Below, one piece after another: positions 1 through 64,000 of a stretch of 64,000 nt of DNA (within the stretch, counting starts at the first letter, position 1; each line of letters begins with the position of its first letter). The notes below the pieces were generated by a model. That model saw nothing but the letters and a program-made list of their open reading frames with translations. It had not been told where the DNA came from and did not search any database. The stretch is taken from the NCBI RefSeq assembly GCF_900163625.1, contig NZ_FUIE01000016.1, positions 1-64,000 of the forward strand, read 5' to 3'. This stretch comes from Brevundimonas diminuta 3F5N (GTDB lineage: Bacteria > Pseudomonadota > Alphaproteobacteria > Caulobacterales > Caulobacteraceae). Position numbers and translations under genes: made by a program.

Positions 1-27
1 GTCAGGTGCTGGACGGGGAACCCTAAC

Positions 28-154
28 CCCGCTCATCCCCGCGGAGGCGGGGACCCAGTGAGAGCCACGAGCGCTCGGCTCAAAGGTCTTCATGGTCCCA
101 AGCGCGAGCTTGAAGCCAAAGCACTTGGTCCCCGCCTCCGCGGGGATGAGCGGA
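28..154. repeat. Palindrome-bounded intergenic repeat, family A, copy 1
   Basis: Two arms of about 33 bases (28-60 and 122-154) are inverted copies of each other with about two mismatches. Each arm carries its own small palindrome around CCCCGCGGAGGCGGGG. The outer ends read CCCGCTCATCC. Related copies lie at 6679, 14446 and 34878. This resembles REP/BIME or MITE-like repeats, and no protein is encoded inside. It sits just upstream of ppk1 and could fold into a long hairpin in a transcript. Confidence 0.8.
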
Positions 155-224
155 ATCGTGATGTCTCGCCTGCCGCGACACAATCGCGGTTGCAGCCGTC
201 ACAGGCGCGAGCGACAACGGAATC

Positions 225-2456
225 ATGACTGATCTCGCGCCTATCGCCGTCGACACCACCGGCGAGGAAGTCCCTTCCTCGCGCGCGCCGCAGCTAGAGC
301 TGTCCGAGGCGTTGATGGCTTCGCCCGAGCGCTTCATCAATCGTGAGCAGTCGTGGTTGGCCTTCAACGGTCGGGTTCTGGAAGAGGCGGCGAACGAAGG
401 TCACCCCCTGCTGGAGCGGGTGCGCTTCCTGTCCATCTCGGCCAACAACCTGGACGAGTTCTTCATGACCCGCGTCGCCGGCCTGAAGGGTCAGGTGCGC
501 GAGCGGGTGCGCGTCGTCTCGCCCGACGGCCTGACGCCCGCCGAACAGCTGGAACAGGTCAATGCAGCGGCGGGCGGCCTGATGGCCGAGCAGCAGCGTC
601 AGTGGCGCGTCCTGCGCAAGGAAATGGCCGCCGCCGGCATCGAGATCGTCGAGCGCAGCCGCATCACCAAAACCGAGCGCGAGCGGCTGGAGCCGGAGTT
701 CCTGAACCAGCTGTTCGCCGTGCTGACGCCGATGGCGATCGACCCGGCGCACCCCTTCCCCTTCCTGCCGAACCTGGGCTTCTCGCTGGCGCTGAAGCTG
801 CGGCGCAACAGCGACAACCGCGTCCTCTACGCCCTGGTGCCGGTGCCGACCCAGGTGCGGCGCTTCTGGGCGCTGGCGACGGACGGGCGCTCGACGCCGG
901 GACGGGCGCGCTACGTCTCGCTGGAAAACCTGCTGCTGCTGTTCATCGACCACATGTTTCCGGGCTGCGAGATCCTGGAAAAGGGTCTGTTCCGCCTGAT
1001 CCGCGATTCCGACATCGAAATCGAGGAAGAAGCCGAAGACCTGGTCATGGAGTTCGAGGAGGCGTTGAAGCAGCGCCGCATGGGCTCGGTCGTCCGCATC
1101 AAGATTCAGGCGGACATGCCCGACGACCTGCGCGACTTCATCATCGCCCAGCTTCACGCCCAGCCGCAGGACGTGGTGCTGGTCGACGGCATGCTGGGAC
1201 TGGCCCAACTTTCCGAACTGATCCCCGGCGGCCACCCCGACCTGAAGTTCAAGGGCTATGAGCCGCGCTACCCTGAACGGGTGCGCGACAACGGCGGCGA
1301 CATCTTCGCGGCAGTCCGAGAAAAGGACATGCTGATCCACCACCCGTTCGAAAGCTTCGACGTAGTGGTCCAGTTCCTGCGTCAGGCGGCGCGCGACCCG
1401 CACGTCATCGCCATCAAGCAGACGCTTTACCGCACCTCCAAGGACAGCCCCATCGTCGCCGCCCTGATCGAGGCGGCCGAGAACGGCAAGAACGTCACCG
1501 CCCTGGTCGAACTGAAGGCGCGCTTTGACGAAGAGGCCAATCTGCGCTGGGCGCGCCAGATGGAGCGGGCGGGCGTCCACGTCGTCTTCGGCTTCGTCGA
1601 GTACAAGACCCACGCCAAGATGAGCGTCGTCGTGCGGCGCGAAGGCGACAACCTTCGCACCTACTGCCACTTCGGCACCGGCAACTATCACCCGGTCACG
1701 GCCAAGATCTACACGGACCTCAGCCTGTTCACCTGCGATCAGGCGCTGGGCCGCGATGCAACGCGGGTGTTCAACTACATCACCGGCTATGCGGCGCCGG
1801 ACGAGCTGGAGGCGCTGGTCGTCTCGCCGCTGAACATGAAGACCAGCCTGATCGAGATGATCGGGCGCGAAATGGCCGCCGCCGCCAAGGGCAAGCCCGC
1901 CGCCATCTGGGCCAAGATGAACGCCCTGGTCGATCCCGAGATCATCGACGCCCTTTATCGCGCCAGCCAGCAGGGCGTACGCATCGAACTGGTCATCCGG
2001 GGCATCTGCTGCCTACGCCCCGGCGTGACGGGCCTGTCGGAGAACATCCGGGTCAAGTCGATCGTCGGCCGCTTCCTGGAGCACAGCCGAATCGTCGCCT
2101 TCGCCAACGGCCACGACCTGCCCAGCAACCGGGCGCGGGTCTACATCTCCTCAGCCGACTGGATGCCGCGCAACCTGGACCGCCGGGTGGAGGTGATGAC
2201 GCCGATCCTGAACGCCACCGTCCACGATCAGGTGCTGGATCAGATCATGGTCGCCAATCTGAAGGACGACGCCCAGAGCTGGGTTCTGGCTCCGGACGGC
2301 TCCTATCGACGGGTGATCCCCAGCGGGTCGGAGCGGCCCTTCTCGGCGCACAAATACTTCATGACCAACCCCAGCCTGTCGGGACGCGGCCGCAAGGTGA
2401 AGACACTGCCCGGCGCCCTGTCCTATCCGGGCCTCAAGCCGCGGAAGCGCCGCTGA
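225..2456 (+). CDS. ppk1: Polyphosphate kinase 1
   Basis: PPK1 reversibly moves the terminal phosphate of ATP onto a growing polyphosphate chain in the cytoplasm. The 743-residue length is normal for the family. The N-terminal domain opens with a motif close to [20 protein letters not shown] near residues 36-55. Both phospholipase-D-like histidine motifs are present: YKTHAKM with His463, the expected phosphorylated residue, and FLEHSR with His620. The C-terminus is basic. The stop codon overlaps the ppx start by one base, so the synthetic and degradative enzymes are translationally coupled. The start at 225 is the ATG closest to the family N-terminus, and it follows a palindromic repeat. Confidence 0.96.
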
Positions 2457-3946
2457 TGAGCCCCGAGCGCGAATACGAGTCGAAACAGATCGCCGTCATC
2501 GACATCGGCTCCAACTCGGTGCGTCTGGTGCTGTACCGGCTGGAAGGCCGCGCGGTCTGGACCATGTTCAACGAGAAGGTGCTGGCGGGTCTGGGCCGCG
2601 ATCTGGCCGCCACCCGGCGCCTGTCCGAGCCGGGTGTGATCATGGCCATGACGGCGCTGCGCCGCTTCGCCGCCGTGATCGAGGGCGTCCAGCCGGATCA
2701 GGTGCTGGTCGCCGCCACCGCCGCCGTGCGCGAAGCCGAGGACGGACCCCTGTTCTGCGAGCGCGTGGCCGCCGAGACGGGGCTGCGCATCCGCGTCCTC
2801 AGCGGCGAGGAAGAGGCGAAGTATTCGGCGCTGGGCGTGCTGGCGGGCGACCCCGGCGCGTGCGGCGTGGCCGCCGACATGGGCGGCGCCAGTCTGGAGC
2901 TGACGCGCATCGGCGACGGTCCGCGCGGCAAGGGCGTGACCCTGCCCCTAGGCCCCTTCGCCCTGCTGGACGCCAAGGGCTTCGACGCCGATCGCCTGCG
3001 CGGCCGCATCGCCAAACGGCTGGAGCCGATCCAGGACGACTATGCGACCTCGACGCTCTACGCCGTCGGCGGCGCCTGGCGCAGCCTGGCCCAGATGCAC
3101 ATGGCCATGATCGAGCACCCGATCCGCATCGTCCACCAGTATGTCCTGAACGCCGCTGACGCCCGCGATATGGCCCGTCTGGTCGCGCGTCAGTCCCGCG
3201 CCTCGCTGGAGAAGCTGCCCGGCCTGTCCAAGCGTCGCGCCGAAACCCTGCCCTACGCCGCCCTGGTGCTGGAAGGGCTGATCGACCGGCTGGGGCTTGG
3301 CTCGATCATCTTCTCGGCCTGGGGCGTGCGCGAGGGGCTGCTGTATCACGGCATGGAGCCTGCCATGCGGGCCGTCGACCCCCTGCTGGCCGGGTGTTCA
3401 GCCTGGGGCGGCCGCCAGGGCGTGGACCCCGCCCTGCCCCGCGCTCTGGACGGCTGGCTGCAATCGGTCGCCTCGGCGCTGCCTGAAGTGTTCGGCGAGG
3501 AGCGTGACGCCCTGCTGACCTCCTCGGTGTGTCGCCTGGCCGACCTGGGCGCTCGCCTGCACCCGGACCACCGCACCAATCTGGTGTTCGATCAGGTGCT
3601 GTGGTCGCCTATTCCCGGCCAGACCCACGCCGAGCGCGCCTTCATGGCTGTGGCGATAAACGCCCGCTATGGCGGCGAGGCGCGCACGCCCGCGCCGGAC
3701 ACGGTCAACCGCCTGCTGTCGGGGAAGGGCCAGAAGCGCGCCCGCGCCCTGGGCCTGGCCATGCGGCTGGCCTGCGACCTGTCGGGCCGCTCGCCGCAAC
3801 TTCTGGCCAACGCCACGGCCACGGTCGAGAAAGGCGCCCTGCGCGTCACCGCCGCCAACGGCTATGCCGACATGCTGCTGGGCGAACAGACAAAACGCCG
3901 GGCCAAGGCCCTGGCCGAAGCGATGGATCTGGCGCTGAAAATCTAA
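2456..3946 (+). CDS. ppx: Exopolyphosphatase (Ppx/GppA family)
   Basis: Enzymes of this family release phosphate from polyphosphate ends, and some also hydrolyse pppGpp. The ASKHA-type phosphatase fold shows as the phosphate-1 motif AVIDIGSNSVRLVLY near residues 13-27, a GEEEAKYSALG stretch containing the catalytic-region glutamates near 118-128, and the glycine-rich DMGGASLE motif near 141-148. The C-terminal 180 residues match the helical extension seen in longer Ppx proteins (496 residues in all). It overlaps ppk1 by one base, an arrangement that allows polyphosphate turnover to be set by one transcript. Guanosine pentaphosphatase activity cannot be excluded from sequence. Confidence 0.93.
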   Translation: MSPEREYESKQIAVIDIGSNSVRLVLYRLEGRAVWTMFNEKVLAGLGRDLAATRRLSEPGVIMAMTALRRFAAVIEGVQPDQVLVAATAAVREAEDGPLFCERVAAETGLRIRVLSGEEEAKYSALGVLAGDPGACGVAADMGGASLELTRIGDGPRGKGVTLPLGPFALLDAKGFDADRLRGRIAKRLEPIQDDYATSTLYAVGGAWRSLAQMHMAMIEHPIRIVHQYVLNAADARDMARLVARQSRASLEKLPGLSKRRAETLPYAALVLEGLIDRLGLGSIIFSAWGVREGLLYHGMEPAMRAVDPLLAGCSAWGGRQGVDPALPRALDGWLQSVASALPEVFGEERDALLTSSVCRLADLGARLHPDHRTNLVFDQVLWSPIPGQTHAERAFMAVAINARYGGEARTPAPDTVNRLLSGKGQKRARALGLAMRLACDLSGRSPQLLANATATVEKGALRVTAANGYADMLLGEQTKRRAKALAEAMDLALKI

Positions 3947-3958
3947 GGAGCGACCCTC

Positions 3959-4324
3959 ATGCCCGTGACCGGAATCGGCGGCTTCTTCTTCCGCTCGAAA
4001 GACCCCGAGGGTCTGGCCAGATGGTATCTGGATCACCTGGGCGTCGGCGCGCCGGAGGGCGTCTACATCTGGAACCAGGAAGCAGGGCCGACGGTCTTCT
4101 CGCCGTTCAAGGAAGACAGCGACTATTTCGCTGCCGACCATCGCTGGATGCTGAACCTGCGCGTCACCGATCTGGACAGCATGGTCGCCGGTTTCCAGGC
4201 GGCGGGCATAGAGGTGCGCGCCGACCCGGACTGGAACGTGCCCGAGATCGGCCGCTTCGTGCGCATCCACGACCCCGAGGGCAATCCCATCGAGCTGTGG
4301 GAGCCGGCGTCGCCGCCGACCTGA
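3959..4324 (+). CDS. VOC (glyoxalase/bleomycin-resistance fold) protein
   Basis: A 121-residue single-domain protein with the paired beta-alpha-beta-beta-beta layout of the vicinal-oxygen-chelate superfamily. It opens with GGFFFRSKDPEGLARWY and ends with FVRIHDPEGNPIELWEP, whose C-terminal Glu is a usual metal ligand. It starts 12 bases after ppx and is probably in the same operon. The sequence does not tell the substrate; glyoxalase, dioxygenase and antibiotic-binding roles are all known in this superfamily. It converges on rnd with only six bases between the stop codons. Confidence 0.8.
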   Translation: MPVTGIGGFFFRSKDPEGLARWYLDHLGVGAPEGVYIWNQEAGPTVFSPFKEDSDYFAADHRWMLNLRVTDLDSMVAGFQAAGIEVRADPDWNVPEIGRFVRIHDPEGNPIELWEPASPPT

Positions 4325-4330
4325 CTCCCC

Positions 4331-5485
4331 TCAGCCTTCGATCTCGACCACTTCGACGCGGGCGCCGTTCAGCACCAGGGCGATCTCGCCCTTCTTGAGC
4401 TTCAGCGCGTCCTCGCCGAACAGCTGGCGGCGCCAGCCCTTCATGGCTTCGACGTCGGCGTTGTCGTTCAGCGCGATCTTCTCCAGATCGGAGACCGTGG
4501 CGATCAGCTTGGCCGCCACGCCCGCATTGTCGCTCTTGGCCTTCAGCAGCACCTTCAGCAGTTCGACCACCGAGGGCGGCGCCGGCTGGTTGTTGGCCGG
4601 GCGCTCCAGCTTGGGCGCGTGGGCTTCCGGGTCGGCCAGGACGCGCTTCAGCTCGGCCGCCAGCTCCAGCCCCAGACGCGATCCGCCGAAGCCCTTGGGC
4701 ACCGAGCGCAGGCGATTGAAGGCGTCCGGGTCCGTCGGGGCCTGGACGGCGATCTCGTCGATGGCCTCATCCTTCAGGATGCGGCCGCGCGGTTGATCGC
4801 GCTCCTGGGCCGCGCGCTCGCGCCAGACGGCGGTGGCGACGAATGCGGCCAGATATTTGGCGTTGAACTTCTTCGGCTTCAGCCGCTTCCAAGCGTTCTC
4901 CGGCGAGGTGTCGTAGAGCGCCGGGTCCGTGACCGCGCTCATTTCCGACATGACCCACTCCAGGCGGCCGTCTTTTTCCAGGCGGTCACGCAGCTTGGGA
5001 TAGAGCGCCGACAGGTGCGTCACGTCGCCCAGCGCATAGACCAGCTGCGCGTCCGACAGCGGGCGGCGCGCCCAGTCGGTGAAGCGGCTGCCCTTGTCCA
5101 GTTCCTGACGCAGCATCTGGCGGACTAGGGCCTCATAGCTGACCTGGTCGCCGAACCCGGCGGCCATGGCGGCGACCTGGGTGTCGAACAGCGGACGCGG
5201 CATGGCGCCCAACTTGTTGAAGATCTCCACGTCCTGTCGGGCGGCGTGGAAGACCTTCAGAATCGATTCGTCCCGCAGGATGTCGAGGAAGGGCGTCATA
5301 TCCAGCCCCTCCGCCATCGGATCGATGATGGCGGCGTCCGTAGGGGAAGCCGCAGCCTGAATCAGGCACAGCTTGGGCCAGTAGGTCGTTTCCCGCATAA
5401 ATTCCGTATCAACGGTGATGTACGGGGCCTTGGCCAAACGATCGCAGAAGGCGATCAGCGCGTCATTGGTGGTGATTGGCGTCAT
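4331..5485 (-). CDS. rnd: Ribonuclease D
   Basis: RNase D is a 3'-5' exoribonuclease that trims tRNA precursors. The DEDD exonuclease signature is complete: VDTEFMRE near residues 20-27, HAARQDVEIF for the second Asp, and YALGDVTHLSALY for the Tyr/Asp site. An HRDC-type helical domain follows. I place the start at 5485 (MTPITTNDALIAF), giving 384 residues, the normal length. The longer open frame upstream would run through purM on the other strand and has no family resemblance. No Shine-Dalgarno sequence precedes this ATG, and the likely -10 box lies only about seven bases upstream, so the mRNA may be leaderless. Confidence 0.94.
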   Translation of the reverse strand: MTPITTNDALIAFCDRLAKAPYITVDTEFMRETTYWPKLCLIQAAASPTDAAIIDPMAEGLDMTPFLDILRDESILKVFHAARQDVEIFNKLGAMPRPLFDTQVAAMAAGFGDQVSYEALVRQMLRQELDKGSRFTDWARRPLSDAQLVYALGDVTHLSALYPKLRDRLEKDGRLEWVMSEMSAVTDPALYDTSPENAWKRLKPKKFNAKYLAAFVATAVWRERAAQERDQPRGRILKDEAIDEIAVQAPTDPDAFNRLRSVPKGFGGSRLGLELAAELKRVLADPEAHAPKLERPANNQPAPPSVVELLKVLLKAKSDNAGVAAKLIATVSDLEKIALNDNADVEAMKGWRRQLFGEDALKLKKGEIALVLNGARVEVVEIEG

Positions 5486-5491
5486 TCCGAT

Positions 5492-5522
5492 GCTATAGCC
5501 CCGCGCGACGCCGTCGTGGCAA
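5492..5522 (-). promoter_or_regulatory. Candidate sigma-70-type promoter of rnd
   Basis: On the minus strand, TTGCCA (5522-5517) is followed after 17 bases by GCTATAGC (5499-5492), which matches the Caulobacter housekeeping -10 consensus GCTANAWC. Transcription would begin at or next to the rnd ATG at 5485. GCTATAGC is its own reverse complement, so it could also serve leftward-facing factors for purM on the plus strand, although the plus-strand -35 match (TTGGCG, 5476-5481) is spaced a little tightly. Confidence 0.55.
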
Positions 5523-5566
5523 GAGCGCCGCGACATATTTTCGCCCCCGATTTCGAGCCGTGACCG

Positions 5567-6604
5567 ATGAGCGACACCCCTGAGGCCCTGAAAAACGGTC
5601 TGACCTACGCCGACGCAGGCGTGGATATCGACGCCGGAGAACAGCTGGTCGACGCGATCAAGCCCCTGGCCAAGTCCACGCGCCGCCCCGGCGCAGAGGC
5701 CTCGCTGGGCGGTTTCGGCGCCCTGTTCGACCTGAAGGCCGCCGGTTTTGAAGACCCGCTGATCGTCACCACCACGGACGGCGTCGGCACCAAGCTGAAG
5801 ATCGCCATCGAAACCGGCCGTCATGACGGCGTGGGCGTCGATCTGGTCGCCATGTGCGTCAACGACCTGCTGGCGCAGGGCGCAGAGCCGCTGATGTTCC
5901 TGGACTACTACGCCACCGGCAAACTAGACGTGGACGCCGCGCGCCGCGTCGTCGCCGGCATCGCCGAGGGTTGCCGCCAGTCGGGCAGCGCCCTGGTCGG
6001 CGGCGAGACGGCCGAAATGCCGGGCATGTATTCGGGCGGCGACTACGACTTGGCCGGCTTCTCGGTCGGCGCCGTCGAGCGCGGCAAGGTGCTGCCCTAT
6101 CTGGACCAGCAGAAGCCGGGCGACGTCATCATCGGCCTGGCCTCCTCGGGTCCGCACTCGAACGGCTATTCGCTGATCCGCAAGGTGGTCGAGAAGTCCG
6201 GCCTAGCCTGGGGCGACGACGCCCCCTTCGCCAAGGACTGCACCCTGGCCCAGGCCCTGATGGAGCCGACCCGCATCTATGTGAAGCCGGTCCTGCCGCT
6301 GATGAAGGCGGACCTGATCAAGGGCGCAGCCCACATCACGGGCGGCGGCCTGATCGAGAACCCGCCGCGCTGCATCGCCGAGGGCCTGGAAGCCAACTTC
6401 GACTGGGACGCCTGGCCGATGCCCGCCGTCTTCCAATGGCTGGGCGAGACGGGCGGCGTTTCGGATCACGAAATGCGCCGCACCTTCAACTGCGGCGTGG
6501 GCTTCATCCTGATCGTCGCGCCGGAGAACGTCGAGCCGGTGCTGGCCGCCCTGCTGAACGCAGGCGAAACGGCGTTCGTCTGCGGACAACTGCAGGCGGC
6601 GTAA
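5567..6604 (+). CDS. purM: Phosphoribosylformylglycinamidine cyclo-ligase (AIR synthetase)
   Basis: PurM closes the imidazole ring in purine synthesis, turning FGAM into AIR with ATP. The 345-residue protein has the family N-terminus with [20 protein letters not shown], the [10 protein letters not shown] nucleotide-binding stretch, [24 protein letters not shown] and the [13 protein letters not shown] loop. It is divergent from rnd and ends in a strong intrinsic terminator. purN, commonly the next gene, is not adjacent here: a minus-strand S10 peptidase gene and a palindrome separate them. Confidence 0.97.
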
Positions 6605-6630
6605 GGCGTCGCCGCTTCGGATAAGACAAA

Positions 6631-6659
6631 GGCCCCAGTCAGCGACTGGGGCCTTTTTT
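6631..6659 (+). terminator. Rho-independent terminator after purM
   Basis: A perfect 10-bp stem, GGCCCCAGTC and GACTGGGGCC with an AGC loop (6631-6653), is followed directly by six T residues. It lies 26 bases after the purM stop codon. An A-rich flank on the other side (AAGACAAA) could let it also stop leftward transcripts from the S10 peptidase gene. Confidence 0.93.
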
Positions 6660-6678
6660 CTGCGCCCGCATTTCTCTA

Positions 6679-6710
6679 CCGCTCACCCCGGCGTCCGCCG
6701 GGATGAGCGG
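6679..6710. repeat. Minimal palindrome, family A solo copy
   Basis: The 32-base hairpin joins CCGCTCACCCCGGCG to CGCCGGGATGAGCGG across a two-base loop. The outer ends are the same as the termini of the longer family A elements at 28, 14446 and 34878, as if the interior had been lost and the two tips fused. It sits between the convergent purM and S10 peptidase genes, 12 bases from the peptidase stop codon. Confidence 0.75.
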
Positions 6711-6722
6711 AGAGAGGTATCC

Positions 6723-8315
6723 TTAGCGCAGGCCGCCGTTCTGCGTCTCGTCGTAGAACTTGGCCATGTCGGTGTAGAGCTGCTCCAGCGCCGGGCGGGC
6801 CGTATACATCATGTGGCCGCCTTCATAGTAGGTGAACTCCAGGTTCCCACGCAGGTGCGGCTCCAGCATCATCTGGGCCAGGTCGTATTCCGTGCTGAAG
6901 AAGGGCGTGGCGGCGTCGTAATAGCCGTTCAGCGCCAGCACCTTCAGGTGCGGATTGCGGCGGATGGTCGTGGCCAGATCAACCGCCGTGTTCGGCGTGG
7001 TCTGCGGGCCGCCGACCGGCGGGCGGTGGCTCCAGTCCCAATCGAAGCCCGGCAGGCCGCGCGCCGACTGGCGATAATCCATATCCGTCCGATAGTTCAG
7101 CGTCGTGGCCACATAGTCGCGGAAGATGCTGAAATAGGCGCCGGTGATGGCGCTGCTGGAGGGGTCTTCCTCGGGCGCGCCGCCGACCGCATTGGCGTCA
7201 ATGCCCAGATAGCGGGTGTCCAGACGGCCGACCGTCTGACGACGATCGCGCAGCAGCTCCTTGCGGAAGGGGCTGAGTTCAAGACGCAGATTGGCCTGAT
7301 CCAGCACCGTCGGCGAAATGCCGATCAGGGCGCTCATCTGCTGGGCGATCTGGGCGCGCTCGGCGTCCGAGATCAGGTGCCCCTTCGACAGGGCCGCCGC
7401 ATAGGGGCCGATGGCGAATTCGCGGGCGCGCTGGACGTGTTCTTCCAGGCTGGGCTTGTTCGGGATCTTGTTGTGATACCAGGCCGTCGCCGCATAGGTC
7501 GGCAGCAGGGTGACGAAGTTCTGCGGATAGCCCGGCTGGCGCACGCCATAGTTCATGATCGACGACAGCAGGACCACGCCGTTCAGCGACATCCCGCGAT
7601 TTTCCAGCTGATGCACCAGGGCGCCCGCGCGCAGGGTGCCGTAGCTTTCGCCCAGGACGTATTTCGGGCTGGACCAGCGGTCGAACTTGGTCGTGTAGCG
7701 CATGATGGCGCGAGCGAACGTATCCGCGTCCTGATCCACGCCCCAGAAAGCCGAGCCCGGCGTCTCGCCCAGCGGGCGCGAATAACCGGCGCCGACCATG
7801 TCGATGAAGACCAGATCGGTCTTGTCCAGCAGGGTCATGTCGTTGGGCGCGAGGTTGAACGGCCCCGGACGCTCGACCACCGGGGCGTCGGTCTGGACCC
7901 GCATCGGGCCGAAGGCGCCCATGTGCAGCCACACCGTCGGCGAGCCCGGCCCACCGTTGAACATATAGGTGATAGGGCGACGGCCGACCGGCTGACCGTC
8001 CAGCGTATAGGCCACATAGAAGAGGCTGGCCGTCGGCATGCCCGCGTCGTTGCGGACCGTCAGAGTGCCCGCCGTGGCCTTGTAGCGCATGGCGCGGCCG
8101 TGGGCGGTGATCGAGTGGCTGGTCGTCACCGTCTGCTCATCGGCGCTGGCGCGGGCCCAGTTCTTCTCGATCTGTTCGGCGTTGGCGTTGCGCAGACGTT
8201 CGGCCGCCGAGCGGATCGGACCCGAACCGCCGCTGGACGCGGCTTCCTGAGCCATGGAAACGGCCGGCGCGGCCAACAGGGCCGCAGCGCAGGCGGCAGT
8301 CAACAGACGACGCAT
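6723..8315 (-). CDS. Secreted serine carboxypeptidase-like protein (peptidase family S10)
   Basis: This is a predicted periplasmic or secreted alpha/beta-hydrolase peptidase of 530 residues. A signal peptide runs through residues 1-22 and ends in VSMAQ. The nucleophile motif GESYG places the catalytic Ser at about residue 224. Near the C-terminus are the expected Asp context (LNGYYDAATPF) and the His context (YEGGHMMY). The segment MFNGGPGSPTVWLHMG matches the oxyanion-hole region of family S10. Substrates are unknown; release of C-terminal amino acids from peptides is the family activity. The gene separates purM from purN and lies on the opposite strand. Confidence 0.9.
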   Translation of the reverse strand: MRRLLTAACAAALLAAPAVSMAQEAASSGGSGPIRSAAERLRNANAEQIEKNWARASADEQTVTTSHSITAHGRAMRYKATAGTLTVRNDAGMPTASLFYVAYTLDGQPVGRRPITYMFNGGPGSPTVWLHMGAFGPMRVQTDAPVVERPGPFNLAPNDMTLLDKTDLVFIDMVGAGYSRPLGETPGSAFWGVDQDADTFARAIMRYTTKFDRWSSPKYVLGESYGTLRAGALVHQLENRGMSLNGVVLLSSIMNYGVRQPGYPQNFVTLLPTYAATAWYHNKIPNKPSLEEHVQRAREFAIGPYAAALSKGHLISDAERAQIAQQMSALIGISPTVLDQANLRLELSPFRKELLRDRRQTVGRLDTRYLGIDANAVGGAPEEDPSSSAITGAYFSIFRDYVATTLNYRTDMDYRQSARGLPGFDWDWSHRPPVGGPQTTPNTAVDLATTIRRNPHLKVLALNGYYDAATPFFSTEYDLAQMMLEPHLRGNLEFTYYEGGHMMYTARPALEQLYTDMAKFYDETQNGGLR

Positions 8316-8517
8316 ATAGGATACTCCCCCTAGGATGCCGGACTCTCCGGCGGATCGACGCTAGCGCCGCCGTTTCCGAAGAAGCAACGGAGTTTGCGTC
8401 AGTTGATCGACATTCGTTCGGCGGCGACACGCCCTCCCCTTCGCCTTGCCGTCCCTCTTGCTAAGTCGCCTTCGGGGCCGCATGGCAGTCGCGCCTTTTT
8501 CAACGCGTGAGCCGCCC

Positions 8518-9102
8518 ATGTCCGTCGCCAAAACCCGCGTCGCCGTCCTGATCTCGGGAACCGGCTCGAACATGGCCAGCCTGATTGCGGCGGGCCAGAC
8601 GGCGGACGCACCGTATGAGGTCGTGGTCGTCGTCTCCAACATCGCGGGCGCGGGCGGTCTGGCCAAGGCCGAGGCGGCGGGCGTCGAAGCGTTGACCGTC
8701 GAACACAAACCCTTCGGCAAGGACCGAGAAGCGCATGAGCGCGCCATCGACGTCCTGCTGGTCGAGCGCGGCGTTCAGATGGTGGCCCTGGCCGGATACA
8801 TGCGCCTGCTGACGCCGTGGCTGGTCAGGAAATGGGCGGGCCGGATGCTGAACATCCACCCGTCGTTGCTGCCGCTCTATCCCGGCCTGAACACCCACGC
8901 CCGCGCCATCGAGGCCGGCGACCTTGAGGCGGGCTGCACCGTCCACATCGTCACCGAGGGCGTCGACGAAGGCCCTGTGCTGGGCCAGGCGCGCGTGCCG
9001 ATCCTGCCGGGCGACACGCCCGACATCCTGGCCGAACGGGTCAAGGCGGCGGAGCACGGCCTTTATCCCCAGGCGCTCGCCGATTTCGTCCGCCGCGCCT
9101 GA
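8518..9102 (+). CDS. purN: Phosphoribosylglycinamide formyltransferase
   Basis: PurN transfers a formyl group from 10-formyl-tetrahydrofolate to GAR in purine synthesis. The protein begins VAVLISGTGSNMASLI and carries the active-site stretch NIHPSLLPLYPG (catalytic Asn and His) and the later VDEGPVLGQ Asp loop. I chose the ATG at 8518 (MSVAKTRV, 194 residues) because it gives the usual N-terminus; an in-frame ATG at 8446 would add 24 residues without family similarity. It is isolated from purM by the S10 peptidase gene. Confidence 0.95.
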   Translation: MSVAKTRVAVLISGTGSNMASLIAAGQTADAPYEVVVVVSNIAGAGGLAKAEAAGVEALTVEHKPFGKDREAHERAIDVLLVERGVQMVALAGYMRLLTPWLVRKWAGRMLNIHPSLLPLYPGLNTHARAIEAGDLEAGCTVHIVTEGVDEGPVLGQARVPILPGDTPDILAERVKAAEHGLYPQALADFVRRA

Positions 9103-9218
9103 TCCTTAACGATTTTTAATGCGACAGCCGGTCGCAGGCGGGCGCAGGTTGCCCGCAAGCACGAATGCACCGGCCTTGCGGCGCAATCGCGCATGTCTGC
9201 ACCACTGGGAAAGACCCG

Positions 9219-11276
9219 ATGATGAAAACCCGCCTGATGGGCGCCGCCGCCATGGCCCTCGCCCTCGCCTTCACGGCTCAACCGACCCTCGCCCAACACG
9301 CCCACGCTTCCACGACCGCATCGACCGCCCCCGAAATCAAGCCGTGGGGCTTTGATCTGGACGGCCGCGACCTGACGGTGAAGCCGGGCGACGACTTCAA
9401 CGCCTACGCCAACGGCGTCTATCTGCGCGACACCGAGATTCCGGCCGACAAGGCCCGTTTCGGCCCGTTCGACGTCCTCTATGAGAACTCGCAGGCCCAG
9501 CTCCGCGCCATCATCGAAGCCAGCGCCGCCAACCCGGTCAACGACAACGCCCGCAAGGTCGGCGCCCTGTACGCCAGCTTCATGGACGAAGCCCGCGTCA
9601 ACCAGCTGGGCGCCCAGCCGCTGGCCGCCGACCTGGCCGCCATCCGCGCCGTGGCGAACCACAGCGACATGGCCCGCCTGATGGGCGCAAGCCACGAAGG
9701 TTTCGGCGGCTCCCTGTTCGGGGTGGCCGTGTTCGAAGACCTGCAAGACCCCAACGTCAACTCGGCCTATCTGGGCCAGGGCGGCCTGGGCCTGCCGGAC
9801 CGTGACTATTACCTGAAGCCCGACTTCGCCACGCAGCGCGAAGCCTATGTCGTCTATGTGACCCGCGCCCTGACCGCCGCCGGTTGGGACAACCCGGCCC
9901 AGGCCGCCGCCGACATCCTGGCCTTCGAGACCAAGGTGGCTGAGAAGCACTGGACCACAGTCGAGCGTCGCCAGATCGACAAGATCTACAACCCGACCGC
10001 CGTCTCGCAACTGTCGACCTTCGCGCCGGGCTTCGACTGGGCCGCCTTCCTGCAGGCGTCGAAGGTCGAAAGCGTGCCGACCCTGGTGCTGATGGAAAAC
10101 ACCGCCATCCCCGGCATCGCCCAGGTGTTCGCCGACACCCCCATCGAGACGCTGAAGGCCTGGCAGGCCTTCCAGACCGTCGATCAGGCCAGCCCCTATC
10201 TGTCCGACGCCTTCGTTGACTCGCGCTTCGAGTTCCGCGGCAAGACCCTGCGCGGCCAGCCCGAGAACCGTCCGCGCTGGAACCGCGGCGTCGCCCTGGT
10301 CGACGGCCAGCTGGGCGAGGTTCTGGGCCAGGAATACGTCCGCCTGCACTTCCCGGCTTCGTCCAAGACGCAGATGGAGCAGTTGGTCGCCAACCTCAGC
10401 GCCGCCATGACCGAGCGCCTGAAGGCCCTGGACTGGATGAGCGAGCCTACGCGCGAACAGGCTCTGCTGAAGATGTCCAAGTTCGGCGTGAAGATCGGCT
10501 ATCCCGAGAAATGGCGCAGCTATGACGGGCTGGAGCTGACGGCAGGCGACCTCTACGGCAACGTCGAGCGCGCCTCCGCCTTCGACTGGGCCTGGAACCG
10601 CAGCAAGATCGGCCAGCCGGTCGATCCGCTGGAGTGGGGCATGACGCCCCAGACGGTGAACGCCTATTACAACCCCCCTCGCAACGAGATCGTCTTCCCG
10701 GCCGCCATCCTGCAGGCGCCCTTCTTCGACCCGAACGCCGACCCGGCGGTCAACTACGGCGGCATCGGCGCCGTGATCGGCCACGAGATCACCCACGGCT
10801 TCGACGATCAGGGCCGCAAGACGGACGCCAACGGCGTGCTGCGCGACTGGTGGACGCCCGAGGACGCCGCCCGTTTCGAGGAACGCGCCAAGACCCTGGG
10901 CGCCATCTACGCCGCTGAAGAGCCGATCCCTGGTACGCCCATCAACGGCGACCTGACCATGGGCGAGAACATCGCCGACCTGGGCGGCCTGCTGATGGCG
11001 CTGGACGCCTACAACCGCAGCCTGAACGGCCAGCCGGCCCCGGTGATCGACGGCCTGACCGGCGAGCAACGCGTCTTCCTGGGCTGGGCCCAGGTGTGGC
11101 GTGAGAAGTCGCGTGAAGAGGCTCTGAAAGAGCAGCTGACCACCGACCCGCACTCGCCCGGCATGGCGCGCGCCGCCACCCCGCCGCGCAACATCGACGC
11201 CTGGTACGCCGCCTTCGGCGTCACCCCGGATCAGGCCGAGTTCATCGCCCCCGAAAAGCGCGCCCGCATCTGGTAA
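9219..11276 (+). CDS. M13 family metallopeptidase (neprilysin-like)
   Basis: A predicted exported zinc endopeptidase of 685 residues. The zinc motif HEITH lies at residues 522-526, and the third ligand is expected in the downstream ENIADLGG motif. NAYYNPPRNEIVFPA before the zinc site is typical of M13 enzymes. The N-terminus from the ATG pair at 9219/9222 gives a clean signal peptide ending at TLAQ; the in-frame ATG at 9165 would place 18 extra residues before it, so I prefer 9219. The gene stands alone, ending in a strong terminator. Its peptide substrates cannot be told from sequence. Confidence 0.93.
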   Translation: MMKTRLMGAAAMALALAFTAQPTLAQHAHASTTASTAPEIKPWGFDLDGRDLTVKPGDDFNAYANGVYLRDTEIPADKARFGPFDVLYENSQAQLRAIIEASAANPVNDNARKVGALYASFMDEARVNQLGAQPLAADLAAIRAVANHSDMARLMGASHEGFGGSLFGVAVFEDLQDPNVNSAYLGQGGLGLPDRDYYLKPDFATQREAYVVYVTRALTAAGWDNPAQAAADILAFETKVAEKHWTTVERRQIDKIYNPTAVSQLSTFAPGFDWAAFLQASKVESVPTLVLMENTAIPGIAQVFADTPIETLKAWQAFQTVDQASPYLSDAFVDSRFEFRGKTLRGQPENRPRWNRGVALVDGQLGEVLGQEYVRLHFPASSKTQMEQLVANLSAAMTERLKALDWMSEPTREQALLKMSKFGVKIGYPEKWRSYDGLELTAGDLYGNVERASAFDWAWNRSKIGQPVDPLEWGMTPQTVNAYYNPPRNEIVFPAAILQAPFFDPNADPAVNYGGIGAVIGHEITHGFDDQGRKTDANGVLRDWWTPEDAARFEERAKTLGAIYAAEEPIPGTPINGDLTMGENIADLGGLLMALDAYNRSLNGQPAPVIDGLTGEQRVFLGWAQVWREKSREEALKEQLTTDPHSPGMARAATPPRNIDAWYAAFGVTPDQAEFIAPEKRARIW

Positions 11277-11306
11277 GCGGCGCGTCCGGCGACGGACAAA
11301 AAGAAA

Positions 11307-11339
11307 GGGCGTCGGCTTCGCGGCCGACGCCCTTTTTTC
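11307..11339 (+). terminator. Rho-independent terminator after the M13 peptidase gene
   Basis: The stem GGGCGTCGGC / GCCGACGCCC (11307-11332) has a six-base loop and is followed by a run of T. The preceding AAAAAGAAA gives the other strand a T-rich tail as well, so it probably also ends the leftward transcript of the small lipoprotein gene at 11359. Confidence 0.93.
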
Positions 11340-11358
11340 TTGCCGTACGGCGAAAGCC

Positions 11359-11571
11359 TTATTCGTGCGGCTTCCTCGGCGTGGTGGCGGCGCCCGCGAC
11401 CGCGCCGATGACGCCGCCGGCGACCGTCGCGCCGGTGTTGCCGCCGATCGCCTGTCCGGCCACCGCGCCGCCCAGAGCGCCCGTGGCGGCGCGTTGTTCC
11501 GTTGTCGTGCCGCAGGCGGCCAGCAAGGCCGTCAGGCCGATCACCGGGGCGAGTTTCAGCATCGTCTTCAT
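11359..11571 (-). CDS. Small lipoprotein with glycine-zipper segment
   Basis: A 70-residue predicted outer-membrane or periplasmic lipoprotein. A short signal peptide ends in the lipobox LLAAC with Cys20. The mature part is rich in G-x-x-x-G spacing (TGALGGAVAGQAIGG, then VAGGVIGAVAG), typical of 17-kDa-antigen-like or osmotically induced glycine-zipper lipoproteins. I chose the ATG at 11571 because AAGGA lies seven bases before it; an ATG at 11580 is in frame. The function is unknown. A possible role in envelope stability is inference only. Confidence 0.75.
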   Translation of the reverse strand: MKTMLKLAPVIGLTALLAACGTTTEQRAATGALGGAVAGQAIGGNTGATVAGGVIGAVAGAATTPRKPHE

Positions 11572-11622
11572 AATGGTCATCCTTGTTCTTCTTCGAGAGA
11601 CAGCGTGACCATGAAAACGAAA

Positions 11623-11652
11623 CGGCCCGCCCCCGGTTCCGGGAGCGGGCCG
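11623..11652 (-). terminator. Probable terminator downstream of ndk
   Basis: Read on the minus strand, a GC-rich stem (CGGCCCGC pairing with GCGGGCCG) is followed by TTTCGTTTTC. It is the last of three hairpins between ndk and the lipoprotein gene. The T run is interrupted, so efficiency is uncertain. Confidence 0.55.
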
Positions 11653-11683
11653 AATTGTCACACAGCTTGACCGCAAACGATCA

Positions 11684-11782
11684 GGCCGCGTCGGGTCGAA
11701 AAGGCGAAGCCTTTTGACCGCGGCCCATAAATCAGGGCCGCGTCGGGTCGGGAGCTCCCGAAGGGCCGACGAGCGCGGCCCT
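11684..11782. repeat. Two tandem related hairpins after ndk
   Basis: Two successive foldback units (11684-11725 and 11735-11782) each begin with GGCCGCGTCGGGTCG and close with CGCGGCC. Their loops differ (a GAAAAGGCGAAGCCTTTT helix against a GGGAGCTCCC helix). The shared first half and diverged apices suggest duplication of one hairpin. They lie in the presumed 3' untranslated region of ndk and could shield the mRNA end. Confidence 0.6.
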
Positions 11783-11788
11783 TCAAGA

Positions 11789-12208
11789 TCAGCCGACGAT
11801 GTCGGCGTCCGTGAAGAACTGGGCGATCTCGATGCCGGCGTTTTCCAGCGAGTCCGAACCGTGGACCGAGTTCTCGCCGATCGACAGGGCGAACAGCTTG
11901 CGGATGGTGCCTTCAGCGGCGTCGTTCGGGTTGGTGGCGCCCATGACTTCGCGGTATTTGGCGACGGCGCCTTCGGCTTCCAGCACCTGCACGACCACCG
12001 GCTCGGCGATCATCTGCGACACCAGTTCGCCGTAGAAGGGACGCTCAGCGTGCACTTCGTAGAATTTTTTGGCTTGAGCTTCGGTAAGCTTGACGCGGCG
12101 TTGAGCCACAATACGCAGGCCAGCGCCTTCGATGACGGCGTTGATGGCGCCCGTCAGGTTACGGCGGGTGGCGTCCGGCTTGATGATCGAGAACGTACGT
12201 TCGGTCAT
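11789..12208 (-). CDS. ndk: Nucleoside diphosphate kinase
   Basis: Ndk balances nucleoside triphosphate pools by phosphate transfer through a histidine. The 139-residue length is typical. The N-terminus [17 protein letters not shown] and the active-site motif [10 protein letters not shown], with phospho-histidine His116, are both present. The gene is monocistronic, with a promoter candidate about 40 bases upstream and three hairpins downstream. Confidence 0.97.
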
Positions 12209-12246
12209 GGGAGTGACTTCTTGTTTGGGAGTTTGAGGGTCGGCGG

Positions 12247-12275
12247 CTTATAGCGAGCGCCGCACATCTTTCCAA
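12247..12275 (-). promoter_or_regulatory. Candidate promoter of ndk
   Basis: On the minus strand TTGGAA (12275-12270) precedes GCTATAAG (12254-12247) with a 15-base gap. The -10 box fits GCTANA at its first six positions. It lies about 40 bases before the ndk ATG in the divergent gap shared with the ABC-F gene. Confidence 0.45.
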
Positions 12276-12312
12276 TATCCCCGCGCGTACGCCTTTTTTC
12301 TTTCCGGTTGCC

Positions 12313-14199
12313 ATGCTGCAGATCAAAAACCTGACCTACAACGCCTGGGGCCGCGAGTTCCTGGACGACGCCTCCGTCAGCCTGCCGCCGGGGTCCAAGG
12401 TGGGCCTGGTCGGCCGCAACGGCATCGGCAAGTCGACGCTGTTCAAGCTGATCCTCGGCGAGCTGGCCGCCAACGGCGATGAAATCTCCCTGCCCAAGAC
12501 CGCGCGCATCGGCTCGGTCGATCAGGAACACCCCGCAACGCCGGTCAGCGTGCTGGACACCATTCTGGAAGCCGACGTCGAGCGTCACGACCTGCTGACC
12601 CGGCTGGAAACCGCCGAGCCCGAGGACATGGGCGAGATCTGGGGCCGCCTGATCGAGATCGACGCCGACAGCGCCCCTGCCCGCGCGTCCGAAATCCTGG
12701 CGGGTCTGGGCTTCAGTCATGAAGACATCCTGCGCCCGATGGCCGAGTTCTCGGGCGGGTGGCGGATGCGTGTGGCCCTGGCGGCCGCCCTGTTCGCCGA
12801 GCCGGACATGCTGCTGCTGGACGAACCGACCAACTACCTCGACCTGGAAGGCGCCCTGTGGCTGGAGCAGCGGCTGAAGCGCTATCCGCACACGGCCCTG
12901 ATCATCAGCCACGACCGCGAGCTGCTGAACGGCGTCTGCACCCACATCCTGCAACTGTCGAACCGCAAGCTGGACCTCTACACCGGCAACTACGACACCT
13001 TCGAGAAGACGCGGGCCGAGAAGCTGCGCCTGATGGAGGCCAACAAGTCCAAGCAGGACGCCGAGCGCGCCCACCTGCAGAAGTTCATCGACCGCTTCAA
13101 GGCCAAGGCGTCGAAGGCCACCCAGGCCCAGTCGCGCGTCAAGCGGCTGGAGAAGATGCAGCGCATCGAACTGCCGCCGGAAGAGCGCGTCGCCCCCTTC
13201 ACCCTGCCCTCGCCGGAACGCCCACTGCCCCCGCCGCTGATCCGGCTGGAGAAGGCCAACGTCGGCTATGAGCCGGGCAAGCCGATCCTGAAAAACCTGA
13301 ACCTGCGGATGGACCTGGACGACCGTATCGGCCTGCTGGGCGTCAACGGAGCGGGCAAGTCGACCTTCGCCAAACTGATCGCCAAGGCCCTGACCGTCGA
13401 GACGGGCGAGTTCCATCGCGACGGCAAGATGCGCGTGGGCTGGTTCCACCAGCACCAGATCGAGGCGATGGACCCGACCGACACGCCGCTGGAGATCATC
13501 CGCCGCGCCATGCCGGACGCCTCGGAAAGCAGCCGCCGCAGCCGTCTGGCCCAGTTCGGCTTGCCGTTCGAAAAGCAGGAAACCACCGTCGCATCGCTGT
13601 CGGGCGGCGAGCGGGCGCGCCTGCTGCTGAACCTGGTGGCGATGGATGCGCCGCACATCCTGATCCTGGACGAACCGACCAACCACCTGGACATCGACAG
13701 CCGCCGCGCCCTGCTGGACGCGCTGAACGAATATACCGGCGCCGTGATCCTGATCACCCACGACCGCTCGCTGATGGAGTTGGTGGCCGACCGCCTGTGG
13801 CTGGCAGCCGACGGCTCGGTGAAGCCATTCGACGGCGACATGGACGACTATCAGAAGTTCGTCCTCGACCGCGCCAAACAGGCGGGGATGAAGCCCAGCC
13901 AGGTTAAGCATGAGGAAGCCGCAGCCGAGGCGTCCGCGCCCGCCGTCGCGCCCAAGGCCGAGAAGAAGAAGGGACCGTCTCCTTCCACGCTTCGCCATGC
14001 GGTGAAGAAGGCCGAGGACCGGATGGCCCAGTTGACCGCTGATCTGGCGCGTCTGGACGACGATCTGGCCAACGCCGCCGTCAATGATCCGAAGAAGCTG
14101 GAAGGCCTGACCCGTTCGCGCGCCAAGACCCAGGCAGACCTGGATCAGGCAGAGGTCGACTGGATCGCCGCCGAAGAGGCCCTGGCCGAGGTGTCCTGA
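12313..14199 (+). CDS. ABC-F family ATP-binding protein (Uup/EttA type)
   Basis: A 628-residue soluble protein with two tandem ATP-binding domains and no membrane segments, as expected for ABC-F proteins acting at the ribosome. Domain 1 has GRNGIGKST, a signature FSGGWRMRVALAAAL and Walker B LLLDEPTNYLD. Domain 2 has GVNGAGKST, LSGGERARLLLNL and LILDEPTNHLD. A charged inter-domain linker lies near residues 230-290. A lysine/alanine-rich linker then leads to a C-terminal coiled coil (about 560-628), which favours a Uup-like member over EttA. Which subfamily it belongs to cannot be settled here. Its stop overlaps the start of the next gene by one base. Confidence 0.9.
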   Translation: MLQIKNLTYNAWGREFLDDASVSLPPGSKVGLVGRNGIGKSTLFKLILGELAANGDEISLPKTARIGSVDQEHPATPVSVLDTILEADVERHDLLTRLETAEPEDMGEIWGRLIEIDADSAPARASEILAGLGFSHEDILRPMAEFSGGWRMRVALAAALFAEPDMLLLDEPTNYLDLEGALWLEQRLKRYPHTALIISHDRELLNGVCTHILQLSNRKLDLYTGNYDTFEKTRAEKLRLMEANKSKQDAERAHLQKFIDRFKAKASKATQAQSRVKRLEKMQRIELPPEERVAPFTLPSPERPLPPPLIRLEKANVGYEPGKPILKNLNLRMDLDDRIGLLGVNGAGKSTFAKLIAKALTVETGEFHRDGKMRVGWFHQHQIEAMDPTDTPLEIIRRAMPDASESSRRSRLAQFGLPFEKQETTVASLSGGERARLLLNLVAMDAPHILILDEPTNHLDIDSRRALLDALNEYTGAVILITHDRSLMELVADRLWLAADGSVKPFDGDMDDYQKFVLDRAKQAGMKPSQVKHEEAAAEASAPAVAPKAEKKKGPSPSTLRHAVKKAEDRMAQLTADLARLDDDLANAAVNDPKKLEGLTRSRAKTQADLDQAEVDWIAAEEALAEVS

Positions 14200-14441
14200 T
14201 GAGCAAGACGCCGCCCCTGCTGACCAAGGACGAGATGCAGGAAGCGTCCGCCCGGCTGCGCGCCTACCTGCGCGACGAGCTGGAGGTGGAGGTTGGCCAG
14301 TTGCCCGCCGAAATGCTGGTGGAGTTCATCGGCCGGGACATCGGCCGTCTGTTCTACAATCGCGGCCTGCGCGATGCGGAGACTGTGGTGCGCCAGAAGG
14401 TAGAGGACGTCGCCGACGCCCTCTACGGCCTGGAGCGATAG
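14199..14441 (+). CDS. DUF2164 family protein
   Basis: An 80-residue acidic helical protein that resembles the uncharacterised DUF2164 family. It has a mid-protein EFIGRDIGRLFYNRGLRDA stretch with the family's YN-G-x-x-D-A pattern, and a C-terminal VEDVADALYGLE helix. No signal peptide or membrane segment is visible. The start overlaps the stop of the ABC-F gene, implying coupled translation. No function is known. Confidence 0.75.
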   Translation: MSKTPPLLTKDEMQEASARLRAYLRDELEVEVGQLPAEMLVEFIGRDIGRLFYNRGLRDAETVVRQKVEDVADALYGLER

Positions 14442-14445
14442 TCAT

Positions 14446-14541
14446 CCCGCTCACCCCGGCGGACGCCGGGGCCCAGTGAGAACTTCATCCGCGGCGTTTG
14501 CAGCCAAAGCACTGGGTCCCGGCGTCCGCCGGAATGAGCGG
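14446..14541. repeat. Palindrome-bounded intergenic repeat, family A, copy 3
   Basis: The left arm 14446-14478 and right arm 14510-14541 are near-perfect inverted copies, each with an internal CCGGCG-type palindrome. The inner bases next to the right arm (GCAGCCAAAGCACTGGG) match the copy at 28-154. It begins five bases after the DUF2164 stop codon and lies between convergent genes, where it may double as a terminator hairpin. Confidence 0.8.
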
Positions 14542-14554
14542 ATATTTATGCGCC

Positions 14555-14857
14555 TCAGCCGCAGCTGACACGCGTCACGACGTTGATCTTGTCGTCGTAG
14601 GTGAAGGTCACGCGGTTGTCGCGATAGTCCATGGTCGCCGCGCAAGTGCTGCACAGAACGCGGAAGATGCGGCCTTCCGGCGCGGTCGGAATGGTCGAGC
14701 GATTGCGGCCGACATAGTCCTGATAGTCGCTGGCCTTGCAGGCGACGGGCGTCGCTTCGCCGCCGGGCGCCGGCGTCGCGCCGCCGCCCTGAGTCGGGGC
14801 GCAGGCGGCCAGGGCGAGGAAGCTCACAGCGGCGCTCAGGGTCAGAATCGTCTTCAT
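14555..14857 (-). CDS. Small lipoprotein resembling I78 peptidase inhibitors
   Basis: A 100-residue predicted lipoprotein: the signal peptide ends in LALAAC. After a Gly/Pro/Ala linker, the C-terminal 60 residues have the compact shape of the I78 inhibitor family: a YVGRNRSTIP helix-turn, a strand with FRVLC, and the closing VRV-type strand VVTRVSCG. An extra pair of cysteines (LCSTC) replaces the usual strand, so the match is partial. It is the last gene of a pepA-holC-led operon and is clearly related to its upstream neighbour. Protease inhibition is inference. Confidence 0.65.
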   Translation of the reverse strand: MKTILTLSAAVSFLALAACAPTQGGGATPAPGGEATPVACKASDYQDYVGRNRSTIPTAPEGRIFRVLCSTCAATMDYRDNRVTFTYDDKINVVTRVSCG

Positions 14858-14873
14858 GGCGGCGTCCTTTCGA

Positions 14874-15203
14874 TCAGCCGCAGCGAACCTGTTCGACCAG
14901 GCCCGTCTGCTGATTGTAGAAAATATTCAAGCGGTAAGGCGAATAATCTTCGGTCACGGGACAGGTCGTGCAGGCGACGCGACGGTTCACCACATCCACC
15001 GGAACGGGAATCTGGCTGCGCGGTTTCCCGACCAGCCACTGAAGCTCGCCGGCCTTGCACATGTCGCCGTCGATGCTGCGGACGCCCGGTTCGGAAAGAT
15101 AGGGCCGTTCGGTCGAGGAGACCGGCGTCCTGACGGGCGCCGTCGGCTGGCCGGCGTGCCGGGCAGGCGGCGAGGCGCAGGCCGACAGGGCGACGAGGCC
15201 CAC
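14874..15203 (-). CDS. Second I78-like small secreted protein
   Basis: The C-terminal 60 residues are a diverged paralogue of the downstream gene product. They share the WLVGKPRSQIP segment, a CTTC pair and a terminal VEQVRCG. The N-terminus has a lipobox-like VALSAC. The start is uncertain: no ATG gives a signal peptide, so I suggest GTG at 15203, or a CTG at about 15215 overlapping the holC stop. A longer in-frame reading through holC (to 15350) is unlikely. Function is unknown; it is co-transcribed with holC and its paralogue. Confidence 0.6.
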   Translation of the reverse strand: MGLVALSACASPPARHAGQPTAPVRTPVSSTERPYLSEPGVRSIDGDMCKAGELQWLVGKPRSQIPVPVDVVNRRVACTTCPVTEDYSPYRLNIFYNQQTGLVEQVRCG

Positions 15204-15211
15204 GCCCAGGG

Positions 15212-15673
15212 TCAGGCCGCCTTTTCCCAGCGGCCCTCGTCCGATTGTTTCCAGTAGGCCAGGTCGGCGCCGTCCGCCTTCAGCGTCCGCCAGCGCCCGC
15301 GCGCATGGTTCAGCGCCTGCTCGTCCCGACCGTCGAAGATGATGAAGCAACGTGCGAACTCCTGCGTGGCCCCAAGCTCTGAGTCATCGACGATGAACAG
15401 CGCCTGAGCGCCATTCAGATTCTCGCCTGATTCGGACAGGAGCACAGGCTGGCGCGCGGCATGGTCGCCGTCAGCCCGTCCGTGAGGCAGGAAGCTGTCG
15501 TCGCGATAGGTCCACAACAGCTCGTCGATGTCGTCGAGCCGGTGCGAGGCCGCTCCGCGGATCAGGGCGCGCCAGCCCCGCTGAAGCGTGCGCTCCAGCA
15601 AGGTCGGCAGCACCTGATCCAGCGTCGAGCGCTCCAGGTGGTAGAACCAGATTTCCGGCTTGGCGTCAGACAC
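15212..15673 (-). CDS. holC: DNA polymerase III chi subunit
   Basis: HolC belongs to the clamp-loader accessory pair chi-psi and contacts single-strand-binding protein. The 153-residue protein has the family pattern: EIWFYHLERSTLDQVLPTLL at the N-terminus, a central DELLWTYRDDSFLPHG segment and an FDGRDE loop near the C-terminus. It follows pepA by 25 bases, the conserved pepA-holC order of many proteobacteria. The psi partner (HolD) is not recognisable in this window, as is usual for alphaproteobacteria. Confidence 0.9.
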   Translation of the reverse strand: MSDAKPEIWFYHLERSTLDQVLPTLLERTLQRGWRALIRGAASHRLDDIDELLWTYRDDSFLPHGRADGDHAARQPVLLSESGENLNGAQALFIVDDSELGATQEFARCFIIFDGRDEQALNHARGRWRTLKADGADLAYWKQSDEGRWEKAA

Positions 15674-15698
15674 CCGGCCCTACCTTCCTGAACTGAGA

Positions 15699-17174
15699 TC
15701 AGCCTTCGTAGTGGTCGGCGACCATGCGGTCGAGCAGACGCACGCCATAGCCCACGGCGCCGTCCGGCACGGTCGGATTCTTGGAGTCCTTCACCCAGGC
15801 GGTCGACGCGATATCGATATGCGCCCACGGCGTACCGTTGGTGAAGCGTTGCAGGAACAGAGCGGCGGTGATCGAGCCGCCGGCGCGGCCGTTGCCCATG
15901 TTCTTTACATCGGCGATCGGGCTGTCGATGTGACGCTCGTATTCCGCCGGGATCGGCAGGCGCCAGGACTTCTCGCCCACCTTCGGGCCGGCGTCGGCGA
16001 TGTTGGCGGCCAGTTCGTCGCTGTTGGTGAAGACGCCCGCGTATTCCAGGCCCAGCGAGATGATGATGGCGCCCGTCAGGGTGGCCAGATCGATCATGAA
16101 CTTCGGCTTGAAGCGGTCCTGCGTGTACCAGAGCGCGTCGGCCAGAACGAGGCGGCCCTCGGCGTCGGTGTTCAGCACTTCGATGGTCTGGCCCGACATG
16201 GAGGTGACCACGTCGCCCGGACGCTGGGCGGCGCCGTCAGGCATGTTCTCGACCAGGCCGAGGACGCCGACGACGTTGACCTTGGCCTTGCGGCCGACCA
16301 AGGCGTGCATCAGGCCGGCCACGGCGGCGGCGCCGCCCATGTCCCACTTCATCTCTTCCATGCCGTCGGCGGGCTTCAGGCTGATGCCGCCGGTGTCGAA
16401 GCAGACGCCCTTGCCGACGAAGGCGATGGGGGCCTCGCCTTCCTTGCCGCCGTTCCACTGGATGACAGCCAGCTGGCTTTCACGAACCGAGCCCATGCCG
16501 ACGCCGAGCAGCGAGCCCATGCCCAGCTTCTCCATCTCGGCCTCGCCCAGGATCTCCACCTTGGCGCCCAGGGCCTCAAGCTCCTTCACGCGGCGCGCGA
16601 ACTCGGCCGGGTACAGGATGTTGGCGGGCTCAGACACCAGATCGCGCGAGAACAGCACCGCGTCGGCCACGGCCGACAGCGGCGTAAAGGCGGCCTCGGC
16701 GGCCTTCACATCCGAGGTCACGACGCGCACGGTCGTCACCGACGGGATCTTCTCGGCCTTCTGCTTGGTCAGGTATTTGGCGAAGCGGTAGGCGGCCAGG
16801 CGCACGGCGAAACCGGCGCGGGCGGCCAGTTCCGGCGACAGGTGCGAGGCCTCAAGGGTCAGGACTTCGGCGCCCGACATTTTGGCGGCGTGATAGGCGG
16901 CGGCGGCGGCGGTTTCGATCGCCAGATCGTCCAGCTTGTCGGCCGCGCCTGCGCCGACCAGCAGGACCGCGTTGGCGTCGATGCCGGCCGGAGCGGCGAC
17001 GTTCAAGCTGCTGTTGGCGGCGCCGGTGAAGCGGCTGTTCTTCATCGCCTTGGCCAGAGCGCCCGAGGCGGCCTGATCCAGCGCCGAACCGGCGCCCGCG
17101 AGGGCTCTTCCTTCATGCACCAGCACGGCAAGAATTTCGGCGGCGCTCGACGAAGCGACGAATTCGATTTTCAT
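15699..17174 (-). CDS. pepA: Leucyl aminopeptidase (M17 family)
   Basis: PepA is a two-metal cytosolic aminopeptidase that forms hexamers, and in some bacteria it also binds DNA. The catalytic domain shows GKGVCFDTGGISLKPADG with the metal-binding Lys/Asp pair, then MKWDMGGAAAV, and NTDAEGRLVLADAL with the catalytic Arg. I chose the ATG at 17174 (MKIEFVASS), giving 491 residues; an in-frame ATG at 17201 would add nine. It heads a minus-strand operon with holC and two small secreted proteins, and is divergent from lptF. Confidence 0.95.
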   Translation of the reverse strand: MKIEFVASSSAAEILAVLVHEGRALAGAGSALDQAASGALAKAMKNSRFTGAANSSLNVAAPAGIDANAVLLVGAGAADKLDDLAIETAAAAAYHAAKMSGAEVLTLEASHLSPELAARAGFAVRLAAYRFAKYLTKQKAEKIPSVTTVRVVTSDVKAAEAAFTPLSAVADAVLFSRDLVSEPANILYPAEFARRVKELEALGAKVEILGEAEMEKLGMGSLLGVGMGSVRESQLAVIQWNGGKEGEAPIAFVGKGVCFDTGGISLKPADGMEEMKWDMGGAAAVAGLMHALVGRKAKVNVVGVLGLVENMPDGAAQRPGDVVTSMSGQTIEVLNTDAEGRLVLADALWYTQDRFKPKFMIDLATLTGAIIISLGLEYAGVFTNSDELAANIADAGPKVGEKSWRLPIPAEYERHIDSPIADVKNMGNGRAGGSITAALFLQRFTNGTPWAHIDIASTAWVKDSKNPTVPDGAVGYGVRLLDRMVADHYEG

Positions 17175-17332
17175 GAAACTGACTCCAGACCGAGAAAACA
17201 CGCCTCGGCCACGCTTGAATTTGCCATGGTCGCGGCGACGGTTTCGTCGGGGCGGCCGGATGTGTATTACATGGCTCGCATCGCCCTGGGCTGCAACACG
17301 TTCGCAGCCGATTATACGACCTTACCCGCCGC

Positions 17333-18466
17333 ATGACCCTGATTCAGAGGTATCTTTTCCGCCAGATCGGCCTGCCCATCGTGGCGGCGGTCGCGGCGCT
17401 GGCCGGGATCGGCCTGCTGAGTCAGAGCCTTGACCAATTGGAGGTCATCGTCGAGCGCGGCCAAAGCGTCTGGGTCATGGTCAAATTGACCCTGCTGGCC
17501 CTGCCGCAGCTGATCGCCGTCATCCTGCCCATCGGCCTGTTCGTCGGCGCCCTGATCGCCCTGACGCGGCTGCAGCGCGAGCAGGAGCTGACCGCCGCCT
17601 ACGCCGCCGGGGTCAGCCGCTGGGCCCTGATCCGGCCCGCTCTGCAGATCGCCCTGATCGTCACGATCGTCGCCCTGCTGGTGAATGTCTTCGTCCAGCC
17701 CTGGGCCCAGCGCGAGGGTCGCCGCCAGGCCTTCGCCATCCGCACCGACCTGGCCGCCCTGCTGGTCGAGGAAGGCCGTTTTGTTCAAGGACCGGACGGC
17801 CTGACCGTCTACGTCCAGCAGATCGAGCAGAACGGTCTGATGAAGAACCTCTTCGTCTATCTGGACAACGGCAAAACGGTCACGACCTGGGACGCCGAGA
17901 CGGCGCGCTTCGGCCGCGTCGACGGCCTGCCGGTGCTGACCATGCAGAACGGGTCGATGCAGCGCTATTCCTCACGCGAGGTGCTGAACCAGCTGTCGTT
18001 CGACCAGCAGGTGTTCGACCTGTCGCCCTACGCCAAGACCACCGAGCGCATCCGCTTCAAGCCGTCGGACCTGTGGCTGACGGACCTGTTCGACCCGACC
18101 CCCGCCCTGCTGGAAAGCGCCGGAACGCGCGGCGAGCTGGCGGCCGAGGGCCATTCGCGTCTGGCCTCGCCCCTCTACGCCCTGGCGGCCATGGCTTTTG
18201 CTCTGGCGGCCATCCTGGGCGGCGCCTTCAGCCGCAGCGGCTACGCCGGGCGCATCGCCAAGGCCGCGGGAGCCTTCCTGGTCCTGCGCGTCATCGGTTA
18301 CGGCCTGGTGGCGGGCAGCGCCTGGAACGGCTCGCTGAACATCCTGCAATACGTCGTGCCGCTGGCCGCTACCTTCCTGGCGCTGCGCATCCTGTTCCGC
18401 GCGCTGAAGCCGCGCCGGCGCCGCACCTGGGCGCTGCTGGACCGCCTGAAGGCGAGGTTCGCATGA
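17333..18466 (+). CDS. lptF: LPS export ABC transporter permease LptF
   Basis: LptF and LptG form the membrane part of the LptB2FG machine that extracts LPS from the inner membrane. The 377-residue protein has the YjgP/YjgQ pattern: three N-terminal membrane segments (residues about 12-125, with the AAYAAGVSRWALIRPAL coupling-helix region), a central periplasmic beta-jellyroll, and three C-terminal membrane segments. Its stop overlaps the lptG start by four bases (ATGA). The ATPase partner LptB is not in this window. Confidence 0.93.
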   Translation: MTLIQRYLFRQIGLPIVAAVAALAGIGLLSQSLDQLEVIVERGQSVWVMVKLTLLALPQLIAVILPIGLFVGALIALTRLQREQELTAAYAAGVSRWALIRPALQIALIVTIVALLVNVFVQPWAQREGRRQAFAIRTDLAALLVEEGRFVQGPDGLTVYVQQIEQNGLMKNLFVYLDNGKTVTTWDAETARFGRVDGLPVLTMQNGSMQRYSSREVLNQLSFDQQVFDLSPYAKTTERIRFKPSDLWLTDLFDPTPALLESAGTRGELAAEGHSRLASPLYALAAMAFALAAILGGAFSRSGYAGRIAKAAGAFLVLRVIGYGLVAGSAWNGSLNILQYVVPLAATFLALRILFRALKPRRRRTWALLDRLKARFA

Positions 18467-19566
18467 AGCTCCGTCTCGGACGTATCGAACGCTATGTGCT
18501 GATCCAGCAGATGAAGTCGCTGGGCATGGCGCTGGCCGTCATCGCCGCCCTGGTCATGCTGATCGACTTCGTCGAGGTGTCGCGCGGGCTGAACTCGTCC
18601 GGCGAACTGTCAGGCGGGCGCATCCTGGGTCTGGTGCTGGTCAAGTCGCCTTCGGTGATCGTGCAGCTTCTGCCCTTCGTCTTCCTGTTCGGGACGCTGG
18701 GCGCCTTCGTCAGCCTGAACCGGCGCAGCGAGCTGATCGCCATGCGGGCGGCGGGCGTCTCGGCCTGGCGCTTCGTGCTGCCGGCGGCGGGCGCAGCCGT
18801 GGCGCTAGGCGTTCTGACCGTCACGGTGCTGGGACCGATGGCGGCCGCCGGCGACGGCATCTGGCAGCGTGAACGCGCGCGTATCTCCGGCTCGGTTCCT
18901 GGCAGCGAATCGGGCGAGGCGGTCTGGCTGCGCGAAGGCGACGCCAACCGGCAGATGATCATTCGCGGCGGCCGCCAGGAGCAGGCCAGCGGGCGCCTGC
19001 TTGACGCGACCTTCTTCATCTACACCACGACCTCGACCGGCCGCCGTGTCTTCACCGAGCGGATCGACGCCGCCACCGCCACGCTCAACGCCGGTCGCTG
19101 GCGCCTGACCGACGCGGCGGGCGCGCAGACGGGCCAGCGGGCCGTGCGCTACGCCACCCTCGACCTGCCGTCCAACCTGGCCGACGAAGAGGCCTTCCAG
19201 CGCTTCGCTCGACCGCAGTCGACGCCCTTCTGGTCCCTGCCCAATCAGATTCGCCGCATCGAGGACGCGGGCTTCGCCTCGACCGCCTATCAGCTGCGGC
19301 TGCAACAGCTCCTGGCCACGCCGCTGATCTTCGGCGCCATGTCGATTCTAGCGGCGGCCTTCTCGCTGCGGCTGATGCGGCTGGGCGATCTGGCGCGCAT
19401 GACGGTGGCGGCCGTGGTGCTGGGCTTCGCCTTCTTCTTCCTGAACCAGTTCTCTTCGGCCATGGGCTCGGCCGAGGTCGTTCCTCCGATCGTGGCCGCC
19501 TGGTTGCCGCCTATATTGACGGCTCTCGCCGCCTTTACCTTGCTGTTCTATACCGAAGACGGCTAA
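18463..19566 (+). CDS. lptG: LPS export ABC transporter permease LptG
   Basis: The 367-residue partner of LptF has the same six-helix plus periplasmic jellyroll plan, with RRSELIAMRAAGVSAWRF as the coupling-helix region. I chose the ATG at 18463 (MKLRLGRIERYVL), overlapping the lptF stop; the open frame extends further upstream inside lptF but has no start with family similarity. lptD follows after 25 bases, so three consecutive genes build the inner- and outer-membrane ends of the LPS bridge. Confidence 0.93.
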   Translation: MKLRLGRIERYVLIQQMKSLGMALAVIAALVMLIDFVEVSRGLNSSGELSGGRILGLVLVKSPSVIVQLLPFVFLFGTLGAFVSLNRRSELIAMRAAGVSAWRFVLPAAGAAVALGVLTVTVLGPMAAAGDGIWQRERARISGSVPGSESGEAVWLREGDANRQMIIRGGRQEQASGRLLDATFFIYTTTSTGRRVFTERIDAATATLNAGRWRLTDAAGAQTGQRAVRYATLDLPSNLADEEAFQRFARPQSTPFWSLPNQIRRIEDAGFASTAYQLRLQQLLATPLIFGAMSILAAAFSLRLMRLGDLARMTVAAVVLGFAFFFLNQFSSAMGSAEVVPPIVAAWLPPILTALAAFTLLFYTEDG

Positions 19567-19591
19567 TCGAGCGGTTTCCGCCCGGCCGGTA

Positions 19592-22099
19592 ATGAGTGGA
19601 CACCGCATGACCCATCGCCGTCTCCCCCGCATGGGAGCCCTGCGCCTTCGGCTGCTGACCGGCGCGGCGTTGGTCATAGGCGCGCCCCTGTCTCAGCTGG
19701 CGTTCGCCCAGAGCGCCCAGGCCCAGGAGACCCCCGCCTCCGCTTCGGCGCAGCCGACGACCGCAACGCCTCAATCCACGCCCCAAACGCCGGGCGCCGA
19801 CGGCCTGACGCCCGATGCCGTCTTCGTCGATGCGGATTCGGCCCAGCGCCAGGGCGACGTCGTCTCGGCCCAGGGTTCGCCCGAGGATCGGGTCATGGCC
19901 CGGTTCCAGGACCACAGCCTGCGCGCCCAGGACGTCACCTATGACCTGCAAAGCCGGATCGCCACGGCCTCAGGCGACGCAGAACTGACGGCGCCGGACG
20001 GCTCGGTCGTTCACGCCGAGCACATCGAACTGGATTCTGACCTCAAGGCGGGCGTGGCCGTCGACCTGGCCACGCGCCTGTCGAACGGCTCCAGCCTGAT
20101 GGCCGCCACCGCCGTCCGCCGTTCCGAAACGGTCAGCGAGCTGAACCGCGTCATCTTCACCCCCTGCCCCATCTGCACCGTGGACGGCGCGGCCAAGACG
20201 CCCAGCGTCTCCATCCAGGCCTCCAAGGCGGTGCAGAACGAAGAACTGCGCGCGATCCTGTATCGTGACGTGGTGTTCCGCCTGGGCGGGGTGCCGATCT
20301 TCTACCTGCCGGCCTTCTCGCACCCCGATCCGACGGTGGACCGAGCCTCGGGCTTCCTGGTGCCGTGGGGCGACTATCAGGCCGGTCGAGGCGTCTCGCT
20401 CGAACTTCCCTATCTGCACGTCATCTCGCCATCGGAAGACGTCCTGGTCAGCCCGCAGTTCAACACCAAGGTCGCCCCCCTGCTGAACCTGCAATGGCGC
20501 AAGCGGTTCGCGGACGGCATGATCGTGGCGCGCGGCGGCGCCACCTATGGCCGCAGCTTCGGCGACTTCGACCTGGACGGCGACGGCGATGCGGAAAGCA
20601 ACGTCCGCTTCGGCGACACGACGGCCCGCAGCTATCTGCTGGCCCATGGTGCCTTCGATCCCGACGGTCCGTGGCGCTGGGGCTTTACGGCCGAGCGCGT
20701 GTCGGACAAGACCCTGTTCGACCGCTACGACGTGCGCGACGCCTATCAGGACAACGGTCTCTATTACGGCGACAGCCGCCGCCTGATCAGCCAGATCTAC
20801 GCCGAGCGTCAGACCGAGCGCTCCTATCTGTCGGTCGCGGCCTTCACCATGCAGAGTCTGCGGGTGGCCCAGTTCGATCCCGTCACCCCGGCCCTGAACG
20901 TCTTCGAGGACGACAAGACCCTGCCTCTGGTGGCGCCCCTGATCGAGGCGCGGTGGGAGCCGGAAGGCCCTGTCTTCGGCGGTCGCCTGCGCCTGCGCGG
21001 TTCTGCCGTGGCCCTGACCCGCGACGCCTATGTCGGCTTCCCCACCCTGGCGCCTGAGCTGATTCCAGGCGGCCCGACCGACGGCTTGCCCGGCGTCGAC
21101 AGCCGCCGCGTCACCGGCCAGGCGGAATGGCGCCGGGCGATGATCTCGCCCATCGGCGTGCGCTGGGAGCCGTTCGTGGACCTGCGCGCCGACGTCTATT
21201 CGGTAGACGACCTGCCGCCCTCCATGGGGGTCGAGAACGAGACCTACACCCGCGCGCGCGCCAGCGCCGGCGTCGACGTCAGCTACCCCCTGTATCGCCG
21301 CCTCAGCGCCTCGTCCGACCTGATCCTGGAGCCGATGGGCCAGGTATCGATCTCCAACAAGGCGGACCTGGATCGGCGCATTCCGAACGAGGACAGCCAG
21401 ATCACGGAACTGGACCACCTGTCCCTGTTCCGCATGGACCGCTTCCCCGGCTACGACCTGTTGGAAGGCGGTCTGCGCTTCACCGCGGGCGTTCGCGCCA
21501 CCCTGCGCTGGGACGAGACGCGTTCGGCCAGCCTGTTCATCGGCCGCAGCATGCGCGCCGACGATCAGGACGAATATCTGACGCCGATCCCGGACGATCC
21601 GACGCGCCTCTACGACCCCTCGGGTCTGGCCAGCCGGACTTCGGACTGGGTGGTTCAGGGGTCGTTCAATCCCTCGGATCGCATGCGCGGCTGGTTCCAC
21701 GCCACCATCGACGGCAATGGCGAAATTCGCCGCGCCGAGACGACCGTAGACGGCCGCTGGGGACGCCGAAATCTGGCCAGCCTGAGCTATATCGTGGACC
21801 GCTCGAACCCCTTGGACGGACCGGAAAACCGCAACTACGAGTTCGTCCAGCTCTCCGGCCACCAGTTCATCTACGGCAACTGGGGCGTCGCGGTGACGGG
21901 CATCGCCGACCTGGAGCGCGACATCGTCACCCGGTCGGAGGTCGGCCTTCTGTTTGACGACGACTGCTTCCGCATCGAGCTGGGCTGGCGCCGCGACAAC
22001 ACGCGCGTCCGGCCGACCGGCCCGGCGGAAGGCGTTTACATCCGTCTTAACCTCGCCACTTTTGGGTCTTCAGGCTATGATCGCAATGATATGCGGTAG
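19592..22099 (+). CDS. lptD: LPS-assembly protein LptD
   Basis: LptD is the outer-membrane barrel that, with LptE, inserts LPS into the outer leaflet. This 835-residue protein starts with a signal peptide (cleavage near AQSAQAQ) and a Gln/Ala/Pro-rich linker. An OstA/LptA-like jellyroll follows (about residues 60-170, with RVMARFQDHSLRAQDVTYDL), then a long barrel. Cysteines are few: a CPIC pair near residue 190 and a Cys close to the C-terminus (LFDDDCFRIELGW), candidates for the family's inter-domain disulfide. Position after lptF-lptG and before surA supports the call. Confidence 0.93.
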   Translation: MSGHRMTHRRLPRMGALRLRLLTGAALVIGAPLSQLAFAQSAQAQETPASASAQPTTATPQSTPQTPGADGLTPDAVFVDADSAQRQGDVVSAQGSPEDRVMARFQDHSLRAQDVTYDLQSRIATASGDAELTAPDGSVVHAEHIELDSDLKAGVAVDLATRLSNGSSLMAATAVRRSETVSELNRVIFTPCPICTVDGAAKTPSVSIQASKAVQNEELRAILYRDVVFRLGGVPIFYLPAFSHPDPTVDRASGFLVPWGDYQAGRGVSLELPYLHVISPSEDVLVSPQFNTKVAPLLNLQWRKRFADGMIVARGGATYGRSFGDFDLDGDGDAESNVRFGDTTARSYLLAHGAFDPDGPWRWGFTAERVSDKTLFDRYDVRDAYQDNGLYYGDSRRLISQIYAERQTERSYLSVAAFTMQSLRVAQFDPVTPALNVFEDDKTLPLVAPLIEARWEPEGPVFGGRLRLRGSAVALTRDAYVGFPTLAPELIPGGPTDGLPGVDSRRVTGQAEWRRAMISPIGVRWEPFVDLRADVYSVDDLPPSMGVENETYTRARASAGVDVSYPLYRRLSASSDLILEPMGQVSISNKADLDRRIPNEDSQITELDHLSLFRMDRFPGYDLLEGGLRFTAGVRATLRWDETRSASLFIGRSMRADDQDEYLTPIPDDPTRLYDPSGLASRTSDWVVQGSFNPSDRMRGWFHATIDGNGEIRRAETTVDGRWGRRNLASLSYIVDRSNPLDGPENRNYEFVQLSGHQFIYGNWGVAVTGIADLERDIVTRSEVGLLFDDDCFRIELGWRRDNTRVRPTGPAEGVYIRLNLATFGSSGYDRNDMR

Positions 22100-22201
22100 G
22101 CAGGGCGCGCATTGCGGCGTAGTGGGACGTGCGCCCTGGCGCTGTGGCGCGGCCAACGCCGCCGACCGGCTCGGGACCGCTTTAGGGAATCAGGACTGAC
22201 G

Positions 22202-23572
22202 ATGGGTTTGATGCGTTACTCTACGGGAGCCGCCCTGGCCGCCCTTATGGTCGTGGCCGCCGTGGAGCCTTCCTCGGCGCAGACCGCGTCTGCGCCCGCC
22301 GCCCAGGCTGCTCCCCAGGTTCCGGCCGCAGGCGCGCTGAACCCCGCCGCTGAGGAAGCGCCCCAGCGCGTCGCCCCTGCGCCGCAGTTCCGCCTGTCTG
22401 ACGGCATCATCGCCACGGTCAACGACCGCATCATCACCGGCTTCGACCTGCGCCAGCGAATGCTGGTGCTGATGGCCATGACCCAGGTGCAGCCGACCGA
22501 AGAAACCATCGCCGCCATCCAGCAACAGGCGCTGAACGACCTGATCGATCAGCACCTGCAAGCCGCCGAGCTGGCCAAGTTCGAGCAGCTCAAGATCGGC
22601 GACGCCGAAGTCGATCAGGAAATCGCCGACATGGCCCGCCAGGCGGGCACGACCCCGGCCAGCTACATCAACTTCCTGGAACAGGGCGGCATCAGCATCC
22701 CCGCCTTCCGTGAACAGATGCGTACCGAGATCGGCTGGCGCGAACTGGTCGGCGGCCGGTTCCGCGACCGCGCCCGCGTCGGCAAGAGCCAGGTCGATCA
22801 GACCATGCGCCAGATGACCGAATCGGCGACCAAGCCTCAATATCTGATCGGCGAAATCTACCTGGAGGCCGCCCGCGTCGGCGGCATGCAGGAAGCCGTG
22901 AACGGCGCGCGGCAACTGGTTCAGCAGATGATCCAGGGCGCCCCCTTCATGGCCGTGGCGCGCCAGTTCTCGGCCGCCCCTTCGGCCGCCCGCGGCGGCG
23001 ACGCAGGCTGGGTGGTTCAGGGCACGGTCCAGCCTGCGCTGCAAACGGTCATGGACACGCTGGAAGCCGGCCAATTGTCGAACCCCATCCCGGTCGATGG
23101 CGGCGTCTACATCCTCTACATGCGCGACAAGCGTTCGGGCGCATCGACCAGCATGGTCAAGATGAAGCAGGTCATGGTCGAGCTGCCCGAGACCGCCGAC
23201 GAAGCCCAGGTCGCCGCCGCGACTCAGCGCCTCGAGGCTCTGCGCGGCCAGCTGACGTGCGACAACATTCTAACCCGCGCGCGTTCGGAACCGGGCCTGC
23301 TGGGCGCCGATCTGGGCGAGAGCGACGTCGCGGACCTGTTGCCGCAGTTCCAACAGGTCGCCCGCTCGGCCGAAATCGGCTCGGTCAGCACGGCGGTCCG
23401 CACCCCGCTGGGCGTCCACCTGCTGGCCGTCTGTGATCGGCGCCTGGGCGGCCCTGACGCCCCCTCGGCGCAACAGGTCGAAGCCCGCCTGCAGAACCAG
23501 AACTACGCCATGCTGGGCCGCCGCTACCTGCGCGACCTGCGGGCCGACGCCCTGATCGAAATCAAGCAATGA
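22202..23572 (+). CDS. surA: Periplasmic chaperone / peptidyl-prolyl isomerase SurA
   Basis: SurA escorts outer-membrane proteins, including LptD, to the BAM complex. I chose the ATG at 22202 (MGLMRYSTGAALAAL), which gives a signal peptide cleaved near SSAQ and 456 residues; the longer frame from 22112 has no signal peptide. The SurA_N domain (about residues 70-200, containing VNDRIITGFDLRQRMLVLM) is followed by a parvulin-type domain with GEIYLEA and GGDAGWV, and by a second degenerate PPIase-like region. It sits between lptD and pdxA, the classical surA-pdxA-rsmA order. Its stop overlaps the pdxA start. Confidence 0.92.
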   Translation: MGLMRYSTGAALAALMVVAAVEPSSAQTASAPAAQAAPQVPAAGALNPAAEEAPQRVAPAPQFRLSDGIIATVNDRIITGFDLRQRMLVLMAMTQVQPTEETIAAIQQQALNDLIDQHLQAAELAKFEQLKIGDAEVDQEIADMARQAGTTPASYINFLEQGGISIPAFREQMRTEIGWRELVGGRFRDRARVGKSQVDQTMRQMTESATKPQYLIGEIYLEAARVGGMQEAVNGARQLVQQMIQGAPFMAVARQFSAAPSAARGGDAGWVVQGTVQPALQTVMDTLEAGQLSNPIPVDGGVYILYMRDKRSGASTSMVKMKQVMVELPETADEAQVAAATQRLEALRGQLTCDNILTRARSEPGLLGADLGESDVADLLPQFQQVARSAEIGSVSTAVRTPLGVHLLAVCDRRLGGPDAPSAQQVEARLQNQNYAMLGRRYLRDLRADALIEIKQ

Positions 23573-24588
23573 CGATGATCCGGCCGCTCATCGTTACGAT
23601 GGGCGACCCCGCCGGGGTGGGGCCGGAAATCATCGCGCGCGCCTGGTCGGTGCTGGGCTCCGCGCCCGGCCCGCTGGCGCCGGTCGTGCCCTTCGTCGTC
23701 GTCGGCGACGCCGATGTTCTGAAGGCGCAGGGCCAGCCGGTCGAGGCTGTCATCAGCCCGGCTGACGCCGCCGGCGTCTTCAGCCGCGCCATCCCCGTCC
23801 TGCATCATCCAGCCCCCGCATCCGTGACGGCGGGTCAGCCTGAGCCCGCCAACGCCGTCGCCGTGGCCGACTGGATCGAACGCGGCGTCGACCTGGTGCT
23901 GTCAGGCGAAGGCTGCGGGCTAGTGACGGCCCCCATCGCCAAGGCGCCTATGTACGCCTCCGGCTTCCGCTTTCCGGGCCACACCGAGTTCATCGCCGAA
24001 CTGACCGCCGACGTTCCGTTCAGCGGCACGCGCGGCCCGGTGATGATGCTGACGGCGCAGAACCTGCGCGCCTGCCTCGTCACCATCCATGTGCCGATCG
24101 ACCAGCTGCCCGAACTGGTGACGGGCGAGCGCGTCGCCCGCGTCGCCCGCGTCGTCCACGAATCGATGAAGCGCGATTTCGGCATCGCCGCCCCGCGCCT
24201 GGCCATGGCCGCGCTGAACCCTCACGCGGGCGAAGGCGGCGCCATCGGCCTGCAGGAGGCGACGGTTCTGCGTCCCGCCGCCGAAGCCCTGCGCGCCGAG
24301 GGGCTGAACATCACCGATCCCCTGCCCGCCGACACCCTGTTCCATGAGGAAGCGCGGGCGCGCTACGACGCCGTGGTCTGCCTCTATCACGATCAGGCGC
24401 TGATCCCGGTAAAGACTCTGGACTTCTGGGGCGGGGTCAACGCCACCCTCGGCCTGCCCATCGTCCGCACCTCGCCCGACCACGGCACCGGCTTCGACAT
24501 CGCGGGCAAGGGCGTCGCCCGCGCCGACAGCTTCATCGCCGCCGTCCGCCTGGCTTCTGAGATGGCGTCCGCGCGCGCCAACCGATAG
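23569..24588 (+). CDS. pdxA: 4-hydroxythreonine-4-phosphate dehydrogenase
   Basis: PdxA oxidises 4-phosphohydroxy-L-threonine in DXP-dependent vitamin B6 synthesis. The 339-residue protein carries VTMGDPAGVGPEI at the N-terminus, the substrate/metal motif GHTEFIAE, NPHAGEGG and YHDQALIPVK, covering the three metal-ligand regions. It overlaps surA by four bases. rsmA, normally its direct neighbour, is pushed about 470 bases away by the palindrome-bounded DUF559 element that begins at the pdxA stop codon. Confidence 0.96.
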   Translation: MTMIRPLIVTMGDPAGVGPEIIARAWSVLGSAPGPLAPVVPFVVVGDADVLKAQGQPVEAVISPADAAGVFSRAIPVLHHPAPASVTAGQPEPANAVAVADWIERGVDLVLSGEGCGLVTAPIAKAPMYASGFRFPGHTEFIAELTADVPFSGTRGPVMMLTAQNLRACLVTIHVPIDQLPELVTGERVARVARVVHESMKRDFGIAAPRLAMAALNPHAGEGGAIGLQEATVLRPAAEALRAEGLNITDPLPADTLFHEEARARYDAVVCLYHDQALIPVKTLDFWGGVNATLGLPIVRTSPDHGTGFDIAGKGVARADSFIAAVRLASEMASARANR

Positions 24589-25057
24589 CCTTCTCCCCTC
24601 GGGGGAGAAGGTGGGCGCCTTAGGCGCTCGGATGAGGGGGCGGCCAGCCATGTGGCAGACGCCAGACAGGACGAAGCGCGCCCGTCGACAGCGCCGGGCC
24701 CTCACCCACGCCGAAGAAATATTTTGGCGGATCGTCCGCGACCGCCGCTTCGATAATCTCAAGTTTCGCCGACAGACGCCTGTCTGCGGCGTGATCTGCG
24801 ACTTCGCCTGCACGGAAATTCGACTCGTCGTAGAACTGGACGGCGGCGTCCATAAGCTTCATGAGGCACGGGATGCTGAACGTGACGCCAGACTGGAGCA
24901 GGCGGAATTCATGGTGCTGAGATCGGGCAATGAGGCCTTCCTGTCCGACCCCAACGTCCTGCTGGGTGCGATCCGCCTTCGTGCGTCGCAGATGCGGACG
25001 CAGCCCCCTCATCCGTCTCGCTCCGCGAGCTGCGTTCTCCCCCGAGGGGAGAAGGGC
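24588..25057. mobile_element. Palindrome-bounded element carrying a DUF559 gene
   Basis: Two inverted arms, 24588-24641 and 25003-25057, bound a single small gene. The outer tip of each is the foldback CTTCTCCCCTCGGGGGAGAAG or its near-copy, and the inner tip is CGGATGAGGGGGC or its complement. Between them each arm has its own hairpin whose bases differ but whose pairing is kept (GCGCCTTAGGCGC against CTCGCTCCGCGAG). The unit splits the usual pdxA-rsmA junction exactly at the pdxA stop and the rsmA start. Mobility is inferred: there is no recognisable transposase or target-site duplication. Confidence 0.6.
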
Positions 25058-25063
25058 GAATGA
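24650..25063 (+). CDS. DUF559 protein (PD-(D/E)XK nuclease-like, Vsr-related)
   Basis: A 137-residue protein with the DUF559 core: LTHAEEIFWRIVRDRRF, LKFRRQTPVCGVICDF and VVELDGGVH. Asp51, Glu62 and Asp64 are the likely metal-binding positions, followed by His68, so nuclease chemistry looks intact. I prefer the ATG at 24650, since GAGGGGG in the left repeat arm lies nine bases upstream; the frame is open to an ATG at 24611, inside the arm. The last 18 or so residues (from about PPHPSRS) are encoded by the right arm and look non-domain. The stop overlaps the rsmA ATG by four bases. No function is established for this family. Confidence 0.85.
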   Translation: MWQTPDRTKRARRQRRALTHAEEIFWRIVRDRRFDNLKFRRQTPVCGVICDFACTEIRLVVELDGGVHKLHEARDAERDARLEQAEFMVLRSGNEAFLSDPNVLLGAIRLRASQMRTQPPHPSRSASCVLPRGEKGE

Positions 25064-25866
25064 CCTTGCCCTCCCTGCGTGAAACGCTCGACGCCCACGG
25101 CCTGTCGGCCAAGAAGAGCTTCGGCCAGCACTTCCTGCTGGACCTGAACGTCACGCGGAAGATCGTTCGCTACGCCGGGCCGTTCGACGGCCGCGCCGTT
25201 ATCGAGGTCGGCCCCGGCCCCGGCGGCCTGACCCGCGCCCTGCTGGAGAGCGATGCAGGCAAGGTGGTGCTGGTTGAAAAAGATCCGCGCTTCATCCCCT
25301 TGCTGTCCGAACTGGACGACGGCTCGGGCCGTCTGACCATCGTCGAGGCCGACGCCCTGAAGGTGAAAGAGGCCGAACTGGTCGAGGGGCCGGCGCATCT
25401 GGTCTCCAACCTGCCCTACAACGTCGGCACGCCGCTGCTGATCAAATGGCTGACGGGCCCGTGGACGCCGTGCGCTCTGACCCTGATGTTCCAGAAGGAA
25501 GTCGCCGAGCGCGTGGTGGCCCAGCCGGGCGAGGACGCCTATGGCCGCTTGGCCGTCATCACCCAGGCCGTGGCCGAGGCGCGCATCGTCATGCACCTGC
25601 CCGCCGCCGCCTTCACCCCGCCGCCCAAGGTGGCCTCGGCCGTGGTGCATCTGATACCGTTGAGCGAGCGCCCCGCCCCCGACCGTCTGAAGCGGCTGGA
25701 ACGGGTCACGGCGGCCGCCTTTGGCCAGCGTCGCAAGATGCTGCGCTCCAGCCTGAAACAACTCGGCGGCGCCGCCCTGTGCGAAGCCGCTGGAATCGAA
25801 CCCGACGCCCGCGCCGAGACCATCGACGTGGCGGGCTTCCTCAGATTGGCCGATGCTTTGACATGA
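25060..25866 (+). CDS. rsmA: 16S rRNA (adenine1518/1519-N6) dimethyltransferase
   Basis: RsmA (KsgA) dimethylates two adjacent adenines in the 3' hairpin of 16S rRNA during 30S maturation. The 268-residue protein has SFGQHFLLDLNV near the N-terminus, the SAM site VIEVGPGPGGLTRALL and the catalytic NLPYNVGTPLL. The ribosome-binding site (GGGGAGAAGGG) lies in the right arm of the upstream DUF559 element, so the inserted palindrome supplies the translation signal. The stop overlaps the next gene's ATG. Confidence 0.96.
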   Translation: MTLPSLRETLDAHGLSAKKSFGQHFLLDLNVTRKIVRYAGPFDGRAVIEVGPGPGGLTRALLESDAGKVVLVEKDPRFIPLLSELDDGSGRLTIVEADALKVKEAELVEGPAHLVSNLPYNVGTPLLIKWLTGPWTPCALTLMFQKEVAERVVAQPGEDAYGRLAVITQAVAEARIVMHLPAAAFTPPPKVASAVVHLIPLSERPAPDRLKRLERVTAAAFGQRRKMLRSSLKQLGGAALCEAAGIEPDARAETIDVAGFLRLADALT

Positions 25867-27020
25867 CAGTAGAAATCGAACCCTTCCGCGCCATCGCCAT
25901 CAGCCGCATCGCCCATGCGATGAAGGCCGAAGGTCAATCGGTCATCCACATGGAGTTCGGCCAGCCGTCGACCGGAGCCCCCGCCCCCGCCATCGCAGAG
26001 GCGCACCGCATCCTGGACGCCGAAGCGGGCGGCTACTGGGAAAGCCCCCTGCTGCGCGCCCGCGTGGCCAAGCTGTACAAGGACCGCTACGGCGTCGTCA
26101 TCGACCCCGAGCGCGTCATCATGACCGCCGGCGCCTCGCCCGCCCTGGTGGTGGCGCTGAACATGCGCTTTGCTCCCGGCGACCGGGTGGCCATCGCCCG
26201 TCCCGGCTATGTCGCCTATCGCAACACGATGAAAGCCCTGCACATCGTCCCGCAGGAGATCGACTGCGGCCCCGACGTGCGCTTCCAGCTGACCGCCAAG
26301 GCCCTGCGCGATCTGGACCCGGCGCCGCAGGGCGTCATCATCGCGAGCCCCGCCAACCCGACCGGCACCGTCATCGCCGAGGACGAGCTGAAGGCCATCG
26401 TCGAGGTCTGCCGCGAGCGCAACATCAGCATCATCTCGGACGAGATCTATCACGGCATCACCTACGGCCACGACACGCCCTGCATGCTGCAGTTCGACGA
26501 CAAGGCCATGATCGTGAACAGCTTCTCCAAATACTGGAGCATGGCGGGCTGGCGCCTGGGCTGGCTGATCCTGCCGGAAGAAGAGGTCCAGCAAGCCCGC
26601 GCGCGCATGGGCAACATGTTCCTGACGCCGCCGACGCTCAGCCAGTTCGCAGGTCTGGCCGCCATGGACTGCGAAGAGGAGCTGGAAGCCAACATCGACG
26701 TCTATCGCGCCAATCGCGAGCTGATGCTGGAAGCCCTGCCCGCCATGGGCCTGCGCTCGATCGCTCCGCCGGACGGCGCCTTCTACATCTATGCTGATAT
26801 CGGCCACCTGACCAACGACAGCATGGCCTTCTGCGAAACCCTGGTGCGTGAGACGGGCGTGGCGACGGCGCCGGGCGTGGACTTCGACCCGGTCAACGGC
26901 AACCGCTTCATCCGCTTCAGCTTCGCCGTCTCGACGCCCGAGATCGAGGACGCCCTGGCGCGCATGAAGCCCTTCTTCGCCGCCCGCACGGAAGCCGCGC
27001 AGGAACAGCAGACAGCCTAG
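25863..27020 (+). CDS. PLP-dependent aminotransferase (class I/II)
   Basis: A 385-residue fold-type I aminotransferase. The Schiff-base Lys is in NSFSKYWSMAGWRLGW (Lys223). Other family marks are EFGQPSTGAPAP near the N-terminus, ASPANPTGTVI for the substrate/cofactor pocket, ISDEIYHGITYG, and an Arg-bearing NRFIRFSFA near the C-terminus. I chose the ATG at 25863, overlapping the rsmA stop; the frame is open further upstream inside rsmA. It looks like an aspartate/aromatic-type enzyme, but the donor and acceptor cannot be named. Coupling to rsmA is positional, not a known pathway link. Confidence 0.9.
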   Translation: MTVEIEPFRAIAISRIAHAMKAEGQSVIHMEFGQPSTGAPAPAIAEAHRILDAEAGGYWESPLLRARVAKLYKDRYGVVIDPERVIMTAGASPALVVALNMRFAPGDRVAIARPGYVAYRNTMKALHIVPQEIDCGPDVRFQLTAKALRDLDPAPQGVIIASPANPTGTVIAEDELKAIVEVCRERNISIISDEIYHGITYGHDTPCMLQFDDKAMIVNSFSKYWSMAGWRLGWLILPEEEVQQARARMGNMFLTPPTLSQFAGLAAMDCEEELEANIDVYRANRELMLEALPAMGLRSIAPPDGAFYIYADIGHLTNDSMAFCETLVRETGVATAPGVDFDPVNGNRFIRFSFAVSTPEIEDALARMKPFFAARTEAAQEQQTA

Positions 27021-27056
27021 GAGCGTTCGACAAGCCCCGGAACCTTCGGAGCTTTC

Positions 27057-28097
27057 ATGTCAAAATCGCGCCTCGCCGTCTCGGCCCTGCCCTTCGTCCT
27101 GGCCGCCCTCACGGCCTGCGGATCCCCGGCCGAGACGCCGAAGCCCGAACAGCCGACGGCCGCAGAAGCCGTCGCCTCGCCCCTGACCCGCGAGGCGGTC
27201 GAGACCGCTGTGTTCGAGACCGTCGTCGCCCCCGTCGAGGGTCAGCCCGCGCGGCCTGACGCAGCGACGGCGCGCGCCCAAATCCTGTTGGACCGCGCCA
27301 ACTTCTCGCCCGGCGTGATCGACGGCTTGGGCGGCGACAACACCCGCCAGGCCGTCGCCGCCTTCGAAAAGGCCGCCGGCTTGCCTCAGGACGGCGTGCT
27401 GGACGCCGAGGTCTTCCGCCGCCTGACCGCCGGCGATAACGGCCGCGTTCTGACCGACTACACGATCACCGCCGCCGATCTGGCGGGCCCTTTCATCGGC
27501 CAGGTTCCGGCCAATCTGACCGACATGGCCAGGCTCCAGACCGTCGGCTACGCCACGCCGCTGGAGATGCTGGCCGAGAAGTTCCACATGACCGAGGGCC
27601 TGTTGCAGGCGCTCAACCCCGGCGTCGACTTCGGCAAGGCGGGCCAGACCATCGTCGTCGCCGCCGTGGCCCAGACCGAGCTGGCGGGCGACGTGGCCCA
27701 CATCGTCGTGGACAAGGCGGAGCGGTCGGTGCGGGTCTATGACGGGGCGGACAGGCTGCTGGCCTTCTATCCGGCCACGATCGGCAGTTCGGCGCGCCCG
27801 GCGCCCTCGGGCGATCTGACCGTCGTCGGCGTCGCGCCAGAGCCGAACTATACCTACGATCCGGACCGGGTCAGCTATGACCGGGGCGACCGCAAGGTCA
27901 TCGTGCCGCCGGGACCGAACAATCCGGTCGGCTCGGTGTGGATCGACCTGTCGCGCGACACCTACGGCATCCACGGCACGCCGGATCCGTCCAAGGTCGG
28001 CAAGACCTTTTCCAGCGGCTGTGTCCGCCTGACCAACTGGGACGCCGAACAACTGGCCTCCAAGGTCAAGCCGGGCGTGCGCGTGACCTTCCGTTAG
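27057..28097 (+). CDS. L,D-transpeptidase (YkuD) lipoprotein
   Basis: A predicted lipoprotein of 346 residues (signal peptide ends in LAALTAC) that would act on peptidoglycan. In order come a peptidoglycan-binding-1-like helical domain (about residues 68-120, [20 protein letters not shown]), a LysM-like segment (about 160-205) and the YkuD domain (about 218-346). Its catalytic motif [20 protein letters not shown] contains Cys322. Family members make 3-3 crosslinks or attach proteins to the wall; which applies is not visible. It converges on the deaminase gene with a four-base overlap of ends. Confidence 0.92.
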
Positions 28098-28546
28098 TCG
28101 GCGTAAAGATCGGCCGCCGTTCGTCCCGGCACATCCAGTTGCGTCAACGGCAGCGGCGGCGGGTCCAGCGTCACGCCCAGCGCCTGATAGGTCGCCGCAC
28201 TGGAGAAGCCGTAGGGCTCGGCGTCCGCATTGCTGAAGGCGTAGTAGACGGCGCTGACCCGCGTCATCACCGCCGCCACCAGACACATGGGGCACGGATG
28301 GCCGCTGGCGTAGAGCACCGCGCCCGACAGATCGACGCCGCCCAGCGCCGGCCCCGCCTGACGCAGGGCCTCCATCTCAGCGTGTGAACTGGGATCGTTC
28401 GTCGCCAGCATCCGGTTGACGCCGCTGGCGATCAGGGCGCCGTCCTTGACCAGAACCGCGCCGAACGGCCGACCGCCCGCCCTGACGTTGTCCAGCGCCA
28501 GATCAACGGCCTGGACCAGCCAGCGGCGGTGCTCGGCGTCGCTCAT
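28094..28546 (-). CDS. Cytidine/deoxycytidylate-type nucleoside deaminase
   Basis: A 150-residue zinc deaminase. The zinc and proton-shuttle residues are His55 and Glu57 (SSHAEMEAL) and Cys85/Cys88 (GHPCPMC). The [15 protein letters not shown] strand is typical of the guanine deaminase/TadA-like group. The motif and length fit a nucleoside or guanine deaminase better than TadA, but substrate choice is uncertain. It lies five bases after gmk in the same operon, which would suit a guanine-nucleotide salvage role. Confidence 0.85.
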
Positions 28547-28551
28547 GGTCT

Positions 28552-29193
28552 TCAGACCACTTCCTTCATCAGCGCGCTCTTGTAGGCCTCAACCCACAGG
28601 TTGCGGTGACGGCGGCTGCGCTCGGCGTGATAGATGTGAGCCAGTTCGGCGTAAGAGCGGTCGAAGTCCTCATTGACCAGAACGTAGTCGAACTCGTCGC
28701 AGTGCTCGATCTCGCCCTTGGCGTTGGCGACGCGACGCTCGATCACATCTTCGGCGTCCTGCGAGCGCGTCACCAGGCGGCGACGCAGTTCCTCCAGGCT
28801 CGGCGGCATGACGAAGACACGCACGGCGTCGCCGGGGCATTTCTCGGCCACGTCGCGGGCGCCCTGCCAGTCGATGTCGAACAGAACGTCGCGCCCCTCG
28901 GCCAGGGCGCGGTCGACGGGCGCGCGCGGCGAGCCGTAGCGATTGCCGTGCACGTCGGCCCATTCCAGGAAGGCGTCGGCGTCGATCAGACGCTGGAACT
29001 CCTCATGGGTGACGAAGTGATAGTCGCGGCCATCCACCTCGCCCGGACGGATGCCGCGGGTGGTCATGGAGACCGACAGCTCCAACCCCTTGTGGTCGGC
29101 CATCAGGCGGCGGCACAGCGAGGTCTTTCCGGCCCCCGACGGACTGGCCACGATCAGCAGGACGCCACGGCGGGGGGTGCGGTTATTCGACAT
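28552..29193 (-). CDS. gmk: Guanylate kinase
   Basis: Gmk phosphorylates GMP and dGMP to the diphosphates. The 213-residue protein has the P-loop ASPSGAGKTSLCRRL and the GMP-binding region SVSMTTRGIRPGEVDGRDYHF. FDIDWQGARDV and the lid-region R-x-x-x-R pattern follow. Its start overlaps the yicC stop by eleven bases, the common yicC-gmk pairing. The operon runs on from mltG and the fab genes. Confidence 0.96.
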   Translation of the reverse strand: MSNNRTPRRGVLLIVASPSGAGKTSLCRRLMADHKGLELSVSMTTRGIRPGEVDGRDYHFVTHEEFQRLIDADAFLEWADVHGNRYGSPRAPVDRALAEGRDVLFDIDWQGARDVAEKCPGDAVRVFVMPPSLEELRRRLVTRSQDAEDVIERRVANAKGEIEHCDEFDYVLVNEDFDRSYAELAHIYHAERSRRHRNLWVEAYKSALMKEVV

Positions 29194-30070
29194 TCTGAAC
29201 TTGTTCTCGAAGCTGCTCGATGACGGCCTTCAACTCCAGGCCGATTCCGGTGAGCGCGGTCGTAGCGGATTTCGAACAGAGGGTGTTCGCCTCGCGCATG
29301 AATTCCTGCATCAGGAAGTCGAGTTTTCGACCGGCGGGGGGTTGCTGCAACAGTGCGCGGGCCGAGGCGACATGGGCCGTCAGCCGGTCCAGCTCCTCGC
29401 GCACATCGGCCTTGGTGGCCAGCGCAGCAGCCTCAAGGAAGACGCGCTCGTCCAGGCCCGGCGCATCGGGCGCCAGTTCGCTGATCCGTCGCGTGAAGCG
29501 TTCGCGGATGGCCTCGACCTGAGTCGACGCCTCAAGCTCGGCGCGTGCGACCAGGGCCTCGATGGTCCCGACGAAGTCGTGGATCACCGGCGTCAGCTGT
29601 TCGCCTTCGTGCTGACGCGACTCCTTCAGCGCATCCAGCGCCTGTTCGACCGTGGCGGCCATGGCGGCCTCAAGGGCGGCGCGGCCTTCCGCGTCCTCGT
29701 CTTCATCAGCGACCTCGATGACGCCGCGCAGGGCCAGCAGGCCGTCGGCCGAGGGCGGGGTCGCCCCCTCCTCCGCCAACTGGTTCGCCAGCCGCAGATA
29801 GGTCGCCAGCACCACCTCATTGACGCGCGGCGCGGGCTCAGTCCCCTCGGCGCGCTTGGCCTGAAGACCCAGCGTCACCTGCCCCCGGTTCAGCCGCGCC
29901 TGAGCCGCCGCCTTGGCCAGTCGCTCCAGATTGTCGAAGCCGTGCGGGCCGCGATAGCGCGTCTCCAGCGAGCGGCCGTTGACCGAGCGCGCCTCGACCG
30001 TCCAGGTCCAGCCGTCCAGCGCCCCGTCCGCCCGGCCGAAGCCGGTCATGCCCGAGATCGAGTTGCTCAT
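29183..30070 (-). CDS. YicC family endoribonuclease/RNA-turnover protein
   Basis: A 295-residue member of the YicC/YloC family. It begins SISGMTGFGRADG and has the N-terminal RSVNGRSLETRYR segment; the DUF1732 C-terminal domain (about residues 210-295) contains GRKLDFLMQEFMREANTL. Family members act in RNA decay, including cleavage of small RNAs in E. coli. The gene overlaps mltG upstream and gmk downstream, consistent with one transcript. Confidence 0.92.
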   Translation of the reverse strand: MSNSISGMTGFGRADGALDGWTWTVEARSVNGRSLETRYRGPHGFDNLERLAKAAAQARLNRGQVTLGLQAKRAEGTEPAPRVNEVVLATYLRLANQLAEEGATPPSADGLLALRGVIEVADEDEDAEGRAALEAAMAATVEQALDALKESRQHEGEQLTPVIHDFVGTIEALVARAELEASTQVEAIRERFTRRISELAPDAPGLDERVFLEAAALATKADVREELDRLTAHVASARALLQQPPAGRKLDFLMQEFMREANTLCSKSATTALTGIGLELKAVIEQLREQVQNVE

Positions 30071-31263
30071 CGTCCGGCCTCCGTCGGCACCCGAATGACC
30101 TTGGCGCCCGGCGGGATGGCGATGGCCGGGCCGGCCGCTTCATCCGTCATCGGCGCGGGCGAAGTCTCCGGCGCGGTTTCGCCCGCCGCCAGACCGGCCT
30201 TGCGGCGCTCGATCTCACGCCAACGCGCCACGTTCAGCAGATGCTCCTGATAGGTGCGGGCGAAGACATGGCCGCCCGTGCCGTCGGCGACGAAGAAGAC
30301 GTATTCCGAGCGCGGCGGGTTCAGCACGGCCTTCAGCGCCTCTTCACCCGGATTGGCGATCGGCGTCGGCGGCAGGCCGTCGATCAGATAGGTGTTCCAC
30401 GGCGTCGGATTGCGCAGCTCAGACAACAGGATGCCGCGTCCCAGCGGCCGCCCCTTGGTCACGCCGTAGACGATGGTCGGGTCGCTCTCCAGCCGCATCC
30501 CCAGCCGCAGGCGATTGGTGAAGACGGCCGCCACCTCGGGCCGTTCGGAGGCGATGCCCGTCTCCTTCTCGACGATCGAAGCCAGGATGACCGCCTCTTC
30601 CGGCGTCGTGACCACCGTAGCGGGCGAGCGGGCGGCCCACAGCGTCTCCAGCTTGGTCTTGGCGGCGCGCTGCATCCGGGCGACGACGGCGGCGCGGGTC
30701 TCGCCACGCGTGACCTCATAGGTTTCGGGCCACAGGCTGCCCTCGGGCGGAACCTCGACCTCGCCGGTCAGGACCGGCTGCTTCATCAGGATGTCGACCG
30801 CCTGGGCGCTGGACCAGCCCTCAGGCAGGGTCACGTAGTGGCGCACCGCCTTGCCGTCGACCAGCAGGCCCACCACCGTCGCCAGAGAGGCGCCCGACGG
30901 CACCTCATACTCGCCCGCGCGGATCTTGCGGTCGGCGCCGGTCAGGCTGATCGCTGCGCGGAACAGGTCGGTGGAGCGGATCACCCCCGCCGATTTCAGA
31001 TTGGCCGCAATGGCCGGAACGCCCGCGCCGGACGGCAGGGTGACGACCGTCGCCTCGCCTTCCGCCGCCTTCGGCCCCGGTCCCCAGTAGATGGCCCAGA
31101 ACGCGACCAGAGCCGCGACCAGGAACAGTCCCAGCGTCCCGGCGGCGGTGATCAGACCGACGCCGAGACCGGAACGCCCCGCCCCGCCCCCGCCGCCCTT
31201 TTTCGGAACGCGCGACTTGGGAATGCGAACCTTGGGGGTGCGGGGGGGCGGAGCCTTGGCCAA
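30067..31263 (-). CDS. mltG: Endolytic transglycosylase MltG
   Basis: MltG cuts nascent glycan strands at the inner membrane and may set glycan chain length. The N-terminus is basic and Pro/Gly-rich, then a single membrane helix (about residues 33-57). A LysM-like subdomain is followed by the YceG catalytic region with ILASIVEKETGIASERPEVA, carrying the catalytic Glu, and GLPPTPIANPG. A Pro/Ala-rich C-terminal tail of about 50 residues is extra compared with E. coli. It starts one base after the fabF stop, a conserved fab-mltG arrangement. Confidence 0.93.
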   Translation of the reverse strand: MAKAPPPRTPKVRIPKSRVPKKGGGGGAGRSGLGVGLITAAGTLGLFLVAALVAFWAIYWGPGPKAAEGEATVVTLPSGAGVPAIAANLKSAGVIRSTDLFRAAISLTGADRKIRAGEYEVPSGASLATVVGLLVDGKAVRHYVTLPEGWSSAQAVDILMKQPVLTGEVEVPPEGSLWPETYEVTRGETRAAVVARMQRAAKTKLETLWAARSPATVVTTPEEAVILASIVEKETGIASERPEVAAVFTNRLRLGMRLESDPTIVYGVTKGRPLGRGILLSELRNPTPWNTYLIDGLPPTPIANPGEEALKAVLNPPRSEYVFFVADGTGGHVFARTYQEHLLNVARWREIERRKAGLAAGETAPETSPAPMTDEAAGPAIAIPPGAKVIRVPTEAGR

Positions 31264-31264
31264 A

Positions 31265-32545
31265 TCAGTCGACCTTCTTGAAGATCACGGCCGCATTGGT
31301 GCCGCCGAAACCGAAGCTGTTGGACATGGCGACATCAATCTTCTTGGCCTTGCCCTTGTGCGGAACCAGGTCGATCGGCGTCTCCATCTCCGGGTCGTCC
31401 AGATTGATGGTCGGCGGCGCCATCTGGTCGCGGATGGCCAGCACCGAGAAGATGCTCTCGATCGCCCCGGCGGCGCCCAGCAGGTGGCCCGTCATCGACT
31501 TGGTGGACGACACGGCGAGATCCTTGGCGTGATCGCCGACCAGACGCTCAACCGCCTTCAGCTCGATCCAGTCGGCCATGGTCGAGGTGCCGTGGGTGTT
31601 GACGTAGTCGAGGTCGGAGGGCTGCATCCCGGCGCGCTTCAGCGCCGCCTTCATGGCCCTCAGACCGCCGTCGCCGTCTTCCGACGGGGCGGTGATGTGA
31701 TAGGCGTCGCCGCTCATGCCGTAGCCGACGACCTCGGCGTAGATCTTGGCGCCGCGCGCCTTGGCGTGTTCGTATTCTTCCAGAACCATGACGCCCGCGC
31801 CCTCGCCCATGACGAAGCCCGCATGGCCGCGATCATAGGGACGCGAGGCCTTCTCCGGCGTGTCGTTATAGGCGGTGCAAAGGGCCTTGCAGGCCAGGAA
31901 ACCCGCGATGCCGATCGGCACGACCGAGCTTTCAGCGCCGCCCGCCACCATGACGTCGGCGTCGCCCAGGGCGATCATCCGGGCCGCGTCGCCGATGGCG
32001 TGGGCGCCCGTGGCGCAGGCCGTGACGACCGAGTGGTTCGGGCCCTTCAGGCCGTGGCGGATCGAAATCTGGCCGGACGCCAGGTTGATCAGGGCCGAGG
32101 GGATGAAGAAGGGGCTGACCCGGCGCGGCCCTTGTTCCTTCAGGATGATGGCCGTGTCGGCGATGGGGCCCAGGCCGCCGATGCCCGAACCGACCATGAC
32201 GCCGGTCGCTTCCTTGTCGTCTTCCGATTCCGGCTTCCAGTTCGCGTCGGCCAGCGCCTCGTCCGCCGCTGCGATGGCGTACAGGATGAAGTCGTCGACA
32301 CGCTTGCGGTCCTTGGCCGACATCACCTGATCGGGGTCGAAGACGCCCGGCTGACCGACTTCGCCGCCGCCGCGTCCGTCGACGCTGGGGACTTCGCCCG
32401 CGATGGTGCAGCCGTAGCCTTCGGTGTCGAAAGCGGTGATGGGACGGATGCCCGAACGACCGTCCAGAATGCCTTTCCAGACGTGCTCGACGCCCGAGCC
32501 CAGCGGAGTGACCAGGCCCAGGCCCGTGATGACGACGCGGCGCAT
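31265..32545 (-). CDS. fabF: Beta-ketoacyl-ACP synthase II
   Basis: FabF condenses malonyl-ACP with acyl-ACP in fatty-acid elongation. The 426-residue thiolase-fold enzyme has the nucleophile Cys177 in VVTACATGAHAIG, the first catalytic His in NTHGTSTMADW, the second in STKSMTGHLLGAAG, and a closing NSFGFGGTNAAV. It follows acpP across a 118-base gap that contains a strong hairpin, and leads directly into mltG. Confidence 0.97.
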   Translation of the reverse strand: MRRVVITGLGLVTPLGSGVEHVWKGILDGRSGIRPITAFDTEGYGCTIAGEVPSVDGRGGGEVGQPGVFDPDQVMSAKDRKRVDDFILYAIAAADEALADANWKPESEDDKEATGVMVGSGIGGLGPIADTAIILKEQGPRRVSPFFIPSALINLASGQISIRHGLKGPNHSVVTACATGAHAIGDAARMIALGDADVMVAGGAESSVVPIGIAGFLACKALCTAYNDTPEKASRPYDRGHAGFVMGEGAGVMVLEEYEHAKARGAKIYAEVVGYGMSGDAYHITAPSEDGDGGLRAMKAALKRAGMQPSDLDYVNTHGTSTMADWIELKAVERLVGDHAKDLAVSSTKSMTGHLLGAAGAIESIFSVLAIRDQMAPPTINLDDPEMETPIDLVPHKGKAKKIDVAMSNSFGFGGTNAAVIFKKVD

Positions 32546-32590
32546 GGTTCGCGCTCCTTCTTGGTCAGAATCGTAGCCAGAAACACTAAT

Positions 32591-32630
32591 GGCCGCCGGA
32601 CGGTCCCGCTAGGGGTCCGTCACGGCGGCC
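32591..32630 (-). other. Strong hairpin between acpP and fabF
   Basis: GGCCGCCG pairs with CGGCGGCC, and an inner helix GGACGG/CCGTCA-type pairing extends it. There is no T run after it in the direction of transcription, so it looks like an attenuator or mRNA-protecting structure, not a full stop. It could help keep acpP mRNA more abundant than fabF mRNA. Confidence 0.6.
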
Positions 32631-32663
32631 ATCAGCTGGTAAGTGCGACGAATCGCAGCCGGA

Positions 32664-32903
32664 TCAGGCGGCCAGCTTCTCGTCGATGAACTTCACCGCG
32701 TCGCCGACGGTCTGGATGTGCTCGGCGGCGTCATCCGGGATTTCGACGTCGAATTCTTCTTCGAAGGCCATGACCAGTTCGACGTTGTCGAGCGAGTCGG
32801 CGCCCAGGTCGTCGATGAAGGAAGCCTTCTCGGTGACCTTGTCCGGATCGGCGTCCAGGTGGTCGATCACGATCTTGCGGACGCGTTCGAGGGTGTCGGA
32901 CAT
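32664..32903 (-). CDS. acpP: Acyl carrier protein
   Basis: The 79-residue acidic protein carries growing acyl chains on a phosphopantetheine arm. The attachment site is Ser37 in the [12 protein letters not shown] motif. Length, charge and the surrounding fabD-fabG-fabF genes leave no real doubt. It is flanked on both sides by stable hairpins, unlike its neighbours. Confidence 0.98.
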
Positions 32904-33056
32904 GAGTGTCTCTCTGCCTGTTTGAAATCGCCGTGAAGGCGGGTCTTGGGTTGTTTCGCCGTGTCACGGCTGCCTGTCGGGCGCAAGCCTCAATGAGACT
33001 CACCCCCGAAAGACGTTCGTGCCCTTTAGCACAGGGTGACGGCGTGGAAATAGTCT

Positions 33057-33084
33057 GTTGCGCGTCGTGATGACGCCGCGCAAC
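33057..33084 (-). other. Hairpin after fabG
   Basis: GTTGCGCG pairs with CGCGCAAC across a loop, four bases after the fabG stop. It could terminate or pause transcription from fabD-fabG before the acpP promoter region. There is only a weak T-rich tail (ACTATTTCC), so full termination is uncertain. Confidence 0.5.
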
Positions 33085-33088
33085 GGGT

Positions 33089-33829
33089 TCAGATCATCGC
33101 CATGCCGCCGTTGACGTGCAGGGTCTGGCCGGTGACGTAGGCCGCTTCATCCGACGACAGATAGACGGCGGCCGAGGCGATTTCGTCGCCTGCGCCCAGG
33201 CGTCCGGCCGGAATCTTCGACAGAATGGCGTCGCGCTGCTGGTCGTTCAGCACGTCGGTCATCGGCGAGGCGATGAAGCCCGGCGCGATGCAGTTGACCG
33301 TGATCCCGCGCGAACCGACTTCCTGGGCCAGCGACTTGGAGAAGCCGATCATCCCGGCCTTGGAGGCGGAATAGTTGGTCTGACCGGGGTTGCCCGTGAC
33401 GCCGACCACCGAGGTGATGCCGATGATGCGGCCCGAACGGCGCTTCATCATCCCCTTCACCGCTGCGCGGGTCAGGCGGAAATAGGACTCCAGGTTGATC
33501 TGGATGACCGACTGGAAGTCCTCGTCCTTCATCCGCATCAGCAGGCCGTCCTTGGTGATGCCCGCGTTGGCGACCAGGATGTCCAGCGGAGCGCCCGCCG
33601 TCGTCTCGGCCGCGTTGACCAGATTGTCGACCGATTCCGGGTCCGACAGGTTCGCCGTGGCGAAGTGAGCGCGCTCGCCCAGTTCTTTGGCCAGATCGGC
33701 CAGCACGGCTTCACGCGTGCCGGACAGGACGACGGTCGCCCCTTGCGCGTACAGGGCGCGAGCGATGGCCCCGCCGATGCCGCCGGTGGCGCCGGTCACG
33801 AGGGCGGTCTTGCCGGTAAGGTTGAACAT
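33089..33829 (-). CDS. fabG: 3-oxoacyl-ACP reductase
   Basis: FabG reduces 3-ketoacyl-ACP with NADPH. The 246-residue short-chain dehydrogenase has the cofactor motif TGATGGIGGAIA, NAGITKDGL, the catalytic Tyr153 and Lys157 in YSASKAG, and VNCIAPGFI. It lies 17 bases after fabD, as in many proteobacterial fab clusters. Confidence 0.96.
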   Translation of the reverse strand: MFNLTGKTALVTGATGGIGGAIARALYAQGATVVLSGTREAVLADLAKELGERAHFATANLSDPESVDNLVNAAETTAGAPLDILVANAGITKDGLLMRMKDEDFQSVIQINLESYFRLTRAAVKGMMKRRSGRIIGITSVVGVTGNPGQTNYSASKAGMIGFSKSLAQEVGSRGITVNCIAPGFIASPMTDVLNDQQRDAILSKIPAGRLGAGDEIASAAVYLSSDEAAYVTGQTLHVNGGMAMI

Positions 33830-33846
33830 GGTTTCTTCCTATCTGT

Positions 33847-34791
33847 TCAGAGCGACTTGGCGAAGGCTTCCAGCTCTTCGGCCGTGTTCAGCGCCAGAGC
33901 CTCGGCATCGGGGGCGATGCGCTTGGCCATGCCGGTCAGCACCTTGCCCGAGCCGACCTCGACGAAGCGGGTCACGCCGCCTTCAGACGCCATCCACTCC
34001 ATGCTCTCGCGCCAGCGCACGCGGCCCGTCACCTGCTCGACCAGCAGGCGGCGGATGACCTCAGCGTCGGTTTCCGGGCGAGCGGTGACGTTGGCGACCA
34101 CCGAAACGGCGGGCGCGACAATCTTCGCATCGGCCAGAGCGGCCGCCATCTCGTCGGCGGCGGGCTGCATCAGCGGGCAGTGGAAGGGCGCCGAGACGTT
34201 CAGCGGAATGGCGCGCGCGCCCAGTTCCTTGGCCTTTTCGATGGCCAGATCCACGGCAGCCTTGTCGCCCGAGATGACGACGTTGCCCTTGTTGTTGTCG
34301 TTGGCGACGACGCAGACGCCCGCCGCCGAACCGGCCTTGGCCGCTTCTTCAGCCAGCGCCAGGTCGGTCTTGGGGCCGATCAGCGAAGCCATCGCGCCCT
34401 TGCCCACCGGCACGGCGCGCTGCATGGCCTGACCGCGCAGCTTCAGCAGGCGCGCGGTGTCCGACAGGCTGATCGCGCCCGCCGCGGCCAGAGCCGAATA
34501 TTCGCCCAGGGAGTGACCGGCGACGAAGGCGGCGCGCGCCACGTCGACGCCGAACTCGACCTTCAGCACCCGCGCCGTGGCGACCGACACGGCCATCAGG
34601 GCCGGCTGGGCGTTCTCGGTCAGGGTCAGCTGATCTTCCGGCCCTTCGCGCATCAGCTCGAACAGCTTCTGGTTCAGGGCGTCGTCCACCTCGGCAAAGA
34701 CCTCGCGCGCGCTGGCGAAGGCGTCCGACAGGGCGACGCCCATGCCCACCGACTGGCTGCCCTGACCGGGAAAGAGAAGCGCGAGGCTCAT
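33847..34791 (-). CDS. fabD: Malonyl-CoA:ACP transacylase
   Basis: FabD loads malonyl groups onto ACP. The 314-residue protein has FPGQGSQSVGMG at the N-terminus, the nucleophile Ser94 in GHSLGEYSAL, a QRAVPVGKGAM segment with the substrate-binding Arg region, and the catalytic His in VSAPFHCPLM. It is the first gene of the minus-strand fatty-acid operon. A family A repeat lies about 90 bases upstream. Confidence 0.96.
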   Translation of the reverse strand: MSLALLFPGQGSQSVGMGVALSDAFASAREVFAEVDDALNQKLFELMREGPEDQLTLTENAQPALMAVSVATARVLKVEFGVDVARAAFVAGHSLGEYSALAAAGAISLSDTARLLKLRGQAMQRAVPVGKGAMASLIGPKTDLALAEEAAKAGSAAGVCVVANDNNKGNVVISGDKAAVDLAIEKAKELGARAIPLNVSAPFHCPLMQPAADEMAAALADAKIVAPAVSVVANVTARPETDAEVIRRLLVEQVTGRVRWRESMEWMASEGGVTRFVEVGSGKVLTGMAKRIAPDAEALALNTAEELEAFAKSL

Positions 34792-34877
34792 CCGGGATCG
34801 TCCGTCATCCGTTGAATCAAGCCGCGAGGGGTAGGCGAATCCCTCCCCTACGGCAAGAAGGACGCCGCCGCTTTACC

Positions 34878-35000
34878 CCCGCTCATCCCGACGGACGCCG
34901 GGACCCAGTGCTTTGACTGCAAGGTGCTGAGGCCGACAAGACATGGCTCAGGCCGGCTCTCTCACTGGATCCAGGTGCAAGCCCTGCGGCGCTAGACCCG
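34878..35000. repeat. Degenerate family A palindromic repeat
   Basis: The left arm (34878-34910) matches the family A arm well, and the bases after it (CAGTGCTTTGACTGC) are the reverse complement of the inner right-arm flank of the copy at 14446. This copy therefore lies in the opposite orientation. The other arm, around 34961-35000, is decayed and only CACTGGATCC-like traces remain. It is between two minus-strand genes, fabD and the lipoprotein gene at 35010. Confidence 0.65.
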
Positions 35001-35009
35001 CTGTCTCGA

Positions 35010-35378
35010 TCAACTGCTCGCGGCCGGCATGGGACGGAACTGCATCACCACCTTGCCTCGTCCGCTGAGGTCGAAGCCGCCATTGTCGCCCACAGGCGCT
35101 TCATCCATGCAGACCTCGCGCGGGCGCGCCGTATCATTCAGGCAGAACTGCCCGTCGGCGCGACGCCAGGTTCCTTCACGCGCCACCGGACCGCCGGGTT
35201 CCGACATGGTGAAGGAGCCGTCGGCCTTCAGATCGACGTCGACTGCCGTCCCGTCCATCATCGTGACCTTGTAGGCTCCGCTAGGAGAGCGACCTTGATC
35301 GTTCTGACTTTTGGCCGGGTTGCCGCAAGCGGCCAGAGCGACGAAGGCGGCCATGCAGGCCAGGGTGGTGATACGCAT
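35010..35378 (-). CDS. Small lipoprotein of unknown function
   Basis: A 122-residue predicted lipoprotein. The signal peptide ends in FVALAAC. The mature part is a small beta-rich domain (GAYKVTMMDGTAVDVDL, then GTWRRADGQFCLND) with two further cysteines (FCLND and EVCMDE) that may form a disulfide. I chose the ATG at 35378 (MRITTLAC); an in-frame ATG 45 bases upstream would spoil the signal peptide. I do not recognise a named family with confidence. It stands alone between fabD and the phosphatase gene. Confidence 0.75.
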   Translation of the reverse strand: MRITTLACMAAFVALAACGNPAKSQNDQGRSPSGAYKVTMMDGTAVDVDLKADGSFTMSEPGGPVAREGTWRRADGQFCLNDTARPREVCMDEAPVGDNGGFDLSGRGKVVMQFRPMPAASS

Positions 35379-35454
35379 AAATCCCCCTTGAGCGTTAAGG
35401 CGACGAGCGTCGCCGTTGATCAAGCCAATGCCGCTGTTCGCGTCGAAGTTCCCC

Positions 35455-36897
35455 TCAGTCCTTGATCTCCGCCGTGCAGGGGCGGTCGTCCGGCCCGGCC
35501 GCGCCGTCGCAACGGCGCAGGGCCAGCAGGGTGTCCTCGGTCTCGATCAGCCGCTTCGTCCCATCGACCTGCCGCACCAGCGTGAAGGCGTCATACAGCC
35601 CGCCCGTCGCCGTGAAAGCGCGGAACGACAGGCGGTCGGCCTCGACGTCGATCAGCTGATACAGTTCGGTGTTCTCAGCCGCACGCACCGGCTGCGTGTC
35701 CGCCCGGTCGTTCAGCCCGTACATCTTGGAGCCGGTGACGGAGACGACATAGACCGGCCCCTGCGGACGGCCCGCCGCGCTGTCGGCGCGCGAGGCCTCG
35801 GCCCCGGCGGGGTTGGAGACGCGGCCATAACAATGGTCATGCCCCTGCAGCACCAGATCGATGTTGCGGGCGTCGAAGATCGGCTTCCAGGCGGCCTTCA
35901 GTTCCTCGGTATCCTCGGGCCGGGCGCAGGTGTAGATCGGCTGGTGGAACAGGGCGACGTTCCAGCGCGCCGGGCTTTCGGCCAGCACACGATCCAGCCA
36001 GCGCGTCTGGCTTTCCCCGGCGCCCAGATCGATGGCCGCCGTGCCGTCCAGCACGATGAAGCGCACGCCCTGATAGTCGACATAGTAGCTGGTCGCCTTC
36101 GCCCCCTCGGCGCCGTTGTCCGGCAGGGCGAACTGCAGCGGCCAATGCGGGCCGAGAACACGCGATTCCTCGCCGTTTGGCAGCACATGGTCGACGTATT
36201 CATGGTTGCCGCTGGCGGGCAGTTGCGGCGTCATGGCGAAGGCGCGGCCGCCGGCCTCGGTCCATTCGCCCCATTCGTCGTCGTGAACCTTGACCTCGCG
36301 TTGGGCCACCAAATCGCCTGCGTGGACGACCAGAGCCGCCGGTCCCGCCTCTTTGAAGGCCGAGCGGATCACGCGCGAGCCGATCTCCAGAATGTCGTTC
36401 TGCGTGTCGCCTAGGTAGATGAAGCGGAACGGCGCGAACTCGGCCTTCGCCGTGCGGAACGGCAGCCACTCGCTCCAGCCGTCGGCCGCGCGCACGCGAT
36501 AGACATAGCGCGTGTCCGGCTTAAGCCCGTCAAAGCGCGCCTGATGATAGAGGGCGCGGCCGTTCTCGTTCTCGATCGGCGCCGTGGTCCCGGCCACGGT
36601 GCGGGCGGCGAAGCCCAGCAGAGGGCCGTCGATCTCCTCGGCGATCTGGGCCGCGGCGGCGGTCTGGCGCGTGTCGGTGCGCCAGGCCACGGCGGCGCCG
36701 CGCGCGGCGTCGGCGGCGGGGCTCAACACGATGCGGTCGGCCCAGCCCTTGGCCGCCCAGCGGCCGTTCGGCGCGTGCAGCGGCGGCGGCAGCGGATCGG
36801 GGTCCGGCGGCGCGACGACCTGAGCCATCGAGGGCGCGGCGGCCAGCAGGGCGGCGGCGGCCAAGGCGGCGGCCTGAGCAGCGACGGACAGATTCAT
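35455..36897 (-). CDS. Secreted purple-acid-phosphatase-like metallophosphoesterase
   Basis: A 480-residue exported protein with a signal peptide ending near SMAQ. An N-terminal fibronectin-like domain (about residues 45-150, with ARFDGLKPDTRYVYRVRA) is followed by the metallophosphoesterase domain. Its metal-binding blocks appear in order: YLGDTQND, HAGDLVAQ, ASGNHEY, LFHQPIY and QGHDHCYGR. This is the layout of bacterial purple acid phosphatases. The substrate is unknown; phosphate scavenging from phosphomonoesters is the usual role. Cysteines are scarce. Confidence 0.9.
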   Translation of the reverse strand: MNLSVAAQAAALAAAALLAAAPSMAQVVAPPDPDPLPPPLHAPNGRWAAKGWADRIVLSPAADAARGAAVAWRTDTRQTAAAAQIAEEIDGPLLGFAARTVAGTTAPIENENGRALYHQARFDGLKPDTRYVYRVRAADGWSEWLPFRTAKAEFAPFRFIYLGDTQNDILEIGSRVIRSAFKEAGPAALVVHAGDLVAQREVKVHDDEWGEWTEAGGRAFAMTPQLPASGNHEYVDHVLPNGEESRVLGPHWPLQFALPDNGAEGAKATSYYVDYQGVRFIVLDGTAAIDLGAGESQTRWLDRVLAESPARWNVALFHQPIYTCARPEDTEELKAAWKPIFDARNIDLVLQGHDHCYGRVSNPAGAEASRADSAAGRPQGPVYVVSVTGSKMYGLNDRADTQPVRAAENTELYQLIDVEADRLSFRAFTATGGLYDAFTLVRQVDGTKRLIETEDTLLALRRCDGAAGPDDRPCTAEIKD

Positions 36898-36999
36898 GAT
36901 GATGTTTCCCCGAACCTCACTTGGTCGAGGGCGAGGCCTAACGGCCCAATGCGACGGTTCGCCGGGGCTTTTGTGAAACTCCTGCGAGGAATAGGCCGC

Positions 37000-38283
37000 C
37001 TACGATGGGATCAGGCCCAGCAGCTCCTTGCCCGCCAGCACGGCGAACAGCAGGGCCGCCGCTCCCAGCAACAGGTTGGAAATCCAGCCGCTGCGCCATT
37101 CCTGCGGGGTCCGCGAGCTGTTCAGCAGCCACAACAACGTCCCGGCCAGGAAGGGCATGAACAGGCTGCCCAGCACCCCATATGCGACAATCAGCCCGAA
37201 CGGCCGATCCATGAACAGCAGCAGCATCGGCGGGAAGGTCAGCCACAGGGCGTAGACGCGGAACGCCCGGCTCTTGTCGCCGCGCGCCTTCGGATCGTCC
37301 GAGCGGCCGCGCACATGGGCGGTGAAGTCCGCGAACATCAGGCTGACGCCCTGCCACACGCCCAGCAGGCTGGAGAAGCTGGTGGCCCAGAAGCCGACCA
37401 GGAACAGGATGGAGATCGGCCGCCCGAACCGCTCGCGCAGCACCTGGTCCAGATCCAGCAGGCCCCGGTCACCGCCCTGCAAGGCGATGCCCGCGCTATA
37501 GAGCAGCTCGGCCCCCACGATCAGCATGGCGACGACGAAGACGCCGGTGACGAGATAGGCCACCCGGTTGTCCAGCCGCATGACCGCCATCCAGCCCGGC
37601 CCCTTCCAGCCCTTGGCGTTCAGCCAATAGCCATAGGCCGCCATGGTGATGGTGCCCCCCACCCCGCCGATCAGTCCCAGGGTATAGAAGGCCGACCCTT
37701 CCGGCAGGCTCGGCCACAGGCCGGTCAGCAATTCCGGCAGATTGGGCGTGACGATCACGGCCAGGCCCACGACAGTGACGAACATCACCCCGACGCAGGC
37801 CGTCATCACCTTCTCGAACAGGCCGTAGCCGCCGAACCAGACAAAGATCAGGCCCGCAACGCCGCTCAGCATCCCCCAGGCTTTCAGGTCCAGCACGGGG
37901 AACAGCGCCGCCAACGGCAGAGCCGTCGAGGTCATGGCCGCCGCCCCGTAGACGAAGCCCCACACCACCACATAGACGCCGAAGTATAGCCCGGCCCAGT
38001 TCAACCGCCCCTCCAGCCAGCCGCCGCCCAGACGCGACCGCCCCAGGCTGGACCAGCCCTCGAACATCGTCCGCTCGCTGGACAGGGTCCACCGGCCCAC
38101 GGCCTCGGCCAGGGCGATCTTCAGCACGGTTCCGATGACGGCGGCCCACAGCAGGGCGTAGCCGAAGCGCGATCCGGCGATCAGGGTGGCCACCAGGTCG
38201 CCCGCGCCTACCCCGGTCGCGGCCACCACGATTCCCGGCCCGATCAACGACCAGCGGTTCCTCGGCGTCGGCGTTTGCGTCAT
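37000..38283 (-). CDS. Nramp-family divalent-metal transporter (divergent subgroup)
   Basis: A 427-residue polytopic protein with about eleven hydrophobic segments in the LeuT-like Nramp pattern. The first helix reads GIVVAATGVGAGDLVATL where canonical Nramps have the metal-binding DPGN motif, and the helix-6 region reads GLIGGVGGTITMAAYGYW instead of containing the Met-Pro-His motif. It therefore belongs to an Nramp-related subgroup whose substrate may not be Mn or Fe. The gene is monocistronic and divergent from rpsF. Confidence 0.82.
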   Translation of the reverse strand: MTQTPTPRNRWSLIGPGIVVAATGVGAGDLVATLIAGSRFGYALLWAAVIGTVLKIALAEAVGRWTLSSERTMFEGWSSLGRSRLGGGWLEGRLNWAGLYFGVYVVVWGFVYGAAAMTSTALPLAALFPVLDLKAWGMLSGVAGLIFVWFGGYGLFEKVMTACVGVMFVTVVGLAVIVTPNLPELLTGLWPSLPEGSAFYTLGLIGGVGGTITMAAYGYWLNAKGWKGPGWMAVMRLDNRVAYLVTGVFVVAMLIVGAELLYSAGIALQGGDRGLLDLDQVLRERFGRPISILFLVGFWATSFSSLLGVWQGVSLMFADFTAHVRGRSDDPKARGDKSRAFRVYALWLTFPPMLLLFMDRPFGLIVAYGVLGSLFMPFLAGTLLWLLNSSRTPQEWRSGWISNLLLGAAALLFAVLAGKELLGLIPS

Positions 38284-38364
38284 CCTGAAGGCTCCGGTTA
38301 CGTGAGCCGCACCGTGCCGCGCTTCGCCGCCGCTGCCAATCGCCGGCGCAAAGGCCGCCGCGCC

Positions 38365-38393
38365 TTGCCCTGACGGGGTTTTTCCCGTATAGG
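38365..38393 (+). promoter_or_regulatory. Candidate promoter of the rpsF-rpsR-rplI operon
   Basis: TTGCCC (38365-38370) is followed after 17 bases by TATAGG (38388-38393). The predicted transcript would have a leader of about 130 bases before rpsF, with hairpin potential, consistent with a ribosomal-protein operon. Confidence 0.55.
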
Positions 38394-38473
38394 CGCGCCC
38401 TTTCCAGGGCTTCGGTCCTGCTGCGGAACGTCAAAGGGTCGGGAAACTCCCGTCCGCCGTGTCAGGAGCCATC

Positions 38474-38512
38474 GTGGACGAACTACCCGGTTCGCCTGCG
38501 CCGATGTCCGCC
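38474..38512 (+). promoter_or_regulatory. Possible autoregulatory leader hairpin of rpsF (S6:S18-like)
   Basis: In the rpsF leader, GGAC (38476-38479) can pair with GTCC (38506-38509), enclosing two CCG trinucleotides. Some bacterial rpsF leaders carry an S6:S18-binding stem with a conserved CCG bulge. This is a weak visual match only. Confidence 0.25.
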
Positions 38513-38527
38513 AAGGGAGAATACCGC

Positions 38528-38905
38528 ATGGCTCTTTATGAGCACACGGTCATGACGCGCCAGGATATCTCGGCGCAACAGGCCGAAGCGCTGAACGACA
38601 CCATCAAGGCTCTGATCGAAGAAGGCGGCGGCTCCGTCGCCAAGATCGAGTACTGGGGTCTGCGCAACCTGACCTACCGGGTCAAGAAGAACCGCAAGGC
38701 TCACTATTCGCTGATGGCCGTTGATTGCCCGCCGGCCGCCATGGCCGAAGTCGAGCGTCAGCTGTCGATCAACGAAGACGTGCTGCGCTGGCTGACCATC
38801 CGCGTCGAGGAACTCGACCTGGAGCTGTCGCCCCTGCTGGCTCGCCGCGAACGCGAACGTGACCGCAGCGGCCCGCGCACCGACGACGCCGCGGCTTCGG
38901 AATAA
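38528..38905 (+). CDS. rpsF: 30S ribosomal protein S6
   Basis: S6 binds 16S rRNA together with S18 in the platform of the small subunit. The 125-residue protein begins [18 protein letters not shown] and contains the conserved [19 protein letters not shown] stretch. The C-terminus is a charged Arg/Asp/Glu tail. I chose the ATG at 38528, which is preceded by AAGGGAGA; upstream in-frame starts lie in the leader. rpsR follows after 11 bases. Confidence 0.97.
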
Positions 38906-38916
38906 GGAACCGGATC

Positions 38917-39192
38917 ATGACCGATACGACTGCCCCCATCCCGGGCGCTCCGGCCGGCTCCGGCCCGGCCCGTCGCCCCTTCTATCGTCGCCGCAAGGTC
39001 TGCCCGTTCTCGGGCGCCAACGCGCCGAAGATCGACTACAAGGACGTGAAGCTGCTGCAGCGTTACGTCTCCGAACGCGGCAAGATCGTGCCCTCGCGCA
39101 TCACCGCCGTTTCCGCCAAGAAGCAACGCGAACTGGCCAAGGCCATCAAGCGCGCCCGCTACCTGGCCCTCCTGCCGTACGTGGTGAAGTAA
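38917..39192 (+). CDS. rpsR: 30S ribosomal protein S18
   Basis: S18 pairs with S6 on the 30S platform. The 91-residue basic protein has [15 protein letters not shown] near the N-terminus and the conserved [19 protein letters not shown] core with [19 protein letters not shown]. The N-terminal Ala/Gly/Pro stretch of about 18 residues is longer than in E. coli. A single Cys in KVCPFSG is retained. Confidence 0.97.
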
Positions 39193-39193
39193 G

Positions 39194-39778
39194 ATGAAGG
39201 TCGTTCTGCTGGAACGCGTCGAGAACCTCGGCGCCATCGGCGACGTCGTCACCGTCAAGGACGGCTTCGCCCGTAACTTCCTCCTGCCGCGCGACAAGGC
39301 GCGTCGGGCCACGGAAGCCAACCTGAAGGCCTTCGAAATCGAGCGCGTCGCCATTGAGGCCCGCAACGAGAAGAACAAGGCTGAGTCGCAGAAGATCGCC
39401 GACAAGATCGACGGTCAGAGCTACATCATGATCCGTCAGGCTGGTGAAACCGGCCAGCTGTACGGCTCGGTCGCCGGTCGCGACGTTGCTGAGGCCGTTC
39501 GCGCCGAAGGCGGCAAGATCGAGCGTTCGCAGGTCGTGCTGAACACGGCGATCAAGACGCTGGGCGTCCACGAAGTGCTGGTTCGCCTGCACCCCGAGGT
39601 CTCGGCCACCGTCAAGATCAACATCGCTCGTTCGGCCGACGAAGCCGAGCGTCAAGCGAAGGGCGAGGACGTGATCCGCGCTCAGTTCGATGACGAGCGT
39701 AACGCCGCCGACCAGGCCGCTCAGGAGCTGCTGGAAGGCGGCGCCGGCCAACAGGAAGGCTTCGGCGACGAAGCCTGA
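39194..39778 (+). CDS. rplI: 50S ribosomal protein L9
   Basis: L9 is an elongated two-domain protein near the L1 stalk. The N-terminal domain ([20 protein letters not shown], then [13 protein letters not shown]) is followed by a long central helix and the C-terminal domain with [16 protein letters not shown]. At 194 residues it has an acidic, Gln/Ala/Glu-rich tail of about 40 residues beyond E. coli L9, as is common in alphaproteobacteria. It ends the operon before a clear terminator. Confidence 0.96.
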
Positions 39779-39804
39779 TCCTGTCGCTTCGGCGAGATGA
39801 TCGA

Positions 39805-39836
39805 GGGGCGCTTCCGCAAGGAATCGCCCCTTTTTC
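39805..39836 (+). terminator. Rho-independent terminator after rplI
   Basis: A GGGGCG...TTCC / GGAA...CGCCCC stem with a GCAA tetraloop (39805-39830) is followed by five T residues. Confidence 0.9.
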
Positions 39837-39964
39837 TTGCCTGCCCAACATCCGCTCAATCTTTAGTTTTTCTCACAACCTCCTCACATAATCTCGATAG
39901 GCGTCGCCGCTTTCGCACCGCAATATCGCCATGGCTCGTCGCCCTTGACGGGCAGGAGATGACG

Positions 39965-40039
39965 ATGCGCCCCGGCCTTTACGCTCAACTGCATCGCCCG
40001 GTGATCCGACCGGCGCGATGTCCGTGCCAGCGACCCTGA
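39965..40039 (+). CDS. Candidate 24-codon leader peptide upstream of the TonB receptor
   Basis: A short frame starting at ATG 39965, six bases after GGAG, encodes MRPGLYAQLHRPVIRPARCP and then CQRP. It has two Cys codons (TGT at 40019, TGC at 40025) four codons before the stop. This is the only coding candidate in the 402-base gap between rplI and the receptor. The stop codon overlaps the 5' side of a nested hairpin (40038-40080). The upstream stretch 39855-39900 is visibly AT-rich and may hold the promoter. The look is that of an attenuation leader; translation is not proven. Confidence 0.45.
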   Translation: MRPGLYAQLHRPVIRPARCPCQRP

Positions 40040-40080
40040 AACCACCTTCCCCGACCGGTCCGCCGCCGGTCCGTGGTTTC
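40038..40080 (+). promoter_or_regulatory. Nested hairpin directly after the leader peptide
   Basis: The outer stem GAAACCAC (40038-40045) pairs perfectly with GTGGTTTC (40073-40080), and the inner stem GACCGG (40053-40058) with CCGGTC (40066-40071). The outer stem starts within the leader's TGA, so a ribosome at the Cys codons would cover it. No T run follows, arguing against a simple intrinsic terminator. About 100 bases separate it from the receptor ATG. Confidence 0.5.
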
Positions 40081-40180
40081 CATCCGCTACCAGACTTCCG
40101 TTTCCAGACGCAGCCGGCGTTCGCCCTCCCGCGACGGCGAACCCTGACGCGCGTCCAATCAGAAAAGACGACCTCTCGAG

Positions 40181-42589
40181 ATGACCTCCCGATTCCCCCG
40201 CCGCCCCGCCCTTCTGGCCGCCGTATCCGGCGCCGCCCTGCTGATCGCCGGCGCCGTCTCGGCCCAAACCGTTCCTGACGACGCCACCTCAGTCGACGAC
40301 ATCGTGGTGACGGGCACCCGCGCTCCGGCCCGCTCGCGCCTGGACACCCTGGCCCCTGTCGACGTGGTGACGGCCGAAACCCTCCAGAACCGCGGCACGA
40401 CCGAATTCGCCGCCGCCCTGGCCCAGACGGTGCCGTCACTGACCTTCCAGCGGCCCTCGGCCAACGACGGCACGGACTCGATCCGTCCCGCCACCCTGCG
40501 CGGCCTGTCGCCGGACCAGACCCTGGTGCTGGTCAACGGCACGCGCCGTCACGCCTCGGCCCTGGTCAACGTCAACGGCACGGTCGGGCGCGGCTCGGCC
40601 GCCGTCGATCTGAACGCCATCCCCAGCGGCGCCCTGGACCGGGTCGAGGTGCTGCGTGACGGCGCTTCGGCGCAATACGGCTCGGACGCCATCGCCGGGG
40701 TGGTCAACCTGCGCCTCAAGGAAGCCCGCGAGGGCGGCGGCGCCAGCGTCACCTACGGCCAGTACTTCACCAATGTGGAGACCGCGCGCGGCAAGCGGGA
40801 CGAGCAGGACGGCCGCGCCGTCACCGTCTCGGCCTGGCAGGGCTTCGGCCTGGGCTCGGACGGCTTCCTGACCCTGTCGGCGGAATATTCCGACCGCGAC
40901 CCGACCAACCGTTCGGACTACGACCCGCGTCCCGCCGCCAACGGCGCGATCACCGCCCGCTTCGGCGATCCCAAGGTCGAGCAGTGGAGCGTCTTCGCCA
41001 GTGCCGGCAAGCCGCTGAACGCCGACTGGGAGGCCTACGGCTGGGCTGGCTATCAGGAGCGCGACAGTTCTTCCGCCGCCTTCCCGCGCCTGTCGAACAA
41101 CCCCAACAATGTGACGTCCATCTATCCCAACGGCTTCCTGCCCAAGATCGCCATCAACTCCCAGGACGTTTCGGCAGCCGGCGGCGTGCGCGGGACGTTG
41201 GCCGGATGGGACGCGGACTTCAGCCTGGTCTACGGCCGCAACGCCCTGGAATTCCGCACCGAGGATTCGCTGAACGCCACCTACGGCGCAAACTCCCTGA
41301 CCAGCTTCGATTCCGGCGGCCTGACCTATGACCAACTGGTCTTCGGCGCCGACTTCACCCGCCAGTTCGAGATCGGCCTGGACGGCGGTCCGCTGAACTT
41401 CGCCTGGGGCCTGGAGGCCCGCAAGGAGAACTACAAGATCGACGCCGGTCAGCCGGAATCATGGAACCGCGGCCCGCTGGGATCTAACACGGCCCTGGCC
41501 GGCGGCGCCCAGGGCTTCCCTGGCTTCCAGCCTTCGAACGCGGTCGATGAGGACCGCGACGCCGTCGCCCTCTACGCCGACGTCGAAATCCCGCTGACCG
41601 AGAAGCTGACGGTCGAAGGCGCGCTGCGCGTCGAGGACTATTCCGACTTCGGCGACGCTCAGACGGGCAAGTTCGCCGCCCGCTACGACTTCACCCCGAA
41701 CTTCGCCCTGCGCGGCTCGGTGTCCACCGGCTTCCGCGCCCCGTCGCTGCAGCAGAGCTTCTTCACCTCGACCTCCTCGGTCGTGCAGAACGGCGGCTTC
41801 GTCGAAACCGGCACCTTCCCCGCCACCAGCGAGGTCGCCTCGGTGCTGGGCGCCCGCCCGCTGAAGGCGGAGACCTCGACCAATTACACGCTCGGCGCCG
41901 TGATCCGTCTGGGGAATTTCGACCTGACGATCGACGCCTATCGCATCGAGATCGAGAACCAGATCGTCCTGTCGGAACTGATCAACCGCAGCTTCTCGCC
42001 CCAGGTCGCCGGCCTGCTGGACCCGCTGGGCGTCCAGGCTGCGCGCTTCTTCCTCAACGGAGTGTCGACCGAGACCGAAGGCGTCGACATCGTCGGCCGC
42101 TACCGCCTGCGGACCGAGACGGCGGGCGACTGGGACTTCACCGTCGCCGCCAACGTCAACGACGTCAGCGTGACCAAGATCCCGACCTCCTCCTCGGTGC
42201 TGAACCCGGTCCCGACCCTGTTCGCGCGCCAACGCATCCTGACCATCGAGGAGGGCACGCCGGACACCAAGGTCGCCGCCTCGGCCGACTGGAGCCAGGG
42301 CCGCTGGGGCGCGACGGCGCGGGCGACCTACTACGCCAGCGTGCTGCAACCCGGCTCGACGTCCGCCAACGACTATTCGACCGGCGACAAGACCACCATC
42401 GACCTGGAAGGCCGCTTCCAGATCACCGACCGGGTCGGCCTGGCGATCGGCGTGGACAACGTCTTCGACGAATACCCGGACTTCGTGCCCGCCAACCTGA
42501 ACAACAACGGCGTGCTGGGCTTCCCCTACTACTCGCCGTTCGGGTTCAACGGCCGCTACGGCTACGCCCGGTTGAACGTGAAGTGGTGA
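40181..42589 (+). CDS. TonB-dependent outer-membrane receptor
   Basis: An 802-residue barrel protein for energised uptake across the outer membrane. The signal peptide ends at AGAVSAQ, followed by a TonB-box-like VDDIVVTGTRAPA near residues 36-48. The plug domain (about 50-165) contains TLRGLSPDQTLVLVNGTRRH and VEVLRDGASAQYGSDAIAG. The beta barrel ends with an aromatic C-terminus, YGYARLNVKW, as BamA substrates do. The ligand is unknown. It lies alone downstream of a possible Cys-sensing leader, which hints at sulfur-related control but does not prove it. Confidence 0.93.
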   Translation: MTSRFPRRPALLAAVSGAALLIAGAVSAQTVPDDATSVDDIVVTGTRAPARSRLDTLAPVDVVTAETLQNRGTTEFAAALAQTVPSLTFQRPSANDGTDSIRPATLRGLSPDQTLVLVNGTRRHASALVNVNGTVGRGSAAVDLNAIPSGALDRVEVLRDGASAQYGSDAIAGVVNLRLKEAREGGGASVTYGQYFTNVETARGKRDEQDGRAVTVSAWQGFGLGSDGFLTLSAEYSDRDPTNRSDYDPRPAANGAITARFGDPKVEQWSVFASAGKPLNADWEAYGWAGYQERDSSSAAFPRLSNNPNNVTSIYPNGFLPKIAINSQDVSAAGGVRGTLAGWDADFSLVYGRNALEFRTEDSLNATYGANSLTSFDSGGLTYDQLVFGADFTRQFEIGLDGGPLNFAWGLEARKENYKIDAGQPESWNRGPLGSNTALAGGAQGFPGFQPSNAVDEDRDAVALYADVEIPLTEKLTVEGALRVEDYSDFGDAQTGKFAARYDFTPNFALRGSVSTGFRAPSLQQSFFTSTSSVVQNGGFVETGTFPATSEVASVLGARPLKAETSTNYTLGAVIRLGNFDLTIDAYRIEIENQIVLSELINRSFSPQVAGLLDPLGVQAARFFLNGVSTETEGVDIVGRYRLRTETAGDWDFTVAANVNDVSVTKIPTSSSVLNPVPTLFARQRILTIEEGTPDTKVAASADWSQGRWGATARATYYASVLQPGSTSANDYSTGDKTTIDLEGRFQITDRVGLAIGVDNVFDEYPDFVPANLNNNGVLGFPYYSPFGFNGRYGYARLNVKW

Positions 42590-42645
42590 TCGGTTTGGAG
42601 CGCGCGCACCGGGGCTTCCTCCCTGTCCTTTGAGCGCGCCTCCCT

Positions 42646-42686
42646 CGTCAGACGCGGCGGCCCGCGGGGAGTCGCCGCGTCTGACG
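42646..42686 (+). terminator. Hairpin terminator candidate after the TonB receptor gene
   Basis: A perfect 14-bp stem, CGTCAGACGCGGCG (42646-42659) with CGCCGCGTCTGACG (42673-42686), lies about 56 bases after the receptor stop. It is followed by AAAACTTAA with no T run, so it may act as a 3' stabiliser or a Rho-assisted stop. Confidence 0.6.
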
Positions 42687-42773
42687 AAAACTTAATGCGC
42701 GACACCGTTCGTCGGTCATGGTTCGGTCGCGAACCGTGCGCTAGGCTTCACCGTCTCAAGGGAGGGATAGCCC

Positions 42774-43148
42774 ATGAAAACCGCCACGTTCGCCGCCGTC
42801 GCCGCTCTGGCGCTGTCCGCCCTGCCCGGCGCAGCCGCCGCCATGACGGTGCAGGAGTTCCTGACCTCCGCCAACCGTATCCCTCGCAACCCCACAGCGC
42901 TGCTGCGCTCGGACACGCGGCGACTGATGAATGAGATAAGCGGAGCATTCAAAGCGGTGCGCGACGATCAGGCCGCCGCCAAGACCGCAGGACGGCGTTC
43001 CGCCACCTGCATTCCCGATGGCAAGATCAACCTGTCGGCAGAGCAGATCCTGAATCGCTTCAACGCCATCCCGGCCCAGCGGCGCAACATCAGCGTCAAT
43101 CAGGCCGTCCGCGAATGGATGGCTGAGGACTACCCCTGCCCCGCCTGA
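42774..43148 (+). CDS. Secreted Rap1a/Tai-like protein, copy 1
   Basis: A 124-residue exported protein: the signal peptide is cleaved near GAAAA, and the ATG follows a strong AAGGGAGGG site. The mature part fits the Rap1a/Tai immunity-protein pattern: MTVQEFL at the start, a central helix, CIPDGKINLSAEQIL, and a terminal AVREWMAEDYPC. Its two cysteines are likely to form a disulfide. Known members neutralise type VI secretion effectors in the periplasm, but no effector or secretion gene is visible here. A paralogue follows directly. Confidence 0.75.
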   Translation: MKTATFAAVAALALSALPGAAAAMTVQEFLTSANRIPRNPTALLRSDTRRLMNEISGAFKAVRDDQAAAKTAGRRSATCIPDGKINLSAEQILNRFNAIPAQRRNISVNQAVREWMAEDYPCPA

Positions 43149-43209
43149 TCAAAGCCTGATCAGGCGCCGATAACTTGCGAAGCGGCGCAGGCGAGCGCAT
43201 CTAGCCCCC

Positions 43210-43611
43210 ATGTCGCGTTCCGTTCACATCCTATTCGCCGCGTCGTTAGGCGCCCTGACGCTGCTCGCCTCCGCGCCTCTGGCCCTGGCCCAGTCGTCCG
43301 ACATGACCGTTCAGCAGTTTCTGACGATCGGCAAAGACATCCCGCGCAACCGCGCCGTGGCCATGATGCGCCCGGACACCCGCCGCCTGATCCGCGTCGT
43401 CACCGGCGCCGTCAGCACGGTCAAGGCCGAGCAGGCCTCGGCCGTCTCGGCGGGCCGCACGCCCGCGCACTGCATCCCCGCCTCAGGCACCGGCATCACG
43501 CCCGAGGCCCTGGTCGCGCGCTTCGAGACCATGCCGGAGTCGCGTCGCCGCATCACCGTGACCCAGGCCGTGCGCGACTGGATGGCCGAGCGCTACCCCT
43601 GCCGCGCCTGA
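43210..43611 (+). CDS. Secreted Rap1a/Tai-like protein, copy 2
   Basis: A 133-residue tandem paralogue of the upstream gene. A signal peptide (cleaved near ALAQ) is followed by DMTVQQFLTIGKDIPRNRA, RPDTRRLIRVVTGA, HCIPASGTGI and the closing AVRDWMAERYPC. The same two Cys positions are kept. The two proteins share the whole mature layout but differ at many positions, so the duplication is old. The 61-base gap suggests co-transcription. Confidence 0.75.
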   Translation: MSRSVHILFAASLGALTLLASAPLALAQSSDMTVQQFLTIGKDIPRNRAVAMMRPDTRRLIRVVTGAVSTVKAEQASAVSAGRTPAHCIPASGTGITPEALVARFETMPESRRRITVTQAVRDWMAERYPCRA

Positions 43612-43721
43612 CGACCTCCTACTGATCCGACAGCGGTTTTCCGGCCCGTCCACAGGCGTCGGCGACTGTCCACGACCACGACCCCGCCCGCGTCTGACGT
43701 AGGGCGCGCCTATGCGTATTG

Positions 43722-45233
43722 ATGATGTCGATGAACGCCTTCGCCCCGATGCCCTATGATTCCGCCAACGACGCCGTGCAGGTGTCGTCCATGCCCCACA
43801 ACCTGGAGGCGGAGCAGGCCCTTCTGGGCTCGCTGATGTTCGACAACGCCGTGTTCGAGCGCCTGTCGGACCGTCTGCGCGGCAGCCATTTCTACGAGCC
43901 TTTCCACCAGCGCCTGTTCGACGCCATCGAGGACCACATCCGTCAGGGCCTGCTGGCCGAGCCGACCATCCTGATGGAGCGGTTCAAGCAGGACCCGGCG
44001 TTCCAGGAGTTCGGCGGCCTGCGCTATCTCGCAGACTTGGTGGATCGGGCGCCGCCCGCGGCCAACGCCCCCGACTATGCGCGCGTCGTCTATGACCTGG
44101 CCCTGCGCCGCGACCTGATCCGCATCGGCGGCGAGATCATCAAGGAGGCGCCCAATCCCGAGACGCCCGCCGACGAACAGATCGAACAGGCCGAGCAGAC
44201 GCTCTATTCGCTGGCCGAGACGGGCAAGCCGTCGTCGGGCTTCGTCAGCTTCTCCCACGCCCTGTCCGGCGCGGTCGAGATGGCGGGCGAGGCCTATCAG
44301 CGCGAGGGCAAGCTGGCCGGTCTGGCCACCCGTCTGGACGATCTGGACCAGAAGCTGGGCGGCCTGCACCCCTCTGACCTTCTGATCCTCGCGGGCCGTC
44401 CGTCGATGGGTAAGACGGCGCTGGCCACCAACATCGCCTTCAACGTCGCGCGCAACTATCGCTGGGAGCCGACGCCGGAAGGCGGGCGCAAAACCGTCGA
44501 CGGCGGCGTCGTCGCCTTCTACTCGTTGGAAATGAGCGCCGAACAGCTGGCCATGCGTATCCTGGCCGACGCGTCGGGCGTGTCTTCGGACAAGCTGCGT
44601 AAGGGCGAGATCGACGCCTCGGACTTCGGCAAGATCCGCGACGCGGCCATCGAGATCGGCGAAAGCCCCCTCTACATCGACGCCACCGGCGGCCTGTCCA
44701 TCTCCAAGCTGGCGGCGCGCGCGCGACGCCTGAAGCGGATGGAGAACGGCCTGGACCTGATCGTGGTCGACTACCTCCAGCTAGTGACGACCGGCGACAA
44801 CAGCCAGAAGAACCGGGTGCAGGAAGTGTCCGAAATCACCGGCGGCCTGAAGGCCCTGGCCAAGGAGCTGAACGTCCCCATCATCGCCCTGTCGCAGCTG
44901 TCGCGTCAGGTCGAGCAGCGCGAGGACAAGCGGCCCCAGTTGTCCGACCTGCGTGAATCCGGCTCGATCGAGCAGGACGCCGACTGCGTCATGTTCGTCT
45001 ATCGCGAAAGCTACTACCTGGGCCGGGCCGAGCCGCGCGAAGGCACCGAAGAACACCTGAAGTGGCAGGAAGACATGGACCGCCTGCAGCATCAGGCCGA
45101 AGTGGTCATCGGCAAGCAGCGTCACGGCCCCATCGGCATCGTCAAGCTGGCGTTCGATTCCAACACCACCCGCTTCGGCAATCTGGCGAACGACGGCCGC
45201 TACGGCAGCGCCTATGCGGATATTCCAGAGTAG
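43722..45233 (+). CDS. dnaB: Replicative DNA helicase DnaB
   Basis: DnaB is the hexameric 5'-3' helicase of the replication fork. The N-terminal collar domain (VSSMPHNLEAEQALLGSLM) is followed by the RecA-like motor with Walker A GRPSMGKTALATN near residues 226-238, FYSLEMSAEQLAMR and IVVDYLQLV. The motor ends with LSQLSRQVEQREDKRPQLSD. There is no intein. The start is ambiguous among ATG 43722, 43725 and 43731; I use 43722 (503 residues). alr follows, an order seen in other proteobacteria. Confidence 0.96.
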   Translation: MMSMNAFAPMPYDSANDAVQVSSMPHNLEAEQALLGSLMFDNAVFERLSDRLRGSHFYEPFHQRLFDAIEDHIRQGLLAEPTILMERFKQDPAFQEFGGLRYLADLVDRAPPAANAPDYARVVYDLALRRDLIRIGGEIIKEAPNPETPADEQIEQAEQTLYSLAETGKPSSGFVSFSHALSGAVEMAGEAYQREGKLAGLATRLDDLDQKLGGLHPSDLLILAGRPSMGKTALATNIAFNVARNYRWEPTPEGGRKTVDGGVVAFYSLEMSAEQLAMRILADASGVSSDKLRKGEIDASDFGKIRDAAIEIGESPLYIDATGGLSISKLAARARRLKRMENGLDLIVVDYLQLVTTGDNSQKNRVQEVSEITGGLKALAKELNVPIIALSQLSRQVEQREDKRPQLSDLRESGSIEQDADCVMFVYRESYYLGRAEPREGTEEHLKWQEDMDRLQHQAEVVIGKQRHGPIGIVKLAFDSNTTRFGNLANDGRYGSAYADIPE

Positions 45234-45247
45234 GCGCTCCTTCTCTG

Positions 45248-45349
45248 CCGTCATCGTCGGGCTTGACCCGACGATCCAGCCGCGCCGACGCCTGCCGCAT
45301 CCCCGCGCTGCGCTTGCTGGATGCTCGGATCAAGTCCGAGCATGACGGC
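45248..45349. repeat. Palindrome-bounded intergenic repeat, family B
   Basis: The arms 45248-45280 and 45316-45349 are inverted copies sharing GCTGGAT and CATGACGG-type ends. Each arm is itself a foldback: CGTCGGGCTTGACCCGACG on the left and GCTCGGATCAAGTCCGAGC on the right. The differing bases are paired within each arm, so the hairpins are preserved by compensating changes. It lies between dnaB and alr and is unrelated to family A. Confidence 0.75.
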
Positions 45350-45414
45350 GATGGAAGGGGCCGATGGTCGCGCAAAGACTGGCGCCGCCTGAACTGCGGA
45401 TTATAACCGTCGCC

Positions 45415-46464
45415 ATGACCTCCCCCGCCTTCGCTCCCGCCGTCCTCAACGTCGATCTGGACGCGCTCGCTCGCAATTATCACACCCTGGGCGCCGTCAG
45501 CGGCTCGCCGGTCAATCCGGTCGTGAAGGCCGACGGCTATGGCTTGGGCGCCGCCGCCGTGACCCAGCGTCTGATGGCCGAGGGCGCGCGCACCTTCTTC
45601 GTCGCCCGCGCGGCCGAGGGCGTGCGCCTGCGCGAGGCGATCGGGCCTGAGCCGGTCATCTATATTCTGGACGGCTGCCACGGAGACGGGGCCGCCATGC
45701 TCAAGGCGTCCAACCTGCGGCCCGTCATCAATCACCCGACCCAGCTTCAGACCTGGCAGGCGGCGGGCGGCGGCGCCTGCGGGCTTCAGATCGACACCGG
45801 CATGAACCGGCTGGGCTTCCGCGTCGAGGACGCGCCGGAACCCTTCGCAGGCCTCGAACTGGTGATGACCCACCTGGCCTGCGCCGACGAGCCGTCGAAC
45901 CCGCTGAACCGCGCCCAGCGCGACGCCTATGCGGCGGCGGCCCAGCGCTATCCGGGCGTGACGCGCTCCTTCGCCAATTCAGGCGGCTGCTTCCTGGGGC
46001 CGGACTTCGCCTTCGACGTGGTGCGGCCGGGCATTTGCCTCTACGGCGGCGGGCCGGAAGGCCGTCCCCATGACAAGATCGCTCCCGTCGCCAGCCTGAT
46101 CGCCCAGGCGGTGCAGGTGCGCGACGTGCCCGCGGGCGAAACCGTCGGCTATTCGCAAGGGTATAAGGCGGAGCGGCCGATGCGCGTGGCGACCTGCGGC
46201 GCGGGCTACGCCGACGGCGTTCTGCGCAGCTACAGCCCCAAGGGGCAGGTCTTCATCGCAGGCGAGATGCGGCCGATCATCGGCCGGGTGTCGATGGACG
46301 TGCTGGCGGTCGATGTGACCGGCCTGGACGTCAAGGCGGGCGATCCGGTCGAGATCTTCGGCGCCAATCGCCTGATCGACGACGCGGCGGCGGCGGCGGG
46401 CACCATCAGCTATGAGTTGCTGACCTCGATCACGCCGCGCGTGCCGCGCGTCTATCAGGGCTGA
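45415..46464 (+). CDS. alr: Alanine racemase
   Basis: Alr supplies D-alanine for peptidoglycan. The 349-residue fold-type III PLP enzyme has the cofactor Lys38 in NPVVKADGYGLGA. The PLP-phosphate-binding and C-terminal catalytic Tyr regions appear in ICLYGGGPEG and VATCGAGYADGVLR, and GRVSMDVLAVDVT is also typical. I chose the ATG at 45415; an earlier in-frame ATG at 45364 lies in the gap after the repeat. A terminator separates it from the convergent Yip1 gene. Confidence 0.95.
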   Translation: MTSPAFAPAVLNVDLDALARNYHTLGAVSGSPVNPVVKADGYGLGAAAVTQRLMAEGARTFFVARAAEGVRLREAIGPEPVIYILDGCHGDGAAMLKASNLRPVINHPTQLQTWQAAGGGACGLQIDTGMNRLGFRVEDAPEPFAGLELVMTHLACADEPSNPLNRAQRDAYAAAAQRYPGVTRSFANSGGCFLGPDFAFDVVRPGICLYGGGPEGRPHDKIAPVASLIAQAVQVRDVPAGETVGYSQGYKAERPMRVATCGAGYADGVLRSYSPKGQVFIAGEMRPIIGRVSMDVLAVDVTGLDVKAGDPVEIFGANRLIDDAAAAAGTISYELLTSITPRVPRVYQG

Positions 46465-46470
46465 ATAGCA

Positions 46471-46502
46471 AAGGGCTGAGGCGCAAGGCCCCAGCCCTTC
46501 TT
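46471..46502 (+). terminator. Terminator between alr and the Yip1-type gene
   Basis: AAGGGCTG...GGC, a GCAA loop, then GCC...CAGCCCTT and CTTC. It lies six bases after the alr stop between convergent genes and may act in both directions. Confidence 0.7.
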
Positions 46503-46507
46503 CAGGC

Positions 46508-47125
46508 TTAGCTCAGGGCGAACGCCGTCGCGCCTGCGCCCACGATGACGAAGCTGGCGATCACCGCGCCGACGATGGCGAAGACGATGGCGTTCAGGAT
46601 GATGGCCGCGACCACCACGACGATGGTGTAGCCCAGCGCCTTGTCGGCGGCGGTCTTCATCAACGTCGGCAGGCCCAGATACATCAGGTAGAAGCCGTAC
46701 AAGCCCAGCAGGCCCGCCAGCCAGGCCAACATCGGCAGGACGTTCAGCACGCCCGCCACCCAGGCGGCAGTCATGGAATAGACGGCGACCTGCATCGCCT
46801 TCACCGGGTTCTTGGTCCCGCCGAAGGTCGGGGCTAGGGCGTCGATGATCAGGCCCAGCACATAGACGCTGACCAGGCTCAGCACATAGCTGAGCGCACC
46901 GCCCAGCAGCGGGCCGACTAGGCCGCGATGACCAAAGGCGATCTGGCCCACGATGGTCGCCACCGCCGGAATGGCCGCCAGGATGACGGCGTAGCTGGTG
47001 AACAGCCCCTTGATGCTGGCGCTTTCGGCGTCGATCACCGGCCATTCGAACTTGGGCCGTGTCAGGATGTATTTGGCCCGCGAGACGAGCGAGGGGTCGA
47101 CGGCGGGGGGATTTTCAAGGGTCAT
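46508..47125 (-). CDS. Yip1-domain integral membrane protein
   Basis: A 205-residue protein with about five hydrophobic segments. The N-terminal soluble part contains VSRAKYILTRPKFEWPVIDAE, typical of bacterial Yip1-family proteins, then SYAVILAAIPAVATIVGQI begins the membrane region. KALGYTIVVVVAAIIL lies near the C-terminal helices. No signal peptide is seen. The function of bacterial Yip1 proteins is unknown. The gene stands alone between alr and radA. Confidence 0.8.
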   Translation of the reverse strand: MTLENPPAVDPSLVSRAKYILTRPKFEWPVIDAESASIKGLFTSYAVILAAIPAVATIVGQIAFGHRGLVGPLLGGALSYVLSLVSVYVLGLIIDALAPTFGGTKNPVKAMQVAVYSMTAAWVAGVLNVLPMLAWLAGLLGLYGFYLMYLGLPTLMKTAADKALGYTIVVVVAAIILNAIVFAIVGAVIASFVIVGAGATAFALS

Positions 47126-47286
47126 TCGTTAGCCTTCTGGGCGGTTGAGTCGGATCACGGCCTTATCATGTCAGAATGACGGCTGTGTGGATGCCGACGC
47201 AACCCCGCAGTCTCCCTATGACAGTTTCGGACGCAGGGCGTTCCAAGCCGCCTGCCCTCGCCCGCCTGATCTGCTAGGTCTGACGC

Positions 47287-48660
47287 ATGGCGCGCGACTC
47301 TCTTCTCTTCGTCTGCAAATCCTGCGGGGCGGTTCATTCCAAATGGGCCGGGCAGTGCTCGGCCTGCGGCGAGTGGAACGCCCTGGTTGAGGAATCCAAG
47401 GCGGCCCCGCCGGGCGCCATGAAGCCCGCCTCGACCGCGCGCGGCCGCGGGGTGCAGTTCGAGACGTTGCAGTCCGACACGCCCGAGCCGCCGCGTATCG
47501 TCACCGGCGTGACCGAGTTCGACCGCGTCTGCGGCGGCGGCGTGGTGCCGGGATCGGCCATCCTGCTGGGCGGCGACCCCGGCGTCGGCAAGTCGACCCT
47601 GCTGTTGGAGGTCACGGCCAAGGCCGCCCGCAACGGCGCCAAGGTCGCCTATATCTCGGGCGAAGAGGCGATCGAGCAGATCCGCGCCCGCGCCAAACGC
47701 ATGGGCGTGGCCGACGCCGATGTGTCGCTGGCCTCCGCCACCGCGCTGCGCGACATCCTGACGACGCTGAAGCGCGATCCGTTCGACATCGTCATCATCG
47801 ACTCCATCCAGACGCTGTGGAGCGACGCGCACGACGCCGGGCCGGGCTCCATCACCCAGGTGCGCGCCTGCGCCGCCGAACTGGTGCGGCTGGCCAAGAA
47901 CGGCGGCCCGGCCATCGTCCTGGTTGGCCACGTCACCAAGGACGGCCAGATCGCCGGGCCGCGCGTAGTCGAACACATGGTCGACGCCGTTCTCAGCTTC
48001 GAAGGCGAGCGCGGCTATCCCTTCCGCATCCTGCGCGCGGGCAAGAACCGTTTCGGCGCCACCGACGAGATCGGCGTGTTCGAGATGGGCGACGCCGGCC
48101 TGCGCGAAGTGCCCAACCCCTCGGCCTTGTTCCTGGGCGAAGGAAAGGACCGGGCGCCCGGCGCCGCCGTCTTCGCCGGGATCGAGGGATCGCGCCCGGT
48201 TCTGGTGGAAATTCAGGCTCTTGTTGCACCCTCTGCATATGGCACGCCAAGACGGGCGGTCGTCGGCTGGGACTCGGGTCGTCTCGCCATGCTGCTGGCG
48301 GTGCTGGAGGCGCGCTGCGGTCTGGGGTTCGGAGACAAGGACGTCTATCTGAACGTCGCGGGCGGCATGAGGATCAACGAACCCGCCGCCGACCTGGCCG
48401 CCGCCGCCGCCCTGATCTCATCGGCGCTGGACATGCCCCTGCCCCAGGGCTGCGTCGTCTTTGGCGAGATCGGCCTGTCTGGCGAGGTCCGTGCCGTCGG
48501 CCGCGCCGAGGCCCGCCTGCGCGAGGCGAAGAAGCTGGGCTTCGAGCGCGCCCTCGCGCCGCCACAAGCCAATGGCAAGGTGAAGAAGGGCGATGTCGCT
48601 CTGACCGTCGTCACCCGCCTGACCGACGCGGTCGAGCGAATCTCCCAGAACCGCTACTAA
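47287..48660 (+). CDS. radA: DNA repair protein RadA
   Basis: RadA/Sms helps branch migration during recombination. The 457-residue protein has an N-terminal zinc finger (CKSC...CSAC), then a RecA-like ATPase with Walker A GGDPGVGKST near residues 96-105. The RadA-specific KNRFG motif (AGKNRFGATDE) follows, and a Lon-protease-like C-terminal domain has no catalytic role. It precedes cvpA and purF, a common neighbourhood. Confidence 0.96.
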   Translation: MARDSLLFVCKSCGAVHSKWAGQCSACGEWNALVEESKAAPPGAMKPASTARGRGVQFETLQSDTPEPPRIVTGVTEFDRVCGGGVVPGSAILLGGDPGVGKSTLLLEVTAKAARNGAKVAYISGEEAIEQIRARAKRMGVADADVSLASATALRDILTTLKRDPFDIVIIDSIQTLWSDAHDAGPGSITQVRACAAELVRLAKNGGPAIVLVGHVTKDGQIAGPRVVEHMVDAVLSFEGERGYPFRILRAGKNRFGATDEIGVFEMGDAGLREVPNPSALFLGEGKDRAPGAAVFAGIEGSRPVLVEIQALVAPSAYGTPRRAVVGWDSGRLAMLLAVLEARCGLGFGDKDVYLNVAGGMRINEPAADLAAAAALISSALDMPLPQGCVVFGEIGLSGEVRAVGRAEARLREAKKLGFERALAPPQANGKVKKGDVALTVVTRLTDAVERISQNRY

Positions 48661-48693
48661 GGCGCGTTCCCATCCCTTGAGGCCGCAGAGCGC

Positions 48694-49230
48694 GTGACCG
48701 GCTACGACGTCTTCGTGATCCTGGCCCTGCTGGCCTCGGGCGCCGCCGGATGGTTCCGGGGCGGCATGCGCGAGATCACGGCCCTGCTCAGTTTTCTTCT
48801 GGCGGCGCTGCTGGCGCTCATCACCCTGCCGTGGACGGCGCCGATCGGGCGCGGCCTGGTCGATCCGGACTGGGCCGGGTCGGTGCTGGCCGTGGGGCTG
48901 GTCTTCGTCATCCTCTACTTCGGCCTGCGCTTCCTCGGTTCGGCCATTTCGCAGGGCGCGCGCGGCCATGCGCTGGGCGTGCTGGACCAGACGCTGGGCC
49001 TTGCTGTCGGCCTGGTTCGCGCCCTGGGCCTGATCGGCGCGGTGCACCTGGTCATCATGGGCGCCATGCAGGACAACCCGCCGCGCTGGCTGTCCGAAGC
49101 CGCGACGGCGCCCGTCAGCGAAGGCGCCGCCCGCGCCATCCAGATCGTGCTGCCGACCCTGGGCAAGGGCGCCGACGCCCTGACTCCCGTCGTCGGTTCT
49201 TCCGTTCGCGAAGGGTTTTCCGACCAATGA
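48694..49230 (+). CDS. cvpA: CvpA family membrane protein
   Basis: A 178-residue protein with four hydrophobic segments in the first 130 residues and a soluble C-terminus. It contains the family pattern GWFRGGMREITALLSFLLA and LDQTLGLAVGLVRAL. The start is GTG at 48694. CvpA was first noted in colicin V production, and its normal role appears to lie in envelope homeostasis. It directly precedes purF, as in E. coli. Confidence 0.88.
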   Translation: MTGYDVFVILALLASGAAGWFRGGMREITALLSFLLAALLALITLPWTAPIGRGLVDPDWAGSVLAVGLVFVILYFGLRFLGSAISQGARGHALGVLDQTLGLAVGLVRALGLIGAVHLVIMGAMQDNPPRWLSEAATAPVSEGAARAIQIVLPTLGKGADALTPVVGSSVREGFSDQ

Positions 49231-49311
49231 GGCTTGCCCCGGACGCCTGGGCGGCTTACGTGCGCGGCGCCGCCCTTTGAGTTATCCTTCCCCGGTCATC
49301 GGAGCCTGACG

Positions 49312-50817
49312 ATGCGCCACCATATCGCCGAACCCGTCGTTCACCGTGAGCATTGGCGTGAGCCGGAAGACGACCAGCTGCGCCTCGAATGCGGCGTCTG
49401 CGGCGTCTGGGGCGCGCCCGAGAACGAGGCGTCCTCCATCGTCGCCCTGGGCCTGCACGCCCTGCAGCATCGGGGCCAGGAAGCCTGCGGCATCGCCAGC
49501 GTCCACGACGACCGCTTCTACACCGAACGGCATCAGGGCCTTGTCGGCGACGCCTTCGGCAACGCCGAACTGACGAAGCGCCTGCCGGGCCAGGCCTCCA
49601 TCGGCCACACCCGCTACTCCACCGCCGGCGGCAGCTTCCTGCGCAACATCCAGCCGATGTTCGCCGATCTGGATCAGGGCGGCATCGCCATCGCCCACAA
49701 CGGCAACCTGACGAATTTCAAATACCTGCACGCACAACTTGTCTCGGAAGGCGCGATTTTCCAGTCGACTTCGGACTCCGAGGCCATCCTTCACCTGATC
49801 GCCCGCAGCCGTAAGGCCAAGATCGTCGATCGCTTCATCGACGCCCTGAGCCGGATCGAGGGCGGCTACGCCCTGGTGGCCCAGACCCGCTACAAGATGA
49901 TCGGCGCGCGCGACCCGCTGGGCATCCGCCCGCTGGTGCTGGGCAAGGTCGGCGAAGCCTGGGTGCTGGCGTCCGAGACCTGCGCCCTCGACACCATCGG
50001 CGCCACCTTCGTGCGCGATGTCGAACACGGCGAAGTCGTGGTCATCGACGAGGAAGGCCTGACCTCGATCAAGCCCTTCGCCGCGCGGGCCGCCCGTCCG
50101 TGCCTGTTCGAATACGTCTACTTCGCCCGTCCCGATTCCGTCGTGAACGGCCTGTCGGTCTATGATGTCCGCAAGGAGATGGGCCGCCGCCTGGCGCGCG
50201 AACACACGGTCGAAGCCGACATCGTGGTGCCGGTGCCCGACTCGGGCGTGCCCGCCGCCCTCGGCTACGCCCAGGAAAGCGGCCTGCCCTATGAAATGGG
50301 CATCATCCGCAGCCACTATCTGGGCCGCACCTTCATCCAGCCCAGCCAGGGCGCCCGTCAGAAGGGCGTGCGGATGAAGCACAGCCCCAACCGCGCCGCT
50401 CTTGAAGGCAAGCGCGTCGTGCTGATCGACGATTCCATCGTGCGCGGCACCACCTCGCTGAAGCTGGTCCGCGCCGTGCGCGCGGCAGGCGCCAAGGAGG
50501 TTCACCTGCGCTCGGCCAGCCCGCAAATCCTGTTCCCCGACTTCTACGGCATCGACATGCCCGAGCGGTCGCAGCTGATGGCCGCCACCCACAGCATGGA
50601 AGAAATGCGCGCGGTGCTGGAAGTCGACTCCCTCGGTTTCCTGTCCATCGACGGCCTGTATGACGCCCTGGGCGCCGGACCGCGCAACGCAGCCAGCCCA
50701 CAGTACACCGACCACTATTTCACCGGCGACTATCCGACCCGCCTGCTGGACCGTGAGATAGAGGAAGGCGGCCGCGATCCGCGCGGGAAGCAACTTTCTC
50801 TGCTGGTGACCGCTTAA
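49312..50817 (+). CDS. purF: Amidophosphoribosyltransferase
   Basis: PurF makes phosphoribosylamine, the committed step of purine synthesis. I chose the ATG at 49312 (MRHHIAEPVV), so that a 26-residue propeptide precedes Cys27 of ECGVCGVWG; Cys27 is the N-terminal-nucleophile residue of the glutaminase domain. HRGQEACGIA and GHTRYSTAG follow. The phosphoribosyltransferase domain has the PRPP motif VVLIDDSIVRGTT. The protein is 501 residues. Feedback control by purine nucleotides is expected from the family. Confidence 0.95.
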   Translation: MRHHIAEPVVHREHWREPEDDQLRLECGVCGVWGAPENEASSIVALGLHALQHRGQEACGIASVHDDRFYTERHQGLVGDAFGNAELTKRLPGQASIGHTRYSTAGGSFLRNIQPMFADLDQGGIAIAHNGNLTNFKYLHAQLVSEGAIFQSTSDSEAILHLIARSRKAKIVDRFIDALSRIEGGYALVAQTRYKMIGARDPLGIRPLVLGKVGEAWVLASETCALDTIGATFVRDVEHGEVVVIDEEGLTSIKPFAARAARPCLFEYVYFARPDSVVNGLSVYDVRKEMGRRLAREHTVEADIVVPVPDSGVPAALGYAQESGLPYEMGIIRSHYLGRTFIQPSQGARQKGVRMKHSPNRAALEGKRVVLIDDSIVRGTTSLKLVRAVRAAGAKEVHLRSASPQILFPDFYGIDMPERSQLMAATHSMEEMRAVLEVDSLGFLSIDGLYDALGAGPRNAASPQYTDHYFTGDYPTRLLDREIEEGGRDPRGKQLSLLVTA

Positions 50818-50823
50818 GGCTGG

Positions 50824-51165
50824 ATGATCCAGCTCGGCTACTTCACGCTCGACACCCCTGACGTCGACAAGGCCCGCGTCTTCTACGCGGGCCTGTTCGG
50901 CTGGCGCTTCGACGAGGCCTCGTCCAGTCCGACCTACGCCCATGTCACGGGGTCCGACCCCGCCTTCGGCCTCACCAAGGGCGAGCACAAGGCCTTCCCC
51001 AACCTCTATTTCAGCGTGGACGACATCCACGCCGCCTGCGCCCGCGTGACCGAGCTCGGCGGCCGCGCAGCCGTGCCCGCCGAAAGCCCGTCCGGCCTAT
51101 CCGTCGTGGTCAGCGACGATCAGGGCGTCAGCTTCAGCCTGTGGCAGGCCGCGCCGGGCTACTGA
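50824..51165 (+). CDS. VOC (glyoxalase-fold) protein
   Basis: A 113-residue single-domain protein starting QLGYFTLDTPDVDKARVFYA and ending VVVSDDQGVSFSLWQ, with the two beta-alpha-beta-beta-beta halves of the superfamily. It starts six bases after purF and is probably co-transcribed. It differs clearly from the VOC protein at 3959. No substrate can be named. Confidence 0.8.
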   Translation: MIQLGYFTLDTPDVDKARVFYAGLFGWRFDEASSSPTYAHVTGSDPAFGLTKGEHKAFPNLYFSVDDIHAACARVTELGGRAAVPAESPSGLSVVVSDDQGVSFSLWQAAPGY

Positions 51166-51204
51166 GCCTTTCGCCGGACGTCGGGCCGCGCTATCAGCGG
51201 CCCC

Positions 51205-51966
51205 ATGTCCGAACACGCTTCCCTCCCCCTCGCCAACCGCGTCGCCCTGGTTGTCGGCGCTTCGCGCGGCATCGGCCGCGAATCCGCTCTGGCCCTGGCC
51301 AAGGCCGGCGCCCACGTCATCGCCGCCGCACGCACCCAGGGCGCCCTCGAGGAGCTGGACGACGAAATCTTCGCCGCCACCGGCCAGCACGCCAGCCTGG
51401 TTCCGTTCGACCTGGTGGACGGCGGCGCCATCGACCGCCTGGGCGGCGCCCTGTTCCAGCGCTTCGGCAAGCTGGACATCTGGGTCCAGGCGGCCGCCAC
51501 CATGGGCCCGTCGGGCCTGACCCCGGTCGCCCACGCCGAGCCGCGCGAGTTCGCCAAGGTCGAGAAGATCAACTTCACCGGCGTCTATCGCCTGATCCGC
51601 TCGCTGGAGCCGCTGCTGCGCGCCTCCGACGCCGGACGCGCCATCCATCTGACCACCAGCGTCGCCAGCCAGCCGCGCGCCTTCTGGGGCATGTACGCCG
51701 CGACCAAGGCGGGCGCCGAGGCCCTGGTCAAATGCTGGGCCGACGAGATCGAAAGCACCCCCGTGCGCGCCAGCATCGTCGATCCGGGTCGGATGCAGAC
51801 GCAGTTGCGCGCCCAGGCGTTTCCGGGTGAAGATCCCAGCGTTCTTCCACATCCCTCGGAGATCGGTCCCCTGATCGTCGAACTGGCCCGCCCTGATCTC
51901 ACCCCGCCTCTGACGGTCAGCTTCAAGGAATGGAAGCAAGGCCTGTCGGCGGACGCCCTGGTCTGA
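51205..51966 (+). CDS. Short-chain dehydrogenase/reductase
   Basis: A 253-residue classical SDR. The cofactor motif is VVGASRGIGRESALAL near residues 15-30, and the catalytic Tyr/Lys lies in MYAATKAGAEAL. A Ser-containing TTSVASQ strand precedes them, and VDPGRMQT follows. The NAG element is altered to QAAATMG. The substrate is unknown. It sits between a VOC gene and an O-antigen-ligase-like gene, with a seven-base gap to the latter. Confidence 0.88.
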   Translation: MSEHASLPLANRVALVVGASRGIGRESALALAKAGAHVIAAARTQGALEELDDEIFAATGQHASLVPFDLVDGGAIDRLGGALFQRFGKLDIWVQAAATMGPSGLTPVAHAEPREFAKVEKINFTGVYRLIRSLEPLLRASDAGRAIHLTTSVASQPRAFWGMYAATKAGAEALVKCWADEIESTPVRASIVDPGRMQTQLRAQAFPGEDPSVLPHPSEIGPLIVELARPDLTPPLTVSFKEWKQGLSADALV

Positions 51967-51973
51967 TCTGCGC

Positions 51974-53305
51974 GTGATCGAGGGGCTGGATCCGGGCGCA
52001 CGGTCGCTAGCGAACCCGGCGGCGAAACGCCCCTCGCTTCCACTTGTGCGCGCCGCCCCCCTGGCCGACATCGTCGCCGTGGTCGCTTCGGTCGGGCTGA
52101 TCCTCACCTACGTCGGTTTCTGGAGCGCGCCGCTGACCGGCTACGGCGCGAGGTCCGCGGACTTCCTGCGCAACTTCTACTACCCGGCCTATCTGCTGGC
52201 GCTGATCCTGGTCTGCCTGCGGCCTGAGCGCGCGCTCAAAGGCCTGATACGATCGCCGCTTCTGATCGCGCTCCTGCTGCTGACGGCGGCGACCTACTTC
52301 TGGTCGATCATGCCGGAGCTGACCGCACGGCGCATACCCGCCCTGGCCTTCACCACCCTGGCGGGCGTCGCGCTGGCCTCGCGGTGGAGCTGGCGCAGCC
52401 TGACGGAAATCATCGCCGGAACCCTGGCGGTCCTGGCGATCCTGTCCTTTCTTGTCGGGGCGCTGCTGCCTCAGATGGGACGGATGGACGAGATCTTCCC
52501 CGGCGCCTGGCGCGGCCTGTGGCTGGAGAAGAACTCCATGGGCAACGTCATGGTCAAGACGACCGTCTTCCTGCTGGCGGCCGGCGTGATGGCTCCCGAG
52601 CGGCGCAAGTTGTGGTTCGGTCTCGCCGTCGTCCCCGTCATGCTGATCCTGCTGTCGACGTCGAAGACCGCCCTGGTCGTCCTGATCCTGTCTCTGGCGT
52701 CCATGGGCTTTGTCGCCGTGGTCAAGTCTGGACCCCTGCGTGCGGTCGTCGCCACCTGGCTGGCCGTTGTCTTCGTCATCGGCGGGGGCCTGCTGATCGC
52801 GATGGAAACCGACACCTTCTTCGCCCTGCTCGGCAAGGACGCGACCCTGACCGGGCGAACCGAAATCTGGTCAGGCATCATGCAGCAGATGGCCGAGCAC
52901 CCCTGGAAAGGCTTCGGCTACGGCGCCGTATGGGACGATCCCAGCTTCACCGGCCCCAAGGCCTGGATCGGCTATCAGGCGCACTTCACGCCCGCCGATG
53001 CACACAGCGGCTGGCTGGAGCTGTACATCGCCCTGGGCCTGGGCGGCGTCATCCTGTTCGCCCTGTTCCTGACGCAGATCTGGGCGCAGTCCCTGTGGGC
53101 GGCCTACACCAGCCCAGGCGGCTGGCTGGCCCTGCCGCTGATCGCGTCTTTCACCGTGACGATGCTGACCGAGAGCATCGCCATGAACTGGCATGAACTG
53201 CGTTGGGTGATCGTCGTGGCGCTGGCGCTGAAGCTGGCGTTGGGGGACGAACCGACAGCCCCATCCCGGCCGCACCTCAAGAGAGGCGCGACCGGGCAGG
53301 TCTGA
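51974..53305 (+). CDS. O-antigen ligase family (WaaL/Wzy_C) membrane protein
   Basis: A 443-residue polytopic protein with about eleven hydrophobic segments. The large periplasmic loop holds TGRTEIWSGIMQQMAEHPWK, GYGAVWDD and the conserved DAHSGWLELYIALGLGG, whose His is the family's key residue. The start is GTG at 51974. Family members ligate O-polysaccharide or other polymers to lipid acceptors; the exact polymer cannot be told, and no other polysaccharide genes are next to it. It converges on der. Confidence 0.85.
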   Translation: MIEGLDPGARSLANPAAKRPSLPLVRAAPLADIVAVVASVGLILTYVGFWSAPLTGYGARSADFLRNFYYPAYLLALILVCLRPERALKGLIRSPLLIALLLLTAATYFWSIMPELTARRIPALAFTTLAGVALASRWSWRSLTEIIAGTLAVLAILSFLVGALLPQMGRMDEIFPGAWRGLWLEKNSMGNVMVKTTVFLLAAGVMAPERRKLWFGLAVVPVMLILLSTSKTALVVLILSLASMGFVAVVKSGPLRAVVATWLAVVFVIGGGLLIAMETDTFFALLGKDATLTGRTEIWSGIMQQMAEHPWKGFGYGAVWDDPSFTGPKAWIGYQAHFTPADAHSGWLELYIALGLGGVILFALFLTQIWAQSLWAAYTSPGGWLALPLIASFTVTMLTESIAMNWHELRWVIVVALALKLALGDEPTAPSRPHLKRGATGQV

Positions 53306-53311
53306 TGTGAA

Positions 53312-54937
53312 TCAGCGCTTGGCGCCGCCCTTCTGGCCCGTACGGACACGGCCCGAGCGGGACACCTGACGCGCGCCGCCGCGTGCGCCCTTGCCGACGA
53401 AGGCGTTGGAGCCCGCCTTCTTGGACGCGCTGGCCTTCAGTCCGCCCAGGGGCTTCACCTTGGGCTTGATGCCGGCCTTGGCCTTCTGCTCCAGCGCCTT
53501 GCCGGGCAGGTTGGACAGCTTCTCGGCCTTCTCGGCCTTGATGACCCGACGCGGGGCGGTCTTGGCGTCGCCCTTGAAGCGTTCCGGCCCCGACTTGGCG
53601 CCGCCATCCGCATAGGGGTTGGCCGAGCCCGACTTGACGTTCAGGCGGATCGGCGTGCCCGGCAGGTCGAAGCTCTCGCGCAGCGAGTTGACCAGATAGC
53701 GCTTGTAGTGCTCAGGCATGGCTTCAGCCCGGCTGGCCATCAGCACGAACGTCGGAGGACGCGCCTTGGTCTGGGCCATGTATTTCGGCTTGATGCGCTT
53801 GCCGTCCACGGCGGGCGGCGGGTGTCTCTGGGTCGCCAGGGACAGCCAGTCGTTCAGATCCTTGGTCTTCACCTTGACCGACCAGGTGTCATAGGCCTGA
53901 AGCACGGCGGGCATCAGGCGCTCGACGCCGCGACCGTTGAACGACGACAGGGCCACGAAGGGCGAACCGCGCAACTGGGGCAGCTTGTCGTCGGCCAGGC
54001 GCTTCAGCTCGGCCAGGCGCGCCTGCGGCTCTTCTTCCAGATCCCATTTGGACGCGACATAGATCAGCGCCCGCCCTTCCCGCTCGACCAGATCGGCCAG
54101 TTGCAGGTCCTGGGTGTCGAAAGCGTCGTCCTTGTCCATCATCATGATCACCACCTCGGCGAAGGTGATGGCGCGGATGGTGTCGGCGACCGACAGCTTT
54201 TCCAGCTTTTCCTGAACGCGCGCCTTGCGGCGCATCCCGGCGGTGTCGACCAGGCGGATGTTCTTGCCTTCATAGACCCAGTCCACCGAGATGGAGTCGC
54301 GGGTGATGCCGGCTTCCGGCCCGGTCAACAGGCGGTCGTCGCCGATCAGGCGGTTGATCAGGGTGGACTTGCCGGCGTTCGGGCGACCGATGACCGCAAT
54401 GCGGATCGGTTTTTCCGGCTCGTCGATCTCTTCGATGAAGATGTCTTCCGACGCGGCCACGAGGGCCTGATACAGGTCGGCCATGCCCTCGCCGTGTTCG
54501 GCCGAGATCGGCACCGGCTCGCCGAAGCCCAGGCCGTGCGCCTCGCCCACGCCGCCGCCGCTCTCACGGCTTTCGGACTTGTTGGCCAGCAGGACGATGG
54601 GCTTGTGCACCTTGCGCAGGCGATCGGCGAAGATGCGGTCCAGCGACGTCACGCCTTCGCGCGCGTCCATCATGAACATGATCAGGTCCGCGTCCTCGAT
54701 CGCCGCCTCGGTCTGCTCGCGCATCCGGGCTTCCAGGCTTTCGTCGGTGACGTCCTCATACCCTGCGGTGTCGATCAGGGTCAGATCCATGTCGCCGATC
54801 ACGCCGTCGGCGTAGCGGCGGTCACGGGTCACGCCGGGGCGATCATCGACCAGCGCAAGGCGCTTGCCGACGAGGCGATTGAACAGTGTCGACTTGCCCA
54901 CATTGGGGCGGCCGACGATGGCGACCTTCAGAGCCAT
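53312..54937 (-). CDS. der: GTPase Der (EngA)
   Basis: Der has two tandem GTPase domains and works in 50S ribosome assembly. G domain 1 has GRPNVGKSTLFNRL, DTAGYED and NKSE. G domain 2 has GRPNAGKSTLINRL, DTAGMRRKA and a SKWD in place of the TKWD/NKWD motif. A KH-like domain follows (about residues 360-450). The protein then continues in a roughly 90-residue Lys/Gly/Ala/Arg-rich tail, making it 541 residues, longer than typical. It ends the yfgM-like-bamB-der operon, the same order as in E. coli. Confidence 0.95.
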   Translation of the reverse strand: MALKVAIVGRPNVGKSTLFNRLVGKRLALVDDRPGVTRDRRYADGVIGDMDLTLIDTAGYEDVTDESLEARMREQTEAAIEDADLIMFMMDAREGVTSLDRIFADRLRKVHKPIVLLANKSESRESGGGVGEAHGLGFGEPVPISAEHGEGMADLYQALVAASEDIFIEEIDEPEKPIRIAVIGRPNAGKSTLINRLIGDDRLLTGPEAGITRDSISVDWVYEGKNIRLVDTAGMRRKARVQEKLEKLSVADTIRAITFAEVVIMMMDKDDAFDTQDLQLADLVEREGRALIYVASKWDLEEEPQARLAELKRLADDKLPQLRGSPFVALSSFNGRGVERLMPAVLQAYDTWSVKVKTKDLNDWLSLATQRHPPPAVDGKRIKPKYMAQTKARPPTFVLMASRAEAMPEHYKRYLVNSLRESFDLPGTPIRLNVKSGSANPYADGGAKSGPERFKGDAKTAPRRVIKAEKAEKLSNLPGKALEQKAKAGIKPKVKPLGGLKASASKKAGSNAFVGKGARGGARQVSRSGRVRTGQKGGAKR

Positions 54938-54968
54938 GCCGGCCTTCTAGCTTAAATCAGTGAAAAGG

Positions 54969-56390
54969 TCAGCGGATGCTGACCAGTTGGCCCTTGTCGG
55001 TCAGGACATAAAGGGCGCCGTTGTAGGCGGCCGGGGCGATATAGGCCGCCGCGCCCAGCTTCAGGCTGCCGGTCTGCGCGCCCGTCTTCGGATCGAAAGC
55101 CACGGCCTCGCCGTCCGAATTGACCAGGACCAGACGGTTGGACGCCAGGATCGGGCCCGACCAGGTCGGACGCACGGTGCGCTTGCCGAAGCCCAGGAAG
55201 CCGCCTTCCTTACGCACGCGGCCCTCGTTCAGATCACGCGACCAATAGACCTGGCCCGTCTCGCGGTTGACCACGGTCAGTTCGCCCGCCTGGGACACCA
55301 CATAGACCACGTCGCCGACCGGCAGGGGCTGGTTCACCCCGACGATGGGCAGGGACCATTTCGGCTGGCCGCTGCGCAGATCCATCACCTGCATCACGCC
55401 CGACTGGCTGATGGCGTAGACCTGACCGCGGCTGACCACCGGACGACCGGCGATGTCGCGCAGTTCCGACAGGGCGCTGGTGCGGCTGGTGCGCGACAGC
55501 ACCTGCTCCCACACCGGCTGGCCGTTGGTCGCCTGCAGGGCCACGATCTGACCCGAGGAGAAGGGCGCCACCACCGTGCCGCCGCTGACCGCCGGGCTGG
55601 AGGCGCGCATGATGCGGGCCGGCTCGGTGATGCCGCGATAGGACCAGTCCTGCTGACCGTTGGCCACGTTGAAGGCCATCAGCTGGTTGTCGATGTCGAC
55701 GACATAGACGCGCTGGCCCGCCACCGTCGGCGCGCCGTGGATCGGCAGGTCGACCGGCGTGCGCCACAGCTCGGCGCCCGTATTGGCGTCAAACGCCGTC
55801 ATGACGCGATAGCCCGACGAAACGAAGACCTTGCCGCCGCTGACGGCCACGCCGCCGCCGAAGCCGCCGCCGCCCGATCCGCCGCCCAGGCCGATGCCCA
55901 TGAAGCGACGGCCGCGATCAGCCTCCTCGACCTTGACGCTGGCCTTCCACAGGACAGCGCCGGTGCCGGCGTCCACAGCGGTCACGCCCGCTTCGCCGTC
56001 CAGCACGAAGAGCTTGCCGTCTTCGGCCACCACCGGGGACATGACCTGGCGATCGTTCGCCGAACCGGCGCCGATGTCGCGCCGCCAGGCGACGGTGAAT
56101 TCAGGCGCGGCGATCACATGTTCGACCGCATTCTCGGCGTTGCCGCCGGGCTGGCTCCAGGCGGTCGCCGCCTGCGGACCCGGCAGGAAGAAGTCACGAC
56201 CCGACAGGGCCGCCGAAGGCGCGAGCTGCTGCTCGAACTCAAGGATGGAGACACGTTGCCCCTCGGTCGCCGTCGCAACCGGTTCCTTGTCTCCGCCCAG
56301 GCCGAACGGCAGGGCGTTGCGGACCGTGCCGCACGACGCGACGGTCAGGGCCAGACCGCTCAACAGGGCGACTTTAAGGGTTTTGGTCAT
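54969..56390 (-). CDS. bamB: Outer-membrane assembly lipoprotein BamB
   Basis: BamB is the beta-propeller lipoprotein of the BAM complex. The signal peptide ends in the lipobox LALTVASC, and the body is built of PQQ-like repeats such as GTGAVLWKA, NTGAELWRTPV, NGQQDWSYRG and TGQVYWSRD. I chose the ATG at 56390 (MTKTLKVALL, 473 residues); one 24 bases upstream is in frame. The middle holds a Gly-rich insert of about a dozen residues (GLGGGSGGGGFGGG) in one blade. It lies between the YfgM-like gene and der. Confidence 0.93.
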   Translation of the reverse strand: MTKTLKVALLSGLALTVASCGTVRNALPFGLGGDKEPVATATEGQRVSILEFEQQLAPSAALSGRDFFLPGPQAATAWSQPGGNAENAVEHVIAAPEFTVAWRRDIGAGSANDRQVMSPVVAEDGKLFVLDGEAGVTAVDAGTGAVLWKASVKVEEADRGRRFMGIGLGGGSGGGGFGGGVAVSGGKVFVSSGYRVMTAFDANTGAELWRTPVDLPIHGAPTVAGQRVYVVDIDNQLMAFNVANGQQDWSYRGITEPARIMRASSPAVSGGTVVAPFSSGQIVALQATNGQPVWEQVLSRTSRTSALSELRDIAGRPVVSRGQVYAISQSGVMQVMDLRSGQPKWSLPIVGVNQPLPVGDVVYVVSQAGELTVVNRETGQVYWSRDLNEGRVRKEGGFLGFGKRTVRPTWSGPILASNRLVLVNSDGEAVAFDPKTGAQTGSLKLGAAAYIAPAAYNGALYVLTDKGQLVSIR

Positions 56391-56415
56391 TGGTTGGCGT
56401 CCCGAGGGAGTCAAA

Positions 56416-57198
56416 TCAGGGGGCAGGCGTCGGGGCCGGCGCTTGAGCCGGGGCCGCAGCCTCGGCCGGAGCGGCGACGGCGGCGGGAGCCGCCTGGCCC
56501 GGAGCCGGCGTCGGCAGCGCAGCGGCGGCCTTGACGATGGCGGCCAGATTGGCGGCCGTGCCGGTGTCGACCGCCTGAACGGCGGCCTGGGCGCGCTGGC
56601 GCACCGGGTCCGGCACGTCCTGGCCGAGTTGCAGTTGCACGAAGGTCTGGCGCGCCTCGGCGGTCTTGCCGTGCTGCAGCTGGGCCATGGCCAGGGCTTC
56701 CTGGGCGAAGGCCTGCATCGGGCGCTTGTCGCCGGTCAGCGGCTCCAGACGCTTCTGCACGTCTTCCAGCGAGGCTGTGTCCATGACCAGGAAGACCGCC
56801 TTCAGGGCGGCGATGTCGGACAGGATCGGATCCTTGGCGGCCTTGGCGGCTTCATCCAGCAGGGCCACGGCGTCGGCCGTCTTGTTCTCGGCCTGGGCCA
56901 GACCCGCCTGCTGCATCAGGGCCAGGGCCTTGTAGCCGCCGCCGGCCTTGGCCGACTCGGCGAAGGCGGTCTTGGCTTCAGCGGGCTTGCCCGCCTGCAG
57001 CGCCTGAACGCCCTGCTCATAAGCGGCCGAGGCTTTGTCGGCCTGAGAACTCACATAGGACTGCCAGCCCCACCAGGCCAGCGCAGCGACCAGGGCGACC
57101 GCCAGCAGACCGCCCAGAATGGGCAGCCAGGTACGGGCCAGACGCTTATAGCGTTCGGAGCGAAGCTCCTCCTCGACCTGCTCGAAGACATCAACCAC
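56416..57198 (-). CDS. YfgM-like tetratricopeptide membrane protein
   Basis: A 260-residue protein with a short cytoplasmic N-terminus (VVDVFEQVEEELRSERYKR), one membrane helix (about residues 26-46) and a periplasmic TPR-like helical domain. It closes in a Pro/Ala tail. This matches the YfgM/TPR_21 group, which associates with the Sec translocon and periplasmic chaperones. The start is not ATG: GTG at 57198 has GGGGCGA upstream, and TTG at 57213 is an alternative. The yfgM-bamB-der order supports the call. Confidence 0.85.
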   Translation of the reverse strand: MVDVFEQVEEELRSERYKRLARTWLPILGGLLAVALVAALAWWGWQSYVSSQADKASAAYEQGVQALQAGKPAEAKTAFAESAKAGGGYKALALMQQAGLAQAENKTADAVALLDEAAKAAKDPILSDIAALKAVFLVMDTASLEDVQKRLEPLTGDKRPMQAFAQEALAMAQLQHGKTAEARQTFVQLQLGQDVPDPVRQRAQAAVQAVDTGTAANLAAIVKAAAALPTPAPGQAAPAAVAAPAEAAAPAQAPAPTPAP

Positions 57199-57343
57199 GA
57201 AACGTCGCCCCAAAAAATGCAGCCAAGGCCGATCATAAAACCGCCGCGACCCTAGAGGTTCGGCGTCACGGCCGCAACGCAGGCGTTGGGCGCGAAACGG
57301 CTTTTTCCAGCCCTAAGCCGTGACTGGGGCGGGAAAACGGCGC

Positions 57344-57778
57344 TCAGATCTGTTGCGACAGCTTCACCACGCCTGCCGCCAGCAAGGCGACCAGCACCCC
57401 GGCCGTCGCCCAGAACACCTGCATCCCGCCCATGGAGCCCATGGCGTTGAAGGCCGCATCGCCCAGTCCGGTCCGCTCCAGCAGGGACTGAACCGCCAGG
57501 CCGCCCTGAATCCCAGCCTGGGCGCCGGCCGAATCGACCCCGCCGCCGCCCGCCTGGGCCGTGAATCCGTCCGGTCCCAGATGGAAGTTGACGTTCAGCA
57601 GTTCGCGCACCGCGATCAGCCCGCCGATCAGCCCCGCCGCCGACAGAGCCACAGACCGCACGCGCGAGGCCTTGTTCAGCCGCGCGGCCACGTCCGCTTC
57701 AAAGAAGACCGAATCGGCGAAGTGCTGCGTCTGCGCGAACAGGCGCTCAATCGTGGGATCGAATTCGTCAGCCGACAT
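57344..57778 (-). CDS. Membrane protein coupled to the ECF sigma factor
   Basis: A 144-residue protein with a charged N-terminus (SADEFDPTIERLFAQ, then DVAARLNKASRVRS) and two hydrophobic segments. One is near residues 43-62; the other is C-terminal (VFWATAGVLVALLAAGVVKL). A Gly/Ala-rich stretch separates them. It overlaps the sigma-factor stop by eleven bases. The layout of a soluble cytoplasmic start followed by membrane segments fits a possible anti-sigma factor, but no zinc HxxxCxxC motif is seen. I do not recognise the family. Confidence 0.75.
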   Translation of the reverse strand: MSADEFDPTIERLFAQTQHFADSVFFEADVAARLNKASRVRSVALSAAGLIGGLIAVRELLNVNFHLGPDGFTAQAGGGGVDSAGAQAGIQGGLAVQSLLERTGLGDAAFNAMGSMGGMQVFWATAGVLVALLAAGVVKLSQQI

Positions 57779-58325
57779 GGGATGCGCTCCCGATTGCAAC
57801 CGGCCCCGGCTGGAGCCGGGCCCGAAGTTTATCCAGACCACGCTTGACATGAGATTTCACCGTTCCAAGCGGCAAATTCATGGCCGCGGCGATTTCCGGG
57901 TGCGACAGCCCCGCGCCATGACACAGGGAGACGCACAGGCGTTCGACCTCGCTGAGCCCCTTCAAGGCCTCGTCCAGGTCCACGCGGCCGATGCTGTCGA
58001 CGGCGGGCGCGACGTTTTCCGTTTCGCTTTCTGCTACATAACGCGCCTCTTTCGAGATGCGTCTCAGGTACATGCGGGCGGCGATACGTTTGATCCAGGC
58101 GGCGAAGGTGCCCTCGCCCCGGAACTCTGCGCATTTCTCGAACGCCAGCAGAAAGGCGTCCTGAGCCACGTCGTCGGCCAGGGCCGGCTGGGCGCCCATG
58201 CGGCGCAGCAGACCCCGCACCGCCGAGCCGTGGCGACGGACCAGTTCGCCGAACTCGCGGCGGCCGCCGCCGGCCGCAAGCCCGGCCAGCTCGACGTCGT
58301 GCAGATCACGTAAGTCTCGGGCCAT
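57768..58325 (-). CDS. ECF-type RNA polymerase sigma factor
   Basis: A 185-residue sigma-70-family protein of the extracytoplasmic-function type. Region 2 (about residues 25-95) contains DDVAQDAFLLAFEKCAEF. Region 4 (about 118-170) contains LSEVERLCVSLCHGAGLSH and the helix-turn-helix PLGTVKSHVKRGLDKLRARL. It lies between a DUF6249 gene and an unknown membrane gene on one operon. The stimulus and regulon are unknown. The genes on both sides, both with membrane segments, are the natural candidates for its regulators. Confidence 0.92.
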   Translation of the reverse strand: MARDLRDLHDVELAGLAAGGGRREFGELVRRHGSAVRGLLRRMGAQPALADDVAQDAFLLAFEKCAEFRGEGTFAAWIKRIAARMYLRRISKEARYVAESETENVAPAVDSIGRVDLDEALKGLSEVERLCVSLCHGAGLSHPEIAAAMNLPLGTVKSHVKRGLDKLRARLQPGPVAIGSASHVG

Positions 58326-58350
58326 GACGGCTTCCCTGCTCCGGCCCGCC

Positions 58351-58728
58351 TCAGCCTTTGTTCTTGTTGAAGAAACTCAGGATGATGAAAGCCAGGCCGA
58401 TCATGCCTGGGATCGCGGCGCCGCCGACGATGGGATAGAAGGCGTCGAAGTCGGCGAAGCTGACCGCATAGCCCAACAGGGCGATGCCGATTGCGACCGA
58501 CAGCAGGATCACGCCCGCCCTCAGGTCGCGCGCCGCCGTTGCGACCGGCTTAGCATTGTCCTTGCTGATGGCTTCGATCACTTCCGGCGGCAGGGACTGC
58601 CCCTTCTCGATGGAGGCCCGCAGCGTCGCCTGCATCTCGCGCCGCTCACGACTCTTGAGCCACGTCGGCACAAGAACGATCCCCGCGATCATCGCAAAGA
58701 ACGCCAGCGGAATGAGGACTTCTTCCAT
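58351..58728 (-). CDS. DUF6249-like membrane protein
   Basis: A 125-residue protein with an N-terminal helix (EEVLIPLAFFAMIAGIVLV), a charged middle containing TLRASIEKGQSLPPEVIEAI, and two C-terminal hydrophobic segments. This is the pattern of DUF6249, often found beside ECF sigma genes. The ATG at 58728 gives the clean family N-terminus; upstream in-frame sequence is not family-like. It starts the sigma-factor operon, 25 bases ahead of the sigma gene. Confidence 0.8.
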   Translation of the reverse strand: MEEVLIPLAFFAMIAGIVLVPTWLKSRERREMQATLRASIEKGQSLPPEVIEAISKDNAKPVATAARDLRAGVILLSVAIGIALLGYAVSFADFDAFYPIVGGAAIPGMIGLAFIILSFFNKNKG

Positions 58729-58904
58729 GAGTTTGATCCCTGTTCGGCCAAGCCTGATGCGGCGGCCTTCTGATCTCAAGAGGCGGCGATGATCGCTTAC
58801 GGATGCAGTTGCGCGCATGAACTCTTCGTAATGAGTCACCACAGCGTGACTCGACACGCCCGAAGCGGCGCTCAACGGTGCCGTCGAACCCTTCGGAGCG
58901 CCGC

Positions 58905-59141
58905 ATGAACATCACCTATCGCATCGTCCAGCACGACGGCGGCTGGGCCTACAAGCTCGGCGACAGCTATTCCGAGACCTTCGCCAACCACGCGGCCGCG
59001 CTGGCGGCGGCCACGGCCGCGGCGCGCGAGCAGCGCGTGCCGGACCGCACCTCCTGGATCGAATATGAGGACGCCTCGGGCCAGTGGGTCACTGAGCGCG
59101 CCGACGGCCACGACCGCCCGACCACGGCCGTCGAGGACTGA
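58905..59141 (+). CDS. Small DUF2188-like protein
   Basis: A 78-residue soluble protein: MNITYRIVQHDGGWAYKLGD, then FANHAAALAAATAAAREQ and SWIEYEDASGQWV. The strand-helix-strand shape and the HDGGWA opening fit DUF2188, whose function is unknown. I chose the ATG at 58905; one at 58878 is also in frame. It lies three bases from the convergent YffB gene. Confidence 0.65.
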   Translation: MNITYRIVQHDGGWAYKLGDSYSETFANHAAALAAATAAAREQRVPDRTSWIEYEDASGQWVTERADGHDRPTTAVED

Positions 59142-59144
59142 GCC

Positions 59145-59498
59145 TCAGCCCTTCAGGGCCTCGGCGTAGATGTCCGGCTTAAAGCCCAGCAGCGTCCGCC
59201 CGTCGCCGAGGTCCAGCACCGGCCGCTTGATCATCGACGGCTGGGCCAGCATCAGATCCACCGCCTTGGCGGCGTCGATGTCGGCCTTGTCGGTGTCCGA
59301 CAGCTTGCGGAAGGTCGTGCCCGCGCGGTTCAGCACCTTCTCCCAGCCATGTTCGGCGACCCAGCGCTCCACATCGGCGCGGTTCGCCCCTGCGGCCTTG
59401 TAGTCATGGAAGTCATAGGCCACGCCGTTCTGATCCAGCCAGACGCGCGCCTTCTTCATCGTGTCGCAGGCCTTGATGCCATACAGGGTGCGGGTCAT
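59145..59498 (-). CDS. ArsC-fold reductase, YffB/Spx type
   Basis: A 117-residue thioredoxin-fold protein: TRTLYGIKACDTMKKARVWL with a single active-site-type Cys11 (CDTMKKA), then GTTFRKL and SMIKRPVLDLGD, the conserved Arg/Pro region. This is the YffB branch, which binds glutathione; its true role is unclear. The start is the ATG at 59498. Its first 22 or so codons and upstream region reappear as a decayed direct repeat at 60313-60434. Confidence 0.88.
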   Translation of the reverse strand: MTRTLYGIKACDTMKKARVWLDQNGVAYDFHDYKAAGANRADVERWVAEHGWEKVLNRAGTTFRKLSDTDKADIDAAKAVDLMLAQPSMIKRPVLDLGDGRTLLGFKPDIYAEALKG

Positions 59499-59598
59499 GG
59501 GCGAACTCCAAGCGTGACGAACAGCTGGGGTCTGGCATCGAAGCGCGGAGGGGTCAATTTGGAGCGCGTGAACAGGTCGGCTTTCGATCATGGCAGAC

Positions 59599-59883
59599 CT
59601 ACTCAAGGTCTGTTCGTCGCCATACTTCCCATCCGACCCACGCTAGGGCCGCGCCCATACCGGCGGCCGGGCCAAAGAGAAGTAGTGGGCTCAAGTTCTG
59701 CAACAGCGTGTTTGGCGCGTTGTCCGAATAGGTCGCCATCACCGCCCATGCGCCCCACGCGGCAATGCCCCCCGCCGAAGTTATGGCCACGCCTCCGATG
59801 ATCGCGACTACACCTGCTACGCGCCTCACGATTATGTCCCAACCCTCTAACATCGCGCCGTCTACTTCCGATCTGACATCCAT
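59599..59883 (-). CDS. Small membrane protein of unknown family (cassette gene 2)
   Basis: A 94-residue protein with two strong hydrophobic segments (RVAGVVAIIGGVAITSAGGI and PLLLFGPAAGMGAALAWVGW) and a charged C-terminus. Its start overlaps the end of the next upstream gene by 22 bases. It lies in a cassette bounded by direct repeats of the YffB gene's 5' end. No family is recognised. Confidence 0.6.
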   Translation of the reverse strand: MDVRSEVDGAMLEGWDIIVRRVAGVVAIIGGVAITSAGGIAAWGAWAVMATYSDNAPNTLLQNLSPLLLFGPAAGMGAALAWVGWEVWRRTDLE

Positions 59884-60239
59884 TTAAGCGTCAGAAGCGC
59901 AGCCCCGGCGACGAGGCCCACAGACGCGCCCAGACCCACAAAGGTCGAAACCTCCATAATGCCCGGCGCGAGTTGTTTGGCCGTCACATCAAACGGCAAG
60001 CGCTGGATGGTTTGCGCCATGTGAAAGCTGTTCATCGCGCCAACCAGCAAGCCCGCCATCGGTCCGCCGATCAGGATGATCGAAATGACGCGCTTCCATG
60101 GCCCGGATTTCGTCTCATCCCTCACCGCCAACAGCACTGAGAGACAAACGACGGGAACAGCCGCAAGCAGGGCGATCAGCAGAACCTTCTGCGGAACCGC
60201 CGCATTGAGAAATATGCTCTGAAAGTCTGCCTCAACCAT
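59862..60239 (-). CDS. Small membrane protein of unknown family (cassette gene 1)
   Basis: A 125-residue protein with three hydrophobic segments: near residues 18-38 (LLIALLAAVPVVCLSVLLAV), 52-67, and a C-terminal STFVGLGASVGLVAGAALLT. The last loosely recalls MotA/TolQ/ExbB channel helices, too weakly for a call. It overlaps the 94-residue downstream gene, suggesting that the two form a pair. The coding sequence looks less GC-skewed at third positions than the core genes. Confidence 0.65.
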   Translation of the reverse strand: MVEADFQSIFLNAAVPQKVLLIALLAAVPVVCLSVLLAVRDETKSGPWKRVISIILIGGPMAGLLVGAMNSFHMAQTIQRLPFDVTAKQLAPGIMEVSTFVGLGASVGLVAGAALLTLKWMSDRK

Positions 60240-60312
60240 CGTATCAGTCCGTCAGCTTGGCCGTAAACGCAGGATGAGCACGATAGTCGGCACTATGAAA
60301 GCCGCATCACCA

Positions 60313-60434
60313 ATCCAGCCAGGCGCGCGCATCCTTCATCGTGTCGCAGGCCTTGAGGCCAAACAGGTGCGGGTCGTGGGCGAACCCCAAGCGTGACAGA
60401 GCCGAGTCTTGCAGGGAAGCGCGGAAAGGTCGAC
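60313..60434 (-). pseudogene. Decayed 5' fragment of a YffB-type gene (direct repeat)
   Basis: On the minus strand this stretch aligns with 59433-59556, the first 22 or so codons and upstream region of the intact YffB gene. The start codon is changed from ATG to ACG (60377-60375), one base is missing in the ACCCTG after it, and similarity stops at CTGGCTGGAT. About four in five bases agree by eye. Both copies point the same way and bracket two membrane genes. Confidence 0.75.
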
Positions 60435-60453
60435 CCTGGCCCTGTCGTGCAGC

Positions 60454-60666
60454 CTATTGGTTTTGAACAGACCGGCGACTTTTCACGAAACGACCAACCA
60501 AAACGGCCCCAAACACGGTCAGAACGCACATGGGGAGCAGCCACGGCTGAAAGCGTTCGCCATTGCTCGCGAAGTAGTAGATCGCACCAACCACTACCGT
60601 AGCAAAAGTCCATATCCCGAGAGCTAAATATGCAGCTACTGTTGGGAGATCCTTCTCAGCCTTCAT
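60454..60666 (-). CDS. Small two-helix membrane protein
   Basis: A 70-residue protein with two hydrophobic segments (YLALGIWTFATVVVGAIYYF and LLPMCVLTVFGAVLVGRF) and charged ends. The surrounding DNA is visibly less GC-rich than the core genes and is poor in antisense open frames, which suggests acquired sequence. No family is recognised. It is divergent from the next gene with a 44-base gap. Confidence 0.6.
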   Translation of the reverse strand: MKAEKDLPTVAAYLALGIWTFATVVVGAIYYFASNGERFQPWLLPMCVLTVFGAVLVGRFVKSRRSVQNQ

Positions 60667-60710
60667 CAGCGCACCTACTTTTTCTTCTTTATAGAAACGC
60701 GAACGCTACC

Positions 60711-60929
60711 ATGTCTACACTGCCCATGCTGACTACGGAGCAAGCCTATCAGGCGATGTTCGCTTTCATAGAAGCATACTGGAAGCGCGGCGGGCGCACT
60801 GACGACCAAGTCGCTCAACTTCTGTCGTGGATGCAGGGTGAGAGCGGCCAAACTGCTGACCCGGCTATGTGGGCAGATTGGCTTGATGCGATAGGCTCAA
60901 TCTCTGAGTTTCAGTTCCCCGAGCTGTGA
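60711..60929 (+). CDS. Small acidic soluble protein of unknown function
   Basis: A 72-residue helical, acidic protein: MLTTEQAYQAMFAFIEAYWK, then TDDQVAQLLSWMQGE and WADWLDAIGSISEF. Size, charge and location in AT-richer DNA recall small immunity or accessory proteins, but this is only a resemblance. I chose the ATG at 60711; the frame stays open to 60630. No partner toxin is visible. Confidence 0.6.
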   Translation: MSTLPMLTTEQAYQAMFAFIEAYWKRGGRTDDQVAQLLSWMQGESGQTADPAMWADWLDAIGSISEFQFPEL

Positions 60930-60953
60930 AGCCTTAATGCGACCGGGTGCGCT

Positions 60954-61295
60954 TCACAGCACCTCCAGCACCGCCTCCACCGGCCGCCCGATCGCCGCGC
61001 CCTTGGGCGTCTCGACGACGGGGCGTTCGACGATGACCGGGCTCTCGATCATGGCGGCCAGGACCGTCGCGTCGTCCGCGTCGGCGGCCAGAAGTTCGGC
61101 GGCCTTCGCCTCCTTCTTCCGCAACAGGCCCTTCAGCCCGCCGCCCGTCCCGCGCGCCAGACGGTGCAGCGTCTCGGCGTCCCAGCCGGTCTTCAGATAC
61201 TCGACCACCGTCGGCTCGATCCCGCGTTCGCGCAGCAGCTCCAGCGCCTTGCGCGAGGTCGAGCATTTCGGGTTGTGGTAAAGAGTGACGGTCAT
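60954..61295 (-). CDS. arsC: Arsenate reductase-like protein (ArsC, glutaredoxin-dependent family)
   Basis: A 113-residue ArsC-fold protein starting TVTLYHNPKCSTSRKALELL, with the catalytic Cys11 in the CSTSR motif typical of true ArsC proteins. It continues with LLRKKEAKAAEL and SPVIVERPVVETPKG, where the conserved Arg lies. It follows a membrane gene by two bases. No arsenic efflux gene or ArsR regulator is near, so arsenate detoxification in vivo is uncertain. It is a different branch from the YffB-type protein at 59145. Confidence 0.85.
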   Translation of the reverse strand: MTVTLYHNPKCSTSRKALELLRERGIEPTVVEYLKTGWDAETLHRLARGTGGGLKGLLRKKEAKAAELLAADADDATVLAAMIESPVIVERPVVETPKGAAIGRPVEAVLEVL

Positions 61296-61297
61296 GA

Positions 61298-61828
61298 TCA
61301 GAAGCTCCGTTTCAGCCGGCTCAACATCAGGCCGCCGCGCACGGCGGCCGCATACAGAAAACCTGTCGCCAGCATGATGATCCACTGCACGATGGCGAGA
61401 GGCCCATACAACTGGCCCGCATTTTCGCCCAGCAGGGCGAAACCGTTGACCACGCTGACCAGGCTGTAGGCCAGCAACGCCAGCATGAGGGCCGGGATCA
61501 CCCAGGTCATCTTGCGCCACTGCACCACGGCCAGCACCAGATAGACCGCCGACATGACAACGACGCCCCCGACCATAACCGGCGCCATGGCGGTCATGAC
61601 GCCCTCGAACATCGCCTGATCGCTGGGCGGAACGGCGCCGCCCTCCATCATCAATGCGGCTGACTGCCCCATTTTTTCAGACACAGTCGGCAGACCGGCC
61701 AGACCTTGAACGGCGCCGACGGCCAGGGCGGCCGCGCCGACACGCGCCGCCCTCTGCGCCTCGGCCATGCCGCGCGGCGGCGTGAAAGGATTGGCCGCAC
61801 GCAGCCACAGTTTCATGTTCTGGCTCAC
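61298..61828 (-). CDS. Four-helix membrane protein, paralogue A
   Basis: A 176-residue protein. A short N-terminal soluble part (SQNMKLWLRAANPFTPPRG) is followed by about four hydrophobic segments, including VVVMSAVYLVLAVVQWRK and VIPALMLALLAYSLVSVVNG. The AVVQWRK...IPALMLALLAYSL block matches the upstream gene product in order and spacing, so the two are tandem paralogues. It directly precedes arsC on the same transcript. Function unknown. Confidence 0.75.
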   Translation of the reverse strand: MSQNMKLWLRAANPFTPPRGMAEAQRAARVGAAALAVGAVQGLAGLPTVSEKMGQSAALMMEGGAVPPSDQAMFEGVMTAMAPVMVGGVVVMSAVYLVLAVVQWRKMTWVIPALMLALLAYSLVSVVNGFALLGENAGQLYGPLAIVQWIIMLATGFLYAAAVRGGLMLSRLKRSF

Positions 61829-61852
61829 TTCACCCCCCTTTTTGTCGTGCGC

Positions 61853-62317
61853 TCAGGCCCTGGTCGCCGGCGCGAACCGCGCCATGCCCGCCGCCCCGCG
61901 CAGGCCGCCGATGTGCAGCAGCAGGCACAGCACCATGCCGGCCCCCGCCACGCCGACGCTCCAGCCCGGCAGACCCGGCGCGGCCGGCGACGCTCCGACC
62001 ATCAGGCTGACCGACATCGCGCTCAGTTCATAAAGCGCCCAGGCCAGGCCGAAGACCGGCAGGATGCGGTTCGGACGGCGCCACTGCAGCAGGCCCAGCA
62101 CGACGGCCACGGCCGAAAAGACCACGGCGAACCCCGTCGTCGCCCCGCGGAACTGTGCCTGTTCGGGCGCGCTCAGGAACCAGACCAGCCCCGCCTGCAT
62201 CAGGCCCACGCCCGCCCAGATCCAGAAGGCCCAGGCGCTGCCGCGCGCCAGCGCCGTCGCCGTCTCGGCCGAATCGACCGGGGCGAAGGGTTGGGGCGGT
62301 GCGATCCGACGGTTCAT
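61853..62317 (-). CDS. Four-helix membrane protein, paralogue B
   Basis: A 154-residue protein with four hydrophobic segments: AWAFWIWAGVGLMQAGLVWF, TGFAVVFSAVAVVLGLLQWR, PVFGLAWALYELSAMSVSLM and VGVAGAGMVLCLLLHIGGL. I chose the ATG at 62317 (NRRIAPPQPFAP). It is 24 bases upstream of paralogue A and probably heads the arsC operon. No family is recognised. Confidence 0.75.
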   Translation of the reverse strand: MNRRIAPPQPFAPVDSAETATALARGSAWAFWIWAGVGLMQAGLVWFLSAPEQAQFRGATTGFAVVFSAVAVVLGLLQWRRPNRILPVFGLAWALYELSAMSVSLMVGASPAAPGLPGWSVGVAGAGMVLCLLLHIGGLRGAAGMARFAPATRA

Positions 62318-62434
62318 GCGCGACTCCCTGACTGAGGCGGCGAAACTATCCTGCTCAAGGCCGAAATCCCAAGTGCGTGAGAGAGATATCGCCCCGCCTT
62401 CACCTTTTTCCTCGCCCCGTCTAGGGTCGCCGCC

Positions 62435-63691
62435 ATGCGGATCGAACCTCAAGATCAGGCCGTGCTCGACCACGTCGCGGCCCGTGGCGACGCCATTGTC
62501 CAGCGCGCCGTCGACTGGTCCAACATCAACTCAGGCAGCCGCCACGCCGAAGGGCTGGCGCGGGTTCTCGACGTTCTGGACGCCACGGCGCGCGCCGCCT
62601 TCGCGCAGGCGACGGTCGAGCGCGTGCCGACCCAAGGCTCCACCACCGTCGCCGACAGCGGCGCGGTGATCGCCGAAAGCTACGCCGACTGCCTGAAGAT
62701 CACCGCTCGCCCCGAAGCCCCGCTTCAGGTCGTGCTGACCGGCCATTACGACACCGTCTTTCCCGCCGACAGCGCCTTCCAGCGCGTCGTCACGCGCGAC
62801 GACGGCGCCCTGAACGGGCCAGGCGTCGCCGACATGAAGGGCGGGATCAGCGTCATGCTGGCCGCGCTCGAGGCCTTTGAATCCCACCCTCTCCGCCAGA
62901 ATGTCGGCTGGACCGTCCTCCTGTCCCCCGACGAAGAGATCGGCTCGCCCGCCTCGGCCCCCCTGTTGGCGGAGCTGGGCGCGCGCGGCCACGTCGGCCT
63001 GACCTATGAACCCGCCCTGTCCGACGGCACGCTGGCGGGCGAGCGTAAGGGCAGCGGCAACTTCCACCTGATCGTCACCGGCAAGGCCGCCCACGCGGGC
63101 CGCGCCTTCCACGAGGGCGCCAACGCCGTCGCGGGCGCCGCCATCATCGCCGCCCGCCTGCACGGCCTGAACGGCCAGCGTGAGGGCGTCACGGTCAATG
63201 TCGCCAAGATCGCCGGCGGCGGCCCCCTGAACGTCGTGGCCGACAACGCCGTGGTCCGCTTCAACGTTCGCGTGCCAGACGCCCAGAGCGCCGCCTGGAT
63301 CGACGAGACGGTGCGCGCCCTCGCCGCCGAGCCACCCTTCCCCGGCCTGACGTTGGACCTGCACGGCGGCATGACCCGCGCGCCCAAGCCGATGGACGCA
63401 TCGCAGACCGCCCTGTTCCACGCTGTGCGCGACGCCGGCGACCTGCTGGGCCAGACCATCGCCTGGAAGCCCTCCGGCGGCGTCTGCGAGGGCAACAACC
63501 TGCACGCCGCGGGCCTGCCCAACGTCGACACCCTGGGCGTCGTCGGCGGCGAGATCCATTCGGATCAGGAGTTCGCCTGGCCCGCCAGCTTCGTCGAACG
63601 GGCGCAGCTGTCGGCCCTGATCCTGTGCAAGATCGCCTCGGGCGAGATCGACGCCCTCAAACTGAAACAGCTCCGACTGGAGACGATGTAA
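62435..63691 (+). CDS. M20 family metallopeptidase (carboxypeptidase G2-like)
   Basis: A 418-residue two-domain zinc hydrolase. Metal-site motifs appear in order: TGHYDTVFP, GPGVADMKGG, SPDEEIGSPAS, and the late GGEIHSDQEFAW. A dimerisation domain lies between (about residues 210-320, with GKAAHAGRAFHEGANAVAGA). No signal peptide is visible. It is four bases from astA, so an amidohydrolase role in arginine or N-acyl-amino-acid breakdown is likely, but the substrate is not proven. Confidence 0.88.
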   Translation: MRIEPQDQAVLDHVAARGDAIVQRAVDWSNINSGSRHAEGLARVLDVLDATARAAFAQATVERVPTQGSTTVADSGAVIAESYADCLKITARPEAPLQVVLTGHYDTVFPADSAFQRVVTRDDGALNGPGVADMKGGISVMLAALEAFESHPLRQNVGWTVLLSPDEEIGSPASAPLLAELGARGHVGLTYEPALSDGTLAGERKGSGNFHLIVTGKAAHAGRAFHEGANAVAGAAIIAARLHGLNGQREGVTVNVAKIAGGGPLNVVADNAVVRFNVRVPDAQSAAWIDETVRALAAEPPFPGLTLDLHGGMTRAPKPMDASQTALFHAVRDAGDLLGQTIAWKPSGGVCEGNNLHAAGLPNVDTLGVVGGEIHSDQEFAWPASFVERAQLSALILCKIASGEIDALKLKQLRLETM

Positions 63692-63695
63692 CCGC

Positions 63696-64000
63696 ATGCT
63701 CGTTGTTCGCCCCGCCGGCCCCGCCGACCTTCATCACCTGCTCGAACTGGCCATCCTGTCCGGCCCCGGCTTCACCAGCCTGCCGGAAGACGCCGATGTC
63801 CTCAGCGAGCGCCTGGAACTGAGCCAGGCCAGCTTCGAAGGCCGCATTCCGCCGCAGGAAGCCTGGTACACCCTGATGCTGGAAGACGGCGACACGGGCG
63901 ACATCGACGGCGTCGGCTCGGTCAAGGCGACCGTGGGACTGAAGCGCCCCTTCTTCAGCTTCCGCGTGGTCAACAACACGGTCCAGTCGCCCTCGTTGGG
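63696..64000 (+). CDS. astA: Arginine N-succinyltransferase, 5' part
   Basis: The first 101 codons of an AstA protein; the window ends before its stop. It matches the family at LVVRPAGPADLHHLLELAIL, GFTSLPEDADVLSERLE, a YTLMLEDGDTGDIDGVGSVK strand and VGLKRPFFSFRV. AstA starts the arginine succinyltransferase pathway, which degrades arginine to glutamate. The rest of the ast genes would lie beyond 64000. Confidence 0.9.
   Translation, partial: MLVVRPAGPADLHHLLELAILSGPGFTSLPEDADVLSERLELSQASFEGRIPPQEAWYTLMLEDGDTGDIDGVGSVKATVGLKRPFFSFRVVNNTVQSPSL

Follow-up and report, generated by a model that had tools for sequence, protein, structure and literature searches.

A DUF559 nuclease gene between inverted triplex-motif-like arms in Brevundimonas, and its possible place in a REPIN-like repeat family

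The stretch of DNA analysed here (the window) comprises 64,000 nucleotides of Brevundimonas diminuta 3F5N. Between its pdxA and rsmA genes it carries a single small gene, with an ATG at 24650 and a stop at 25063, enclosed by two arms in inverted orientation. The features of this element and of its flanks are the following:

23569–24588, plus strand: pdxA, upstream flank (NCBIfam, above cut-off)
24589–24639, plus strand: left arm (read from the sequence)
24589–24611, plus strand: left arm, stem 1 (CCTTCTCCCC / GGGGAGAAGG, 3-nt loop; a 10-bp hairpin in the DNA fold)
24613–24629, plus strand: left arm, second hairpin (loop TTA; read from the sequence and its orthologues)
24630–24639, plus strand: left arm, G-rich third-strand tract (GGATGAGGGG), mirroring the purine strand of stem 1
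24650–25063, plus strand: DUF559 (PF04480) PD-(D/E)XK nuclease gene, 137 aa (Pfam profile, fold, D51/E62/D64)
25005–25055, minus strand: right arm, inverted (read from the sequence)
25005–25014, minus strand: right arm, third-strand tract (GGATGAGGGG on the minus strand)
25017–25029, minus strand: right arm, second hairpin (loop GGA on the minus strand, a GNA triloop)
25035–25055, minus strand: right arm, stem 1 (outer base pairs worn)
25060–25866, plus strand: rsmA, downstream flank (NCBIfam, above cut-off)

An earlier note on this DNA had placed the element in a surA-pdxA-rsmA neighbourhood; pdxA and rsmA were recovered as named, whereas surA, the best match of the preceding gene, lies far below its cut-off. 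The stop codon of the nuclease gene overlaps the start of rsmA as ATGA (25060–25063), and its reading frame traverses the whole right arm, which is likewise read through in 39 of the 89 armed DUF559 genes of the genus. The encoded protein matches the Pfam DUF559 profile with E=6.6e-30 and 103.6 bits (curated cut-off 20.6). The PD-(D/E)XK core proposed in that note (Asp51, Glu62, and Asp64) proved invariant among 20 aligned sequences, and the predicted fold (pLDDT 85.9) is closest to 3hrl (Z 14.2), the sole PDB sequence relative of the protein at E 0.01, followed by the catalytic domain of I-Bth0305I (3r3p_A, Z 10.6), with Vsr (1cw0, Z 8.9) also among its structural neighbours. Pfam still lists DUF559 without an assigned function. 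The nuclease of the window is conserved, with a dN/dS of 0.11 against its orthologue in genome G007; the orthologue in genome G031 has a frameshift near its start.

Each arm of the window element is ordered as stem 1, second hairpin, and GGATGAGGGG. The outer 21 nt of the two arms are 100% complementary (24589–24609 and 25035–25055) and the inner 16 nt 94% complementary (24629–24644 and 25000–25015), and the outer hairpin pattern matches twice in the window and never in any of 100 shuffles, so that the two-hairpin inverted arms around one small gene, as first noticed, stand. When folded as single-stranded DNA, the left arm reaches a z-score of −4.3 and the right arm, because its stem is worn, only −1.1, against about −3.9 for both arms of an intact pair elsewhere and +0.7 for a control stretch. 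In the G007 and G031 orthologues the right arm is intact; that of the window is a worn copy. These orthologues also have GAA in place of TTA as the loop of the left-arm second hairpin, and this hairpin is absent from the minimum-energy DNA fold of the worn copy in the window.

The window locus is one case of a widespread pattern. DUF559 was found in 38 of 41 Brevundimonas genomes, and all three DUF559 genes of the window's own genome (G000) are flanked by inverted arms, one of them with other letters in the same design. The genus set, which took all listed matches except some partial ones, holds 135 DUF559 domains, 133 of them testable; inverted repeats scoring at least 32 flank 97 of these 133 genes (93 at a score of at least 40), against 4 of 363 control windows. 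Of these four controls, the highest-scoring (42) coincides with the window element, met again in a different locus, and the remaining three (34) overlap one another at a single position of contig C38. An earlier pass had found 27 of 32 genes flanked, with all 121 controls at or below 30. No pair was detected around 38 genus genes, including two untestable ones; 31 of these 38 have an arm hairpin on at least one side, and such a hairpin occurs in 21 of 295 random 300-nt windows. Beyond the genus, named loci, chosen by similarity to a query alignment drawn from Brevundimonas, reached a score of at least 36 in 56 of 80 cases, against 2 of 285 controls (scores 37 and 88); by their titles, armed loci come from Alpha-, Beta-, and Gammaproteobacteria, Chloroflexi, Planctomycetes, Capsulimonas, and Binatia, and a Limisphaerales locus has a weak flanking score (38). 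DUF559 genes lacking palindromes in relatives had been named beforehand as evidence against an element of this kind. Within the genus they are rare, only 7 of the 135 genes being free of both flanking inverted repeats and arm-like hairpins, but outside it 60 of 82 named-locus domains score at least 32 and 22 remain below, without detected arms; 13 of these 22 belong, by record title, to what we take to be the Rhizobiales.

The pdxA-rsmA junction looks like an insertion hot spot. We compared 30 loci of the genus around rsmA (from 39 rsmA matches), 29 of which have a pdxA match, and found 20 of these 29 junctions empty, with gaps of 11–79 nt and no insert, which bears out the proposed insertion at this point and departs from the uniform, vertically inherited occupancy that would have spoken against it. 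The window element itself is carried by three genomes (G000, G007, and G031). The junction of G032 holds a different DUF559 gene with arms of its own, that of G027, by eye, a gene-free pair of another arm class, and that of G017, also by eye, another gene; in G018, outside those 30 loci, a DUF559 gene with GGGAGG-class arms stands, by its coordinates, directly before rsmA. These different inserts probably reflect separate insertions, since the junctions of nearer relatives are empty. Palindromes of other kinds were also seen here. A second family with unrelated letters (CCGCTCATCCCCGCGGAGGCGGGGACCCAGTG and its inverse) forms, by eye, a pair between pdxA and rsmA of G001 (L052) and recurs in G031 (L297, about 2314–2490) and G007 (L298, about 2836–3195), occupying the same stop/start junctions as the arm pairs of other genomes; a third type (GGTTGGTGATTGGTGG and similar) lies, again by eye, at pdxA-rsmA in G030 (L074) and G021 (L076).

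Most arms in G000 enclose no gene. The strict arm pattern, after removal of one overlapping artefact match (C86:141908), gives 88 arms in this genome, namely 33 close pairs, one pair 440 nt apart, and 20 unpaired arms, while a reversed-pattern control gives 0; the suggested search for arms elsewhere in the chromosome, solo copies included, was thus answered positively. All 33 close pairs share one facing, with 68–119 nt between starts, and the 440-nt pair, the sole strict-pattern pair 151–600 nt apart, encloses a DUF559 gene. Several G000 contigs end in or beside an arm (for example C2, C12, C16, C34, C70, and C85), and some of the 20 unpaired arms lie near contig ends; the repeats therefore probably break the assembly, and the copy counts are lower bounds.

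These gene-free pairs are scattered and polymorphic. On contig C84, G031 and G007 both lack one pair that G000 has, G007 lacks a second and G023 a third, and one site that is empty in G000 is filled in G007 and G023. A DUF559 gene of G000 with GGGAGG-class arms, near the start of the same contig, is missing in G031, which has at that site a single remaining hairpin (TTTTTCCTCCCC..GGGGAGGAAAAA, L297, about 8744–8765) like the collapsed copies of Escherichia coli described below. The polymorphic insertions are located at or beside stop/start overlaps, with ATGA- or GTGA-type stop/start letters at both ends; such flanking letters may reflect either a short duplication or selection that spares both genes, the aligned relatives (mostly 86–94% identical for G007 and G031, 81–91% for G023) being too far apart to fix the insertion ends or a target duplication. 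The gene-bearing form seems to move rarely: the 135 DUF559 genes of the genus fall into 59 site groups, and among 25 pairs of genus proteins at least 90% identical none occurs at different sites.

The arms have an elaborate and constrained design. A second stem of 4 bp or more is present in 175 of 200 distinct arms whose linker measures at least 10 nt, compared with 42 of 200 after shuffling, and these 175 second hairpins have a GNA triloop in 145 cases and a C-G closing pair in 166. C-GNA-G loops are hyperstable DNA mini-hairpins, which suggests single-stranded DNA as the selected form. The pairing of the second hairpin is conserved through compensating changes, seen in stem 2 among 49 distinct 18-nt linkers, where one base pair is CG 18 times, TA 11 times, AT 10 times, and GC 4 times. 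A third-strand mirror of at least 0.9 was found in 92 of 252 nuclease-flanking arms and missed by the other 160, compared with about 1% of shuffled tails and 4.7% of tails of other classes.

This layout is that of the intrastrand triplex motif (TM; TMECO in E. coli, earlier PIT) described by Holder et al. (2015, PMC4666352), in which, according to the text available, a stem and a mirror G-tract (CCCTCNCCC..GGGNGAGGG..GGGNGAGGG) likewise form inverted pairs with two arm types. The left arm of the window has the corresponding pyrimidine-purine stem followed by a matching antiparallel purine tract (GGGGAGAAGG / GGATGAGGGG). Brevundimonas arms share the TM layout, with the triplex itself predicted from the letters, but many of them, unlike the TM as described there, insert an extra hairpin between stem and third strand. 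From the same portions of that paper, the TMECO triplex forms in vitro while its stable formation in vivo is unsupported, no mobility genes lie near E. coli TM sites, and an earlier study cited there found neither promoter nor terminator activity; the paper contains no word beginning with "nuclease" and no "DUF559".

Arm class tracks the nuclease clade and not the host genome. On a tree of the 135 genus proteins, built on few columns and with many open forks, arm class changes 13 times in 97 rows, compared with a mean of 48.8 and a minimum of 40 after shuffling; with one row per insertion site, there are 6 changes over 44 rows, compared with a shuffled mean of 18.9 and never fewer than 15. More than one arm class is present in 26 of the 38 genomes. 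The comparison of arms and proteins called for in the earlier note thus shows arm class following the protein tree. The association extends to arms away from nuclease genes: those of the GGAAGG class occur in 11 of 13 genomes with a nuclease of this class and in 5 of the 28 others (p=8e-5), G001 and G032 being counted among the 13 by eye, on one adjacent arm each, against an automatic label of "none". For the AGAAGG class, hairpin counts did not differ significantly between genomes with and without the corresponding nuclease class (p=0.12), the hairpin-only pattern used there being looser and also picking up short-loop hairpins, for example in G013.

Across 219 Pseudomonadota genomes, 43 have both TM repeats and DUF559, 10 TM only, 11 DUF559 only, and 155 neither (p=1.1e-25), with DUF559 called at PF04480 E<1e-10 and weaker matches dropped, including those of the TM-bearing G065 and G199. 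The observed co-occurrence was reached in 0 of 5000 shuffles within families and in 147 of 5000 within genera, the latter weakly significant. TM repeats showed no association with Y1 transposases in the same 219 genomes (28/25/100/66, p=0.34). In eight genomes three or more TM repeats occur but DUF559 does not. Six of these eight have a completeness of 96% or higher, and the top two by TM count are incomplete genomes (G178, 87%, 129 matches; G199, 69%, 104 matches), and DUF559 is present in G195, a genus-mate of G199. The richest of the six is G237, with 49 TM repeats and no DUF559 at E<1e-10, for which a relic, a loss, or a different mobiliser are possible readings.

E. coli K-12, with 23 TM copies (according to the available part of PMC4666352), possesses the DUF559 gene ycjD, and TMECO number 9 lies between ycjD and fabI, as one TM adjacent to the gene. 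In a sample of 60 of 4585 records matching a joined ycjD-plus-TM query, with the plasmid-sized H175 dropped, TM places number 3–9 (mean 6.2) in 44 ycjD-positive records and 1–7 (mean 3.9) in 15 ycjD-negative ones (p=4e-4); the records are clonal, and both phylogroup and the derivation of the query from K-12 confound this comparison. Neither part of that query has a match in 850 of 5426 genomes. Copies are polymorphic here too: the hrpB-mrcB pair is absent in two strains, leaving a clean empty site with no clear target duplication, and collapsed to one hairpin in a third, and the alx-sstT pair is collapsed in two strains. Two candidates were set aside. The two strains without ycjD that were compared do not offer a clean empty site, an efflux operon following fabI in its place, and eefRABCD has been described between fabI and sapF (PMC12817139, as far as available). 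In strain NCTC_13148 a GC-rich insert (L343, 440–1060) with an annotated ORF of 100 aa replaces the TM pair between alx and sstT; its gene, considered as an armed DUF559, has no DUF559 or other Pfam match.

We consider the best reading of these data, with a probability of about 0.6, to be a REPIN-like family of repeats associated with a DUF559 PD-(D/E)XK nuclease where REPINs have their RAYT. Each arm would fold on one strand, its hairpins followed by the G-rich tract laid back on the stem as a third strand, and the two arms would face each other with their stems outward. The gene-free pairs (about 120–170 bp) would be the non-autonomous form and the gene-bearing form, as at pdxA-rsmA, the source of nuclease, which may recognise folded arms of its own class when these become single-stranded at replication forks or during repair and cut at or beside them. 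Host replication or repair might then copy the pair into new intergenic sites, and copies would survive where the genes on both sides are left intact. We infer that the nuclease moves the arms, and this applies to binding, cutting, and copying as well as to the direction of causation. The wider proposition, that TM repeats, those of E. coli included, are non-autonomous copies of an unrecognised class of mobile system present in several phyla, in which a single-domain DUF559 nuclease copies folded single-stranded triplex arms and whose origin is independent of the HUH-based RAYT/REP system, appears to us evenly balanced between right and wrong.

The main rivals are a policing nuclease and a homing-type gene. 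DUF559 proteins might cut hairpin or triplex DNA in repair, at stalled structures, or in defence, with arms that regulate or protect the genes inside. The kinship with Vsr (Z 8.9), the three E. coli strains with a pair collapsed to a single hairpin, the similar small deletions reported by Holder et al. (in the part of PMC4666352 available), and VsrA, a proposed repair nuclease needed for an SOS response (PMC12907096, likewise in part), are all consistent with such a guard. A guard should nevertheless lower the number of repeats, yet DUF559 is present in 43 of the 53 TM genomes and TM places are more numerous in the sampled ycjD-positive E. coli records, and a general guard gives no reason to expect that, across insertion sites, arm class should match nuclease clade; we regard this explanation as rather improbable.

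Still less probable is a homing-type selfish gene that would cut arm-free alleles and be copied in by repair, the arms being repair-shaped ends and the gene-free pairs deletion remnants. It would fit the I-Bth0305I catalytic domain as second-best fold neighbour, the tendency of gene-bearing forms to share sites, the 135 genes occupying 59 site groups, and the different DUF559 genes at pdxA-rsmA in G032 and, by coordinates, in G018, whose arms are of another class. However, the gene-free pairs far outnumber the genes (33 pairs and 3 genes in G000) and, unlike random deletion remnants, keep one orientation and a narrow spacing (68–119 nt). Very unlikely, in our view, are transcription terminators or RNA stabilisers around a poorly expressed gene, with only an indirect association: the arms do hold hairpins and lie between genes, but their facing pairs, mirror tract, GNA triloop, and class match to the nuclease would need another reason, and TM repeats lacked promoter or terminator activity in the study cited in PMC4666352 (seen in part). 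A RAYT or IS200-type transposase encoded elsewhere, with DUF559 genes as passengers, is suggested by the REPIN-like layout and by the proposed role of RAYTs as REP mobilisers (PMC8049555; PMC8266576; both seen in part), but is just as improbable given the missing TM-Y1 association over the 219 genomes (p=0.34) and the absence of any Y1_Tnp (PF01797) match in G000, G004, and G032 despite their 89, 44, and 14 arm matches, and as mobiliser in G000 it is not supported.

If the nuclease-driven repeat family is the correct reading, DUF559 nucleases are candidate spreaders of a very common and unexplained bacterial repeat. The link between TM and DUF559 would provide a testable role for both the repeat and the nuclease family, and can be tested in E. 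coli K-12, which has ycjD together with TM copies. Small nucleases with differing arm classes may also have separable DNA-structure specificities.

Several known systems resemble parts of this one. The catalytic fold of I-Bth0305I, a Vsr-fold homing endonuclease, is related to that of the window protein (Z 10.6), and it too acts within a selfish element, presumably as part of a mobile intron; to our knowledge it has neither flanking hairpin arms nor gene-free copies. Insertion sequences differ in having near-identical gene-bearing copies at several sites, which the 25 pairs of genus proteins did not reveal. Closer in sequence is VsrA of Caulobacter, which has a DUF559 domain and thus belongs to the same family; it is required for the SOS response of cells without a cytosine methyltransferase and has been proposed to act in mismatch repair (PMC12907096, from the part available). 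YcjD has been placed within PD-(D/E)XK, its profile detecting Vsr (PMC1189080). YcjD, VsrA, and Vsr are all proposed to be repair or restriction-type nucleases, and the available portions of these texts draw no link to flanking repeats; among the literature matches listed, with limited coverage of subscription papers and preprints, no title or abstract opening links DUF559 to repeats either. As for the repeats, CGTC REPs are palindromic dimers, mostly of Alphaproteobacteria, without a dedicated transposase, and differ by their description from the present arms in having a single stem of 8–9 bp and an unpaired CGTC tag (PMC3733652, as far as available); Caulobacter also has CIR repeats (PMC2229807, as far as available).

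The nearest parallel is REP/REPIN with its RAYT, a comparison that the earlier note had already drawn, with the tyrosine transposase replaced by a Vsr-related nuclease. That likeness is upheld by the recurrence of the arrangement, the gene-free copies, the match between class and clade, the empty sites, and the co-occurrence across genomes. Both systems have dispersed, inverted pairs of intergenic hairpins, many of them gene-free and few gene-bearing, and, for RAYTs as described in the available part of PMC8049555, a gene that is flanked by its own repeats and rarely moves, and repeats that are commoner where the gene is present. They part at the enzyme, since a RAYT is an HUH Y1 (tyrosine) transposase whereas the gene beside the present arms encodes a PD-(D/E)XK DUF559 protein and G000 has no PF01797 match genome-wide, and at the repeat, REPs being marked by a GTAG-type tag and the present arms by a triplex-type third-strand tract together with a second, GNA-looped hairpin. 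As the enzyme is what defines REPIN/RAYT, we do not file the present system under that name; it would instead stand beside REP/RAYT as a second system of a repeat plus its enzyme.
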